From Glutinoglossum americanum (taxonomy: Eukaryota > Ascomycota > Geoglossomycetes > Geoglossales > Geoglossaceae): a DNA stretch of 64,000 nt. A program made the position numbers and the translations under genes. Of the stretch, positions 1 to 64,000 are shown in pieces. The notes beneath the pieces are model-generated. The model did no database searches. It was not told where the DNA came from and saw only the letters and a program-made list of their open reading frames with translations. The stretch covers positions 70,120 to 134,119 of the forward strand of contig JAGHQL010000048.1 of NCBI GenBank assembly GCA_020080175.1, written 5' to 3'. Position 1 is the first letter of the stretch. Each line of letters opens with the position of its first letter.

Positions 1-1183
1 TCGGTGGATCGGACCCGGGAAGCGGAACCGCGATTCTACTGGAGGTGGTACGCATCTTCGGCAAACTAGTCGGGTTCGGGTGGAGGCCGCTTCGAACAAT
101 CGTCTTTGCTAATTGGGATGGAGAAGAGTACAATCTTATCGGGTCTACTGAATGGGTGGAAGACAATGTTCAAGATCTCCGTCAGAACGGAATGGGATAC
201 ATCAATCTCGATGCCGCTGTCACAGGCTCAGAATTCCATGCATCGGCCTCACCCCTCTTCCAGAGCGCGCTGCTACATGTCCTTGGTCGTATAATTGATC
301 CAATGAACAATCGAACTCTACGTTCATTATGGGATGAAAATGGAAGTCAACTCCAAGGCCTCGGTGCCGGAAGCGATTATGTCGCATTCCAGGATATCTC
401 AGGCACTTCCAGTCTTGATATGTCATTTGATGGACCTGGTTTCCCCTACCATAGCTGCTACGACAATTTTGAGTGGATGAAGAAGTTTGGCGACCCAGAT
501 TTCCAATACCACAAAGTTCTGGCACAGGTCCTAGCTCTTTTAATACTTGAGCTATCCGATAGACAAGTTCTCCCTTATGACTTCAAAGCCTACGCTTTCG
601 CTGTGAAGGGTTATGCGAATGATCTGGAGGCATATGCAAAAGAGCAAATGAAAGGGGAGGGAGGGCAATTTGACGCTGAGCCTCTTCAAGGGGCTGCTGA
701 CCAATTCATAAGGAACGCTAAAATATTCCAGGACTGGGAGCAGGAGTGGTCGGATGTCGTGTATGGGAGTGGTGGGTTCGAAAGCAATGTATTGACGCAA
801 CACCGGATAAGCCATAATTCACGGAGTGAGATTACTTTCTTTTTTTTTGGGCTTGTAGCATGGGAAAGCACTACGACTAACGTAACAATCGGAACCAGTG
901 GCGAACTTCGAAACGCATCTTTTAGACTTAGAGGAAGGTGGAGGGGTAAGACTTTGGGCTCCTGTCCCTACTGGTACTTACAGGGCTAACCTCCGTACAG
1001 CTTCTCGGGAGAGAACAGTTCAAACACATCATCTTCGCCCCACAAGCTTGGTCCGGCTACGACACGGCCTACTTCCCAGCCGTACGAGATGCACTAGACC
1101 AGCAGAACTGGAGCCTGGCGCAGCAACAACTCGACAAAGCAGCAGCAATTTTGAATAAAGCAACAGATAAGCTCCTGCACTAA
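1..1183 (+). CDS. M28 zinc peptidase, glutamate carboxypeptidase II-like (5' partial)
   Basis: This is the 3' part of a PSMA/transferrin-receptor-type M28 metallopeptidase; the gene begins before the window. Exons are 1-825, 899-945 and 1001-1183, read from base 3. The introns (826-898, 73 bp; 946-1000, 55 bp) restore a continuous C-terminus. Catalytic-domain motifs are visible: WDGEEYNLIGSTEW holds the Glu pair of GCPII (general base and zinc ligand), NLDAAVTG the zinc-ligand Asp, and PYHSCYDNFEW the zinc-ligand His. The C-terminal helical dimerisation domain follows and ends with APQAWSGYDTAYFP, typical of the family. Family members are type II membrane proteins that trim peptides at the cell surface or vacuole; the membrane segment would lie upstream of this window. 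It converges on TFIIB. Confidence in the family is high. The exact substrate cannot be told. Confidence 0.93.
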
Positions 1184-1973
1184 ACCTGCAGTCTTTGGAA
1201 ATTCTATTGATAACGGCGAATTGTCCATAGTTTGTTCGGGATTGTATTATAGTGTGTCGTTGGAGGTTTTCTGTGTTTATGTGGCTTCTTAAAACGGGAG
1301 GTCCGGGGGTATATTTTTTTTTCCGGCGGCATTATGACCGGAGTTAGAAATCTCTGATTCTCTTTTCTTTTCTTCCCTTTGACGTAGTTAAATACTGTGA
1401 GATAGTCTTCCTATTTAATCATGCCGGAATAGATAAGGATTATAAGGGGTAGGCCTTATAGCCCTTGCTCTAAATTAGTGTTCAATTTTGTGGCTGTAAA
1501 TATACGCTTCGCGATGACATCCGCCTTCTACGTGTTGGGGGATGCTCCGCCCCTTAATTCAATTTGTTCACCCGAAATGCGCGTTGGGACTCCATATGAG
1601 ATATAGCTCTTCTGATATTAGATTTTCGGCCACAGATGCATGGCGTTAAGCACACGTAGAGAGCTGATAATCAACATGGCACTAATAGGACGAAACCACA
1701 ATTTAAGTGCGTTAGTAGGGTTGCTTCTAGCAACCAAAAGTGACTTGCCCCACAGCATGCCGCGTTCAAGGGAATACAAAGCAGAGGCAGAACATGAGGC
1801 CTTGTAGTCCGGGATTAGCCATGCATTAAGCATACTACAATATGTGCTGATGAAATTCCGGGCCTGAGAAAGCAATAAGCCCTTCACGTCTTATCAGCAA
1901 TTTGGTGACGCTGTCAAACAAGAGAGTCTATTTCAACGGTAGTTCTCGCCCCTATAAGGTCCTTGGAGACAAT
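1184..1973. other. Convergent intergenic region, M28 peptidase / TFIIB
   Basis: This holds the 3' ends of two convergent genes. AT-rich sequence with T-runs lies just after the peptidase stop. A minus-strand open stretch (1618-1887, 89 codons) has no start context or neighbours that would support a gene. Nothing else is recognised. Confidence 0.6.
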
Positions 1974-3134
1974 CTAGCTGGGAGGTAGCAATTTCATGTC
2001 ACCCTTTCCATCCTTAATCCATTCCGGATCAACAAGCTTCTCGCGATGCTCGTAGAGGATTTTATAGGCAGTTCGAATAGTGCCATCGCTGACTCCTGCT
2101 ACAGCAGAGATCTCCTTTGCCGTCTTCCCCTGCTTCATCAGGTAGGAGGTCAGGTAAATGCAGGCGGCGGCAGCAGAAAGGGGAGATCGACCCGCGAGAG
2201 CGCCGATGGCTGTCATCTTCTCGGCAACTCCTTGAGAAACCATAGTGCACACTGCTGTGAGCCCGAGATGGCTGCAGAAGCGGACGCAAAGCTCCTTCGG
2301 ATTAGTCGACATAGTGTTCGTGTAGTTATTTTCACCACTCACGACCCCTTGATTTAGATTTCATGTTAATATGAGAGGCTTTGACGAGGGAAATTTCTCG
2401 CACAAAAACCTACCTCCACTCTGTATTACAGCATTCATCTTCTCCTGATTCTGATTGTTGAAAAACTTTTCTAGTAATTTGAAAACTCTGCCGATTTCCT
2501 TTTTCGGGACCTTCGTCAACGCAAATATCTCGCGGAAGGTTCGAGGAACTCTGCATTGGCGACAAGCAATGAATATGCACCCAGCGATAATTACTTCCTG
2601 CTGCTTGCCCTTGAAAGCCTTGGCGTCATCGACCATTTTAAAGAGGTGTTTCGCAAAATCTGAGACGTTCTTGGGGATATGCGTGCTGTCACAAAAAGCC
2701 CCAATCTCCTTGTATGCAGCAAGCAGACCCTTGGTGGATTTGTCGTGGGTCGACTTGTTCTGAGCACGGTGCAGGTCGCGGCTTCGGCCTGACCCGCCAT
2801 CCCCAAATGAGATGGTAGTCTGGAGCTGAGAGCCGTTGAGTAAGGGGTTTGCTCCATCTCCAACACGCGACGGATCATCGTTCCCTTGGTCATCATTGGA
2901 AAAGGTACGCCACTCAGACCGAGTATCAACAATACGATCACCGAGAACCAGCCCGCAGGAGCCACACACCATGTCTCCCGAGGAGAACTCTTCGACGATG
3001 TTTGGTGGGGCCTCCTTGCAGTCTGGACAGGTCACGGTCAAGTTGAGGTTCGCCTGATATGGGACATCAGGAGTGGCTGTAGCGGGAGCCACGACGGCGA
3101 CTGGACCCATGACCGCTGGGTTCGGATAAGACAT
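1974..3134 (-). CDS. SUA7: Transcription initiation factor TFIIB
   Basis: This is the RNA polymerase II general transcription factor that bridges TBP on promoter DNA to polymerase and helps choose the start site. Exons are 3134-2414 and 2347-1974, with an intron at 2348-2413 (66 bp); the product is 364 residues. The N-terminal zinc ribbon (about residues 36-65) shows CPDCKE...CGSCGLVLGDR, followed by the B-reader/linker with RSEWRTFSND. Two cyclin-like repeats follow: AGCIFIACRQCRVPRTFREI in the first, and GRSPLSAAAACIYLTSYLM in the second, after the splice junction. The length matches fungal TFIIB (about 345-365). It is divergent from ATP14 across 0.84 kb. No anomalies were seen. Confidence 0.97.
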
Positions 3135-3977
3135 GCTTCAATATCTTTGGGAGTTACGCAGGACGGTTAAGAGACCTTGAGACAGGAGGACAACTAAAAG
3201 TGAGCCCTTCTGAGGTGAATGACCGTTCCCGTGGAGTCTGTCCCGATAGAAGAGCGAAGGCTGGTGAATGAGAAATCAAACAACACTCAACCTCACTTAT
3301 ATCTTTATCCTTGCCTGGCGAGCTATATGGTCAGACTAGAGCTGCCGAGGTGTCCCCCGCCCGCGCTTCGAGCTCCAGCCCGAGCTCCTCTATCACTCTT
3401 TGCCAGTACTTGCCGCCTGCTGCTCAGATAGCCCTTAGTACGTTTGGCGTTTCTATCTCCCTGCTGATATCCTTCAACTACTCTCACTTGAATTCCACTG
3501 CCAACTGTCGAGTCCGAGCTTGCTGTTGAGGTAAGCCTTAGGTGTAGGTGACTTTCGCGGTTGCTTAGCCTTCTAGGTTCTCTACGAGCTACTGCGAGCT
3601 ACCGTGCACAGATATTTTGTGCCCTTCTGTCCCGTAATGGGTTATAGCGCGTTCTTTGTTAGAGGCGAGTTGGAGACGATTTGGTGCGTTCACTAGGGGC
3701 GGATACTCATTAAGATAGCAAGAGCTCGAGGGGGGGGGAATAGTGGAGATTGAGGATTCGAAAGTAGTATGGTGATGGAGCTATTGAGAAGGTTGATGTG
3801 GAAGAGACGAAGCAAGAGATGATGCGATGGGGCGTTGCTGCCTTATTGAGCCGCAATGAGCTGAATTCGGTGACTAATAATGGGATCACGTGAAAAATCT
3901 AGTTGCTTCCATTTGTGTCTGCCCCCTCAACGGTTCTCCAACTCTAAGCCATCAATTAACTTAAGTTGTCACCCAAC
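3135..3977. promoter_or_regulatory. Divergent promoter region, TFIIB / ATP14
   Basis: This is 843 bp between the TFIIB start (leftward) and the ATP14 start (rightward). It is pyrimidine-rich around 3340-3500, has a G9 run near 3731, and has a CT/AG-biased stretch around 3740-3830. No coding sequence is recognised. It presumably contains both core promoters; no specific factor site is claimed. Confidence 0.55.
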
Positions 3978-4485
3978 ATGCTAGCGCGATCCATCAGAGC
4001 CTCGGTGCGTGTCCTTAGACTACAATTGGCACGGATGAACTGACTGCTAATGAATTGATTGTGTGAAGCGCTCCTCTCTCGCCCGTATTGCTCGGCAACG
4101 ACAAGCCGATGTGTCTCGTCGGACGTTCATCACTCCCACAGCCATCCGCCAAGGTACTGCGAGCAAAAGACTAAGCACCTTCTGGAGAATTATTTGTGCT
4201 GACTAGCCACATGTAGTTGATCTAGTCCAAGATCTCTATATCAAAGAGCTGAAAGCCTACAAACCGACTCCAATAAAAGCTTCTGATGCCGAGGGTAGCG
4301 TCCAGAAGTGGTCCGCACCGCCACCACCGAAATCACCTGAAGAGGGGGATCTTGCAAACGGCTTGAAGGCGTACGAGGAGCAGCAGGTGGAGGTAGAAGG
4401 ACAGGTAATTCCGGGAGAGGTATCTGCAACAGAGGAGGACTGGTTTGAAGAAGAGGAAGAGGAGGAGCATGGAAGTGCGCATTAG
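3978..4485 (+). CDS. ATP14: Mitochondrial F1Fo ATP synthase subunit h
   Basis: This is a small peripheral-stalk subunit of mitochondrial ATP synthase. Exons are 3978-4004, 4069-4153 and 4217-4485; introns are 64 and 63 bp, the first with a CTAAT branch site. The product is 126 residues. The first about 35 residues are basic and hydroxylated with no acidic residues, as expected for a mitochondrial presequence. The family signature DLVQDLYIKELKAYKP begins exon 3, followed by the conserved KASDAEGSVQKW. The C-terminus is strongly acidic (a run of glutamates), as in yeast Atp14. The short first exon (nine codons) was chosen because it gives an ATG, a matching phase and a GTGCGT donor. Confidence 0.93.
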
Positions 4486-5291
4486 AGAGATGTGGTAGCT
4501 GCGGAAAATGAAACCTGGAAATAGGCGGTTATTAATCACTAAGATTTTCCGCAAAATGAACTTCCTCCATTGTAGAGTACATAGAGTTAGGGTCTCCCCC
4601 CATGTATATCGAATTCTGTGTCTTGCCTTTCACATAATTACTTATCGGCGTAGCTATGGTGTTATTGCTGGCTGGCGATTACGTGTGCCAAAAGCTAAGT
4701 GTTGGGCAAAGTGTAGCCTCTTAAATATTTTATGATATTTAGTAGATCCCATACCTCAGCCGCACGCCTAGGTGATTAAAGGTATCAATACCATGTCGGC
4801 TCGTTGGTGGTTTGTTGTGCCACCATCATCTCAAGAAAGAGCACTCGCTGTGTAGCGCCGGGCTCGACTGGGCTTAAAGGCTACCTCGGATCGTTGAGAG
4901 AAATAGCACGCCAACTCGATCAGCCGGATAGTCTCAACCCAACCGCAGCGGTTCCATCCATTGTCCTAGAAATCCTTCCTGTAAGGATCACTTGATTTGT
5001 CATTAGGAGGAAGGCTGCAATATCTCGATTCAAGTTGATTACCGAGAAGTCTATTTGTTAAATCTGGGCGCAGCGGGTAGTTTTAGCGCCATTGATCAAC
5101 CTAGTTCCTAGTATAGAAGCAAACCCCCCTTAGTTCATATAGTTCTAGGACAAACTATCATCAATCATTGGTTGAATTGAGTACATTCTAGTGGAGCTTT
5201 TTTGGGACATACCCTGTATTTTAGTTATGAACCGTCATCCCTACCGATTGTGGCTATTAAGTGTATCATATTATATAGCACCCTCTGACTA
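4486..5291. other. Convergent intergenic region, ATP14 / F-box gene
   Basis: This is 806 bp with AT-rich patches (for example around 4715-4740 and 5250-5280). No conserved reading frame, tRNA or clear transposon end is recognised. Confidence 0.5.
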
Positions 5292-7083
5292 TCAAAAAAA
5301 CCGCTCCAAGTCTATCCTTCCGAACCTATATCTTTCTGTGTGATACCACCACTTCTTGCCCATTGGATGCGTTGCGTTCCATATACCAGTACACCCATCT
5401 CGCACGTTAGACTCGTTTTCTCCATCAATCAAATCATCGAGATCAATAACAGCATTGTCACTCCCCTTGAGGTCAGGTATAAGTGAGTAGCTTATGCCCG
5501 ACCCAATTAAGCCCATAAAACCATTCATATGGAACACCTGCTTCACGATCCCATCTTCCTCAACAACTAACTTGAACTGAACATATCTCCTCGCTTCTTC
5601 GATTCGGTCCTGTGCGCCGTTCCTTGCTGTAGAGAGTGCTCTCGAATATCGTGGGGGATCTTGCACCGCAAATTGCCGTCGTGCCAAGTTAAACTTATCG
5701 CTAGATAGAGCGATGCGTTCCAATGGTCTACATACAGCTTGTAGGATCCCATGGTGATCGCTAGGAGCTCTTAGTGTTCGAAGATTGGGAAATCCCCCGA
5801 ACCGAATCGAGTGTGCAAGATTGTCATTTGCAGAGCCTGGGATTAGTATATCCCAGTGAATAAATTCAACGCTTGAAGAAGCGATAACTGGCTGCAATAC
5901 CAGCCCACCCACTGGCAGTTCTGGTGAACTCTCCTGAAGCAGTGTGAAGCGTCTAAGATTGTGAAGACTGGCGAAAAGTTTAGAGATTACGGCGAGATTC
6001 ATCAACTCCAAATTTATGAATGACACTGTCTCTAGAGACTGAGAGGCAGGCCGGCTGGCAAAGCGGAAGACGCCGTCATCCGTAAGGCCGTGGAGATCCT
6101 GGAGTCGAAGGCAGCGCAAAGAGGGTAAGGCTTGCAGTGTTGAGTCGTCAAAGTCCTCGCTCCTAAAATTGGAGACACAGAGTTTCTCAAGTGACGGCAG
6201 CCGACTGAAGACCGCCACAAATAACTCATGGTCCAAGATCCCCTTGTTCTGAGAATGCAGGAATAACGTATGCAGCGACTGCCACAGATCGTGGTGGCGC
6301 AGAAAAGCCTCTGCCGCCTCTGGCCGAAGAGCTGACAAATCGCTTCCGTCACCTTGTGAAGAATCTCCGATTATCCAGACATGCTCTTGGAGTTTCGTGC
6401 GAGTCGACAAAGCGTGCCTTAGTCGGTCAAACTCGTGGCTATAGGCAGGGTAGAAGCCCACGAGCCGTTCCAGGTTCGGGCAACACATCACGATTGATGC
6501 CACAACATCTAAGTATTTTCTACGGTCCTCAGACTCAAATGAGAACGAACCAAGCAAATCCGGCACCTTAAGTTCGCAGACAAATAGTGCTAAGCTAGGG
6601 TTCTCTCGCAGCGTCCGCCGTAAGAGTTTTAGTCGGCATCCGTATTTCATCTTGATCTTCTTTTTGGTATGTAGGCCTGAGTCGCTTCCAACAATCCAAA
6701 CTTGGCCATATCTAGGGTGCATGCATTAGAGAAGGCCGTAATGGAAAGCCCAAAAATAATGCAGCTTCTTACAAGTGAGGCCTTACGGCGCGATACAACC
6801 TCCTAGCGGCCAACGCAATGCTATGGAGATCTCTCGAATAGCATGTAGCGCAATTTGTCGACAGAGGATCTGAATGGACGGTACGCAGCTGCTCTAGAAT
6901 GCTGTCGTAGATTTCCGGCGGCAACATGTGGAAGGAGTGAGATTGCGCAGAAGAAACGCTGTTCTCACGCGAGTGCGATTTTCGGAGTACTCCAAATGAG
7001 GAGAGTGATGTTGTCCTGGTTTTGCGGGGCGAAACACTTGACCGAGTGATAGGGCCCAAGGGCTGGGGCGCATTAGGATTCAT
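5292..7083 (-). CDS. F-box / leucine-rich-repeat-like protein
   Basis: This is a likely substrate adaptor of an SCF ubiquitin ligase. Exons are 7083-6773 and 6711-5292, with a 61-bp intron at 6712-6772; the product is 576 residues. I chose the ATG at 7083 because it opens the exon that carries the F-box and the product gives RLYRAVRPHLYGQVWIVG across the splice, a common junction in this fungal family. The N-terminus (about 1-50) is Ser/Arg-rich and disordered. The F-box lies at about residues 52-105 (HMLPPEIYDSIL). An irregular leucine-rich region follows, with repeated LPSLxxLxL-type strands (about 160-440). The C-terminus carries a WNATHPMGKKWWYHTER motif found in many Pezizomycotina F-box proteins. 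The target is unknown. Confidence 0.85.
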
Positions 7084-8082
7084 GGTTGCTGGAACGATAG
7101 AGGCTCTTGCTGAGAAGAGAGATGCACTGGGGAAGGAGGAAAGAGAGATAGAATTAGTTATGATAATCCTTTTTTGTCTGCCATTGCTAGGAGATAGGGC
7201 TGAGAGCCGAGGTGGTGCCAAAAACAATTCTTCGTGTTTGCATATAGGACTTAACTCACCGAACTTGAAACTGCTTTGCCGGAGTAATGCCCAGCCCCTC
7301 TGAGAATGACTGGTTCTCCATGACACAGTAGACATCGACGGTGTATAAGTCGACGCATATGAGAATGTTTCAGCCTTTGTGTGGCTAGAACGGCTCTCTT
7401 TATTAAACGTCCATGTCTGAAGCCCAATGAGCTTGTGCGCTGTAGGTCATTGCGGGGAATTAGCACCCATTGGGGTTTGACTTGCATAGGAAGATTCCCA
7501 AAATTAACTATACTCGACATATGGCTGTGGCTGAAACAAGGTCGGCAGCGACCTAAGCCCGTCTTTATGAAACGTGAGATCGGCGGTATATCAAACGAGA
7601 GCCCTAGCGGCTTAACTACTTATGCATCTCACAGCTTCACTCCACTAGGCTGTATCACATGAAATGTGGATTAGATCACTAGAGTGAGCGTTTTGCTTGC
7701 TAGAAAGGTGAGTGTGTTGTATGAAGTTGTCTTCGTAGTGAATTAAAATTAGAAATGCTTCCGTTTTCCGCGGGAAACCTGGTTGTACGGCGCTAGCGTT
7801 TAAGCCGCCGCCACTCTAGTGGCCTGTCACCAAATGGCACTGCCTCACCCTTCATTCATCCAGACGCTCTTTTGCCAGTTGTCGGACCATCAACAGTTCT
7901 TTTCATGACCCCTACATTCGCTTTTATGCTCCGTTGAGCTCCATTATACCACCGCTTCTATTCGCGTTCTACTCCGTTCGTTCCAGATTGATGGAGAAGG
8001 TTAAGTAGCAACCCATCAACAATCCGAAAAAACTTTGCTCCATGGGAAGGATCTTTAATCCTCCCGCCCACTCGTTTCAGCT
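7084..8082. promoter_or_regulatory. Divergent promoter region, F-box gene / DUF1765 gene
   Basis: This is 999 bp between two divergent starts. Short open stretches occur on both strands but none shows family resemblance. Pyrimidine-rich sequence at 7890-8010 fits the 5' leader of the rightward gene. Confidence 0.5.
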
Positions 8083-11000
8083 ATGCCATCAATTACCTAT
8101 AGCCTGACCCGCGACTCTTTGGGATCTTCGATGGCAAGCTATTCACAGAACTCGCCGTCGGCGGACGTGTCACTGGGAGAAGGTGCTTCGATCCCCCGTT
8201 CTGCAAGCCATACGTATCTCCCTTTAGTCAGTGGCACCACACCAGAAGAGCCACTGAACAACCCCCTGAAGCGCACTTTGTCTGAAAATGTTCTCGCAAC
8301 ACTACCTGGAGAATATGGACACTCGTTTTCCGATTCCCAATCAAGGGTGACCCCCGTTCACCAGGGGTTGCCACTGGACGACAGGGTGAATCAACAGAAG
8401 GCCGCAAGATCTTCTGCCCCGAAGATAACAATGTCAAAGTTCAGGCATTCGTCTGAAAAGATCATGGGTGATACGTCATACGAGTCAAGGACGACATCAA
8501 AGCTTGCAAAGTGCAATACGCCCGAATCTAAAACTCGAGGAGTCCCCGAATCGTTCGCTAGTTTCGCCCGGAAATCATGGAGAATGACGCCGTCGTCGAG
8601 GTCTCCATCGCCAAGCAGCAGGAAATATTTGGAGGAGGTCGATCGGGCCCCTATATCCCCTTCAGGCACAAGCAAGGCCCCGGCATCTCAACAGAACGGC
8701 GATAGCGAACTGAAAGACTCAGGGTATGCTATGGGATCTAAGGTGGTTTCGAAGAAAGGCTCCCCATTGCAGAATCGATTAACAAGAAGACCTTCAAAGC
8801 CATCCCTCTTCAAAACACCTTCTTTGGAGAGAATGCCGTCTGTCCGTAGTTCGTTTTCCTCGGAAAGACTAAGGAGCCTTCCTGTCGAGGCTTCGCGCAA
8901 AAAAGACGAGCTTTGGAGTATTTTCCGAGGCCTGGATAGTGACTTTAACAAGTAAGCTTTTTACAGTCCCTATTAGTGACCCGTGATTACCTGACATACT
9001 TGTCAGGTTCCAGTCCAGGTCGAGTGCCCTGAAAGCAAATGTCGTTCGGTCGTCACTTTTGCCCTTCCTTCGCGATTACGCCCAACATGGCTCCAACAAA
9101 AGCCTAAGACCGGAAGATTTGGATCGAAGAACGAATATCTTGAATAAGTGGTGGACAGGACTTCTCGAATCTCTCAGTGGCAAAAGCAACCTAACAATAT
9201 CGGGCACCGATAGGCCAGTCTTACTTGAAGGGATCACCGGGATCATGACCAGGCCTGAATGGAGACTTTCACCGTCATCATTTGCTCCATTAACGGATCA
9301 ATCCTTCCGAAACAATCCAAAGTCTCGCTCGACGTCCTCTTTAGAATCTTCAGCTTCGGAATTTCTCACCGAATCTGTTCACCATAACGTCCGAAATACA
9401 TTTATCCAAAATCTCTTGGCTCAAGTTAGGTTCGTCGTCGATAAGATGTCTCTCAAACAGGCTCCTTCTAGCCTTGTTACATTTTGCGGAAAAGCTCTGG
9501 CATATGCCTTCTATTTCTGTCCCGGGATAGCGGAAGTCCTCGTGAGACTATGGGCGACTCCATCTGGTGCTATTAGGCGGGTTTTGAATGAGTTCAGGAT
9601 CGACCGAGCCGCGGATATGAAGAAAATCTCGGAGAGCATTGTTCTTGGGTTTCCAAATGCTCTTGAGGATCTTGGTTTTGCTTCTTACCCGTCAATGATA
9701 AAGCATTTGCGAAAACGACCAGCATTGCCTGTAGGCACAAACATACCCTGCGATGGGCCATGGCTTGGAAGATGGTGTGGCCGAGACAGCGATCTCTTCT
9801 TCGTTTTTTGCAAGTACTATCATATTCTTCTGGCCGAGTTTCTGCCCCCAGAAGTTAGTATACGCGAAAAAGCTAGTGCCCCAGCATTTGTTGTTGTTCA
9901 TGCTCAAGTCTTAACTCTCTTGGACGCTACAATATGTCGGAGGCAGGGGACGGAGAGCTCGGTCATCGCCCCACCAACTACCTTCGATGATGTTCTTGCA
10001 GGAGTTGATGCTCCTGTGGCGACATTGCCGCTATCTAGCGTGAACGTTGCAAGGTCCGTGCCTGAGAATCGACTCATCATGCTTCTCCGAGATATGTTGT
10101 CAGAGAGACAGCTAGATATCGGAGTTGCTCGCCATAATTTCGCAGAGACATTTAGCAATCTCCTAAAAGCAGCTGCGCGGAATATATCTATATTTGATCA
10201 CTCTTCATGCTTTACATTATGCGACTTCATGGATGAAGCAATCCCCATATTGGTACGATTTCTACACAACAGTACTCAGCCGCGAGATTATATTGACTGG
10301 GAATTTTGGCTGGAGGTATGCAAACAAATGGTCGAAAGTCAGAATAGCATGACAGCGCTACGTCTCTTCGGATTTTTGTTCAGCATTTGGGGGATCGTAT
10401 CTAGTGACGAGCAGCGGAAAGACGCCCTCTGCCTAGGTTGGCTGCTCTCTGAAGTAATTTTCGACAAATACTTCAACCATTGGTGTCCAATGGTTAGGGC
10501 ATATTACATGCGATTACTATGTTGGCGTGTGGCTAGATATGATGGCAGCGCGTCTGAGGTTGATATGTAGGCTTCTCGCTCCACTGATTCTGCTAGCCAC
10601 TAAAACTGTGTAGTAAAATCCTTGAGACACTATCGAAGAGACTCAGAAAAACCTGGTATGGATTCCTTTATCTGCGGGATAAATGCTCCGCCGACAACCT
10701 TCTTCCACCTTCAACTGCTCCATGCAATCCAGCTCCTGGCCGCCGGCTTCTCATCATGAGAAATGATATCCAGGTCGATCCCGATTCAGTCTTCCTTTCT
10801 TTCGATGGTGTATTCCCCTCTTTATCGAACCAGCCGACGGCATATAGAGAGCACTCTTCATTGGCTCAACTTTCTCAAACCGACCCCCCGCACCCAAAAC
10901 TGGATCACGACAGCGCTTTGGAACCATTAGGCTCACCGCCCAAGAAGCGCTGGGGACTCTTCAGGAATATTCTACCCTTCAGTAGTCCTCTGTCCGATGG

Positions 11001-11505
11001 CTATAAATCAGACGATGGAGTAGATACCTCAAGACAAATATCAAGCGCCACAATTCCAGGTTCAGCGATAGGCAATGACGAAGATATTAGCCGAAGGCCT
11101 GCGCAAATAAAGGCAAAGCTCATGAGCAAAGAGACTAGCACTCAGCTAGGCCCTAAGCAAGACATTCACCAGCACCGTTACCGCTCGTTCAAATTCTCAC
11201 TAGAGTGGACGGAGAAGCCGAGCCCTTCTGGAAAGGACCGCAGGCTAAGCCCGCCAAGGCTCCCGATGCCCGCCCAGGTTTTTCTGCAATCAAGAGCATC
11301 CAAATCTAGCCATATCCCTGATCGAAATCTTGAACCGCGGTCTTCCGATTGTTCAAAGTATTCAGGGAGAGCTCTAGCGGAGTGGGCTCAGGTGATTACC
11401 GAGTGCCAAAACTTCTTCGAAAGAAGGAGGGCCGAAGGCGTGCCGACGGACGAGTGTGTAGAGACACCATCTCTGGGCGTTGAGACCTTTCGTAAGCTTG
11501 GATAG
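8083..11505 (+). CDS. DUF1765 family protein
   Basis: This is a large fungal protein of unknown function. Exons are 8083-8951, 9007-10566 and 10614-11505, with introns of 55 and 47 bp; the product is 1106 residues. The first about 285 residues are Ser/Pro/Arg-rich and disordered. The conserved DUF1765 region starts near residue 300 with LPFLRDYAQHGSNKSL, then RRTNILNKWWTGLLE and GTDRPVLLEGITGIMTRPEW. It continues as an alpha-helical repeat-like body to about residue 825. The C-terminus is a second disordered part that ends in the conserved GRALAEWAQVITECQNFFER. A possible further intron after 11493 is compatible with splice signals, but the conserved tail ends at the stop used here. It is probably cytosolic; nothing in the sequence points to an enzymatic site. 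Confidence 0.88.
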
Positions 11506-12353
11506 TCGCCGGTTTTGGGATCGTCTATCTACGGCAGTTTCTTGCCAGAAATCACTTATTCCAGGCTGTTGTGATTTCCGTCCATCTCTTCCTTTTATTT
11601 CCATGTCTGAGATCTATGGGTGGTCCGGAAAATCATTTAAGCACGGGAATGAACATCACTTGGTTTCTAAAAATTAATCTCTTTAGACCTGTTGTCGCAT
11701 CTCCTTTCAGGAGCTAGGCCCCTAAAAGAGTACCGGGTGTATCGGCACCTGCATACATTTACGCCTCAGGGCCAGATTACAGCCAATAATATACTATAAT
11801 TTCTCGAAAAATTCTCCCCTTGTCTCCTCCACCCCTGGGAGAGGGCTCCGGTGATATAGCCCACCCGCCCACGTTAAATACAGAAGTGCAAAAGTAACTT
11901 GGAGGCATGCGCGACACTACCTCGTTATAAGGACATTCTTAACTTGCTACTGCCTAAATTCTTGTAACGGGGCAGTGAAATACCTAGCTAAAGGCCACTG
12001 AGTTGTGATCTGGGGGTGAGCTTTGGCCAGCCTCTAATTTTTAGCCCCCCCCTCACTTGTCCTAGCCCTAAAAGCTGCGGAAAATAAATACTGGTAATCA
12101 CGTGATAGTGGGAAATTGGCCTGAAATTCTCCCCAAGAACGCAACAGTGAGGTATGAGACGCTTCGGTATAATAATGTCTGCCGCTGGCCCGACCATATT
12201 ATTATGACCGGATCGGACTGCAGTTGGGTCTGTCAATGACCCGCGTTGAGGTCGCTTCTATATCCGGGTTTCATTACCCCGAGTGCCATACAGAAACCCA
12301 AACCAAACATTCATTGCAGGCCCTATGTAGGAGATCTCGGTTGCATTCAAGGT
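11506..12353. other. Convergent intergenic region, DUF1765 gene / Pch1-type cyclin
   Basis: This is 848 bp. It is AT-moderate with a C-rich patch (12045-12052). No feature is recognised beyond presumed 3' UTRs of both flanking genes. Confidence 0.5.
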
Positions 12354-13918
12354 TCAAACAACCTCGCCTTCTTCGCTCAGCTCTTCATCCTTCACCTTCT
12401 CAACTCCATTCTCGGGTTTTCTCTCCGGAGCAGCCTCCTGGGTATTATTCAGCTCCACAGTCTTTTGTCTCTTTCTTTCAGGTTCATCCGGAGTTCGGCC
12501 ACCCCATGGTATGTCACCGTTTCCTCCCGCCTCTTTATGAGATCGTGCTAGAGTATCGTTACTACTTGGATGGCCAGGGTGCGATTTCTCGCTCTGCACA
12601 CTCCCTTCTCTGGCCCTCTTTGCCGATTTTTGAGCATCGCGATCTCGACGCCCTTCATCGCTGCCAGATATAGACATTGATGACCCTTCGAGACTGTTGT
12701 TATGGTTGAGGTGAGGGGTCGGTGGCTCTGGCTCAGCTGTGGGGGACTGCTGAGCTCTGGTCCTGTTAGACAAAGGGTCCGTGTCTTCTGGCGTTCGAGC
12801 ATAAATATTCTCCGAGTGTTTGAGGGGACTGAGCTCGTACACGGTGGCCATATAGTTGCATGCCTTTTTTATGTCCTTTAGTTCCACCCTAACCACATCC
12901 CACCACGCCCGGCCACCTTGGTCTGGAAACGCGACCTCACAGTGCTTAGCGGCACAATATAGAGCAGCAGCGGCAATCGTCCTCGACGGAAAAAGTAAGC
13001 AGAGCATTGTCAGATGGCTGTCGTTGAGGAAAGCCCAAGCCGAATTCCGCAGCTTCTTATTGTTTTGTTCGTGGAATAGCACTAGAAACTGGAAAAGCGT
13101 ATGGTATGGCGGCTCCAGAGATAGGTCAAAGCACATGGCTTCAAGAAGTATCTCTTCATTAAGTAATATGGTATCTTTCCATCTCCAGAATTCCTTCGCC
13201 TGTTCGTCAACTATCAAATTCGTGTTTTTCTGAGCGACACGGCAACAGGCAATGACTAGTTCCTTCATCTTCCGGCAATTTTCTTCTACCTTAGTTGCAA
13301 GGAAAAGTGCTGTGGCAGCGATAGCCTGTAGGGGCGGTGTGGTTAGTAAATTTCGAACTGACTCGAAAAAATGGGTAATTCGGGTTCAGGTTGACGGACA
13401 TAGTAATGAAATGTAGGCCTTCCTTCTTTTTCCACCATCGAATACCGCATGTAGAATCTATGTAGAAACACGCTCGCCGTTGCTAGTGTCAGCTGAGGTA
13501 GCTTCAACATGATTCCTACTTGCGTGATGAAGTTAACGCCCTTGCTTCGGTTCTCTCGTTCTTGTTCTGCAGACATGCCATCGAGCATAGAAGGTGTCTG
13601 GGACAACTCCTCCTCGCTGAAGAGCCATTGAGATCCAACAGTGGCAGGTGCGGAGTTCGATGAGGCGGGAGGCATCCTGCTTTGATGGCGAGAGGAGGGA
13701 CTATCAAGAGATGGTGGGTCGGGAGCAGGAGGTGGCGGTTTCAAATTGGAATATGATAAAGGTGAGCTTGAACCAGACGCTGTGATCTGGGAAGAATGGC
13801 CGGGTATGCGTGCGCTAAGTTGATGAAGAGATCCGTTTAAAGAAGAACCGTTACAACTAGGAGGAGGCCGAGCCGGCAGCGAAGGATGGGGAGACGGAAG
13901 TCTTTCGAGAATTGTCAT
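12354..13918 (-). CDS. Cyclin T/K-type transcriptional cyclin, Pch1-like
   Basis: This is the cyclin partner of a CDK9-type (P-TEFb) kinase that phosphorylates the polymerase II C-terminal domain and elongation factors. Exons are 13918-13400 and 13325-12354. The 74-bp intron has a perfect TTACTAAC branch site and an uncommon GTCCGT donor. The product is 496 residues. A Pro/Ser-rich N-terminus precedes the cyclin core at about residue 100: QWLFSEEELSQTPSM, then VGIMLKLPQLTLATASVFLH, and after the splice AIAATALFLATKVEENCRKM. A second cyclin repeat (LLEAMCFDLSLEPPY onward) completes the fold. The C-terminal about 170 residues are charged and disordered with Lys/Arg clusters. It resembles S. pombe Pch1 and Aspergillus PchA more than cyclin C. 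Confidence 0.9.
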
Positions 13919-14361
13919 TAGCGTGATGTTATGGTTTTGGCTGCTCAATTATTTAAACAATAGATGTATTCCAGAGTGAATGTCAGTTGGATCGTTCAAT
14001 GGCGGTGCGATATCCTGTTAACGCCGCTTGAGAAGCACAATAGAAGGTACTGTAAACGAGTGAGACAAACGAGCCTAACGATCCAATTCGGCATACCAAC
14101 TTGGTTTCTTCGCGAGACAATAGGCCAAAACCCAAATGGTGCAGGCATCCCATTGTACCAATTCGAGCCATGCCTTGAAAGGCTCCTAGAAAAATGACGA
14201 AGCACCGTCCATAGAACGTCGTGGTGAAGGTCTCTCAGAACAACGAAATTTTCACTTTGCATTGGTGAGAAATCTACAAACGGGACCTTGTAGGCAAACA
14301 AGAGGCCGATTACGATGATTCGTTTCATTCAATTTATGGCCAAAAGGTGATAACTAGATAA
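13919..14361. other. Intergenic region between the cyclin start and the trimethyllysine dioxygenase 3' end
   Basis: This is 443 bp, serving as promoter of the leftward cyclin gene and 3' flank of the upstream dioxygenase gene. A minus-strand open stretch (13996-14328) has no recognisable family and is not called. Confidence 0.5.
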
Positions 14362-16210
14362 CTATAGACGTCTCAAAACAACTTCGCGACCAAGATTCGT
14401 CATTCGGTGTCTCGATAAGAAGTCATCATAATTAACTAAATCGGTGGGCGTCAATTTAGCATGTAGACATCTGGACCATTTTTGGAGCTGTATCAAAACA
14501 TACTATAACCTCCGCATATTCTCCTTTTACCGGCGAAGGCCGAACGACCATGCAAAACTCGCCAATTGTCGAAGACTGGCAGATCGTTAGGAATGCTTGG
14601 TGGGGTCTAGGTAAACGCACCTAGTGGTCTCCCCGGCCGGAGCTGCTCCCAGTACTCCACACTTGGTCTTCGTAAGATTTCGCTCCATCTCCAAGCCGCC
14701 TCGTACCAATCTTCCAGGGACTTATCATCCAACCAACTGTCCATAGTCGCCCTGTCACTAGGATTCCACCTTATACGATATAGAGATTCACCGGCGCTTT
14801 TGAACACTGGTTCGAATATTAATGGCTCAATCGATACTCCCTCATTCCCGCTGGAATGGGTGCGAATTGGTTTTTGGCTAAGAACTTTGAACGAGCTTGG
14901 CGCCTCTTTCTCCAAAATTTTGGCCGCGGCAAAGCCGTCGACGAGAAGCGATTCACCGCCGGAGCCATCAGTATGAGATAAGAGGTGGAACATCTGGAGG
15001 CCTGCAGGGTCTGAAAAATATGTTGTGTCAGTGTGAGCTTGCAAAGCGAGGGACGTATATGCAGTGTCCTTCGATGAAAGGTCGGCCGTAAAATCATAGA
15101 AGCCACCTAAGAATTCTATTAGTACCAAAGGAGGACGACTAGGGGTTCTTGGGGTTCAACCATAGTGTGTGGGTCGGATGAATGCGATGCGTTCTAGAAG
15201 TTCTTGTGTCTTCTCTGGGGACACAGGACAGCCATCCACATAGCAAAAGCCAAATTCGCGCTATTCACAGGTTTAGTACACCTCGAAACTTGGGCAGAAT
15301 CATACAATTTTAGATGTCCATTCCGCCACTCCTTTGTCTGATGCCATAACATCTTTGTACTGCACCGTTGGAGGGTTCTGACCAATTTCCCTTCCCCATA
15401 GCGAGAACCTTATACCATTAGTGCGGGAAAGGCCAATCGCTGATGGACATGGGAAGATAATCACTTTGGAGTTTCCGGGAACCAATATCTAGGTTTATAC
15501 GTATGCCGTCGCAGCCAATCCCATGAGAAAAAACTTTCGTGATGGTCGTTTTTCCCTGGCTCTCATCAACTTCTGATTATCCAAATCCCCGCTTGAGGAA
15601 GTCATACATAATATCTGTACCCCCCGCCTATGAGCCTCAACAGCCTCTGCTTGAATGTCTTTCGGTATCTACAGACGGAACGTTATAATGCAAGCTAGTA
15701 GAAGTAATACCTGAGACATCACATACGCTTAAGATATCCAGCAGCCGCTGCCTGGTCTCCTCGTGGAAGCATTCTTTGCATTGACAGTGATCCCTAGCGT
15801 CATTGAGTTGAGCATATTCGAAAGACACCCTACTCAGAATTCTTACCTCAACCAGATATTGTGACTAGCGGATCGAATCTTCTCGTAAGTAAGGTTCACG
15901 GATATTTGAGTGACGGCTGTGCTTCGGGGATATACAATTGAGACGCCCTAACCGGCCCCGGTAGGGTGACCATCTTTCCATCAAACGCTATTTGCCCTTT
16001 CCAATCCTTCCAGCCCTGATGACACTGAATTACAGCGGCACTCTAGAGATAATTGTTAAGTGAAGGTTGATTGATGTAGTGGCTTACCTTCTCATGGGAT
16101 GCTACCCGCTTTATCTTTACTTGGGATAGCATCCTAGGTCTCTGTGACGATATGCAAACACTCCAGCACCTTGCTCGATTACGAGCTAAGCACCCCCTAA
16201 TGAGCGACAT
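14362..16210 (-). CDS. Epsilon-N-trimethyllysine dioxygenase (first step of carnitine synthesis)
   Basis: This is a 2-oxoglutarate/Fe(II) dioxygenase that hydroxylates trimethyllysine, the first step to carnitine. My model has ten exons: 16210-16088, 15947-15847, 15793-15727, 15668-15608, 15555-15465, 15408-15306, 15260-15161, 15106-14621, 14575-14504 and 14435-14362. It is 425 residues with all phases consistent. The N-terminus is Arg/Ser-rich, without acids, fitting mitochondrial import. IWLRDHCQCKEC begins the DUF971-type zinc-binding domain. SWDWLRRHTY leads to the TauD fold with GFCYVDGCPV. AHTDTTYF holds the HxD metal ligands, FDNWRVLHGRSAF the distal His, and KRRICGGY the 2-oxoglutarate Arg. 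The tail is NYDDFLSRHR. The start of exon 2 is the least certain boundary (an extra small exon at about 15960-16042 is possible). Gamma-butyrobetaine hydroxylase is the alternative, less likely by motif. Confidence 0.88.
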
Positions 16211-16582
16211 TGCTATTGTGGTGTATTTAGTGGTTCACTAAGTCGGTAAGTATGCGGTTTTAACAGGGCATATGATTTGCGAGGATGTCGTTCAAACATG
16301 CTATTTCTTAATGGGGATTTGAAAGGGCCGGGCCCACCTAAACCCTGCTAGCCTATTATTCGCTCCTGCTCTAACGGCGTACAAAAGGGGAAGGGAAATG
16401 GTTTGATTGGAGAAGATGCGCATGCAGGTTCAAGAGCATTGAATGTTGGAGAGCCTACTATTATCGGATTAGCTTTTTTTTGGTTCAGGGGGATGAATGT
16501 TAGTTAAAATAGTAATAATAGTGTGGAGCTTTTTATTATTATATTATCACCAACTCAAGCCCCAAAAAACATAAAAATAAAG
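16211..16582. other. Intergenic region upstream of the dioxygenase gene
   Basis: This is 372 bp of AT-rich promoter/spacer, with T- and TTATTA-rich sequence at 16480-16560 just downstream of the tRNA 3' end. No gene is seen. Confidence 0.5.
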
Positions 16583-16662
16583 TGGACGAGCAGGGAGTCG
16601 AACCCTGGGCCTCCCGCACATGTGAATGCAAAGCGGGCGCTCTACCACTGAGCTACACGCCC
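16583..16662 (-). tRNA. tRNA-Ala (TGC) with a small intron
   Basis: The sequence folds as an 80-nt tRNA gene. The acceptor stem is GGGCGTG with CTCGTCC, including one T-T mismatch. The D-arm is GTAGCTCAGTGGTAGAGC. The anticodon stem CCCGC/GCGGG encloses TGC. The T-arm contains GGTTCGACTCC. After the nucleotide 3' of the anticodon there are 8 extra nucleotides (about TTCACATG), read as an intron at the canonical 37/38 position. No CCA is encoded. It sits between the dioxygenase promoter and the Rpt5 promoter. Confidence 0.93.
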
Positions 16663-16909
16663 AATGTATATATCATATTCAAAAGTAATTCGCTACTTGA
16701 ATAATTTTGGTTCGTGCTTGGAGCTCGCTTAAATCTTAAAGTACCTCGCACGCACAGAGCCGCATCTCTCAACATCCAAGAAGTTTAACACTTTCTTGCA
16801 TTATCGTCTCACTTGGAATAACAGAATACTTCCTATCTTGTAACTTCCACTAAGAATTTCCAAGTCTTGGGTCTTTCTTTCTACAGGTGTCTCTCCGTTT
16901 CGGCTGAAA

Positions 16910-18421
16910 ATGTCTACCCTAGAAGACCTAGATGACCTTGAGCGTGAAGGAAAGGAAGAGAAGGATGATGGTGGCAAGAAGCCTGATCAGAATGGTGATG
17001 CTGAAATGAAGGATGCCGGTATTATGAATAAGAAAGAGAAGAAGGATGAGGACTTAATAGATCCTGAGATTCTGCACGCCAGTACACAAGACATCAACAA
17101 TCGAAGGCGACTTTTGGAGAATGATTTGAGAATCATGAAGGGTGAGCATAACCGGTTAACACATGAGAAATCATCCATGCAGGAGAAGACCAAGGAGAAT
17201 ATGGAGAAAATCGAAAATAATAGGTACGATCATATTTGACAAGGCTCCGGGGAGTAGTACATCGATTGCAATATTTAGCTAATATCTTCGCAGACAACTT
17301 CCTTACCTTGTGGGTAATGTTGTTGAGCTCCTAGATATGGACCCAACCGCTGAGGCGGCAGAAGAAGGTGCCAATATCGACCTGGACGCTACACGGGTGG
17401 GCAAATCCGCTGTCATCAAGACCTCTACTCGTCAAACTATCTTTCTCCCCATAATCGGTCTCGTGGATGCAGACAAGCTCAAGCCTGCGGACCTTATTGG
17501 ACTTAATAAGGACTCCTATCTCGTTCTAGACACCCTACCGGCCGAGTATGACAGCCGTGTCAAAGCTATGGAGGTGGACGAGAAGCCAACTGAAAAGTAT
17601 ACTGATGTCGGCGGCCTTGACAAGCAGATTGAAGAACTAGTCGAGGCGGTTGTGATGCCTATGAAGGAGGCGGACAGATTCAAAAAGATTGGCATCAAGC
17701 CTCCAAAAGGTTCATCGCCGCAATTTTGCATTTCCGTGCCCACCGCTAACCACTCCCCAAACTAGGTGCTCTCATGTATGGTCCCCCGGGCACGGGCAAA
17801 ACTCTCCTCGCCCGTGCCTGTGCCGCTCAAACCGACGCTACATTTCTCAAGCTTGCCGGCCCGCAACTTGTGCAAATGTTCATAGGGGATGGCGCCAAAC
17901 TGGTCCGCGACGCTTTCGCACTCGCCAAGGAGAAGGCCCCCGCCATCATCTTCATCGATGAGCTCGATGCCGTCGGGACCAAACGCTTCGACAGCGAGAA
18001 GAGTGGCGACCGCGAGGTGCAACGTACTATGCTGGAGCTCCTCAACCAACTCGATGGCTTTGCGTCCGACGACCGCGTCAAGGTCCTCGCGGCTACCAAC
18101 CGTGTCGACGTGCTCGACCCCGCCCTTCTCCGAAGTGGTCGTCTTGACCGGAAAATCGAATTCCCTCTTCCGAACGAGGAAGCACGAGCGCAGATCTTAC
18201 GTATCCACTCTCGCAAGATGACCGTCGACGACGCTGTCAACTGGATGGAGCTCGCTAGGTCGACAGACGAATTTGGTGGCGCACAGCTCAAGGCTGTGTG
18301 TGTTGAAGCGGGGATGATTGCTTTGAGGGCTGGACATGTGAAGATTGGTCATGAGCACTACGTCGATGCCATTGCGGAGGTGCAGGCTAAGCGTAAGGAT
18401 ATTATGGGCTTTTATATTTAA
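16910..18421 (+). CDS. RPT5: 26S proteasome regulatory AAA-ATPase Rpt5
   Basis: This is one of the six ATPases of the proteasome base that unfold substrates and open the 20S gate. Exons are 16910-17223, 17294-17709 and 17766-18421, with introns of 70 and 56 bp; the product is 461 residues. The order is an acidic N-terminus, a coiled coil (about residues 50-110, ending [11 protein letters not shown]), an OB domain (about 110-190), and the AAA+ domain. Walker A is GPPGTGKT and Walker B is IIFIDELDA. The SRH region holds the arginine fingers ([13 protein letters not shown]). The C-terminus FYI is an HbYX motif that docks into the 20S alpha ring. The product matches Rpt5/Tbp1/PSMC3 rather than the other Rpt subunits through its [11 protein letters not shown] helix and the DVGGLDKQI segment. 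Confidence 0.97.
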
Positions 18422-19903
18422 TTCGATATTAGAGCTAGAAGCTAGCTAGTACAATAGACAATATGCCTCCCTTGGCACCACCCGACCATGGCAATGCCCT
18501 TTGCATGAGCGATATATAGCAGACAGCTTAGTCCGTAAATTTCTGCAAGAGGGTTAGTTGGTGTTGAGATTGGAGACGTGTATTTAATCGAAGCTCTTGA
18601 TAGTGCCATGTATTAGACATCCTATCAATATAGAATTGACATGTTGCATTGATTGGCCTCTTTGGTACGACAAAGATGTGCACCAACAGATATGCACACC
18701 AAAAATCAATCACTTGAGAGCATGACATGGTTTCATCATATTCTAATGTTTTCAATGGGCACCAACTGGTGCTCCCCGTTTCTTTTGTGAATTTGAATAC
18801 CCCCAAATCTGTAGTAGCCCTTTAAAACTTTTCATAACTGCCGTGTTCCACCACCGGGATATGAAAAATCTCCCCACGTCTGATTGGAAGTGAGGAAAAA
18901 AAAAAAGGGAAAGCCCATCTTGAAGGGGAAAAGGGTGAACATTTGCACAAACCTAACTAACTAGGCGGATCTTTTTGCACAAACCCTTTTTGCCGCCGTG
19001 AAAGGCTACCAACCAGGTAGGCAGATGGACGCTTGTTGCATCGAGATTTAAAAAAAAAAGAGGGGTGAAAAAGTGCAAAAGATTAGCCCAGTAGCTAGCA
19101 AAGTGGAGGAAAGGGCAGGATCAAACCCAGCAACTGCCCGCAGCATAAACATCCGCGCAGCCAACAAGCCCTCCCCGATTAATTACAAAAAGTTCGTTCA
19201 AGTGCCACCAGCATTCACAAAATTAGCCTTGCCGAGCCAAAAAGGCCTCGTTCAACGAGAGACAGGGTGATTGCCACAATCATCGGGGCAATGTAACATC
19301 TCAAGAGAACCAGAAAGAGAAACCATAGGCATTGCAATAAAAGAAACACCAAAGCCGAACCATGCCATCGCTGGAGACAAAAAATAAAGAAAGAGAGTCC
19401 TGGGGTAATGTGCAGAAAAAAAGTCTAGTTTGATGGACAGAAAAACTTGACGTCCCAAGCCCTGAATACAAAATTGAAAGAAACCGTGATGTAGACATTA
19501 GCAGTAGGCGCGGAGTGAAAGGGAAAAAAGGTTCGATCTCTGGGGAATAAGGTTGGAAATACGACTGCATGCTCAGGAAATCGACATCTCGTAAGGAACC
19601 AGATAAAGACTTGAAGAGAAACCGCAAGACCCAAGCTTCCTCCATATAACCCATGGTATCTGAAGACCTCCATGCAGTGCGACTAGAGAAGGTGTATGCA
19701 ACTGGAAAAGCGACTAGCAATTACAGACGATCGCCATCACCATGCGAAAGACTTTTCTAAGGTATTGGCGAAGAAAAAGAAAGAGGGAACCGGGAAAACA
19801 AGCTGACTCCCAAAATGTCGGTACAAACTTTTCTAGAGTAGAGACCATCTCATGAGCTCGATCATTCAGACAAGTGAGACGTCATCAAGAGACGCTCCTC
19901 AAG
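18422..19903. other. Convergent intergenic region, RPT5 / CLG1-like cyclin
   Basis: This is 1.48 kb between convergent stops. It has A-runs near 18898-18906 and 19050-19058. Reading frames on the minus strand (for example 19301-19720) have no recognisable similarity. It is probably a long 3' UTR plus spacer. Confidence 0.5.
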
Positions 19904-21367
19904 CTAACCAACAACCGTCTGAGGTCCGAAACCGGAAGCCATGAAGTACGAGTCGTTAGGCCTCCCACAATAGGCACAGCCACAACCAGCGCCATGCCAA
20001 GGGGAGTGATGCGAATAATATTGCGCATATGGCGTGTGGTGATAGGAAGGTGGCTGGGAAGGGATATGAGATGAGTGACTGGATCCAGGAACTGGTCTCA
20101 TCGAATACTGAGGCGGGGCGTGAGACGGGAGGTGGTAGGGTGACCACCCAAAGTATTCGGGCGTATTAGGTCCGGTCTCGGGTGCTGATGGTGGTGACCG
20201 TTCCGTATTTGATCGAGCATAGGACCAAGCACTCTGGTCGAACAAAGATGGAGTCAGATGAGCGGGCTGTGCCTCCACGCTCATGCTTGATACTGGCGCG
20301 CCGGTATAATGCGATGGATAAAGTGGAGTCGAGGGAAAGACCTTGCTCTGCTGTCTCTGGATGCTAGTGTCAAGCGGAGCCAATTTCGGTGCGATAGGAA
20401 CCTTGGACGAGGCTCTATTTCTCCACGCATCCCAGTGATCCTGCCAAACCGTGAAGCCCTTTTGTTCTTCTGGGCCGAGCATCAACTTCCACTTGATCGC
20501 CACTAACCATTCGATTTCCAACGTGTTTAGTTCGGTGACAGAGATCGACGATACTTCTGACCAAGAGCGATTCTGGAAGGTGTTATCATCCAGGAATTTA
20601 CTTGCAAGAAGAAGCGAGACCGTGAGCATGCGATAAACCTGACTCCCAGCTTTGTTGGGTTGACTGAATTGTCCATTCGCGGAGAGCATGGTAATTCGGG
20701 TGTTAAGATAGTACAACCCTAAGAGAATGGTAGCGCACGGAAGTCGAGTAGAAGACAAAATCTGCGAAACAAACTTCCGAAACGCTGGCGGTACCGGAGA
20801 GCCAGGTTGAACACTTCGGATGATGTCAATATCTGCCAGACAGATGCGGGTCATATAGAGAGCATACATTCCCTGTGACATTTCTGCCACATACTCCGAC
20901 ATTTGATCCATCTCATAATCAAGCTTCGCAGAGACGCCTCCGACAGGTTTCTCCTCTTTCGGTTGCTCATGCCTTGGCAACCGGTCTTGGTGATGCTGCT
21001 GATGCTGAGTAGCCGCCTCGTCCAAGACCGAGCGGTCTGGCATCCTAATCGGCGGAAGAACCGGGGCAGTTATTGGTGCGCCATACATGTGGTTCTGGTG
21101 TCCAATACCGGGTGCAGGAGCTCCAGGATAGGCCGGAGGCTGGTGATACATCATCGGAGGCGGAGGAGCAAATGCAGAAGCTTGGTCGTAAGGTTCCAAG
21201 TACTCGTAGCCACGCTTGTCATGGCGCATCCTCATACCGGGGTGTGCTTTATATGGCGGTAGCTGGTTGACTTGCATGCCTCCAGACCCTGTGGCAGCAT
21301 ACGCCGGAAGGTATTCGGGAGGTGTGGGGGGCATGTGCCGCGGATATGAGCGAGAGAGGAAAGGCAT
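19904..21367 (-). CDS. Pho80/Pcl-type cyclin, CLG1-like
   Basis: This is a regulatory cyclin for a Pho85/PHO-type CDK, of the group containing yeast Clg1 and S. pombe Mug80. It is a single exon of 487 residues. The N-terminal about 150 residues are Pro/Tyr/His-rich. The cyclin box spans about 155-300: VAEMSQGMYALYMTRICLAD, then FVSQILSSTRLPCATILLGL, LTVSLLLASKFLDDNTFQNR and LNTLEIEWLVAIKWKL. The C-terminal about 180 residues are again low complexity (Pro, Ser, His, Tyr) and end with a cysteine cluster GCGCAYCGRP, common in fungal Clg1 homologues. The start is the only ATG giving the full conserved N-terminus (PRHMPPTPPEYLPAY). Upstream lies an unusually long gene-free leader. Confidence 0.9.
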   Translation of the reverse strand: MPFLSRSYPRHMPPTPPEYLPAYAATGSGGMQVNQLPPYKAHPGMRMRHDKRGYEYLEPYDQASAFAPPPPMMYHQPPAYPGAPAPGIGHQNHMYGAPITAPVLPPIRMPDRSVLDEAATQHQQHHQDRLPRHEQPKEEKPVGGVSAKLDYEMDQMSEYVAEMSQGMYALYMTRICLADIDIIRSVQPGSPVPPAFRKFVSQILSSTRLPCATILLGLYYLNTRITMLSANGQFSQPNKAGSQVYRMLTVSLLLASKFLDDNTFQNRSWSEVSSISVTELNTLEIEWLVAIKWKLMLGPEEQKGFTVWQDHWDAWRNRASSKVPIAPKLAPLDTSIQRQQSKVFPSTPLYPSHYTGAPVSSMSVEAQPAHLTPSLFDQSAWSYARSNTERSPPSAPETGPNTPEYFGWSPYHLPSHAPPQYSMRPVPGSSHSSHIPSQPPSYHHTPYAQYYSHHSPWHGAGCGCAYCGRPNDSYFMASGFGPQTVVG

Positions 21368-24300
21368 GGCTTAGGTAGTAAGAGCCGGTGTCGGGAGAAG
21401 AGAACAGAACGATGGGTGTTAACACCACTGTCAAAGGTTGGTGATCGTCAGCCACACAGAGAACACTCGGGGATTTAATGCTGGGTGAGTTCTCTTCGAG
21501 ACCTAGCAACGTACCAGTTCGTGTTCGCTCCTCGAGACACGAGGAAGAGCTACGACGGAGCGTGAGCTCTTGCTAAGAGCCTTACTAACAAATCCTTAGG
21601 TTGTACTCATATACTAGGATTTCCGTTTGATGGTAGTTGATAGTGGATAGAACGATGTGAATCGTTCAAAGTATGCGGATCAAAGGCGTCAAGTGGTCGT
21701 CACGCTGGATAACAGTAGTCGCTCAAAACAAACAGGTAAGACCAAGATGGGGAGTGGAAAAGTGTTTCGGAAATCGAACGCAAAGGTTGACTGCCTTTGA
21801 CCGCTAGACGAGATTGTTGCGGATTGATGCGAGTCGTGAGCTGTTGATAGGCTTGACGCAGATCAAGCAGCCTGAACGGGCGAGGACTTAGTTAAAAGCT
21901 CGCGACGCGACTCGGAGTCCCTCAAAGAGAAGACTTCAGCAGTATTAATTATTCGCTGGGATAGCCGCAGATAGAAATCGCCTTGCAAGATTGTATCCAG
22001 TCCAACTCGAATTGTCGTGTCGTCGGATCGGTGACCTTGGGTAGCAGCCAACAGTTAAACGGTGGAATAGAACGAAGACGCTGCAAATGATGCAAAATGA
22101 ACAAAGTTGAAGGATCGTGTGGGTCTGTTTAGATGCCGTGACGATGGCTGAACAATCAGGCGATGCAGCGAGGCGACTTGCGCTGCGGACGGCGGCGGAG
22201 ACGTTCGTTAAGGGTGGCTGTGATCGCCGATGCTGAGATACTAGGGGGCAAGGAGACCCAGTTCTAGAAACAGGAAACGGAGGAAGGGTGAATAGAAAGA
22301 GATCGTCAAGAAAGACAACGGCCTTCTATGTTTCCCTATAGAGTCGCGGATGAATCTCTTGCCGGTGCTCGTTGTGCGAGTTGACCCTTATTTTCCAATT
22401 TTTTTTTTGCCGACGGACCGGAAACTTCCCACCACTGCGAAAGCTGAAACGTCGTGGAAATTGACCTTTTAATTTTCGTGACCGGAGGATGAGGAAGAGA
22501 GGAGGCGGAAGGATAGGACAAAAAAGAAGGAGATTGAGATGAGAGGAGTTTATTTCGAAGGGAGATTTGGTGGTGATGAAGGATGACGGAAGAGCGGACC
22601 AGGTTGGGTGGGTGTTGGGTTGAAAGGGAATGGGGTGGTTGCGTGATGGGGTTGGGTGAGAGATGAGTCGCCAGCCAGTGTGTACAAACTGTTCAGTTAG
22701 CACCACTGGCTGCCCTATCTAAAACTCTAGGGAGTAATCTGGTGCTGTCTTGCCGAGAGCACCCTTGAGAATAGCTCAGCGGCGGGCCTAATTCAACGGA
22801 CCCCAGCCATTCTCAGGAAAAAAAAGTAAGCGACCCGATTCGGCAGGTTTTCTTTGGGCAGTTTTACCACAGAGTGTATGCAGACGTTGGGGGTGTGAGC
22901 AGAAAGATGCGAGAGGCAAAGGCGGTAAAAATATGAAGGAGTTATGCACAGTGAAGCAGATTTTTCCGCCCCTCGGAGAGGGTAGAGTTAGTAATTTGCA
23001 GTTTTAACTGGATGAGGGAAATCAAACCTGCACCCATTCTGCTGTTTTTGCCCTTGACCGCTCTCTTGCACGCTGCACGCACGTCCACCACCCGTCGCAG
23101 AAACAAGCACAACGGGGATGCCCGACGAATCAGATTCGCATCTGCGTGAGGAACGCGTCTGCTAGGGAGAGCGAATAGGAAAAGACCCCATCTCGCCCAT
23201 GATTTTTTCATTTCTTGTGGCTCGTGTTCCACAACTAGTTTTCGAATCAGCTCGCCACCCGAGCACATAAATCCGTTTCCATGCCTGCTTCGTCTTTCTT
23301 CCAGGAGGCACAAGGGGCTTTGGAAATAGCACGGTAGAGTACATAGGGACAAGCTTGGGCTGGTGATGGCTTAGACTCTGAGTTTACACGATGATATTTC
23401 CAGTGTCTGTTCTAACTGCCGCCGGACGCGCTGATGCCAGACTGACCATACGGCATAATCCGTTGAACTAACTGACCGAGCCTGACCGACCGGTCTCTCA
23501 AGGTTGAGTCGCACGTTGCATGTGTGTATGTATGTACGAGTATGTATGTACCAGGTGCCTACCCAACGCGAGAAAAGTTGCCTGCTTCTTTTTTTACCTG
23601 TGACTTTGCAGAAATTTATCATCGCGTCGTATATGTGGCACTTTCTTTCGCATTTCTACGGGGGTTAGATATTTCGCTTCCCAACATGCAGCCAGCGAGG
23701 CGCTAGGATATCATAAGACTCCGCTGTGCCCAAAGATCGGGGGAAAATGACAGGAAGCATCACGTACCGCGTATGTCGAAACCGGGGCATTTTGATTAAA
23801 AATAATAAATAAAACAGGCAATGTTTCTCATGCTCATTGACGCGACCGACCCGTATTGCCACTCCGAGTGAGTCGTCTGCGGGCTCTTGGTCATACTTCT
23901 TATCCGCCACTGCAGTGAAGTGCGTTCGCAGTCCCCCAAATAAAAGCCCATACGCATGCCCACTCAACCCTAAAAGGGGATGGCCCCAAAAGGTCTTCCA
24001 GGAATGCGGCATTTCTGATTCGATCAACCGAGACACCCTTTGTGTGCGGGGAGATTTGGACCAGAAGATCGAGAACGTTTCTGGTTGCTTTGATTACCGA
24101 GCATATGCGGTCAGAGCGTGGCTGCGCATGGCTTGGGGGATCGAATGACCCGAAGAAGGCCAGATCGTCCCAATCTGAGTACTACGGCGCACCATAGGAT
24201 ACGATATGACTGTCCTGTTGGAAGGAAATTTTGCGCGACCGCTATTCGAATCGATGTTGTGTTCGCCCAGTAGTCTTGCCGCACAGCCCCTAGAGTCGCA

Positions 24301-25126
24301 GCACACGCCCCCTTCCAGCCATTCGTTTGCAAAGAATTACATTAGCTTTCCTTCAAGTCACTGACTCTAGTATCCAGAGGCACCTTTAACACGTGGCCAC
24401 CTTCACTCATCTTATGTCTCCCTATTATCCGGAGTTGGACTCGTAATATTTGGAGGTAAAATAATGACGTTCAAGGGAAGGGACATCTTGGTCGCCCCCT
24501 AAAACCCATTGAGGTAGATAAACCTCAGTATCTACAGGGAGCTGTCAGAACAGATGGAGGCCCAACGCCTATGTCAAGGGAGAAAAATACAACTTAGTCC
24601 TGGCACAAGGATGACAGGAAGTGGAACCAGATTGAGTGCGATGCAGACATCCACCATTCCTCCTCAATGCATTAAGCAAGCTATGCAGGTAGACAGTTGG
24701 GATGAGAGGGAATAAATCATGACTGGACGACAGTGTGATAGTGTGGCATATAAAACACGTCCGGTGGCAATAAGACAAAGGCTAAGAGACCCAACGTAGC
24801 AGATGGCAAACCATGAGAGACCTTAACCCCGAAGAAGCGGCAATTGGGATTCGAAACGCCTAATCAAAAAAAGAAAGGCGTAATCAACATACGGGGCATG
24901 AGTCGAAGCAAGGCAATGGTGAATATTTAGAGCTGGGTCGAAGTTTGCATAGCCCTAAGTTAGATCAACGGAGTGTCTGAACCGGTTCAGAGTCCACAAT
25001 AACAGGGCGGTTCATCCACCAAAACAGCGAACCCGCCTAGTCCCATGGAAGAACTCATAGCCACGCCGTCTGCAACTTATAATAGCTCCCTGCAGTGAAA
25101 AAAATTCATGAAAGGCCCTGGGGCCT
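21368..25126. promoter_or_regulatory. Long gene-free region upstream of the CLG1-like cyclin
   Basis: This is 3.76 kb with no gene I can support on either strand. It includes the promoter and probable long 5' leader of the cyclin, and the 3' flank of the kinase gene. The open stretches (for example 22326-22706, 22942-23352 and 23665-24036 on the minus strand) are compositionally unremarkable and match no family. A TATG/TGTA simple repeat sits at 23518-23552. Several short upstream ATGs on the minus strand near the cyclin start could act as uORFs. Confidence 0.5.
23518..23552. repeat. TATG/TGTA simple repeat
   Basis: This is a short imperfect (TATG)n / (GTAT)n tract inside the long gene-free region. 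It is a microsatellite with no evident function. Confidence 0.7.
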
Positions 25127-28100
25127 TCACATATCAAAATTTCCGTTGTTGAACACACCATCATCCCCGTCACCACCAGTTTTAACGATCCCACTCATCC
25201 GGTCTCCTCTCCGATTGCCCTTTAACTCAAACGGATCTTCCCAGTTCCCTTCTTCTTTCTCGTCTTCCTGCATCCTCTCGAGTTCCTCTCGGCCCCCGAA
25301 CTGCTCATCCATGGTGCTCTCATCGACAAACGTAAAGCCCTTGAAATTTGCCTGCATCCCAGGAGACAAAGGTGTAGACGCAGCCATATTCCCAGACGCC
25401 AGCGCAGCTGCGCGAGCATTTAGTGAGCCAGGCCCGGTTAGTGCGTTTGTAAACTCGGGGTCAAAATTCGAAGTATCAAGCTCTGACTTGAGTTTTGGCT
25501 TGAACGGTGGCACAACATTTTTCCTCATGAGTGCGTCCCAATCGATATCGTGAAAGAACTGGTGAGCCTTAAGCTCTTTCGCGTCGTGTATTGCTCCTAA
25601 ACGATGCTTTGGGTTTCTATTAAGGAGGCCCTTCACGAAATTTCGACCTTCGGTACTAAGCGCGTCCCGTGGGAATCGGACCTTGCCAAAAGCGATGTTT
25701 TTATACATCTGTTGTGTATCTTCGGCGTAAAAGGGGCTCCATCCGCAGCACATCTCGAACACAAGCACCCCAAGCGACCAAAAGTCAACCATCTTCGTGT
25801 AGCCCGCCTCATCTAACAATACTTCTGGTGCGAGATACTCAGTTGTTCCGCAAAAGGTGTTAGTAGTGTCGTTATTTTGAAGGTTAGCCTTTGAAAGGCC
25901 AAAGTCACATAGCGCAATATGACCGTTGGCATCGAGAAGAATATTCTCGGGTTTTAAATCCCGATACACAATATCGTGTTTGTGGAGGTGTTCCAGGGCA
26001 AGAATGAGTTCCGCAATGTAGAACTTTGCACGCTGTTCGTTAAACCGACCTTCCTTCTGTAGATGCCAGAAAAGCTCACCACCAGACATATAGTCTGTGA
26101 CGAGGTATAGGTCACTTGGCGTCTGGAATGAAAATTTGAGTCCGACGATGAAGGGTGAATCTTCCATTGCAGTTCGGACAAGAATGTTCCGTTCTCCAAG
26201 GGTGTGGGCAACCTCTTTCTTTTGTACGATAACCTTCTTCGAGAGTACTTTCATTGCGTAAATGCGCTCTGTGTCCTTTTTCCGCACTTGATAGACTTGT
26301 CCGAATGTTCCTAGTAAGTCCCGTTAGCGAAGGCTCAGTCTTTCAATAGCTCAGGTGATCGACTACAAACCTTTCCCAATCAATTTGAGGATCTCGAAGT
26401 CCTCGGGTCCATAATGCCGCTTGTCTGTTTTTTGGAATTTCATCTGAAGCTTAATCTCCCCTGATATGTGATCCTCACCGCTACCTCGTGGCTCAAGCTT
26501 GAACCAGCCATCTGCCACCGTTTCCTCGTCCCTAGCAAATGGGCACAACCGGACATGACCCAAGAAGGCCTCCTGGTTCGATCGATCATAGACAGAAACG
26601 TCGACCTCGGACTGTTTACCGACGACGTCACTAGATGGGATTAGCATAACCTTCTGTGTTCAGAGTGGGACTAGATCGTACAAAACGGCTTCCTGTTCCC
26701 ACTTCGGGTTGCTCGTTGATTTCCCTTCCCTATTAAGTTCCTTGTGATCTGATAAGCTGGTGTTACTGCTCTGGCGACTCTTCATTGGGATTGCGATTCT
26801 CCTTCCTACGTCGCCAACTCCGATGGGCATTCCCCCAGTATCATCTCTGCTTCTACTACCTTCGTCTTGCTCTATATCGATCTCCCTCCTCTTGGGACCC
26901 TTCGAAATATATTCGTTCCACTCAAAAACGCATACCACGTACGGATACTGGCTTGGCCGGAGTCCTCTTGCTTCGATTATCCTCACGGTGAGCTTGCCTT
27001 TCGGCGGCCCAACGGCAGCACCACTTCCAGGAGCTGTAGCGGCTAGTGTGCCTGTGGGTCCTCCCAAGGTTATTTCGCTATTTGCATTTCCATTGTACGG
27101 AACCGAGGGTATACCGGGAAGAATGGGTTGCGAGGTAGCAGCGAAAGGCTGTTTTTCAACGGTGTTGCCGGCGCTTGTTGTACCTCTAGGTGTCTGTGGA
27201 GGGGTATTCTTTTTGCGTGGCGGAAGCACCACGCCCTCAGTTAGCTTCTTGAGCTCCAAATAGGAGGACGAAGCAGATGAACCACCAGATGGAGAGTGGA
27301 TAGAAGCGTTAGGGCTTGTAGGTGTAGTGGAAGGAGAGCGAGAAGAGGGGTTTGAGATGTAGGCAGCACAAGCTGTAAAATATGAAGTAACAGTTGAAGT
27401 AGGGTTAGGTATAGCAGAGGCGCGTCTCTTAGCTTCTATCTCAGACGCATCTTCCAACAGGTTCTCGCCACTTTCAGCGCTAGAACCTGTCGCGGAAGCG
27501 CTTCTGGAGCTCGATTGACCACTTGTGCCTAATTCGCTCTCCTTGTCTTCACCTAACGATGAGACTGAGAAAATTGGAGGATTTAGATAATCGCCAAATT
27601 TCTCGGGAGGCAATTGCAATTCCAGCTGTGACCTTTCGCCCAAGTGTTCATATGGCAAGGCAGTCCAGGAATAGTCGCCTCCACTCGCCTTTTTGGTAGA
27701 CAGCGAATTGAGGACAGCAACCATTCCAACATTACCCACAGCAGTCTCCCCCCGACGCTCTTGATGAAAACATTCAAGCCCACCGTTCAGTGTGAGAGAG
27801 GTGAGTACAGTGCTAACCGCTGTAGTAGGATTTGTACGAGATCTCGCACGAACCTGCTGAAAGAAATTGTGCATTATGCCAGGCAACCGCTTATCCGACA
27901 GGTCTGGGCGAGGAGTAGCAATGCCGGAGGCAGGTTGGGATATGCCTATTTGGTCGTGCGTGTCGTCATCGGACCGACTTGATAAGCCGCCCCGATTAGT
28001 GGATGCCATTTTTTTATGTTCTTAAAATTGGAGAAGCAAAACAGGTAAAATAATTCCGAATGCAAGAACAACAAGCACAAGTGTTACTCAGGCTAACAAT

Positions 28101-28617
28101 AAACTCACCTCTGCATCATTGCCTGTCTTAACAAGTCTGCCGCCGTATTAGGATTCACACCCTCGTGTGAACCCATGACGAAGGAACCCCCGAACTGCCT
28201 GGACGAAGGCCCTCCCAATTTTGGAGTCGTCGTACCGGGCGTTCTGCACGCGCTCGCGTTGGTGACGTTAATCGTCGCCGGCGATGTTGAACTTGGTGAC
28301 TGGTACGGTAGCGGCCGTTGTCCGCCTCTTGCTGAGTTTTGCCGGGAGTGTAGAGGGGTTGCCAATTGACTTAGAGGACCCGAAGGGAAGGTTGTGGTCG
28401 TTGGGCTCGTAGCGTTACTTGTCGTGTTGCTTACTGGATTCGCGGTGCCGGCCGCACTCGACGGCCGTGTATTTGGTTGCGAAGAATTCGACGACCCGTT
28501 GTTTGTTTGTAAAGAAGGATATGGCTGCGAAGTCGGAAGTTGGGAAGGAGGGGTATCGGGTGCAGGCGAGGAAGAAGGCGGGGCGCGGCCAGCGAAAAGT
28601 GTAAAAGCTGTCACCAT
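25127..28617 (-). CDS. SCH9: AGC protein kinase Sch9 (C2 domain + kinase)
   Basis: This is a TORC1/nutrient-responsive AGC kinase controlling growth, stress response and ribosome synthesis. Exons are 28617-28109, 27977-26682, 26630-26371 and 26310-25127; introns are 131, 51 and 60 bp; the product is 1082 residues. The N-terminus is long, low complexity and Ser/Pro/Thr-rich. A C2 domain (about residues 490-640) starts KLTVRIIEARGLRPSQYPYV. The kinase domain starts near residue 675: GKGTFGQVYQV, then VYRDLKPEN, DFGLSKANL and activation loop TFCGTTEYLAPE. The C-terminal extension has a turn motif (STPLSPG) and hydrophobic motif FKGFTF whose Thr is the TORC1 site in yeast Sch9. The first exon and the 131-bp intron are least certain: an in-frame ATG at 28009 lies inside that intron and could start a shorter form. 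Confidence 0.92.
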
Positions 28618-30387
28618 TGCTACCTGCTTAGCCTTTGTGGCCAAGAGAGAGGGGAGAGGTAGAATGCTTTCGACGCTGATGGTGGTGCGCAAAGGGAGTT
28701 AACCGTGTTAAGTGAGGCCCGTGGTATAGCTAAAGCACGGGAGTGGCGACAACTAGGTCAGCCGTACCGGCGACTCCTTGGTTGCAGGTTTCTCCGTAAG
28801 CCCAGGATTTCAAGGGCAAGGACTCGACGCGAAATTTGCGCGCTTCAATTCGAGGTGGCGCTCTAGGATAATTGCCTGAGTATTTCCCGAGGGCTGTGGT
28901 CGGGCTGAAATCTCCAGCGAGCGAGAGATCCAGATGCCCGAGCTCAAGCAGCTCGGGGACGTGTTTGCCTGGTAACAATATAGAAAGTACCCCGCGGAGG
29001 CTGAATGAATATGTACCCAGAGAGCGAGAGCCGAGACTTGCAAAGCGAACATCTACGTTCGTGGGGACAAAGCTCTCTTTCAGAGCTCTTTTATCTACCC
29101 TGCACAAAAACCTGACACCTCGGAGACGATGGAGGAATCGATATCGTGCAGGAGCGTGGGGCGGCAGTGGCTGGTCACCGATGGCGAGGCTCGGGACACA
29201 AACCTTGATTTTCGTGAGGTGCCTTTTTTGCTCTCGCTCCGTCCCTAGAGCTTTCGATATCAAACTCTCCTTCCTCCGAAGTTTATGAAAGGGATGTATA
29301 GCGCTGGTGCCGCACCAAGACGGTGCTATACAAGACAGAAGTAACAGTCTGCAGGGCTGGTGACACGTCGAAGGGAAAAGAACCAGGCCGATCTGGCGGA
29401 AAGTTGCATAAGTAAATAATGCAAACGAACTGTTGGGACGAAGCGGTGGGACGAAGCGGCGGAGGTATCGCAAGCCCTCAGCATCATGCTTCGGGATCGA
29501 AGATCCGTAGCGAAGTTTGAAGCATATCTGCAAGAGACTTGTGCCAAATACATTACTGCAACTATCACAGACTAGCTGCGCCCCTACCCCAAGAGCTTCC
29601 ATTACGCAATAGCAGTTCAGTTACATTCATCTCGCTCGTGCCCTACTAGAATGTCCAGCTCAGCTTAGTGTATGACGGTGGGAACCTTGGATTATCGCCG
29701 TCTTTCCGCTTTGTTTCACCATCCACAGCATGCTTTCTTTGCTATTTTTGAGCCTGCTCACCGCCTCTAAAGATTCCTCATCACAGGTTGAGATCGGTCA
29801 TGACTTCTCTTGAAGGCACCGCCGGGCTGCTGCTAGAGGAAATCTGCTGACAGTGCGGCGATCCGTGTCCTTCCTAATATCGGTTGCAATCTAATGAGGC
29901 AGACCTCTAGCAGCAAAATTGCTCCAGTTGTAGGGGAACGCTTAGATGCGGTTGTTTAGACCACTCGGGTTCTGTCCCTGATGGCCATTCCCTGGGTTGC
30001 TGCGAGGGCTCCTCGTTGAATCTTGCCTTACCGAAGCTGCGAAGTAACGCACATACGGCAATTAGCCCATATCGACGCCTCAGCTGCATCATCGCTATTC
30101 AGGATTGGCTGCAAGGTAGAGGCGATTGATCTCTTTATCCGCTAGAGTCGAGCGTAACCTAGCCTATGCATACACTGTGGAGAACTCCATTCTCACCATA
30201 CACCCGTTAGTTCCAACAGAGTACCACGTAGACGTGATTGGATCCCCAAGTGGCACTAGAGATCGCCCTTTGCTAACAAGCGAGAAAAAAACGCGAGGCG
30301 GCTCATAAGACATTCCATCGCTTGTTGCACTGCGCACCGTGATAGATGCGCGACCAGCTTCCTCTAAGAATCTGAATTCTGAATAAG
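28618..30387. promoter_or_regulatory. Divergent promoter region, SCH9 / RSC7
   Basis: This is 1.77 kb between divergent starts. A 290-codon ATG-initiated frame (29602-28730) lies on the minus strand just upstream of SCH9; it matches no family I know and is not called a gene. A tandem 13-bp repeat occurs at 29434-29460. The region is otherwise plain. Confidence 0.5.
29434..29460. repeat. Two-copy 13-bp tandem repeat
   Basis: This is GGGACGAAGCGGT followed directly by GGGACGAAGCGGC, inside the SCH9/RSC7 intergenic region. Confidence 0.75.
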
Positions 30388-32160
30388 ATGGGACGACGAC
30401 CGCGCGCCGCAGCACAAGCTGCGGTTGTATCGTTGAGTATGTTAAAGAGTCCCTCCTCAAAAACCCCTTTATCGGCTCTTGCTCTACACAGCTCGTGTCC
30501 CTTTACAGCCGAAGTGTAACTCACGATTCCTCAGGAACGCCTACACCACAGATAATTGATGAACTCTCAGACGAAGAAATGCCAGACGTTGACGTGCCAC
30601 ACGACTCTTCTGGTGAGGAGGAAGGTGGCTCTCCAGAACCCACCGCCGACCCGCTCTCGGAACCAGAAACACCCATCCCACAATCTACAGTCCCACGAAA
30701 GCGTCGTCTTGGACGTCCACCGAAAAACAAGCCTTTGGACTGGGATAATCCCGAAGAACCTGCAGCCACAGACAACGCGTCCGAGATAGGGACTCCTGTG
30801 GTAAGAAGACGTCGAGGCCGGCCTCCAGCATCTGGCTCAAGGTTCAAGCCTCGGGGCGGCCCCTCGCACATTACTCAGGTTCCAATCGACAAGGAAGGTA
30901 ACATGATGGATGTAGTCGACGACGAAGTTGCCCTACCGGAAGACCCTGAAGGCGAGACTAAGGTTGATAAGATGGGCCGACTACAAGATGGCAGAGAGTA
31001 TCGATGCAGAACCTTCACCATACTAGGAAGGGGAGAGAGACTATACATGTTGTCTACGGAGCCAGCAAGATGTATTGGCTTTAGGGATAGCTATCTCTTC
31101 TTCCAGAAACACAAGCAACTCTACAAAATCATCGTCGATGACCATGAGAAACGCGACCTCATCGACCGCGAGCTCATACCTCATTCATATAAAGGCCGTG
31201 CCATTGGTGTTGTTACTGCTCGCTCTGTTTTCCGCGAATTCGGTGCGCGCATTGTAGTCGGAGGAAGGAAGATTGTTGATGATTATCAAGTTGCCGTTGC
31301 AAGGGCCAATGGAGAGATCGAAGGCGATCTAGCAGATCCGAATGATAAGCTACCCAAGCCTGGCGAGAGTTACAACAAGAACCAATACGTCGCCTGGCAT
31401 GGGGCAAGCAGCGTGTATCATTCTGGTGCCCCTAGTGTGCCGATGCCGAATGGGAAAGTGGTCGATGCAAAGAAGAAAAAAGTCACTGTTACGGAGACTA
31501 ACTGGATGCTTGAGCATGCTATGGAAGCAAGGTATGGTTTCACTTGATCTCAACTTCTTGCGTCTTTGCTATGCGAATGTGGGACTCCCTTCAACCCAGC
31601 AGCACTGAGACCTTGCGTATAGCCGATTTAATACCCGCCTACTCACAACGCGCCGCAAGACCCTTAAGGGTGTCTACGACCCACACACCAACTCTATGCA
31701 ATATCCAAGTATCATGCAGCCCACTCATGCCCATTGGGAACAGTTGCCAACCCCATCCTCCACCCCTGACCTCAGCCCCAATAGCCGCACCGACGGGATC
31801 AACACGAACGAGACACTAGCCAATGGAACTGCGACCCTTTCCACCGACGATGCTGACACCCAAGACCCCCCTTCGATCTTTCCCGCTGCAGCTCCCGTCT
31901 ACATGCGTAATTTCATGATTGCGGATACCTTCTTCGCTTCTCCCCCACTCTCCGGCCTCGGTGTTCCTGGTCCTGATGGAGATGAATGGGATGTTGGACC
32001 GAGGGGGGTTTCGGATGTTCCGGACGATGTAATAGCAATGTTACCCCCGGAGTGCCTGGGTCCATTCTTGGAGGTTAGGGAGGAGGAACGAAAGTGGAAG
32101 GAGAGTTGGTCCAGCGAGGCCATAGATGGTGCACGCGCGAAACTTCGAGTTGGCTTCTAG
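30388..32160 (+). CDS. RSC7: RSC chromatin-remodelling complex subunit Rsc7/Npl6
   Basis: This is a subunit of the RSC/SWI-SNF-type nucleosome remodeller. Exons are 30388-30431, 30509-31531 and 31623-32160 (introns 77 and 91 bp); the product is 534 residues. The first exon starts MGRRPRAAAQAA. Its donor (GTTGAG) is weak but gives the right phase into RSVTHDSSGTPTPQ. An acidic disordered N-terminus contains two AT-hook-like GRPP cores (RRLGRPPKNKP and RRRRGRPPASG). The conserved Rsc7 domain (about residues 165-420) has YRCRTFTILGRGERLYMLST, ARCIGFRDSYLFFQKH, GVVTARSVFREFGARIVVGG and, across the second splice, GVYDPHTNSMQYP then QPTHAHWEQLP. The C-terminus carries LPPECLG typical of fungal orthologues. 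Swp82 is the paralogous alternative. Confidence 0.92.
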
Positions 32161-32870
32161 CCTGTGATCTTCTTTGACAAGTATCTGGTGGTGTTTGCGG
32201 GTAATCGTGGTGGTCACTCGAGCCATACATCCAAGGTTCTAGCAGCATTCAAGGGCTCGGTGGCAAAAACTTACGAGGTTCTTCCATCAAGACCGGGGTT
32301 TTGCCACATCCATTTAGGGGGATGTGGTATACTGGCTCTGAGTACCTTTCCAAAAGGAGAAAATGATAGTATCGAAAAAAGGAACAGCTAACGCGATATC
32401 CCTCCGACGGCAAAATATGTAGAGATGTGTACGATAGCTCTCTGATCCCAGATGTGAAAAACAAATTAAAGAAAGATCCAACCCGCCCTTCCTTGTGACA
32501 CTGACGCAACTTTATGAAGATTCTTTTCTTTTGCACGACGGAGATACAAAGCCCTTATCCTAACCCTTGTTTTTTTTGTCACCACCAATGGCGACGCGAT
32601 AAAAGAAAGAGAAAGAAAACCATCAAGAGAAATTTTTCCATGGATACGAGAATATCCTAGATAACATATTACATGTACGTACGTCAGATACGCAAACAAA
32701 CTCAAGGCTAAGCCTAATTTCCCATTTTCCCTCCCACTCTCCCGGGCAGTGCTACGGTCGATGCGCATAACAATATATTTTATATCTCACGCGCGTGAGC
32801 GAGGTGCCGGGGGTAGCGGTGAGAGAGGGTTCAAGTACGGAATTAAGGGTGTCCCATGTGATCGAGTTCA
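32161..32870. other. Intergenic region between RSC7 and tRNA-Arg
   Basis: This is 710 bp. It contains the RSC7 3' flank and the tRNA 5' flank. T- and A-rich patches lie around 32455-32640. No gene is seen. Confidence 0.5.
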
Positions 32871-32954
32871 GGCTTCGTGGCCTAATGGTAAGGCGTCGTC
32901 TTCCGGTAATCTGGAGATTGGCGAAGATTGTGGGTTCGAGTCCCATCGGAGTCG
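32871..32954 (+). tRNA. tRNA-Arg (CCG) with a 12-nt intron
   Basis: This is an 84-nt tRNA gene. Acceptor GGCTTCG pairs with CGGAGTC, and the discriminator is G. The D-arm is GTGGCCTAATGGTAAGGC. The anticodon stem TCGTC/GGCGA encloses a loop reading TT-CCG-G. The T-arm GTGGG TTCGAGT CCCAT is canonical. The 12 nt after position 37 (TAATCTGGAGAT) fit a spliceable intron. It lies in the convergent gap between RSC7 and the ferroportin gene. Confidence 0.92.
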
Positions 32955-33418
32955 TGATTTTTTCTTATTATATTTTTGGGGGTTTTTATTTTGGTGGGTG
33001 AAGAGCTTTTTTTTCTCCCTACAGGTGGGGGTTGGGGCGGATAGGAAGAAATTTGTTGTCGAACACGGCGCCTTAACTAAGGCGGCATATGAACGCTACA
33101 TAAGTGATAACTTTAGTATTAAGCACTTTATGCTTAGGGTAAATTGGAGGGGGGGGGGTCGCGGGATTGGGATGGACGGGTGCTTAAATTTTTAATTTTA
33201 TTTATTCATTCGATGGAGGGTCGATAAATGGTAATAGTGGTAGGAAGCGCAGCGAACAAGGAGGTTTCTTTCATATCACACTAAAGAATGCCATTGCCTA
33301 ACCACAAAGATTCAGCGAGAACCTTGAAACTCCTTTAGCAACTTCTCTAGCTGCAATGCTATATGGACTGCCGCTGCAAGATATATGATGATCTATCATA
33401 GCTACAAGCTCTAGTGAG
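32955..33418. other. Intergenic region after tRNA-Arg
   Basis: This is 464 bp. A T-run follows the tRNA directly (about 32958-33014), consistent with Pol III termination. A G8 run lies near 33151-33158. No gene is seen. Confidence 0.5.
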
Positions 33419-35433
33419 CTAATGTCTCATTTGCCCTCTGACCCAAGCCGAATACATCCAAGCACTGCCCCCCACCGCAATGAAGCTCCCTAGTGCCAGC
33501 CACTTGAAATCAGACTGGGCATGCCACACCACCGCTGAGATCCAGTGAACAAGGCTGACCGAAGACACGATGGACATCTCGGTGCCGCCAAAACTGGCGC
33601 GTTGAGGCGTTGGCACTCGGGTTTGCGTTAGTTGCTGAGTTGTCAGGTTGTAGATCCATCGGCAAAGCAGCGAGAAGGAGAGGAATGAAAACAAAGCGAG
33701 TGTGGCGAAAGGGTGACGTTTCAGTGGATAGATGGACTTGGTGTCTCCGGAATTGGGAGGGGTTGAGGCTTGCAGGGACAGCTCGAGATGCCAGAGGGCC
33801 AAGACCACAGGTATCTGAGTAGGTACTCTTTAATGACAAGTTCTTGTCTATTGGCGTTAGAGAAGCTGGGGTCTCCATGATGACTTACCAGGTTAAGAAA
33901 CAGACCACAGATACTCCATTGCCCGAGCCTCATGACACCCACTCCCGTATTTTGGACTGCTTGGGATTTCTCCTTGTCTCGTCCCTCTGGTTCCCTATCC
34001 ACCTCAAGCAACGGCTGCGATTCCCCTACCCTAGTGTGTCCTGTCTCGCCGCTAGAGGCTGTAGTGGTTTCGGAAAGAGCGCTAATGCCGAAAGGAAAAA
34101 TAAACGTGCTGCTGATCTCGAATAGAGAGCCCATGCCTCTCGCGAGAGTTATCAGATTTAAAGAGAATCCCGCATTTAGTAGATATACTATGAGGGTTGA
34201 TGAGTATGAAAGCACCGAAGCATGTAAGATTGCCATGGCGATCGATGGTATCCACACATCCGATGCAAAGTAGCTTTTCAAGCCTTCAGTATGATTCAAA
34301 CTTGAGGTTTTCACATCCTCTAATCTTTCTTGAAGCCACAACCACAGTTTTCGCACGTTTGCTGGTACCCTCGTTTCGCCCGGGGTGGGCCCTGGATTAT
34401 CATTGACAATTGTCTCCTCGGTTCCATTTCTTGTCAGTAGCCTCCTTAGATCATTGTCACACTCTTTTGGTTCTCTCAATCGACAATTTTGAGCCCAGAC
34501 ATTTTGGATACACCAAAACTCTATTCCCCAGCTTAGGGAACTCATGATGGCCACTCCTATAGCCACCTTCACTGGGGCAATCCTGGACATGAGTGTTGAG
34601 ATCGCAAGCGGTGCGAGGAGTTTACACAGCAAATCAATGCGTTTCATGCCAGCGTTAAGACGCGTAAGACCAAACGGTGACCACGGACTCTCTTCGAGAG
34701 ACGGAGGAGCTAGTGTTGGAATCCAATCACGTTCCATCGAAAGTACGTTGGTCATCCGCGACAGCTTTTCGACCATGCTTAGGAGGAGGACAATGGCGAA
34801 AAGAACATTCTTCCTGGTCCTATCCTGGCTGATGGTTATAAAGGACCAGAAGATACAGGATGCAATGACCATACATCGGTTCGTGATGATGGTGCTCAGA
34901 AGTGTCGTTAATCGTGAATGTGCGCGGTCAACTCTGCGGCCTAGAGCGGAGGAGAAGAGCAGTACGCAGACAGTTTCAGCAATGCCGCTAGTACCCAGTT
35001 CAGTTCAGATGTCCGAAAGCTAAAATTGAAAACAGTGGTCTCGCACTTGATGGAAGAAGCTCTGAGGTTTCCGGGAAAGTTGGCCTGGATGAATAGGATC
35101 TATTGGCGGCGAATAATTTACATTAATAGTGGTCTAACAACTCAGGATGAGACTTGATTGGGAAAGACCCACAGAACTGAATTCGTATGTCCTAGAATTC
35201 CACATGGACAAGAAATGAGAAATATAAAGACAATAAACTTGACCACTCGTCAGGTCGTACGAGAGGCCATGACTCTGGACCAACGCTGCTTTTGGAGAGC
35301 TGACGACAGGGGGGTCGCACTCGTTAACGTCTTCACGGTCCGATGTTCTAGCTTCGAAGCGCATTGCAATAGGGAGCCAGAGTCGTCTTCCGCGGGTAGT
35401 GGGGGTACCGCATTTGTATGAGGGCAGTTCCAT
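33419..35433 (-). CDS. Ferroportin-type iron exporter (SLC40 family)
   Basis: This is a multi-pass transporter of the ferroportin/SLC40 family within the major facilitator superfamily; characterised animal members export Fe(II). Exons are 35433-35173, 35099-35047, 34987-33889 and 33814-33419; introns are 73, 59 and 74 bp; the product is 602 residues. TM1 is preceded by LYISHFLSMWNSRTYEF, the family's first signature. The second exon gives the ANFPGNL loop, and the third FSSALGRRVDRAHSR (MFS A-like loop). Then come ERDWIPTLA and LNAGMKRIDLLCKLLAPL, characteristic of SLC40, and a hydrophilic central loop. The last helices include FLSFSLLCRWIYNLTTQQ. Two starts are possible (35433 or 35364); I used the first. 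Two iron-GATA-type motifs lie upstream. The direction of transport in fungi is inferred, not seen. Confidence 0.9.
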
Positions 35434-36224
35434 AAACGAGCAGCAGAGACGATAGACAACTCCGGTTTTAAAATCTAGTGCTTGTGAACCGTATTAACTT
35501 GTAAGGCACCGTGTTGACTTTGGAGGGCAGAGTATTAACTTGTAGGAAGTAATATTAATTTGCCCCACGTACGCAGTATATGTACTGCGCAGTAGGGACG
35601 AGACCCTCGGCTCATAGGACCAGATCCCAACAGGAAAACGAAATCTCTTGACCAATGCTGAATCAAGCCACGTCCGCGGCGCGCCAAGATTAATTTTATC
35701 TGATGGTTTGATAACGGAATTATGCTTAGTGATGCAACCTGCAACCTCGTTCTTATCTGATGGTTTGATAATATCGTGCATTAGCCCCCATGTGACGGCC
35801 GTCCGCCCGACGCTTACAGGATTTGGCGTTTTCTTCGTAGTTAGACAAAAACTCTCCCTTTTCTTTATTGACCTTAGAGCTTTCATGCCACTGAATAGTT
35901 CCACTAGACCGGTTGCTAGCCAAAATGCAGATTCCGCTGTTCGCAGCGAACAACCTCCAAGCTCTGAATTCTAGGAAAGCTACGCTAAGAGAATGTCTAT
36001 GCATTTTAGTGCAACAGGCTCCTTCGGACTCACCGCCTCAGTTGGGTTGGACGGAGCAGCACATTTTTCTTTATTTTGTCCACCAATTGTCTATGTTGGG
36101 ACTAGTGGCTTTAGGTGCCAAGAGCAGAGCCTCACGTTCGCCGTCAGCTTTTCCAGCGTGTCTCCCACAACTATTCAATAAATAATTGCAGGTTTAAACC
36201 CAGAACTAAACTTGTGCTTGCAGT
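35434..36224. promoter_or_regulatory. Divergent promoter region, ferroportin / PRMT1
   Basis: This is 791 bp. It contains a pair of GATA modules (see 35696-35771) and, nearer the transporter, repeated TATTAACTTGTA words at about 35490-35545. Short open stretches on both strands are not gene-like. Confidence 0.55.
35696..35771. promoter_or_regulatory. Two identical 19-bp modules with ATCWGATAA-type (SreA) sites
   Basis: TTATCTGATGGTTTGATAA occurs at 35696-35714 and again at 35753-35771. Its first nine bases are the reverse complement of ATCAGATAA, which fits ATCWGATAA, the published consensus of the fungal iron-regulatory GATA repressors (SreA/Sre). Its end is a second HGATAR core. The modules lie about 260 and 320 bp upstream of the ferroportin-type start. 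Confidence 0.6.
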
Positions 36225-37569
<1,345 letters not shown>

Positions 37570-38195
37570 ATAGCCCAATTTGCCCCGTACTCATAACCTC
37601 AGCGTTTATTGGCCCATATTCAAATAGCCGCTGACACGAATGGAAACGGTATAGGTGTTGATCCTCAGCCTCACAGTCATCCTTTGTATGTTATCTAAAA
37701 TACTGAGGAAATGGAAACGCAAGTGAGCGAGCAAGATTGAACTGCGGGAGGGGTATTGGCTATCTCGCAGCATAGTTTTTTTTTTCATTACACATAGATT
37801 GTTTCGTTGCCTTGCATCTATGAGCCTCTGTATTTATAGATTTTTATCAAAAGTGGTGTCAGGGGCATTGTTGGCCTCGTTAGGTGATAGCACCAGAAAT
37901 ACAGAGATGGTTTGATAAGGAAAATGTCTCTTGGGGACCCCTCTTGGCCGGGATCCAAGAGAGCCCCTTGGTGTCATCCGCAATAAAAGCGGATGAAGAG
38001 AAAGAGCTATTAGGAGCTTAGGGTTCCCTGGAAGGGAACTCACTCGCTTGTGCACTATAGCCCTCAGTGACCTGGTAATAAAAATTGCCAGGGCGTTCCT
38101 CAGTCTAGTAGAAAACTTCCTGCCTAGCGATCGCGCTTTACTAAGAGAACCTGGCTATTAAACAAAAGCCCGGGAGTGAGAATATGCGCAGCAAC
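37570..38195. other. Convergent intergenic region, PRMT1 / NADAR gene
   Basis: This is 626 bp of presumed 3' UTRs. A T-run lies at 37777-37785. No gene is seen. Confidence 0.5.
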
Positions 38196-38937
38196 TTAGT
38201 CGTTGGATATTCGAGCCTTCTTTTTCTTAGGCTTGTCCTCCTCTCCCTGCTCCTCACGAATCTGCTTCCTAACTTCCATAAGCACCTTCCCCAGCAAATT
38301 CAACCCCCACTTCTCTCGCATAGAGGGCGCGTTCTTGGCACCGTACCCAATGCCCCAGATGCGGTCTCTGGGCGATGCCTAATATAGGAAAGAGGTAATT
38401 AGGGAGATGACGTCACGGAGACATATCTTGTTCCTCTCTCACCTCAACGATCTCCCTATCCCCCGTCTCGAGGAGGATCCGCTTCAGCTCCTCGTCCTGG
38501 GAGAATTTTAGCAGGTTGCCGCTCTGGACGATACGAGAGCGGTTCTTGGACCAGGTGGACTCGTCGAAGTCGTGGACCTGGCGCCCCAAGGCGCGTTGTT
38601 TGCGGCCAGTTCTGGCGCCTAAGATTTGGGTTGCTATGGAGGGGTCATCGAAGAGGATAGCTTTGTGGTACATCATGTATCTTTCTTGGAGCATTAACTT
38701 TTTGCTGATGGCTCAACCGGGATATTTGGCGGCTGCCTGCGCGCGTTGAGGAAGGAACAGAACTCACTGCTCAGCGGTCTCGAATGTGACCGATTCGCCG
38801 GATTCTTGGGGTTCAGTGAAGGGCTTTTGGTACCACTGACTGAAGCAGCCAAAGGGCTCCTCCGTTTCCCGCCAGAAGTAGACGGGAGAGGTGGATCTCC
38901 CAGAAGATGCTGCATTGGTTTTCGAAGAGGAAGCCAT
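38196..38937 (-). CDS. NADAR (DUF1768/YbiA-like) domain protein
   Basis: This is a small single-domain NADAR protein. Exons are 38937-38768, 38680-38443 and 38378-38196 (introns 87 and 64 bp); the product is 196 residues. Motifs in order are VYFWRE, FSQWYQKPF, FETAEQYMMYHKAILF (created by the first splice), ALGRQVHDFDESTW, NLLKFSQDEELKRILLETGD, then REIVEASPRDRIWGIGYG after the second splice. That covers the full domain. A Lys-rich tail (KPKKKKARISND) could be a nuclear signal. NADAR proteins act on N-glycosidic substrates: bacterial ones remove ADP-ribose from guanine or process riboflavin intermediates. The role in fungi is not established. It shares a 388-bp divergent promoter region with PER1. 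Confidence 0.93.
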
Positions 38938-39325
38938 TGTGGTCGTAAATGTGGCTTCCGTGTCTTGAACGCCCTGCTTTAGTATTCCCTTCGAAGGTTC
39001 GGTGGCTGGTCAATTGGTGAGTCGCGGAGGGGGCTGTGAAGAGCATTGCGCCTGAGAAAAGCCAGAGCCAAGCGCTGCGGTGGCTTAGTTTTTGGCATGA
39101 GTCATGGCGATTATTGGGATTTTGAACTTACCCATATCTTAGGGTGAAACACTGCTGCTAACCAATTTTCTATTTTCAATATCGCTGTTTCTTAAAATCA
39201 TCATGTAGACTTCTCTTTTTGATTGGAGGTTGAGATGATTGTTGTTGTGGAGACCACTAGCCGAGGTGTCTGAGCCTCTGCCCTCTGACAGATCTAGAGA
39301 GTACCCAGACCTTAATGTGCACACG
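38938..39325. promoter_or_regulatory. Divergent promoter region, NADAR gene / PER1
   Basis: This is 388 bp between the two divergent ATGs. No distinctive motif is noted. Confidence 0.5.
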
Positions 39326-40544
39326 ATGATACTACGAAGCACGCATGTACAATCAGCATTGCTCCTCGCTGCACTCTGTTTTCTTTTTGAAACATCGCGT
39401 GCATCCATCGGTGATAGACTTCCAGAGTTCGGCGAATGTGTTGATGTAAGACCACACCCCTTGAACCCACAACGAATCTAAGGGGGAAGCGTTTTATGGC
39501 TAACTTTATCCCTTTTTCTTTAGACCTGCATAGAAGAGGTTTGTAAGGAAGGAGGCCCTGTGCTGCGTATGTCTCCTAAGAGCCGCATATACACCCAAAT
39601 TTACTGATTTAGTCTTGCTAGCGATTCACCTTCGTCTTCTCCTCTGGACATGTCCCGCAGAATGCGATTACACATGCCAACACATCGTCACTGATCAGCG
39701 GCTCTCCCGATCCCCTCCGCCCGTCAATCCCGTTGTGCAATACCATGGGAAGTGGCCCTTCCGGCGCATCCTGGGCGTGCAAGAGCCCTTCTCGGTTCTC
39801 TTCTCACTCTTGAACCTCCTCGCCCACCAGCACGGCCTGTCCCAGATACGCGAGTCTATGCCTGTTAACTATCCCTTGCGGAGGTACTACATTTGGTTCA
39901 GTTACTTGGGCCTTGTGAGTTGGGTTTGCAGCATGGTCTTCCACACGCGAGATTTCCGCTGGACGGAGCGACTTGATTACTTCGCCGCGGGTGCGAGCGT
40001 GTTATACGGGCTCTACTATGCACCGATTCGGATATTCCGTCTTGACAAGCGCACGCCAGCAAAGCTGTCGATCCTGCGGCTTTGGACCGTTCTCTGTGGG
40101 GCGCTCTATGTTGCACATGTTTCCTACTTGACGCTGTGGCGCTGGAACTACACATATAATATGGCTGCAAACGTCACCGTTGGGATCCTGCAGAACTTGC
40201 TGTGGAGCTGGTTCAGCATTACGCGGTATAAGCGATTAAAGAAGATGTGGGCGGCATGGCCCGGATTAATCGTAATGTGGCTTATCCTAGCCATGAGCCT
40301 GGAGCTATTGGACTTCCCCCCCCTTGGGGGTTATCTAGATGCGCATAGCTTATGGCACTTAGGTACAGTGATCCCTACCGTATGGTGGTACAGGTGAGTT
40401 AATATCAATCTGTTCGTTACAAATCCTTACACAAAATCCTTTCGGTTCGTTAATTAATATTTTGCTGATGTGAGATGCGTCACCAGGTTCCTTGTTCGAG
40501 ACGCCAGACAAGGCAAGGTAGTGGGAGAGCGGCTAAAGGCATAG
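39326..40544 (+). CDS. PER1: PER1/PGAP3-type GPI-anchor remodelling protein
   Basis: This is an ER membrane hydrolase of the CREST superfamily that removes the sn-2 acyl chain from GPI-anchored proteins. Exons are 39326-39445, 39524-39566, 39622-40393 and 40487-40544 (introns 78, 55 and 93 bp); the product is 330 residues. The N-terminus is a signal peptide (LLLAALCFLFETSRASIGDR). The lumenal segment with conserved cysteines follows (FGECVDTCIEEVC, then LLLWTCPAECDYTCQHIVTD). Seven membrane helices follow. The CREST residues are visible: NLLAHQHGLSQIR (family His), VSWVCSMVFHTRDFRWTERLDY (His and Asp cluster) and DAHSLWHLGTVIPTVWWYR with the C-terminal HxxxH pair. It is complete. Confidence 0.95.
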
Positions 40545-41452
40545 GCTGCCCACTTTTGTACGAATTTTGTATATATAGATAGGTGTCGGCCGTTAATTCG
40601 AGTGTCTTTACCTTTCCAAACGCAGCTCAATTGTGAACTATATCAAAGTTTCCAATTTATCAACCGGTCAACTGATCTCGAAGGCGTCTAGAGCTAACAG
40701 AACAGACATAGCGGCTCCTATAAATCCAATATCATCCCATCACATTCTGCTGTGGGGATTGACCCTTAGCTAGCTATACTTTTCGCTTTTACAAACTTTG
40801 TACTATCGACTAACGCGGGTATCTTTCAAGAAACTGTTGTAAGTAATTGGTATTTCTATCTCTTCGCTATCTGCCATTACCCGTACCGGCTTCACCACCT
40901 ATTCAACGGCTTCCCGGGCTTCACCCAGCCAGTTTCTTTGCAGCAGCGTTTGCCTGGGTACCCGTATAAACAAGCATGTCATTGTTATCCACCCTCTTTG
41001 GTGTCCTATCCTTCCTGTCCCGTTGCTCTTATTTGGGGAATCGATACTTTCTCTTAAACGCTCCCAAAGCGGAGAGGCGGGTTAAATATGTGAACATACC
41101 TGCTTTCTAAACAATTTACCCGGTCTCCCTCTCGCCGTCACCTATCGCATTCCTATCATCCTCGTCTCCGTTGCTGGCGTTACCAGACTTGTTTCCATTG
41201 ACCTTTAGCTTCGATCTCGCAACCCCTCGCAATCCTAATTAGATCCCCTAGTTAACAGTTCACTACCTCGTCCCACTAGTACCCAACCTCTCAATTCAAG
41301 CCATACCCCTCGCTGGTAGACGACTAATCGAGGTTACACCAGGAGACCTTTTGGCAACGTGACAACTTGGTGGTTATCTCCCCGGTATCTCCAGGAAGGA
41401 AAACCCAATCGACCCCAAAATCCCCAAGTATTATAAAGCTACTGCTTGTATT
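40545..41452. promoter_or_regulatory. Upstream region of the GMC oxidase gene
   Basis: This is 908 bp of tandem-orientation intergenic sequence. Pyrimidine-rich tracts (41100-41240) fit a fungal promoter/leader. No gene is recognised. Confidence 0.5.
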
Positions 41453-43586
41453 ATGGCCGATTGCAACGGAGTACTACATGAAGTGGATGTGATTATTGCA
41501 GGAGGTGAGTGGCTACCCATTAACAATGCAATTTCGACTTTGTGCTAATATGGAACGGAAAAGGCGGAGCTGCGGGATGTGTCGTAGCAGGCCGTCTAGC
41601 CAGGGCGGACCCATCCCTCGAGATTCTCGTTGTCGAGTCTGGGATCAACACCAAAAATAATCCCCAGATAATTCATCCTGCCTACTTCCCGTCCAACCTG
41701 GTGCCCGACACAAAGACGGCCTTCTTCTATAAGGGTAAGCCGAGCGAGCATATCGCGGGCAGGGCACCAATCGTACCTACGGGGGCCTGTCTAGGCGGTG
41801 GAAGCTCTATTAACTATATGATGTATACCCGAGGGCAGGCTATAGACTATGATAGCTGGGATACGGAGGGATGGAGTGCGAAGGATTTGATACCGCTCTT
41901 TAGAAAGGTAGGTGATTGTTTGGTGTGAGAATAACGCACGTCGACGGCCGGTACTCATGAAGTGTGTTTTTCTCTCAGACTGAGAAATTCCACCTCGATG
42001 ATCCTGCCATCGACAAGTCGGTCCATGGGTACGACGGGGATTTCAACGTATCCAGGGGAACATTCACAGACAAAGCATTCCAGGATGACTTTATCGATTC
42101 GGCCGCTTCCATAGGTATCAAGGAGGCAGTCGACGCCAACAATTTTGTAGAAGGCAATGCTGTTGGTGTAAGCTCCAATTTTCTTCCCCCCCCCAAGTTA
42201 CAAATGTTCCGGCGGCTGACGGTGATTTGAAAAGCGCTGGCTTATGTGGATCGACCCTGAAACCGGCTTCAGACAGGACGTCCCCCATCGGCTGATCTAT
42301 CCCACGCTAGATGCAGGCAACACAAAGCTTCAAGTCCTCACGGAATCGAAAGTAGTACGAGTTCTTTTTGACCAGAGCAAACGGGCTGTGGGCATCGAAC
42401 ATATCTCCAATCAAGCCTCGGCAGAGGGTGGGCAACCCAAAGTCGTCAGAGCAAGGAAGCTTGTCGTTGTGTCGGCTGGCGCTTTGGGTTCACCTCAGAT
42501 TCTGCAGAGATCCGGAATTGGAAATGAACAGAAACTCTCGCCGCTAGGCATATCCACCCTCTCTGCGGTAGACGGTGTGGGTACCAATTACCAAGACCAC
42601 GACCTCCTCGTTGTCCCCTACCGCTCTAAAGCGAAGCCCGAGGATACTCTCGATGGGCTCTTGAGCGGACGTCTCTCGCTAAAAGAAGCACTGAAACAGA
42701 AAACCCTCAATCCTTCCAGGAACATTCTTGGGTGGAACGGCATCGACAACGCCGCCAAGCTCCGGCCCTCACCAGAAGAGGTAAAAGCCCTGGGTCCAAC
42801 ATTCGAGGAACACTGGAATCGCGACTTCCGCGACCAGCCGCCCCGCCCCTTGGCTCTCCTTGCCGTCCTCTCCAGCTTCGCAGGCGACCAATCTAGCGTC
42901 CCCCCGGGCCAGTACTTCACCACGGCCTCCTACACCGCATACCCATACTCCCGAGGATCCATCCACATCACCGGCCCCTCCGTCACCGACTACCCGGACT
43001 TCGACAGCGGGATCCTGTCGCAGCCAGTCGACGTGACGAAGTCGGTCTGGGGGTATAAGAAGCAACGCGAGTTGGCGCGTAGGATGAAGCACTACGCTGG
43101 AACGCTGGAGGCGGGGAGGCCGAAGTTTAGGGACGGGTCGAAGGCCGGGTTCGAGTTCGTTGATGCGAAGCAGGCTCGCGGTGAATGGGAGGATATTGAG
43201 TATGATGCGGAGGATGATGAGGCTATTGCGCAGTTTGTACGGGAGAATATTTCGACTACTTTCCATAGTATGGGGACGTGCGCTATGAAGCCGTTGGAGG
43301 AAGGGGGGGTCGTTGACAAACATCTGAACGTTTACGGAGTTAGCGGGTTGAAAGTTGCTGGTAAGTTCCTCTCCTACGCACTTCCTTCTAATCTGCTCTT
43401 TGCCCTCGTTGTTTAATGGATACTTATCGTGCCGTGATCCCCCTCCGCCTAGACCTTTCCATCTGCCCCAAGAATGTGGGTTCGAACACGTACTCGACGG
43501 CACTGGTGATTGGGGAGAAGGCGGCGGTGATCATCGCGGAGGAGTTGGGGATTACCATCGCGGAGGAGTTGAGGATTAAGCTGTGA
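41453..43586 (+). CDS. GMC oxidoreductase, alcohol (methanol) oxidase type
   Basis: This is an FAD-dependent GMC-family oxidase, closest by motif to fungal alcohol oxidases that turn short primary alcohols into aldehydes and H2O2. Exons are 41453-41504, 41564-41907, 41979-42167, 42235-43360 and 43453-43586; the product is 614 residues. The FAD-binding GGGAAGCVVAGRLA is near residue 17 (created by splicing). GGGSSINYMMYTRG is GMC signature 1, and GALGSPQILQRSGIG is signature 2. The active-site His is in STTFHSMGTCAM and the partner Asn in CPKNVGSNTYSTALVIGEKA. The C-terminus repeats IAEELGIT/IAEELRIK through a 24-bp duplication and ends IKL, which resembles but does not match a peroxisomal PTS1. 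There is no signal peptide, so it is probably intracellular. Confidence 0.9.
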
Positions 43587-43910
43587 AAATGGGGGGGACA
43601 CGCTGTGTTCTTCCACCTTGATTGATTGATTTAATCCAATTTCCTTTATTCTCTCTTTACACGTTGGCCAAGAGGCGCTTCATCTCCATCCCATTTCCCA
43701 CAGCCAAACTCGCGGCAGAATAATATATAGAAATTTATTCCTAAGATCAAAACTCCAACCCCCATTCCCATAGCAAATTAAGGAACTCCAAGGAGACCGC
43801 CAGAAGGAAGTGGAGGTTAAGTCCTGCTGCTCCCCCCTTAATCCTGTTAGATGACAAGGGATGGAAATGGTAAAGGTGATGAAAATAGATGGTGAGAGAG
43901 CATAGCCACA
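43587..43910. other. Convergent intergenic region, GMC oxidase / MCM10
   Basis: This is 324 bp of 3' flanks. Nothing is recognised. Confidence 0.5.
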
Positions 43911-46560
43911 TCACACGATATCCAAATCATCATCGTCGTCATTGCCATCTCCACCCTCCTCCCCACCAGCGTCTCCCATAACCTCATCCTCAGTCACCGC
44001 CGCCGCCCCCCCAAAACTCTCCCTCCCCGCCTCCCGAATCCCCTTCTCAGTCACAAACCTCGTCTTCTTCCTCACGGGCTCCTTGATCTTGTCGCCCTGC
44101 GTTCCCCCTGACGGTGGAACAGCGACAGCAGCAACGGCCTCCTTCCTGAGCATACTCCCTACGTTCTTGAAACTCCATCCGACGCCTGATGACGCGGTGG
44201 GACCGGAGCCCGATGCTTGGCTAGCGCCGCGTTTTCGTTTGATGGGGCTGAGTCGTATTTCTACTGCTCGGCCGCCGGTGAGGGATTGGACACCCCGCTC
44301 GATAGCGGTTTTGGGGTCTCCGTTGGCAGTAGAGACGCCTGGGGTTTTCCCGTCGGCGGTGCGGGCACGAAGGTATTCGCTGCCCATTCCGCCGCCGCTC
44401 TCGCCGAGTTTGCGAGCAATCTCGCGTTCGCGATCACGCTCTACGATTCGTCGTCGCAGGCGCTCCTGGCGGCTTGTGCCGCGGTGGAAAGCGTCCGGGT
44501 CTACATCGTTGTCGTCTATAAGGGCTGCGGTGCTGCGATTAGTGACGGATGGGGTGACGAAGTAGGTGCCGGTGACTCTGTTGTGCATTGCCCCCTCGCT
44601 ACGGAGACCATTTTCTTTTGGATTTGGCCCGGTGGTAGCAGGAGCGCCTCTACCACGACCAGCGGCGCCGCCGAAGAAGCGAGACTTGGTCGAACCGCCT
44701 GGGGCAAATGGAGCGGTGATGGTGTTGACCTCCATACGACCAGCCTTGACTTTCTTGAGTCTGGCATCAACATGGAAATCACAGAACTCCGTGTGCCTTT
44801 TGTCAACCCAGCGAAAGCACTGCTTCCCATCTTTCTGCATAGCCTTGCACCAAGTAAGGTCCCTTGCAACCCCTATTTCGAGGAGAGTATCATCACTGCT
44901 ATTGAGCATGAGCGAAAAGCATCCAGTATCCGTCCGTCCGGGCCGTGGAGGCATGATATTTGGGTTAAGTAGCGCAATGACTGAACCCGGCGCCAATTTC
45001 CAGAAGCGCTCGAAGGCAGAGTCGAAGAGATAGAGGGTGAGCTCCCACTTTAGGTCCGTAAGAGTGACAGCCATGAATTTACCCCTCTGCTTACTACTAC
45101 CATCTCCAGTGGATAAGGCAGTTTTACGCCCATCGCCCTTGTGATCGAGGGGCGTGGATTTCGAACCGATAATACCGAAGACTACCCAGTCTCCTTCAAT
45201 ATCTGGAGGATCGTAGGAGGGCGATTTTACAGCTTTCAGAAGGTCAGGGATGAGGTATATATGTTTGCCGGTCAGCTGGCGAGTTAGGAAGCCGTGTGGA
45301 AGGATGCGCTTTGATAGGTGGAAAGAGGAAAAGGGGTCAAACTGGGTGTGGTCTTGTTGGCTATTCGTGGATGACGATGCCGGCTCGTCGTCAGAAAGCG
45401 CCGGGGGAGGTTGTAAGGGGTACGTTGAAGATGATGACCGAGCATGTGAAGAAGCCTTGGAGTGGAGTGTCGAGGTGGCCGACGTAGAAGTGGTTGTGTC
45501 ATTGCTCGCTATTCTCATCCCTGCCTGTAGACTTGAGACTGTCTTGCCCCCCCTTAGAACACCAGCCTTGGCCGCGCCGGCTGCTCGCAAGACCTCCTCT
45601 CTCCCAAATTCTCGCTGCTCAGCGGTAGTCAACGGTGGCATAGACTCCTGTTTGGCGGCAGCCGCGTTCTTGTATTGTTCCAATTCCTTTTCATCGATTC
45701 CAAAACCCTTACTCCTTGATCGCAAGATCTTCTGTTCTCTCTCCTTCTGGCGGCGATCTTCTACCCGAGTCTCGGCCATTCTCTCGTTGAAGGACTTTGG
45801 TCGTTCTTCAATTTTTGTTAAGAGTGAACTTGTTCGTGCAGGACCTAAACCACCCACTACTGGAGAGTTCCGAGACTGGTGATTCTCGTCATTGCCTCTG
45901 CGCAAGTTCGGGGCCCTCCGTAATGACACATCCCGCCCTCTCAGCCCTTTGTCAATTCCGAGTAGTACCCTTCCTGGCGATCGAGGTTCCTCCACCTTCC
46001 TTGCTTGTCGAGGTGGTGATAACGGAACTTGTACCTTAGATTGCGATCTTGTTCGTTGTAACCCCTTCGCGGTTTCAGAAGCCCCCCGCCGCGCCTCCAG
46101 CGCACTGCTTGCTCTCGCCGCAACAGAGCCCGCCCGTGACGACAACCGTGACGATCCTCTGCCGTCGTTCTCTATGTCCGAACTAGGAGTTGTACCCTTC
46201 GCCTTTGCCTGCCTGAGCCTTTTAAGCTTCAGTCTAGCTTCTATTGCCTGCAGCTGGAGCTGTAATGTTTCTTCGTCCTCCTCTTCATCATCCTCGAACT
46301 GTATGCCGTCGCCCACTTGTAGAAGTTGCCGAGCTCGCGCTCGGAAAGAAGGAGTGGACTTTGTTCGTTTTAGGGGGGACGGCGAAGGAGAGAGTCGCCC
46401 TTCAAGCTGGCGAAGGCGATTGCGACCGGATGGCGTACTTAGGAGAACGTCATGCGGTGACTTTGGGGGCCACCGGGTGTCGGCGACAGAGTCTGTTCAG
46501 TCACAATTAGCCACTTCAGACCACTAGAGCCTCGGGTCAATCAGACATACCATTAGACAT
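43911..46560 (-). CDS. MCM10: DNA replication initiation protein Mcm10
   Basis: This is a replisome factor needed to activate the CMG helicase and recruit polymerase alpha. Exons are 46560-46551 (10 nt: ATG TCT AAT G) and 46492-43911, with a 58-bp intron with a GTATGT donor; the product is 863 residues. The tiny first exon is inferred because the long exon has no in-frame ATG before the conserved N-terminus and the phase fits exactly. The N-terminus has SPLKRTKSTPSF, an acidic coiled-coil start, then disordered basic sequence. The internal OB-fold region (about 390-570) has PHGFLTRQLTGKHIYLIPDL and GDWVVFGIIG. The CCCH-like zinc finger CKAMQKDGKQCFRWVDKR...CDFH directly follows. The C-terminal third is basic and low complexity and ends in an acidic tail. 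Confidence 0.94.
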
Positions 46561-46997
46561 TAATGTTCTATCGCCAATCTGATCTAATTCTGTGTTGCCC
46601 AGGCTGGTGAGGGTAATTCGAGAGCGGAATTTAGACTTGATGGACGCAATTGAGGTGCTTGCCGTCCCATGCGTATTGCCGTCTGGAATTAACCGCAAGA
46701 AAATTTCATGCAGTCAGTTTCAGAGTCGAACGCGCCAATGGTATCGATAATGGTTTCCAGACGCATCGCCAACGGCGTTGGCTTTGAATACGCTTTTGTA
46801 CGCTTTTGGTATCGTCAATATCTATTCCTGTGCGCTGTCTTAGTTTGACGTCGTTGGTGAAGGATTTCATTGGCCAACGCGTCTCAGTCGCGTCTCCGTC
46901 GCGTGAAGCAGACGCGTTTTTCGTTCCCCGAAATTCCGTCCCTTACAGCAATTGCTCCTCCAAAGGAGCACTCGCAAAACCACCCTTTTACACAAAG
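46561..46997. promoter_or_regulatory. Divergent MCM10 / RNase H2B promoter with MBF-type sites
   Basis: This is 437 bp. Five ACGCGN cores (either strand) lie within 190 bp: ACGCGC at 46730-46735, ACGCGT at 46877-46882, TCGCGT at 46888-46893 and 46899-46904, and ACGCGT at 46912-46917. ACGCGT is the MluI cell-cycle box bound by MBF in G1/S. Both flanking genes act in DNA replication or genome stability. Confidence 0.72.
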
Positions 46998-48356
46998 ATG
47001 AGAAGAACTCGGTCCTCGAAGTCCGCCAAACCAGGCACTGAGAAATCCCCACCAATCTCGGAACCCGACAATCCTCTACCCGAGAGCAACGATAAAAACC
47101 CCCCAAAATGCTTCATCCTACCAAAGGGGGCATCTCCAGAGGCTCGGATTGTCACTTTACCAAATCCACGAACTTTGACGCCAACTCGGTATTACCTTTG
47201 CCCAGAAAGGGGTATCTATGAGTTCACGAAGATCACGGCTCCGAAAAGCAGTCCAAGAAGCTGGCTGTTGGCACCCCAAACGCAACCTGCAAAGGCTGTA
47301 AGTAGTGGGGTGATACCGTCGGGGGAAGAAGGCTCCTCCGCCGAACACGAACCCGCCAAAGCACCGTCTTCGGAACCGGGGTCAATCCTCACCAAAGGCT
47401 ACGCCATACGTTCCGCTGACCTATTCATCGCAACGCCGCTAGACCCACTTTTTCTCATCATCCCAGCTCTCGCTCCTGTGCCTAACTCTGGAAAGCACCC
47501 CAAACAGCTGTTCCTCTCCTCCGACGATTATTTTGATACCCTCTCTTCCACGTCGCGACATTATGGGACCATACTACAAATTCCTCGTCTCCGGATGGCT
47601 TTTGAAGCACGAATGGACATTATATGCGATACGGTAGACGCGGGGGGGGAACGCATGTATCGGCTGAACGAGGAAAAGCTAATGCGGGAGCTATTGCGGA
47701 AGGCGAACGAGGTGGTGGATAAGGGATTGCCAGCGAGCCTAGAAGAAAGTTTCGTGAAGAAGGCGCTGGAAGTGCCAGTGGCGTGCGTGAAGCGGGAGGA
47801 GAGCTTGGCCGCGGTGGGAAATTTAGACCCTGAAGATGAGACGCAACTGGATGTGGCCGGAGCGGAGACACCATCTACAGAATCGACAGTAGATTCGCAG
47901 ACCAGTACTACATCTACGATTACCACATTGACTAGCGTCTCTCAGCTCCCGGAACCCGCTCCCTTTAGTGGACCTCCCTCCGCTCCCGCCCTAATAGCTC
48001 GGCTCCTCCGCCTCCGCACCGCTCTCACCTATTTATCAACCACTTACATCCCCGCACACCTCGTACGCTCGCCTTCACCTTCCATCATCGACTTCACCCC
48101 ACTAACCTCACACCTAACGCACCTCGCCTCTCTCCGCGAGGAGGCTTTCGCGTCTCGCTCCCTCGGCGACTACTCGTGCAAACGCGCACTCGACGACGAC
48201 GGAGAGGAGGAGTCGCGGGCGGAGAAGAAGCGGAAGAAGGAGGAGGAGGAGAGGAGGAAAAAGGCCGGGGAGAGCAGGGGTGTTAGGGACCTGAAGAAGG
48301 TGGATGTGAGAGGGATGAAGAAGATGAGCGATTTCTTTGGAAAGAAGAAAACGTGA
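46998..48356 (+). CDS. RNH202: Ribonuclease H2 subunit B
   Basis: This is the non-catalytic subunit of RNase H2, which removes ribonucleotides and RNA-DNA hybrids. It is a single exon of 452 residues. The ATG at 46998 is the first ATG with a basic start (MRRTRSSKSAK) and is followed by the conserved region; an in-frame extension further 5' has no ATG and is not conserved. PPKCFILPKGASPEARIVTL and YYLCPERGIYEFTKI form the triple-barrel strands. SADLFIATPLDPLFLIIPAL is the family signature. The C-terminal helical part has VPVACVKRE and later LRLRTALTYLSTTYIP. It ends with GMKKMSDFFGKKKT, a PIP-box-like PCNA-binding tail as in human RNASEH2B. Confidence 0.93.
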   Translation: MRRTRSSKSAKPGTEKSPPISEPDNPLPESNDKNPPKCFILPKGASPEARIVTLPNPRTLTPTRYYLCPERGIYEFTKITAPKSSPRSWLLAPQTQPAKAVSSGVIPSGEEGSSAEHEPAKAPSSEPGSILTKGYAIRSADLFIATPLDPLFLIIPALAPVPNSGKHPKQLFLSSDDYFDTLSSTSRHYGTILQIPRLRMAFEARMDIICDTVDAGGERMYRLNEEKLMRELLRKANEVVDKGLPASLEESFVKKALEVPVACVKREESLAAVGNLDPEDETQLDVAGAETPSTESTVDSQTSTTSTITTLTSVSQLPEPAPFSGPPSAPALIARLLRLRTALTYLSTTYIPAHLVRSPSPSIIDFTPLTSHLTHLASLREEAFASRSLGDYSCKRALDDDGEEESRAEKKRKKEEEERRKKAGESRGVRDLKKVDVRGMKKMSDFFGKKKT

Positions 48357-48559
48357 GGAGTGTTTTTTTTTCTTCGCGATGGTTTTCACTAGCACTAGCA
48401 CCGGCACTAGCGATTCTCAAGCCACGGTCGGGCGATCAACAAAACAATTCACGGTTGGTAAAAGGGCCGACGGCCGACAGCAAACGTCAAGGCACGCAAA
48501 GCAGCGATATCGCCGCAAAGTACATGTAGCAGAGACGCACAAAACAAGCATTCGCCAAG

Positions 48560-48600
48560 TCCAGCCGTCTAGCCGTCTAGCCGTCCGTCCAGCCAGCCGC
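48560..48600. repeat. AGCCGTC(T) short tandem repeat
   Basis: Three to five imperfect copies of AGCCGTCT/CCGTCCAGCC stand in tandem. Confidence 0.75.
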
Positions 48601-48731
48601 AGAAGGAACGATCCCCGCATCAGGTCTCGTGTCCACCCGGAACAAGGAAGGGGCCATTAGAGTTTGATCAGCCAGCCTCTGAGGAGCTGCTGGGCGCATG
48701 TAACTTGCGTGCGATAGATAGACGCGAAGAC

Positions 48732-48772
48732 GGGGCCTGCGGGGCCTGCTGGGCCCTGCTGGGCCTGCTGGG
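48732..48772. repeat. GGGCCTGCTG tandem repeat
   Basis: Four imperfect copies of a 9-10 bp unit (GGGGCCTGC / GGGGCCTGCT / GGGCCCTGCT / GGGCCTGCTG). Confidence 0.8.
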
Positions 48773-49890
48773 AGAGTGACATTTTGATGGTTCAAGGGTC
48801 ACGTGTTGTGTTAATGCGTGTGCGCGTAGTTGTTTGTACTTGTGCTTGTAGTTTTGTGCTGGTGCGTACATAGGTACAAGCACACACAAGGTACCGGGGT
48901 CGCGGAGCTGGCAGAGCTCTGCTGCACGGATATTGCGTCAGCCGCTCCGCGATGCCTGCGTCCTTGTACTGTAGCAGTGCGTGTGGAAGGAACACCGTAC
49001 CATCCCCGTGCGCTCTCAAGTCAAAACAACCCAGCCAAGTCAAACACTTCCCATGTTCTCCGCAGACACCCGCCTGGCCGACTAGCCGACAACCGAGTCT
49101 TGCGTGTTTGTGTGTTTGCGCGTCTGGTACCAGGTAGTTTTCGCTGGCCGATGCCGTGTGGCAGGAGTCAACGAGTCAGCCCTATGCGAGCGAACAGGAC
49201 GGAACGCACCATCGCGCACCGGAAAAACAACTTCTCTTGCCCCCTCTTACCAGCCCCCGCCAAAAGACATCCTTTGCGAGGGTGAGAAGGCGCTCCTCAC
49301 CCACGCCTGAATCGGGCTTAGCACGGTAGTCCTGTAGTATCCCCATCGGCCAACGACGTGACCATCTCCTCGCACTTCCTCTCCGTCGCGTTCTCGGCTC
49401 CCCCACCCCGTCCGCGCCCCCCCGCCTCTCTCTCTGCACCTCTGCATACTGATCCCTATCTGCCTAGCGCACACCGCTATGCAATACAACGCACCAAGCT
49501 TTTGTTCGCCGCGCCGATTGTCGCGGTGAAGGGCTGGCTGAGGTTGAGGGGGTGGTGGAGGGGGTGCAGCGGTGATTGTCACTGTACGTCGTACGTGCGA
49601 CGATGCGGGTGGGCTCTCGCCGTGAAGGGTAGATATGGGGGGGATCGCCCTGCCGCTGGGGCTTCTAGTCCTCTTCTCTCCTGCTCTCGACCTGGCGGCT
49701 TACTCGTTCGTTACTCCTGCTCTCTCGGCTGAGCCTTTCTCTCCGCTCCGGACTCGGTGCTCTGTGAGTCCCGCTGCGGGGTTTGCTATAACTCACTAGC
49801 CGGTCAGCGCGCACTGCGCTGCTATCGCTTTCATAGTGCACCAGGCGATACTGGTCTTCGAGGGACCAACACGCAAAAGCTACTTCGAGA

Positions 49891-51450
49891 ATGAAGAGGT
49901 TCTCAACGGTCGCGTTGCTGACGTCGTGGTGGTTGTTCGGCGCGCCTGCGACGGGAGGAGGGAACAGCTACGACCATGGCGGCGGCGGCCATAGCAGCGA
50001 CCACGATGGCGGGATTTGGCCGTCTGTACCGCAACCGCAAGGCTACGATACGGCTCATGGGGAATTACACTCGGCAGTACCATATACTCCCGTCGTCCCT
50101 ACACCTACAGAGTGCAAGGTGATCGAGACTGAGACGAAGACCGTCACTTCATACAGCACCGTGACTCTACCTCCAGTAACGGTGGTGTCGGGAGCTACAC
50201 AGACCGACACCCTGACTCTACCTCCGATAACGGTTTCGGGAGCTACAAAGACCACCACCATCCCCATCCCGGCCCCTTGCCCGACAAACTGCAGCGTCAA
50301 CTGCAACTTGCCCCCCGACCTCACCTGCAAGCCCACCGGCGACCTCTTCTGTCAGCCCACCGGCCCCGTCGAATGCCTCGACCCTGTCCACTGTCTAGTT
50401 GACAACCTGGTACAGTGCAATGTCACCAACACGGTGGAATGCAAACCTCCCACCAGCCCCATCAACTGCAATTGCACTGGTGGGCCTGTAGACTGCAAGG
50501 CTGTGGACTGCAAGACCGTGGACTGCAAGGCCGTGGACTGCAAGGCCGTCGCCTGCGAAGCCACCACCTGCACATTTCCCCCTCCCTTACCGGTAAACTG
50601 CACCGCGGTGGACTGCAAGGCCGTCTCTTGTGGTGCGGTAGACTGCAAAGCCGTCGCCTGCGAAGCCACCACCTGCACATTTCCCCCTCTCCTACCGATA
50701 AACTGCACCGCGGTGGACTGCAACGCCGTCGACTGCAAACTACCCCCTAAGCCGGTTAACTGCACTGCGGTGGACTGCACCGCCGTCGAATGCAAACTAC
50801 CCCCTAACCCGTTAAACTGTTCCGCCGTGGACTGTAATGCCGTCGACTGCCGCCTCCCCTCCAATGGCACAGTAAACTGCCACATCCCCGCCAACGACAC
50901 GGTAAACTGCAAAGCCACCACCTGCGAAGCCGCCGACTGCAAGGCCGTCGACTGCAAGGCCGTCGTCCCCCCCGACACGACGGTGAATTGCAAGTTACCC
51001 ACCACCCCGCTCAAATGCGACCTGAACACCACGCCCCACGTCTACTGTCTCAACGACGTCTGGAAGATCCTTGCCATCCTCTTTATGGTCTTGTTTGGCT
51101 TACTGTTGCTGGCGGTGATAGTGGCAGCCATGATCTATCTCTGGAGCAAGCGTAGGCGATGTATAGTCTGCGGGAGACGTAATTGTATTTGCGAGGGAGG
51201 ACCGACTTATGCGCAGCCACCGCCACCGCCACCGCCGCAGGAACAGACGTATGGAGATGGAGATGGAGGAGGTCCGTCGCAGCCACCGGGAGGGTACGGC
51301 GGAGACGGAGATGGAGGAGGTCCGTCGCAGAGACCGGGAGGGTATAGTGGAGATGGAAATGGAGGAGGTCCACCGCAGAGATCAGGAGGGTACGGTGGAG
51401 ATGGAGACGGAGATGGAGGAGGTCCGCCGCAGAGACCGGGAGGGTATTAA
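49891..51450 (+). CDS. Cysteine-pentad-repeat membrane protein (unrecognised)
   Basis: I do not recognise this gene. It is a single exon of 519 residues with a type I layout. A signal peptide (TVALLTSWWLFGA, about 5-20) is followed by a Gly/His-rich then Thr-rich stretch (TETKTVTSYSTVTLPP, as in fungal wall proteins). A cysteine-rich ectodomain runs from about 130 to 386, then one membrane helix (about 391-417: ILAILFMVLFGLLLLAVIV). The basic stop SKRRRC and a juxtamembrane cluster CIVCGRRNCIC follow, then a poly-Pro and Gly/Tyr tail with four GGY(G/S)GDGxGGG-type repeats. Cysteines from 202 to 282 fall in one five-residue register (consensus VDCKA); later blocks keep the period with two register shifts. 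NCT/NCS sequons recur. A TATAA lies about 100 bp upstream. Codons are strongly C-ending. Location is inferred as plasma membrane/cell wall interface; function is unknown. Confidence 0.75.
   Translation: MKRFSTVALLTSWWLFGAPATGGGNSYDHGGGGHSSDHDGGIWPSVPQPQGYDTAHGELHSAVPYTPVVPTPTECKVIETETKTVTSYSTVTLPPVTVVSGATQTDTLTLPPITVSGATKTTTIPIPAPCPTNCSVNCNLPPDLTCKPTGDLFCQPTGPVECLDPVHCLVDNLVQCNVTNTVECKPPTSPINCNCTGGPVDCKAVDCKTVDCKAVDCKAVACEATTCTFPPPLPVNCTAVDCKAVSCGAVDCKAVACEATTCTFPPLLPINCTAVDCNAVDCKLPPKPVNCTAVDCTAVECKLPPNPLNCSAVDCNAVDCRLPSNGTVNCHIPANDTVNCKATTCEAADCKAVDCKAVVPPDTTVNCKLPTTPLKCDLNTTPHVYCLNDVWKILAILFMVLFGLLLLAVIVAAMIYLWSKRRRCIVCGRRNCICEGGPTYAQPPPPPPPQEQTYGDGDGGGPSQPPGGYGGDGDGGGPSQRPGGYSGDGNGGGPPQRSGGYGGDGDGDGGGPPQRPGGY
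50542..50733 (+). repeat. Internal DNA duplication in the cysteine-pentad gene
   Basis: About 87 bp starting at 50542 recur with few changes from 50647 (offset 105 bp, 35 codons). Both copies encode AVACEATTCTFPP...NCTAVDC. The nucleotide near-identity suggests recent in-frame repeat gain. Confidence 0.85.
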
Positions 51451-52363
51451 GATAGGGGCAGTTGAAGTGGCTGGAATAGGGAGTTTCTTTTTTCCAAAAT
51501 AATCTAATAATTCACCCACCCCGCCAACGCTCATTTCCTACCTCTCTTCTTCAAATTCTTACACACGCGAGCGAGGCGACGGAGTTACGGTATTTTTCGT
51601 TTACATTCAACGATTCCCAATTACCCTCCATCCTGTCGAAAGTGTTTATAACTTTTGTTTGGATGCTGATATATCCACACACCACCGGTGGGATTTCTAA
51701 TGACTGGGCCATCTGGTCACGCAGAACCAAAGGGTTTGTGGGACCCGAGGAAATGAGGAAGCGTGTGTGTGTGTGCGTGCGTGTATACTCACACGCGGGT
51801 AGTCAAGAACCAAATAAACTTTCCAAGCGCAGGACTAACCAACCCTTGCTTGGGTGGTTTTCGAATTGTACCCCTAACCCCTATCACCCTGAATTTACCC
51901 ATTTTTCGGTGTTGTGCTCCGTAGAGAGTGTGCTATGGTTGTGGTTGTGGTTGTGGTGGTGGTGGGAGGGCCTTGGCGAGCCGAGCGATGGAATTCTCGG
52001 TGGCTGGACAAGACACATGTCAGAAGTAAACAAACGAGAAATATCCCCAACCACCAAGATATTTCAATCGCCAACCACCACCAACTTTGCCAGCCACAGG
52101 GGAATTCGGGTATGCGGAGGACGGGAGGCCTATATGACAGGAGCTCGTGCTCCCAGTTTCCTGTTCTTCTTGCATTTGGATCCTAGACGGAAAAAAAAAA
52201 CCGAAACTACGCTCGAACAAGTTTCCAAGGTGTTTTCGGGGGAGTGTATAGGTCTTTTCTATCTATCTTTGACTCTGAAGAAGGAGGAGCGGATTTTTTC
52301 TGTCGCTTTCTTTGCTCCTTTATCTTTGTCTTTGTGGAGGATATATATATCTTAATCACGACG
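51451..52363. other. Intergenic region with GT and GTGGTT microsatellites
   Basis: This is 913 bp. It has a (GT)n/(GC) tract at 51762-51783 and (GTGGTT)n/GTG repeats at 51934-51968. A long plus-strand open stretch across it (51642-52355) is low complexity and is not called. Confidence 0.55.
51934..51968. repeat. GTGGTT/GTG simple repeat
   Basis: This is a run of GTTGTG and GTGGTG units between the two unrecognised genes. Confidence 0.8.
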
Positions 52364-52470
52364 ATGCGTCTCCCCGCAACAACAGCAACGACGACGACGA
52401 CAATGACAACCCTCCTCCTCGCTATCCTCCTCCGAGCAGCAACGGCCATCCCACTCTCTCGTCCCGCTCC

Positions 52471-52501
<31 letters not shown>

Positions 52502-53185
52502 CCCCGCCAACCTCGGCAATACAAACGCGCACACTACTCCGTCGTCGCTATCGACGGGAGCGATTCCACCACATCATCCGTAACGACCCCCGCGGCAGCG
52601 CCAGAAGCGACAAAGACGGAGACGAGGATCGAGACGAGGACCAAGACCATAGTCGTGAAGATGTCGACGGTGGGGGTAGAGCCCACAACCACAGAGGACA
52701 TGCCGAGAATACCGGATTCGGCGACGCCAACCGCAACCGAGGAGACTCCACCACCTATGACAGAGGCCCTTCCACCACTCCCCACACTACCAGTGGAGGA
52801 GGGGCCACAACCGCCCACAGCCACAGATGACGCTCTGCCCACAGTCCCAACGCACATCCTACCAGCAATGGCAGCCTCCCCACCTCCACCTCCACCTCCA
52901 CCCCCACCGGACGCTCCGACACACGCCCTACCCACGATCGCACACCCACCTCCACCGCTTCCACCGCTCCCAACGCTTAACGAGACAGTCCCAACCACGG
53001 ATACGGCCACCGCTCTACTACCACCTACGGTCCCGACGCAGGTCCTGCCCACGATGGCGAACCTACCACCGCCACCGCTTCGGACAGAGACAGCGTCGCC
53101 GTCCGGCGGGTTGCAAAACGGGACCGCGCCGTTGTTCTTGTTGGGACGGAGACGTGGCGGGGGGTCCGCGGTCGTTGTGTCTTGA
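52364..53185 (+). CDS. Secreted Pro/Thr-rich low-complexity protein (unrecognised)
   Basis: I do not recognise this gene. It is a single exon of 273 residues from the ATG at 52364. The hydrophobic stretch MTTLLLAILLRAATA (starting at residue 14) is a likely signal peptide; the ATG at 52403 is an alternative start. A (CAA)n tract encodes about ten glutamines, then KRAHYSVV resembles a Kex2-type KR site. The rest is Thr-rich (TETRIETRTKT) and Pro-rich. Three imperfect copies of PTxxLPTMA-P6+ (PTHILPAMA, PTHALPTIA, PTQVLPTMA), each followed by poly-proline, make up residues about 160-255. No cysteine and no membrane anchor are seen near the C-terminus. It lies on the same strand and next to the cysteine-pentad gene. 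It could be a wall or hyphal-surface protein; a non-coding low-complexity frame cannot be excluded. Confidence 0.5.
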
Positions 53186-53763
53186 GTGTACTACTTTCCC
53201 CTTTCTTTTTTTTCTTTTCGCGATTGGTGTTCTCGTGGCTATGAGGGAGGGTAATCTGCTGGCGCTCGGTTTCTTGGTTCTGCGTGCATATATGGGCGTT
53301 TTGTTTTTTCCTTTTCTCTCCATCCTTTTTCGGGAGTTTTATAGGCCATTTTTCCATTCCGAATCTTTGAACGAGAGATGCGTATTATGTTTTTTTTTTC
53401 TGTACACGGACGTGATGGGCTCCCGAATAGATATGTTTGTTTCCCGATCTAGAACCAGAGATCGATATAGATTTATTATTATTATATTTGTTGTACGGTT
53501 TAGCCTACTTGGTTAATAACAAAAACATTCGTATCTCCCCCTCTCCCCAGCTCGATGCGGCTGTTAAGCAAAGGAAGCGACTATTCTCCTCCTTCACCGC
53601 CCGGCAGAACGAAAAGTCGACTGGACGCCCCCAAACGTCCATCTTCTCCGCACACCACCCCATTCTCTCCCATTCTCTTCCACCCTCTCCATCTTTACCT
53701 TCTCCACCACCACACGGCAACGCCCATATACCTCCCCATCTTCTCTCTCCACGCACCCCAGCC
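53186..53763. other. Intergenic region upstream of TRAPPC12
   Basis: This is 578 bp. An AT-rich TTATTATTATATTT patch at 53471-53491 and pyrimidine-rich leader sequence (53540-53760) precede the TRAPPC12 start. No gene is seen. Confidence 0.5.
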
Positions 53764-55433
53764 ATGTCAGCCCAAACCCCACGCACCGCCTCTCCCTCCT
53801 CGCCGAGCCGCCACGGCCGTCAACAATCCCTAGATGAGCGCCGGCGCTGTACGCATTCCGCCCTTTCGTCTCCTCTCATCTCCGCTTCTCCCCCCCAACA
53901 TACACAGCCTAAATAAAAGAGTCTACGTCCCGCTAATTACAGTCCAGCCACCCCGCGTCGTGCGGTAAAAGGCCCTTTACTGTCCACCATGGCCGAGTAC
54001 GTCGTCTTCCTCCTCCCTGCAAGAGTATCATTAGGTCGTCTAGGCGAATTGATTGATTGATTCGATGAAATAATAACTAGTCCTCTGAGTGGTCCCTCGA
54101 GCCCCGTCGTCGCCTCGTCCTCCACTCCGCCGCCGACGGCGTCTGCAGGCGTGTCGCGGTCCCCGCTCTCGCCCTCGGATCATCCAGAGGCGGCGGGCTC
54201 GACGCACGTCGCGCGGGATTTTGGGTATTTGCTGAAGCCGGAGGTCTACCATCCGTTGACGCAATTAGTGGGTTCATACCGCCTCTCCCTCCCCCCCCGG
54301 ACTGACAACAAAAGTCGGATGTCGAGCTGACCTCAACAAAGGAAACCCCTCCGCCCTTCCGCACCCCCTCCCTTCAACCATCCGCAGACACCCCCCTCCC
54401 CATCCTCCTTCAAAAAGGCCATTTCCGCCCCGCCGCCATCCTCTCCGCCCACCTCCTCACAACCTCCACGTCCCCGACCGCCTACGCCGAGATCTTCTCG
54501 CTCCTCCACACGCGCTTGACCTGCCTCGTCCTCCTCCACCTTACTCCGCTCGCAGCGCAGGAGGTCAAAGCCCTCGAGGACCTCTCCTCGTCCTACTACC
54601 TCGATCCGCTCACCGGCGCGCACCTGGTCCCCTGGGAACTGAGGGTGCTGGCCGTCAGGCTGCAGGCGATCGGCTTTGGGGATTGGAGGAGGGGCGTGAT
54701 GGGGTATTACGAGTTGATGAGGGAGGCTAGGTCTGGGGGTGGGGGCGCCGCGCCGGGGAAAGAACTCGGAGCGGCGGAGAGGAGGCTGTGGATGATCAGG
54801 GGGAGGGAGTTGGGGTTGAGGGTGGGGAATTCGCTGGTTGAGATGGGGGATTTGGAGGGGGCTGGGAGGCATCTGGAGGACCTCAAGGACGCTTTTAAGG
54901 ACGAAGATGACCCGGCTACCGAATCTGCGTTTCTCGAAAATCTAGCTCTCCTTCACCTCCGCACGGGGAATATCTCCGCCGCCCAATCCATCCTCTCAAA
55001 CAAAACTCCTTCGTCCCCGTCCCCTTCCTCCTCCTCCTCTTCCTCCTCCCCGCTCCCAGCCCTCCTCTCCATGTCCCGCGGCGACTTCCACACCGCAGCG
55101 ACCCAATGGTCCGCCCTCATAGCCAGCACTACTGCGCACACCACCGCCTCCGCCCCCGACCCTTCCCCGCTATTCCTCCAAAACCTCGCCCTCTGCCACC
55201 TCTACACCAATAACCTCCCGCAGACCCGCAAGATCCTCGAGGACCTCGTCGACGGCGGGTGGTCGTTCCACACGCTGCTCTGGAATCTGGCTACGGTTTA
55301 CGAGCTGTGTTCGGAGAGGGGTGTGGGGAGGTTGAAGGAGGGGTTGGCGGGGAGGGTCGCTAAGGGGGTGGAGGAGGGGTGGGGGAAAGGGGGTGTAGGA
55401 GGGGAGAGGGGGAATGTAGATTTTAAGTTGTGA
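53764..55433 (+). CDS. TRAPP complex subunit 12-like TPR protein
   Basis: This is a subunit of the TRAPPIII Rab1/Ypt1 exchange complex found in filamentous fungi and animals. Exons are 53764-53848, 53948-53996, 54081-54267 and 54342-55433; introns are 99, 84 and 74 bp; the product is 470 residues. The N-terminus is disordered (Ser/Pro; TPRRAVKGPLL). The conserved part begins VARDFGYLLKPEVYHPLTQ and continues after the last splice as LETPPPFRTPS and LLQKGHFRPAAILSAHLL. Tetratricopeptide-like helices follow: PWELRVLAVRLQAIGFGDWR, VMGYYELMREAR, SAFLENLALLHLRTGNISAA, FLQNLALCHLYTNNLPQTRK and WSFHTLLWNLATVYELCSER. A Ser-rich insertion (SPSPSS...) interrupts two repeats. The second intron's acceptor (CCAG at 53947) was chosen over the nearer CAG at 53942 on phase. 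Confidence 0.88.
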
Positions 55434-55742
55434 GAGAGTTGGGAGGATTTGGGTCTTTATGTTGGGGTAGAGGCTTCTTTTTCTCTTCCATACAAAATCC
55501 CCCCGCAACGTCCACGCGGACTAGCATAGGAACACCGCGGTGGGCAGAGACTCTTCGTCTATCCTCTAAGTCTAAGTATGTACTGTACATATATATAGTA
55601 AGGCACCATGAGCATCCCATCTACTTTCGAAGGGTTTTGCGCACGTCGAAATGAGTAGGTTACCGCCAAAGGATTTTAGGGAGAGACAATCTTTGAGCCT
55701 AATAGCTTGTAACCATCGTCTCAAAGGCAGCCCCGCTGAGAT

Positions 55743-55770
55743 AGTAAGTAGGTGAAGTAAGTAGGTGAAG
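55743..55770. repeat. 13-bp direct tandem repeat
   Basis: AGTAAGTAGGTGA occurs twice in direct succession. Confidence 0.8.
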
Positions 55771-55793
55771 TGCTCAACGAATTTGGGCATTCG

Positions 55794-55824
55794 CCCCCCC
55801 CCCCCCAAAAAAAAAAAAAAAAAA
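55794..55824. repeat. Abutting C13 / A18 homopolymers
   Basis: A run of about 13 C is joined directly to about 18 A at the edge of the decayed DUF3176 gene. Confidence 0.85.
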
Positions 55825-55849
55825 GAAAGGGGTTCTCAACAGACGGCGG

Positions 55850-56532
55850 AGGCGTAATGGCGACATCATCCACGCCTGGCTCCGAGTGGCTGACGTACTC
55901 GTGGGTGACCTGCTGGGTTAATACGCCTCGAGAGACGGAGGCGTTGTGCTATTGCACGCAGCAGCAAAGGACGCATTCGATGGCTTCGGGGTCATCAATG
56001 TGTGGATCGATGAAGCGGATAACCGAGAGGGCGATGAGCGGATTGGCGCGGTAATGTTCTAGTAGGCAGCAGTATTCGTCGCAGGTAACGTAATATTGTA
56101 GAGTCCCTTGCAGTCTCTTTGGAATTGATCGAGCGGGGTTGGAGGGGGGAATGACCATTGGGCGATGACCAAGTACATCCCGGAAAAAAGCAGGATTTCT
56201 CCACCAAATTAGTGGTATAGTGGTATAGCGGTATTGGTGCAGTTACTACAGACGGCAAGAGTTAGAAAGAGAGGCCACGAGCAATTGCCTGTGGGACACG
56301 ACACAGGTAATTTTGAGAGGCCGTCAGTTGAGTTCGAGTTGAAGATACCGTTGTAGATTACGGCTTTGATCGGGAGTTTAACGACATCAGAGTCTCCTGG
56401 CCCATGGTGCGTTGAGTGTTTTGTTTGTAGACCTCCACGATGCGCCGTGGCCCAGCACGTATTCACAACTGCTTTCCGTCCCGATGGAGTAACTGGGGTG
56501 AGTGGCATGCATTGCAAGAGCTCCACCACCAC
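55850..56532 (-). pseudogene. Decayed DUF3176 family gene
   Basis: The minus strand carries recognisable pieces of a fungal DUF3176 membrane protein in more than one frame. At 56532-56209, AVIYNGIFNSNSTDGL and PVSCPTGNCSWPLFLTLAVC match the family's cysteine-rich lumenal signature. At 56158-55949, DDPEAIECVLCCCVQ matches the later 'EC-x-x-x-x-CVQ' block. The reading continues past an in-frame TAG (55951-55949) as HNASVSRGVLTQQVTHEY, again family-like. The N-terminal membrane helices are not clear upstream (to about 57230), and the C-terminal helix is missing before the homopolymer tract. At least one stop and one frame change lie within conserved blocks, so I call it a pseudogene rather than a spliced gene. 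DUF3176 function is unknown. Confidence 0.72.
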
Positions 56533-58861
56533 CTCCTTAGTCGTTATTGTAGCGAGTCTTAGGTTTTATGGTTCGTGGGGCAACTCTGGGGTCGGCAGAA
56601 CCGAGTTGCATGCAGCCAGCCCCTAGGCGAGCGCGTTGCAGCAAAGTGACCGCCATGCATGAACGCATAATACTGTACTCTTTCCACGGGGGTTCTAAAA
56701 AGGCAATCAACACCCAACACGCTATTGGTTCTGCTGTCTTTTCGCCGTTCGGGATAGAGGGATCGCCACATCGGAAGGTCTCCCGCATCCGGTGACCAAG
56801 GAATTGTCCACGACAGCAGCTCGATTCCTGCCTAAATCGGGAGGATGGCACACATGTGGTGATAAGAGGTTCATGGAGCCAGTCAGTAGAGAATGCTACC
56901 CAACTCAGCATCATGCGGGGCTCGCCGTAGGACTGCTTCGCATACCAACCAAGTTTTGTAGCCTCTAGATGGAAACACTGCCGTTAATACTTTCAGAGCC
57001 TCTTCTCCATTTAGCCATTTCACCGTGAAGTTCGAGTCACCTTTGAGTCGAGACCTGCACAGATCCCAAGGCTTGCACCCCTCTCAGTAGTAGCCAAAGA
57101 GAGGGCTTGTAACGTCCAAGGCCAGTTGTGAACTTGGTCCCTCCGTTCGTCATCTCTACGTAGAAGCGTCTTTGGAATCCTTTGCTTATCCAAAAAAATA
57201 CTTTCCATACCGAATTTTTGACTTTCAATTTTCGCTGATATAGGCAGGCAGCGGCTCGAGTATTTGCGAGAGGCAGTTGGGATTTCGGGCCTATTCCTTT
57301 AGTGAATAAGACTGGTGATACACTCTATGTAATTCATGAATAATAATGCAAAATGTGGATGAACGTGAGTTTTCCAGCCTTTAAAGTGCTATTCACGAGC
57401 TCCCTGTCTGCGTCGTCCAACAGAGTTGTGCTCGTGCCGGCTACAGCCCTGAAAGCCTTCCTGACCTGGCGCCTGCTCGGAAGCGCCTTGATTGTAATAT
57501 CCATGGGAGCGCTATAAGACGGGGCGGGGACCATTGCCATCTCAGGGGATTGTAGAAGGATGTTATTCATGCAGCAAGACAAACCCCTGACAGAGGAACC
57601 ATCCAACGAATTGGCAGCCTCCTATACCCTTATGGATCGCGCTGTCGTCGGTAACTCCGGGAGAAACTCTAGTCACACACGTCTCTCCGTAGGGTTGTTC
57701 ATGCTCCTGCAGCTTCTCTGTCGTGTCTCCATGGAAGTGCACTCTCAAGTTCATTATGGCCTAGCCGTTACTTTTAGTTCAAAGGCCTTCTGGTCTGGTC
57801 CTACGTATCGGGCTACCCCAATACGTTCCTTGTTCAAGGTTGAAAAGCCGACACAGCTAGCCTCTTTTAACCCCCTGGTCCCAAAGTTAGCCGGTTAGAC
57901 ATCGTTTCTTCTTGATAGCGTCTTAGAGTCGTACCGATCAACATAGTCTCCTATCCTAACTTAGCCCGTGCACCTGAAAGGAAAGAACATGTGCGGGTTT
58001 TCCCGTGTGCGTCCTCAGCTAGCATGAATGAGACACTCCCTCCTCTCCCATGTCGCTAGTAGAATGTTGCTATCCAATCAATCCTGGACTGCCCATTTCC
58101 TATTTTGTATCTTCCGATAGCGCCATGCCTAGGAATGTGCTCCTGATTCCATCTCTTATACGTATAACCCTCCAATGCCACCAGGATTGTCACAGATTTA
58201 GAATAACCGCTATCCGGGCTTCAATGGCATCCAGCGATGCCTCCCCATAGCATCTTCTCCAATAACGAAGCTCTCAGAAATGAGTGAAACCTCTTCATAC
58301 ACATACACAGCATTTTCACCTCCGTCGATGTGCCCTGCAGGATTCAAAATGATTGTTGTCTGAGCTCTGAGGCTATTCGATAATCCCCTCCAGTAGCAAC
58401 CTTACAAGTACCGCAAGCCTTGCACCGCAAGATCGTTCCCACCCTCCATCTTACCAAGCCCATTGCTGCCTTGATCTTCAAGCGTCATCCTTATCCCCTC
58501 TAGCGACTGTCACTCCCGTCTTTATCGCAGGATCATCAACGCCCATTTCCCAAAGCAAGGTGTTTCCACTGCAGCCGAAAGAAATTGAATAAAAAAACTT
58601 GAGTCCTCAAATTCAAACGCTGCCTCCATTCAAGCAACGTCGCTGTATATTGAGGGAGGAATTGGTATGATATTGCGAGCGATGGAAGATAAAGTCGAGA
58701 TGGTGGATGCGCACGTGATGAACATAGTTGAGCAAAGGGCGGCGTCGCGGGGCGGATTCTTATATAAGTATCGTACCGCTGGAAACATATGAATTTAAAT
58801 AAGCAAGTCATATTAACGAGACCTTCTCTTGTTACTCGAGCGTATAAACATATCCCTCAAG
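56533..58861. other. Gene-poor region, possible further remnants
   Basis: This is 2.3 kb with ordinary base composition and no frame that I can assign. The part up to about 57230 may hold the eroded 5' half of the DUF3176 gene. The rest shows short open stretches on both strands without family resemblance. The last about 200 bp serve as the promoter of the DUF1749 gene. Confidence 0.45.
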
Positions 58862-59882
58862 ATGTCAGAGTTCAAAACAGGGAGCCATGCGGGGATTCTC
58901 CATCATTACGTATGTAGGCTCCCTCTTGATATATACACATACGGGTCTAACCCCCCCACCACAGGCCCCTAGCCTCGTAGCCTTCGAATTCTCCCCCCAA
59001 CCCGCATCCACATCCACACCCACATCCCCCCCGCCAAAAAACACCCTCCTCTTCATCAACGGACTCGGCGGCGGTCTCCTCACACTCCCCTACACCACCC
59101 GCCTCTCCCGCGCTCTCCCAGCCACCTACACCTTCGTTGAAGTCCTCCTCACCTCCTCCTACAGCGGCTGGGGCACCGGCTCCGTCGCACGCGACGCCCA
59201 GGAACTTGCGCAATGCGTGTCGTACTTCCGCGCCCTCAAGCCCAGCGGCGGGAAGATCGTCCTGCTGGGCCATTCGACGGGCTGCCAAGATACGGTCGAG
59301 TATCTGACTGGGAAGGGGTGCGAGGGCCGCCCCGGGGTCGATGGCGCGGTATTGCAGGCTCCGGTTAGCGATAGGCAGGCTGTGCGGACGACGCTTGGGG
59401 AGGAGAAGCTCCGGGAGGGCATCGCTGCCGCGAGGAAGCTTATAGAGGGTGGGCGGGGCGAGGAGATTCTTCCTAAAGACCTGACTAGGGACGAGCTCGG
59501 CGAGGCTCCCTGCTCGGCTCTGCGGTGGTACAGCCTGACGGCTTATCCCAAGGACGGCGATAGCGCTGGAGTCGATAGCGAAGACTTCTTCTCCTCAGAC
59601 CTCCCGGACTCGTATATCCGAGGGATCTTCGGCCGCATCCCGCGCAAGACACCGCTGTGTATACTTGCCTCCGGGAGCGATCAGTTCGTGCCTAGCTTCG
59701 TAGACAAGAAGGCGCTGGTAGAGACTTGGGTGCGGGCTGTGAAAGACGGTGGCGGAGTGGTGGACGAGATCCATTCAGGGGTTGTAGAGGGGGCGACGCA
59801 TTGCTTCATAGGAGTCCCGGAAGAAGTATTAGGTGACTTTATAGGAAGGGTAGTAGGGTTCTTACAGGGACTGGAAGGGTGA
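58862..59882 (+). CDS. DUF1749 alpha/beta hydrolase, SidJ-like esterase
   Basis: This is an alpha/beta-hydrolase of the DUF1749 (UPF0613) family, which includes the fusarinine C esterase SidJ of Aspergillus siderophore metabolism. Exons are 58862-58909 and 58965-59882 (intron 55 bp); the product is 321 residues. Splicing gives GILHHYAPSLVAFEF, the family's N-terminus, which decided the start at 58862. LLFINGLGGGLLT is the oxyanion-loop strand. FVEVLLTSSYSGWGTGSV follows. VLLGHSTGCQDTVEYL is the nucleophile elbow with Ser in GHSTG. AVLQAPVSDRQA and LCILASGSDQFVP (acid region) come next, and VEGATHCFIG holds the catalytic His. The hydrolase fold is complete and cytosolic. Siderophore involvement is inferred only from the family, since many DUF1749 members are uncharacterised. 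Confidence 0.92.
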
Positions 59883-60443
59883 TGTTCCGTTTTCTCCCCC
59901 AGCATAGCATCACGTCGTCGCGAAAAACCAACTCGGATCTGGGATTTTCAATTTCCTTCTATACACGTTGCATTCCATTTCATTCCATTCCCATATAATG
60001 AGGGGGAAAAAATCCCTCTCAGGAAATCTCAAAAGGAAGAGAGAGAAGGAACAAAACAAAGGACGTCTCCACGTTTCAACCCTTGCAGAATAAAATGGTC
60101 TCCCAGAGCTGCGAAACACGCCCTGCCGAATAGAGAGGGAGCTCCCTTCATGAAAACAATTTAAAAAGTTGAAGACGGAGAATAGCTCATTTGCCTCCAT
60201 TTTGCTCCCGACACCGCGAACAGGGGAGCAAGAACCAATCAAGCATAATCAACGGGATAGTCCCCTCCCTCTATAATTCGTAAAACGTGCAAAGTTAAAG
60301 ATGGTCGTCTATTTCGACGGGAGAGCGCTCCTTCGAAGCTATTAGAACCTTGTATGAAAACGTAAAGAGGAATCATTACGAAATAAGTAGTAATTCATCG
60401 CCAAGACTCGTGATTAGCAACCCCCCCCCAAAGTTGTTCGAAA
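59883..60443. other. Convergent intergenic region, DUF1749 gene / CDK-substrate-like gene
   Basis: This is 561 bp of 3' flanks, with a C9 run at 60421-60429. No gene is seen. Confidence 0.5.
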
Positions 60444-61982
60444 CTAGATGCCACCAGCCGCTCTCGTTCGTTTGCTGACAGATTCCCCAACCACCTCGCC
60501 CCCTTCCCTCTTCCTGACCCTCCCAGAACTTAATCCGGCTTTGGTACGTTTCCAGCCGCTGAAAGAGCTCTCCTTGCTTCGCGTCATATGAGCATTCTGG
60601 CTTCCGAGAGGGGAACCTCCTCCGTCGATATGGGGACTTGACTTCACCCTCCTAAGGCTACCCCGTCCCGAGCGGGTCCCGCTTGCAGGCGGTGAGCTGA
60701 AGGGGTCGATCTTCGGATCACGTTCAGGGGTTCCAAGGTCGGTCTCAGCCTCGGGCTCAGTGTCAGCATCAACGACGTCCGTCATCTCGCTATCCTCCGT
60801 CTCCAATATCTCTTGAGACTTAGTGATACGGGATTCGTCAATGTCAGTGACGGCCTCTTCATCTACTTCATTTTCAAGTGTCATATGCTGATCTTCAACT
60901 ACTCCGTTCCCATTATCCCTCTTTTCGCGTGCTTGGACCTGCTCTTTAGTTGGGAAAAGAAGTCGAGGCTTGATGGATGATCGAGTTCGGGGTGGGGGAG
61001 AACCGGTATTGTCGTTATCATTCGGGTTAGGCTCATCAAATTTTCGGAATACTTTCTTGCCCCGGCTGGTTAGAGATTCTAGATTAGCTGTGATCCAAGC
61101 CAGGGGTATGTCGCGGTCGACTCACAAAACGTAATACATCCCATCATCTCGCTTGAGAGACTCCTCAACATCGTGAGAAACGTCGGTCCGAACCTTTCTC
61201 CTCCTCCTGAGACTTCGAGCCTCCTCCGCCGCAGCAGCCTGTCCGGGTCTGCTGATGAATGGGTTGTCATCACTTATATCCATCTCCGGAATTCTCTCCT
61301 TTGAATCTGTATAAATCTCGATCTTTTCCTCGTCCCCATCGTCATTCTGATCATCCGAAAAGCTATGTAAACTAAGTTCATTGTGCTTCTTTCCCTTTTT
61401 GCTCTTCCTTGGAGAAGGCATTGCCTCCTCAACCGTTGGAGGTCGTGGGGCAAACAGAACACGAGCCGCCGAGCCTAAGCCAGCAACAGGTTGGGTATGA
61501 CGCTTCTTCGGCGTTTTAGCAGGTGTAGGAAGCATACCATGGCCAAAAACTGAGGCTGGACCAGCCTCTTTTCCGAAGCTTGGGCCAGAATCATCTACCG
61601 AGGTTCCTGGTGCAACGGCCGCAATGGTGGTGCTATTGTCGTCCAACGTACCAGACACATTACGCTGTCCAGAGGCCTTAGGCGCTTTTCCTGTTCCCTT
61701 CTGCGGGGACGGATGAGCTGAAGAAGGCGGTGAGAGGTTGTTCGGAGACCTGCGGGTCCGTGTGGTTCGTTTGCCTGCCAGAGGCGTTGAAAGGTTGGAT
61801 TCTAGCTCATTGGCATCTTGTCGCGGCGGAGTTCTTGCGCGGTACTGAGTTTTCTGAACAGACGATCGAGTTGACATGCGAGGCGCCCATGGCTCGTAAT
61901 TGTCGAACTTCGGTCCATGAAGAGGTGTCGGAGGTGTGCGAAGGGACGAAGGAGATGGTGGAGGTGGTGTAGTTGGTGGCAT
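60444..61982 (-). CDS. Disordered CDK-substrate-like nuclear protein (unrecognised)
   Basis: I do not recognise the family, though the blocks look conserved. Exons are 61982-61126 and 61065-60444 with a 60-bp intron; the product is 492 residues. It is mostly disordered and basic, without a folded domain that I can name. Blocks that look constrained are HGMLPTPAKTPKKRHTQP, ARVLFAPRPPTVEEAMPSPR, IEIYTDSKERIPEMDISDDN and, across the splice, DDGMYYVFRGKKVFRKFDEP. Full CDK consensus sites (S/T-P-x-K/R) occur at about residues 51, 92, 153, 157 and 190. Two RxLF cyclin-docking motifs are present: RVLF (174-177) and RLLF (320-323). Basic clusters fit nuclear import. It is divergent from DUO1. A role in the cell cycle is inferred from these motifs only. 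Confidence 0.82.
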
Positions 61983-62529
61983 ATTAACAGCAAATGTCGA
62001 CTACGAGTGACCAATCTAAAGGGATCTTGCAATTCACGGGAACCACTCGTCCGCCCGAACAGAAACCTGCGAACAAGGTGCGAATTGGAACTCCGACTTG
62101 CCGCTGCTGCCCAGTAAACGAAGTAAAGAAACAAGAGGCAATTTTCGACAGAGCGAGAGCAGTTGACTTGTTCAAAGTTACAACAGCACAAACTCGTTGA
62201 GAATAAGCAAACTGTAATTGCCGGTATGAATGTATGTATAATAGAGCAAGGAGAGAAGGAGAGAGAGTATGTGCTGGCACTGTTAGATGAGCGAGCGATG
62301 ATGTGCGGAAAGTTGTTGTTGGGCGAAAGTGGCTGGTAGCGCCAAGCCAGGAGGCTGAAGTGGCCGCGACAGGTGCGTTAAGAGGTTAAGAGGAGGCTGG
62401 TCAACAAACACGTCCACAGCCAGACACGTCTCCCAACCCCCGAGCAGAATTCCGCGCGCTTCGCGTTTCAACTATCCCCAATCTCCACCACGGCCTCCAT
62501 TCCACTGACTCCAATCCCTTGCGCCAATA
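61983..62529. promoter_or_regulatory. Divergent promoter region, CDK-substrate-like gene / DUO1
   Basis: This is 547 bp. A TCGCGT core (reverse complement ACGCGA) lies at 62461-62466, about 65 bp before the DUO1 ATG; a single MBF-type core like this is weak evidence. Nothing else is noted. Confidence 0.5.
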
Positions 62530-63382
62530 ATGACAACTCCAAACCTGGATTGCCTTGATTTGTCTGACACCGATACCGAAGATCTCTTCGCGTCGCCATC
62601 CCGTGAAAGCAAAAACCCCGATCCGACAGACAATTTCAAAATAAAGCATTCCGGGGAGACTGAGCCAAGCAGGCCAAATACAGATACTCAGGCACAGCAA
62701 AAGGAGAGTCGCTATGATACCGAAGAAGCACGGGTGGCAATGCTGCGAAAAGAGCTCGATGGCGTTCGCGAGATCAATGAGGTGATTGAGGGCGTACAAG
62801 CTAGTTTGGAGCGCGCAAAAGAAAACATGGAGGTGCGCATCGATATCTTAGCCCATTCGGAAAATTTGCTATGCTACAGTGTTGTTGATGATGCTATTTG
62901 TCCTCTTACACTAGACCGTCTCACGCACAGTTATGTCGGCATCGACGCTCCTAAATACTTGGGTCCGCATCTTATCTCAAACAGAACATAATCAGCGCTT
63001 GATCCTCAATCCATCTTGGCAAGGCGCAACACAAGATATCCTGGATGTGGAGAATGAGGCTATCTTGGAGCAACAAGCCGCAGAGCGAAGGGAGATCGAG
63101 GAGCAGCAACGCAGAGCGGCAGCCGCTAGAAAGGCCGCAGAGGACGAGCAGAGACGAAGAGCAATCGAGGCTGGTAAAGGCGCGAGAGGTTCCGGGAGAG
63201 GCACAAGAGGTAGAGGGACAAATAGAGGCACAAGTTCCGCGAGCGGAACAAGTTATGTAGGTGTTGGAGGACAAGGAGGGGTAAGAGGAACCGCGAGAGG
63301 GGACGCAGCAGCGGGCCGAGCGGGAAGTGGAATTGGAAGAGGAATAGGAGGCACGAGGGGCAGAGCAAGAGGATTTCGGTGA
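62530..63382 (+). CDS. DUO1: DASH/Dam1 complex subunit Duo1
   Basis: This is a subunit of the fungal DASH ring that couples kinetochores to microtubules. Exons are 62530-62832 and 62915-63382 (intron 82 bp); the product is 256 residues. The acidic N-terminus reads LDLSDTDTEDLFASPS, a family hallmark. The coiled-coil core is ARVAMLRKELDGVREINEVI and ASLERAKENMETVSRTVMSA (completed by the splice), then LLNTWVRILSQTEHNQRLIL and PSWQGATQDILDVENEA. A charged helix (EEQQRRAAAARKAAEDEQRR) leads to a Gly/Arg-rich tail of RG/RGG-type repeats (GRGTRGRGTNRG...), which would be a substrate type for PRMT1. It is complete and in the usual size range. Confidence 0.95.

Positions 63383-64000
<618 letters not shown>

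Follow-up and report, generated by a model that had tools for sequence, protein, structure and literature searches.

A five-residue cysteine ladder in a predicted membrane protein of Glutinoglossum americanum, with a similar ladder in bacterial DUF6161 proteins

A cysteine-rich reading frame and its predicted architecture

The window analysed here is a stretch of 64,000 nucleotides from contig JAGHQL010000048.1 of the ascomycete Glutinoglossum americanum, in which Pfam matches mark an RNase H2 subunit (Ydr279), Mcm10, Per1, Rsc7/Swp82 and a GMC oxidoreductase. Downstream of the RNase H2 gene lies an open reading frame at 49891-51450 on the plus strand, which starts with an ATG that has an A at position -3, belongs to an open frame of 537 codons and specifies 519 amino acids, 45 of them cysteines, in agreement with the 519-residue product proposed in a preliminary description of this locus. 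Judging from the open frame, the gene probably consists of a single exon. Further downstream, another frame (52325-53185, plus strand) encodes a secreted-looking product with a hydrophobic N-terminus, a poly-Gln stretch and a Pro/Thr-rich, mucin-like body, for which there was no Pfam match at E <= 0.001.

The membrane-protein architecture suggested in that description is supported by hydropathy, the 19-residue mean reaching 3.34 from residue 393 and 0.98 in a weaker N-terminal stretch (Table 1). A Pfam search with residues 1-136 gave zero matches at E <= 10. The presumed membrane helix is preceded by 41 cysteines, an odd count, so that at least one of them should be free or paired between molecules, and the four cysteines at residues 424-434 might be palmitoylated or bind a metal.

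Table 1. Features of the reading frame and of its opposite strand (positions are those of the window)
Feature	Positions	Strand	Basis or details
Whole reading frame	49891..51450	+	519 aa plus stop; intron not required
Signal-peptide-like N-terminus, residues 1-20	49891..49950	+	Hydropathy; putative A-P-A cleavage site, by eye
Residues 21-129, Gly/His-rich, then Ser/Thr/Val-rich, with T-V-T-L-P-P-type repeats and one Cys (75)	49951..50277	+	Sequence
Irregular V-x-C region, residues 130-195	50278..50475	+	11 Cys; gaps 4, 4, 8, 8, 8, 6, 8, 8, 9, 2
Five-residue Cys ladder, residues 200-357, interrupted by Pro-rich or sequon blocks	50488..50961	+	Cys runs of 6, 6, 3, 3, 3, 1, 4
Two 35-residue (105-bp) units, residues 200-234 and 235-269	50488..50697	+	TRF period 105, 94% matches, TRF phase 50536-50730
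Three 18/19-residue units (about 57 bp), residues 270-288, 289-307 and 308-325	50698..50865	+	TRF period 57, 50695-50850
Predicted membrane helix, about residues 393-417	51067..51141	+	Hydropathy 3.34 at 393-411; far end by eye
Juxtamembrane Cys cluster C-x2-C-x4-C-x-C, residues 424-434, behind a Lys/Arg run	51160..51192	+	Four Cys; Cys positions
Gly/Pro-rich C-terminal tail repeats (48/102 bp), putatively cytoplasmic	51252..51446	+	Tandem-repeat scan
Antisense shadow frame, 226 codons, GTG start, judged not to be a gene	50352..51032	-	ORF list, codon-position statistics

The most conspicuous part of the product is the ladder. Fifteen cysteines (residues 202, 207, 212, 217, 222, 227, 237, 242, 247, 252, 257, 262, 272, 277 and 282) all fall at positions equal to 2 modulo 5, exactly the single register that had been claimed for residues 202-282, and the period is likewise kept after two shifts, at residues 291, 296 and 301 (1 modulo 5) and at 310, 315, 320, 330, 340, 345, 350 and 355 (0 modulo 5). 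The shifts coincide with four-residue proline linkers, and single cysteines lie between and around the runs at spacing five, which are 6, 6, 3, 3, 3 and 4 cysteines long. Within residues 130-390, 19 successive gaps between cysteines are exactly 5, whereas 20,000 composition shuffles of the same residues average 3.1 and never exceed 11; because this null takes no account of the duplications from which the array was built, the excess shows order and not the independent evolution of each cysteine. The ladder contains no C-C or C-x-C pair. Around the 40 cysteines of residues 130-390 the flanks are uniform as well, position -2 being V in 27, position -1 D or N in 24 and position +2 A in 19, and residues 130-195 show a similar V-x-C theme at irregular spacing.

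Ten sequons are present, six of which have the form N-C-T/S (residues 133, 194, 236, 271, 290 and 309), and four of these six (236, 271, 290 and 309) open a block behind a Pro-rich linker, which bears out the earlier remark that many blocks begin in this way. A T or S follows the cysteine in 6 of 11 cases with N before it and in 3 of 29 cases without N (Fisher P 0.007, a value inflated by duplication).

Family searches and the bacterial ladders

No curated family accounts for the cysteine spacing. The 519-residue protein gave no match at the curated cut-offs of Pfam and NCBIfam (for NCBIfam, zero at E <= 10) and none to PHROGs at E <= 1. Among its Pfam matches at E <= 10 there was neither a WSC domain (PF01822) nor DUF6161 (PF19658), and its tail was without any Pfam match. 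Below the cut-off, the Decapeptide repeat region (PF25296) matched weakly at residues 236-259, with E 0.16 for the full-length protein and E 0.0014 for the core, which scored 18.9 bits where 45 would be needed to reach the cut-off. The same profile found zero matches in the fungus's own genome. When the core was compared with PDB sequences, the best matches were LIN-28 chains (E 0.015-0.15), which we take for Cys-Pro coincidences and not for relatives, and 2xt4, an McbG-like pentapeptide protein (E 0.036); 2xt2, of the same kind, matched with E 0.83. The strings AVDCKA, DCKAVDC and CKAVDCK, as well as any mention of DUF6161, were missing from a literature search whose coverage of subscription journals was small.

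Searching the genome itself (25.8 Mb, 317 contigs) with the whole protein and with residues 366-440 revealed no paralogue. Residues 197-390 gave five further matches (E 1e-4 to 0.06), which we judged to be simple repeats, one (L005) beside a transposase-like frame and four (L006-L009) within a single tandem array. At L005 (C16), microsatellite-rich frames adjoin a transposase-like reading frame, which we take to be of the MULE type. The pentapeptide profile PF00805 had one match in this genome that passed its cut-off (23.4 bits versus 20.2); we do not regard the 141-codon repeat frame containing it as a pentapeptide gene. The suggestion that the locus holds an undescribed system is thus not borne out: there is one gene, with no paralogue in its own genome and no partner genes among its neighbours (Pfam scan, nine open reading frames).

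In a comparison with 5.8 billion proteins, the full-length protein had zero matches at E <= 1 among 7986 scored candidates and residues 366-445 had zero at E <= 1 among 43, searches in which the absence of fungal proteins says little. With residues 196-362, searched in the same way, six of 629 candidates were recovered as matches (E 0.018-6.7), all of them bacterial DUF6161 proteins. It had been stated that no family with such a C-x4-C ladder was known; this stands as far as curated Pfam and NCBIfam cut-offs go, and falls in so far as these six proteins carry a V-D-C-K-A ladder, an observation that is new.

All six bacterial proteins (P0001-P0006) match the DUF6161 profile, contain 12-14 cysteines each and have a nearly identical V-D-C-K-A ladder flanked by two hydrophobic segments, the longest ladders comprising 8-10 cysteines. 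Their cysteine gaps are all 5 or 10, except for a last, distant cysteine in three proteins (gaps of 96, 96 and 91), and the register is maintained exactly even over pentads that have no cysteine. When the six are aligned, P0001, P0003 and P0004 show an extra five-residue unit in comparison with the others, and 11 of the 14 cysteines of P0001 are invariant across the set. Charges flanking the hydrophobic segments suggest that the ladder is periplasmic. A search with P0005 matched 7 of 398 genomes (phylum of G004). Five of these seven gave a DUF6161-like frame (L098, L099, L100, L102 and L103), and all five frames turned out to have no ladder between hydrophobic segments, which makes the ladder look like an insertion confined to one DUF6161 branch. 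The other two, L101 and L104, were rejected as relatives, being simple repeats that merely match the ladder. Phages gave no match to P0005, and two plasmid records did, a Cellulosimicrobium repeat and one from Borrelia. A separate scan for the PF19658 profile found it in 0 of 6 genomes and also in 0 of 14 controls, so that this negative result carries no weight.

The bacterial proteins resemble the fungal one in having V-D-C-K-A pentads flanked by hydrophobic segments, but differ in their coiled-coil-like N-termini, their DUF6161 C-terminus and a register that never shifts in the ladder region, and over the whole protein the likeness is weak (E 0.018 to 6.7). P0006 and the fungal protein have an L-x-D-V-W-K motif ahead of a hydrophobic segment in common, which we judge to be due to chance and not a sign of common descent. 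Since the E-values are weak and the regions outside the ladder offer, this motif apart, no argument for a shared ancestor, the simplest reading of the two sets of sequences would be that their ladders arose by convergence.

Solenoid, wall sensor and minisatellite as alternatives

Pentapeptide repeat proteins (PF00805) share with the fungal ladder the five-residue period, a small residue at -2 and a D or N at -1 of the cysteine, and the luminal pentapeptide domain described for SV2C, a eukaryotic membrane protein, also shares its predicted place on the luminal side of a membrane protein. The ladder might be a cysteine solenoid, that is, a right-handed beta-helix like the quadrilateral one of the pentapeptide repeat proteins, with coils of 35 and 19 residues, in which cysteine takes the inside place of Leu/Phe (or stands at -2) and locks the coils through disulphides or thiol packing; we regard this main rival as rather unlikely. 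With cysteine at the centre, the flanks fit the consensus of 2006, given as [STAV][DN][LF][STR][G] in the account of PMC8145042, at -2 (S/T/A/V in 33/40) and at -1 (D/N in 24/40), and counted by pentads the five positions are fitted by 24, 19, 1, 8 and 0 of 30. The weak matches to 2xt4, 2xt2 and the Decapeptide profile point in the same direction, the latter profile also matching one of three true pentapeptide proteins weakly (E 0.014). So do the DUF6161 ladders, in which an exact register across cysteine-less pentads, with an additional unit of five residues in three of six, hints at a real five-residue structural unit and not at a loose stalk.

A central L or F, the defining feature of PF00805, is found in 1 of 30 pentads in the register that centres on cysteine and in 3 of 27 in the one with cysteine at -2, which speaks against a solenoid. 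The wider consensus of 2019 is fitted better with cysteine at -2 (81 of 135 places) than with cysteine at the centre (72 of 150), and the same register is the better one in all six bacterial ladder proteins, but with L/F still so rare the place of the cysteine is ambiguous. The fungal protein did not match the PF00805 profile at E <= 10, compared with 132-223 bits for three phage members in the same library. As set out in PMC8145042, membership of the pentapeptide repeat proteins takes at least eight contiguous consensus pentads, whereas the fungal ladder has at most 6 pentads in an unbroken cysteine run, or 17 in register if two Pro-rich pentads are counted; Pro blocks break the runs, and the four-residue linkers shift the register twice. 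Moreover, 35 residues amount to seven pentads, which is not a whole number of four-pentad coils. With cysteine in place of L/F and no profile match, the likeness to pentapeptide proteins is confined to the period and the flanks. Single-sequence AlphaFold models of residues 130-390 and 197-362 (mean pLDDT 38.6 and 46.5, both too low to use) placed the ladder strands mostly 19-20 residues apart, with one step of 15 in each, and a Foldseek search with the first of them returned nothing at E <= 0.001; taken together, these results speak neither for nor against a solenoid.

An improbable alternative is a sensor of cell-wall stress like Wsc1 or Mid2, whose outer stalk would act as a spring while the tail signals. 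Wsc sensors are described in PMC9024836 as having an outer Cys-rich part, a single helix and a tail, and the order of these parts matches the outline of the fungal protein, going by hydropathy and cysteine positions and by its predicted topology. However, their Wsc domain, with eight conserved cysteines and a PAN/Apple fold, has no equivalent in the fungal protein, the tail has no Pfam match and the Ser/Thr content of residues 131-390 is modest (34 of 260).

It is quite improbable that the ladder is a by-product of a minisatellite, i.e. an expanded 15-bp repeat with little function at the protein level or, in the extreme case, an unexpressed frame or one lying antisense to the real gene. Spurious ladders do occur. 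Scanning for three pentads of the form [V/A][D/N]-C-x-A turned up 84 loci, 77 of them in genome_contigs and 7 in viral_contigs. At 48 of these the frame has fewer than 100 codons, although 7 of the 48 run into the end of the locus, and in 5 frames a stop codon interrupts the match; many of the loci look like 15-bp minisatellites. A stricter scan, for two V-D-C-K-A pentads, found nothing in genome_contigs and a single locus in viral_contigs, where no reading frame of at least 60 aa is listed on the matching strand. Cys pentads also appear when pentapeptide genes from three phages and a Scytonema plasmid are read in the wrong frame, and in the simple repeats L101 and L104. Among the tblastn records examined, those labelled 'pentapeptide repeat' were three of seven from plasmids (H1, H2 and H4) and three of ten from phages (H10, H15 and H16); the three phage records and H4 (Scytonema) were discarded as relatives, their matches being off-frame from the annotated gene, and the Proteus and Cellulosimicrobium plasmid matches as simple repeats with no annotated gene beneath. 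In these phage and Scytonema pentapeptide genes (L106, 601-981; L107, 601-876; L108, 601-969; L010, 1501-1944) the second-frame Cys ladders (e.g. Q-P-V-R-C) mislead tblastn, and one cyanobacterial assembly has a 15-bp V-N-C-R-A repeat in short frames at six places on four contigs (L097, L036, L048, L065, L067 and L078). Since 15-base repeats and wrong frames also yield ladders, a ladder alone is weak evidence of function, and frame, constraint and context are needed beside it, which the fungal protein has in part.

Tandem DNA repeats found by TRF underlie the ladder (15-bp arrays, a 57-bp array and a 105-bp duplication), and on the evidence of these repeats the ladder has evidently grown by in-frame duplication. 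Three pairs of duplicated units differ at 41 sites, 24 of them third codon positions (pooled P 0.0008; by single pair P 0.11, 0.10 and 0.008, two of the three not significant), and between repeat copies aligned cysteines are kept in 12 of 12 cases versus 44 of 60 for other residues (P 0.056), all P values being optimistic because the copies are not independent. For the two 35-residue units, pS is 0.35 and pN 0.12. The third-position excess, the kept cysteines and a pN/pS of 0.33 in the coding frame, compared with 1.3-2.3 in four other frames, speak against a mere minisatellite, and the excess points to constraint at the protein level.

One antisense frame, with pN/pS 0.37, would agree with the minisatellite explanation. 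This value arises because the third positions of that frame fall on the same bases as the sense ones, and the pN/pS test is therefore unable to separate the two; codon usage in the ladder does not separate them either (-0.156 sense versus -0.140 antisense). On both sides of the ladder the sense frame runs on without a stop, for 147 codons upstream, 18 of which precede the ATG, and for 129 codons downstream, counting the tail repeats; the probability of this by chance is about 0.0067 and 0.0042, respectively. The sense frame is favoured because of these open flanks, the hydrophobic N-terminus and the membrane helix, the ladder thus lying between a signal-like and a membrane segment in one open frame. 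We judged the antisense frame, which has three Pfam matches, every one below cut-off (best E 0.023), to be a shadow, a decision that rests on the regions outside the ladder and not on codon-position statistics.

Finally, a metal-binding surface array or thiol sink, for which the 45 cysteines among 519 residues could be cited, is very improbable given that the ladder has neither C-C nor C-x-C, that no family matches and that the compartment is expected to be oxidising.

The ladder as a stapled stalk outside the membrane

The explanation that we favour, and to which we would give slightly better than an even chance, is that of a wall protein which crosses the membrane once, is probably N-glycosylated and has a repeat stalk, stapled by disulphides, that grew by in-frame duplication. 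The product would be secreted as a fungal surface protein of type I, with its outer part within the cell wall, its one helix as an anchor and the Gly/Pro-rich tail inside. Its outer part would be a repeat stalk of V-x-C units, of which residues 200-357 would have been multiplied in frame by duplications of 15, 57 and 105 bp, and in the oxidising secretory pathway the cysteines would pair with near neighbours. A C-x4-C disulphide closes a six-residue ring, the same size as the ring of oxytocin. The result would be a chain of small staples, with Pro-rich linkers between them and N-glycans at the block starts, and such a stalk might serve as a stiff, protease-resistant spacer that either ties the membrane to the wall or holds it at a distance.

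Besides the open flanks, the hydrophobic segments, the third-position excess with the kept cysteines, and the sequons, two further observations support the stapled stalk. The irregular V-x-C theme at residues 130-195 is easier to reconcile with a tolerant stalk than with a fold that depends on exact register, and the 42 WSC-domain matches in the genome (E <= 0.001) suggest that wall-facing, Cys-rich proteins are at home in this fungus. Full pairing within runs is contradicted by the three runs of three cysteines, which cannot pair completely within themselves.

Overall, the fungal ladder resembles a repeat stalk rich in disulphides more than it does a new system. It is real and unusual, in one gene, and what raises it above an ordinary Cys-rich wall protein is the independent ladder in bacteria. 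We tentatively put forward, as a doubtful proposition, that the V-D-C-K-A five-residue unit could be a building block that recurs in extracytoplasmic stalks through independent evolution, similar in shape to a pentapeptide solenoid and different in descent, which would lock itself by disulphides, grow in frame by 15 bp at a time and have arisen at least once in fungi and at least once in bacteria.

If the ladder is only a Cys-rich stalk, this would be another ordinary, lineage-specific wall protein. Should the pentads, on the other hand, form a genuine structural unit, the ladder would represent a simple, genetically expandable and disulphide-locked rod outside the membrane, with separate origins in fungi and bacteria, which would be of interest for the study of repeat proteins, for protein design and for our understanding of fungal cell walls.
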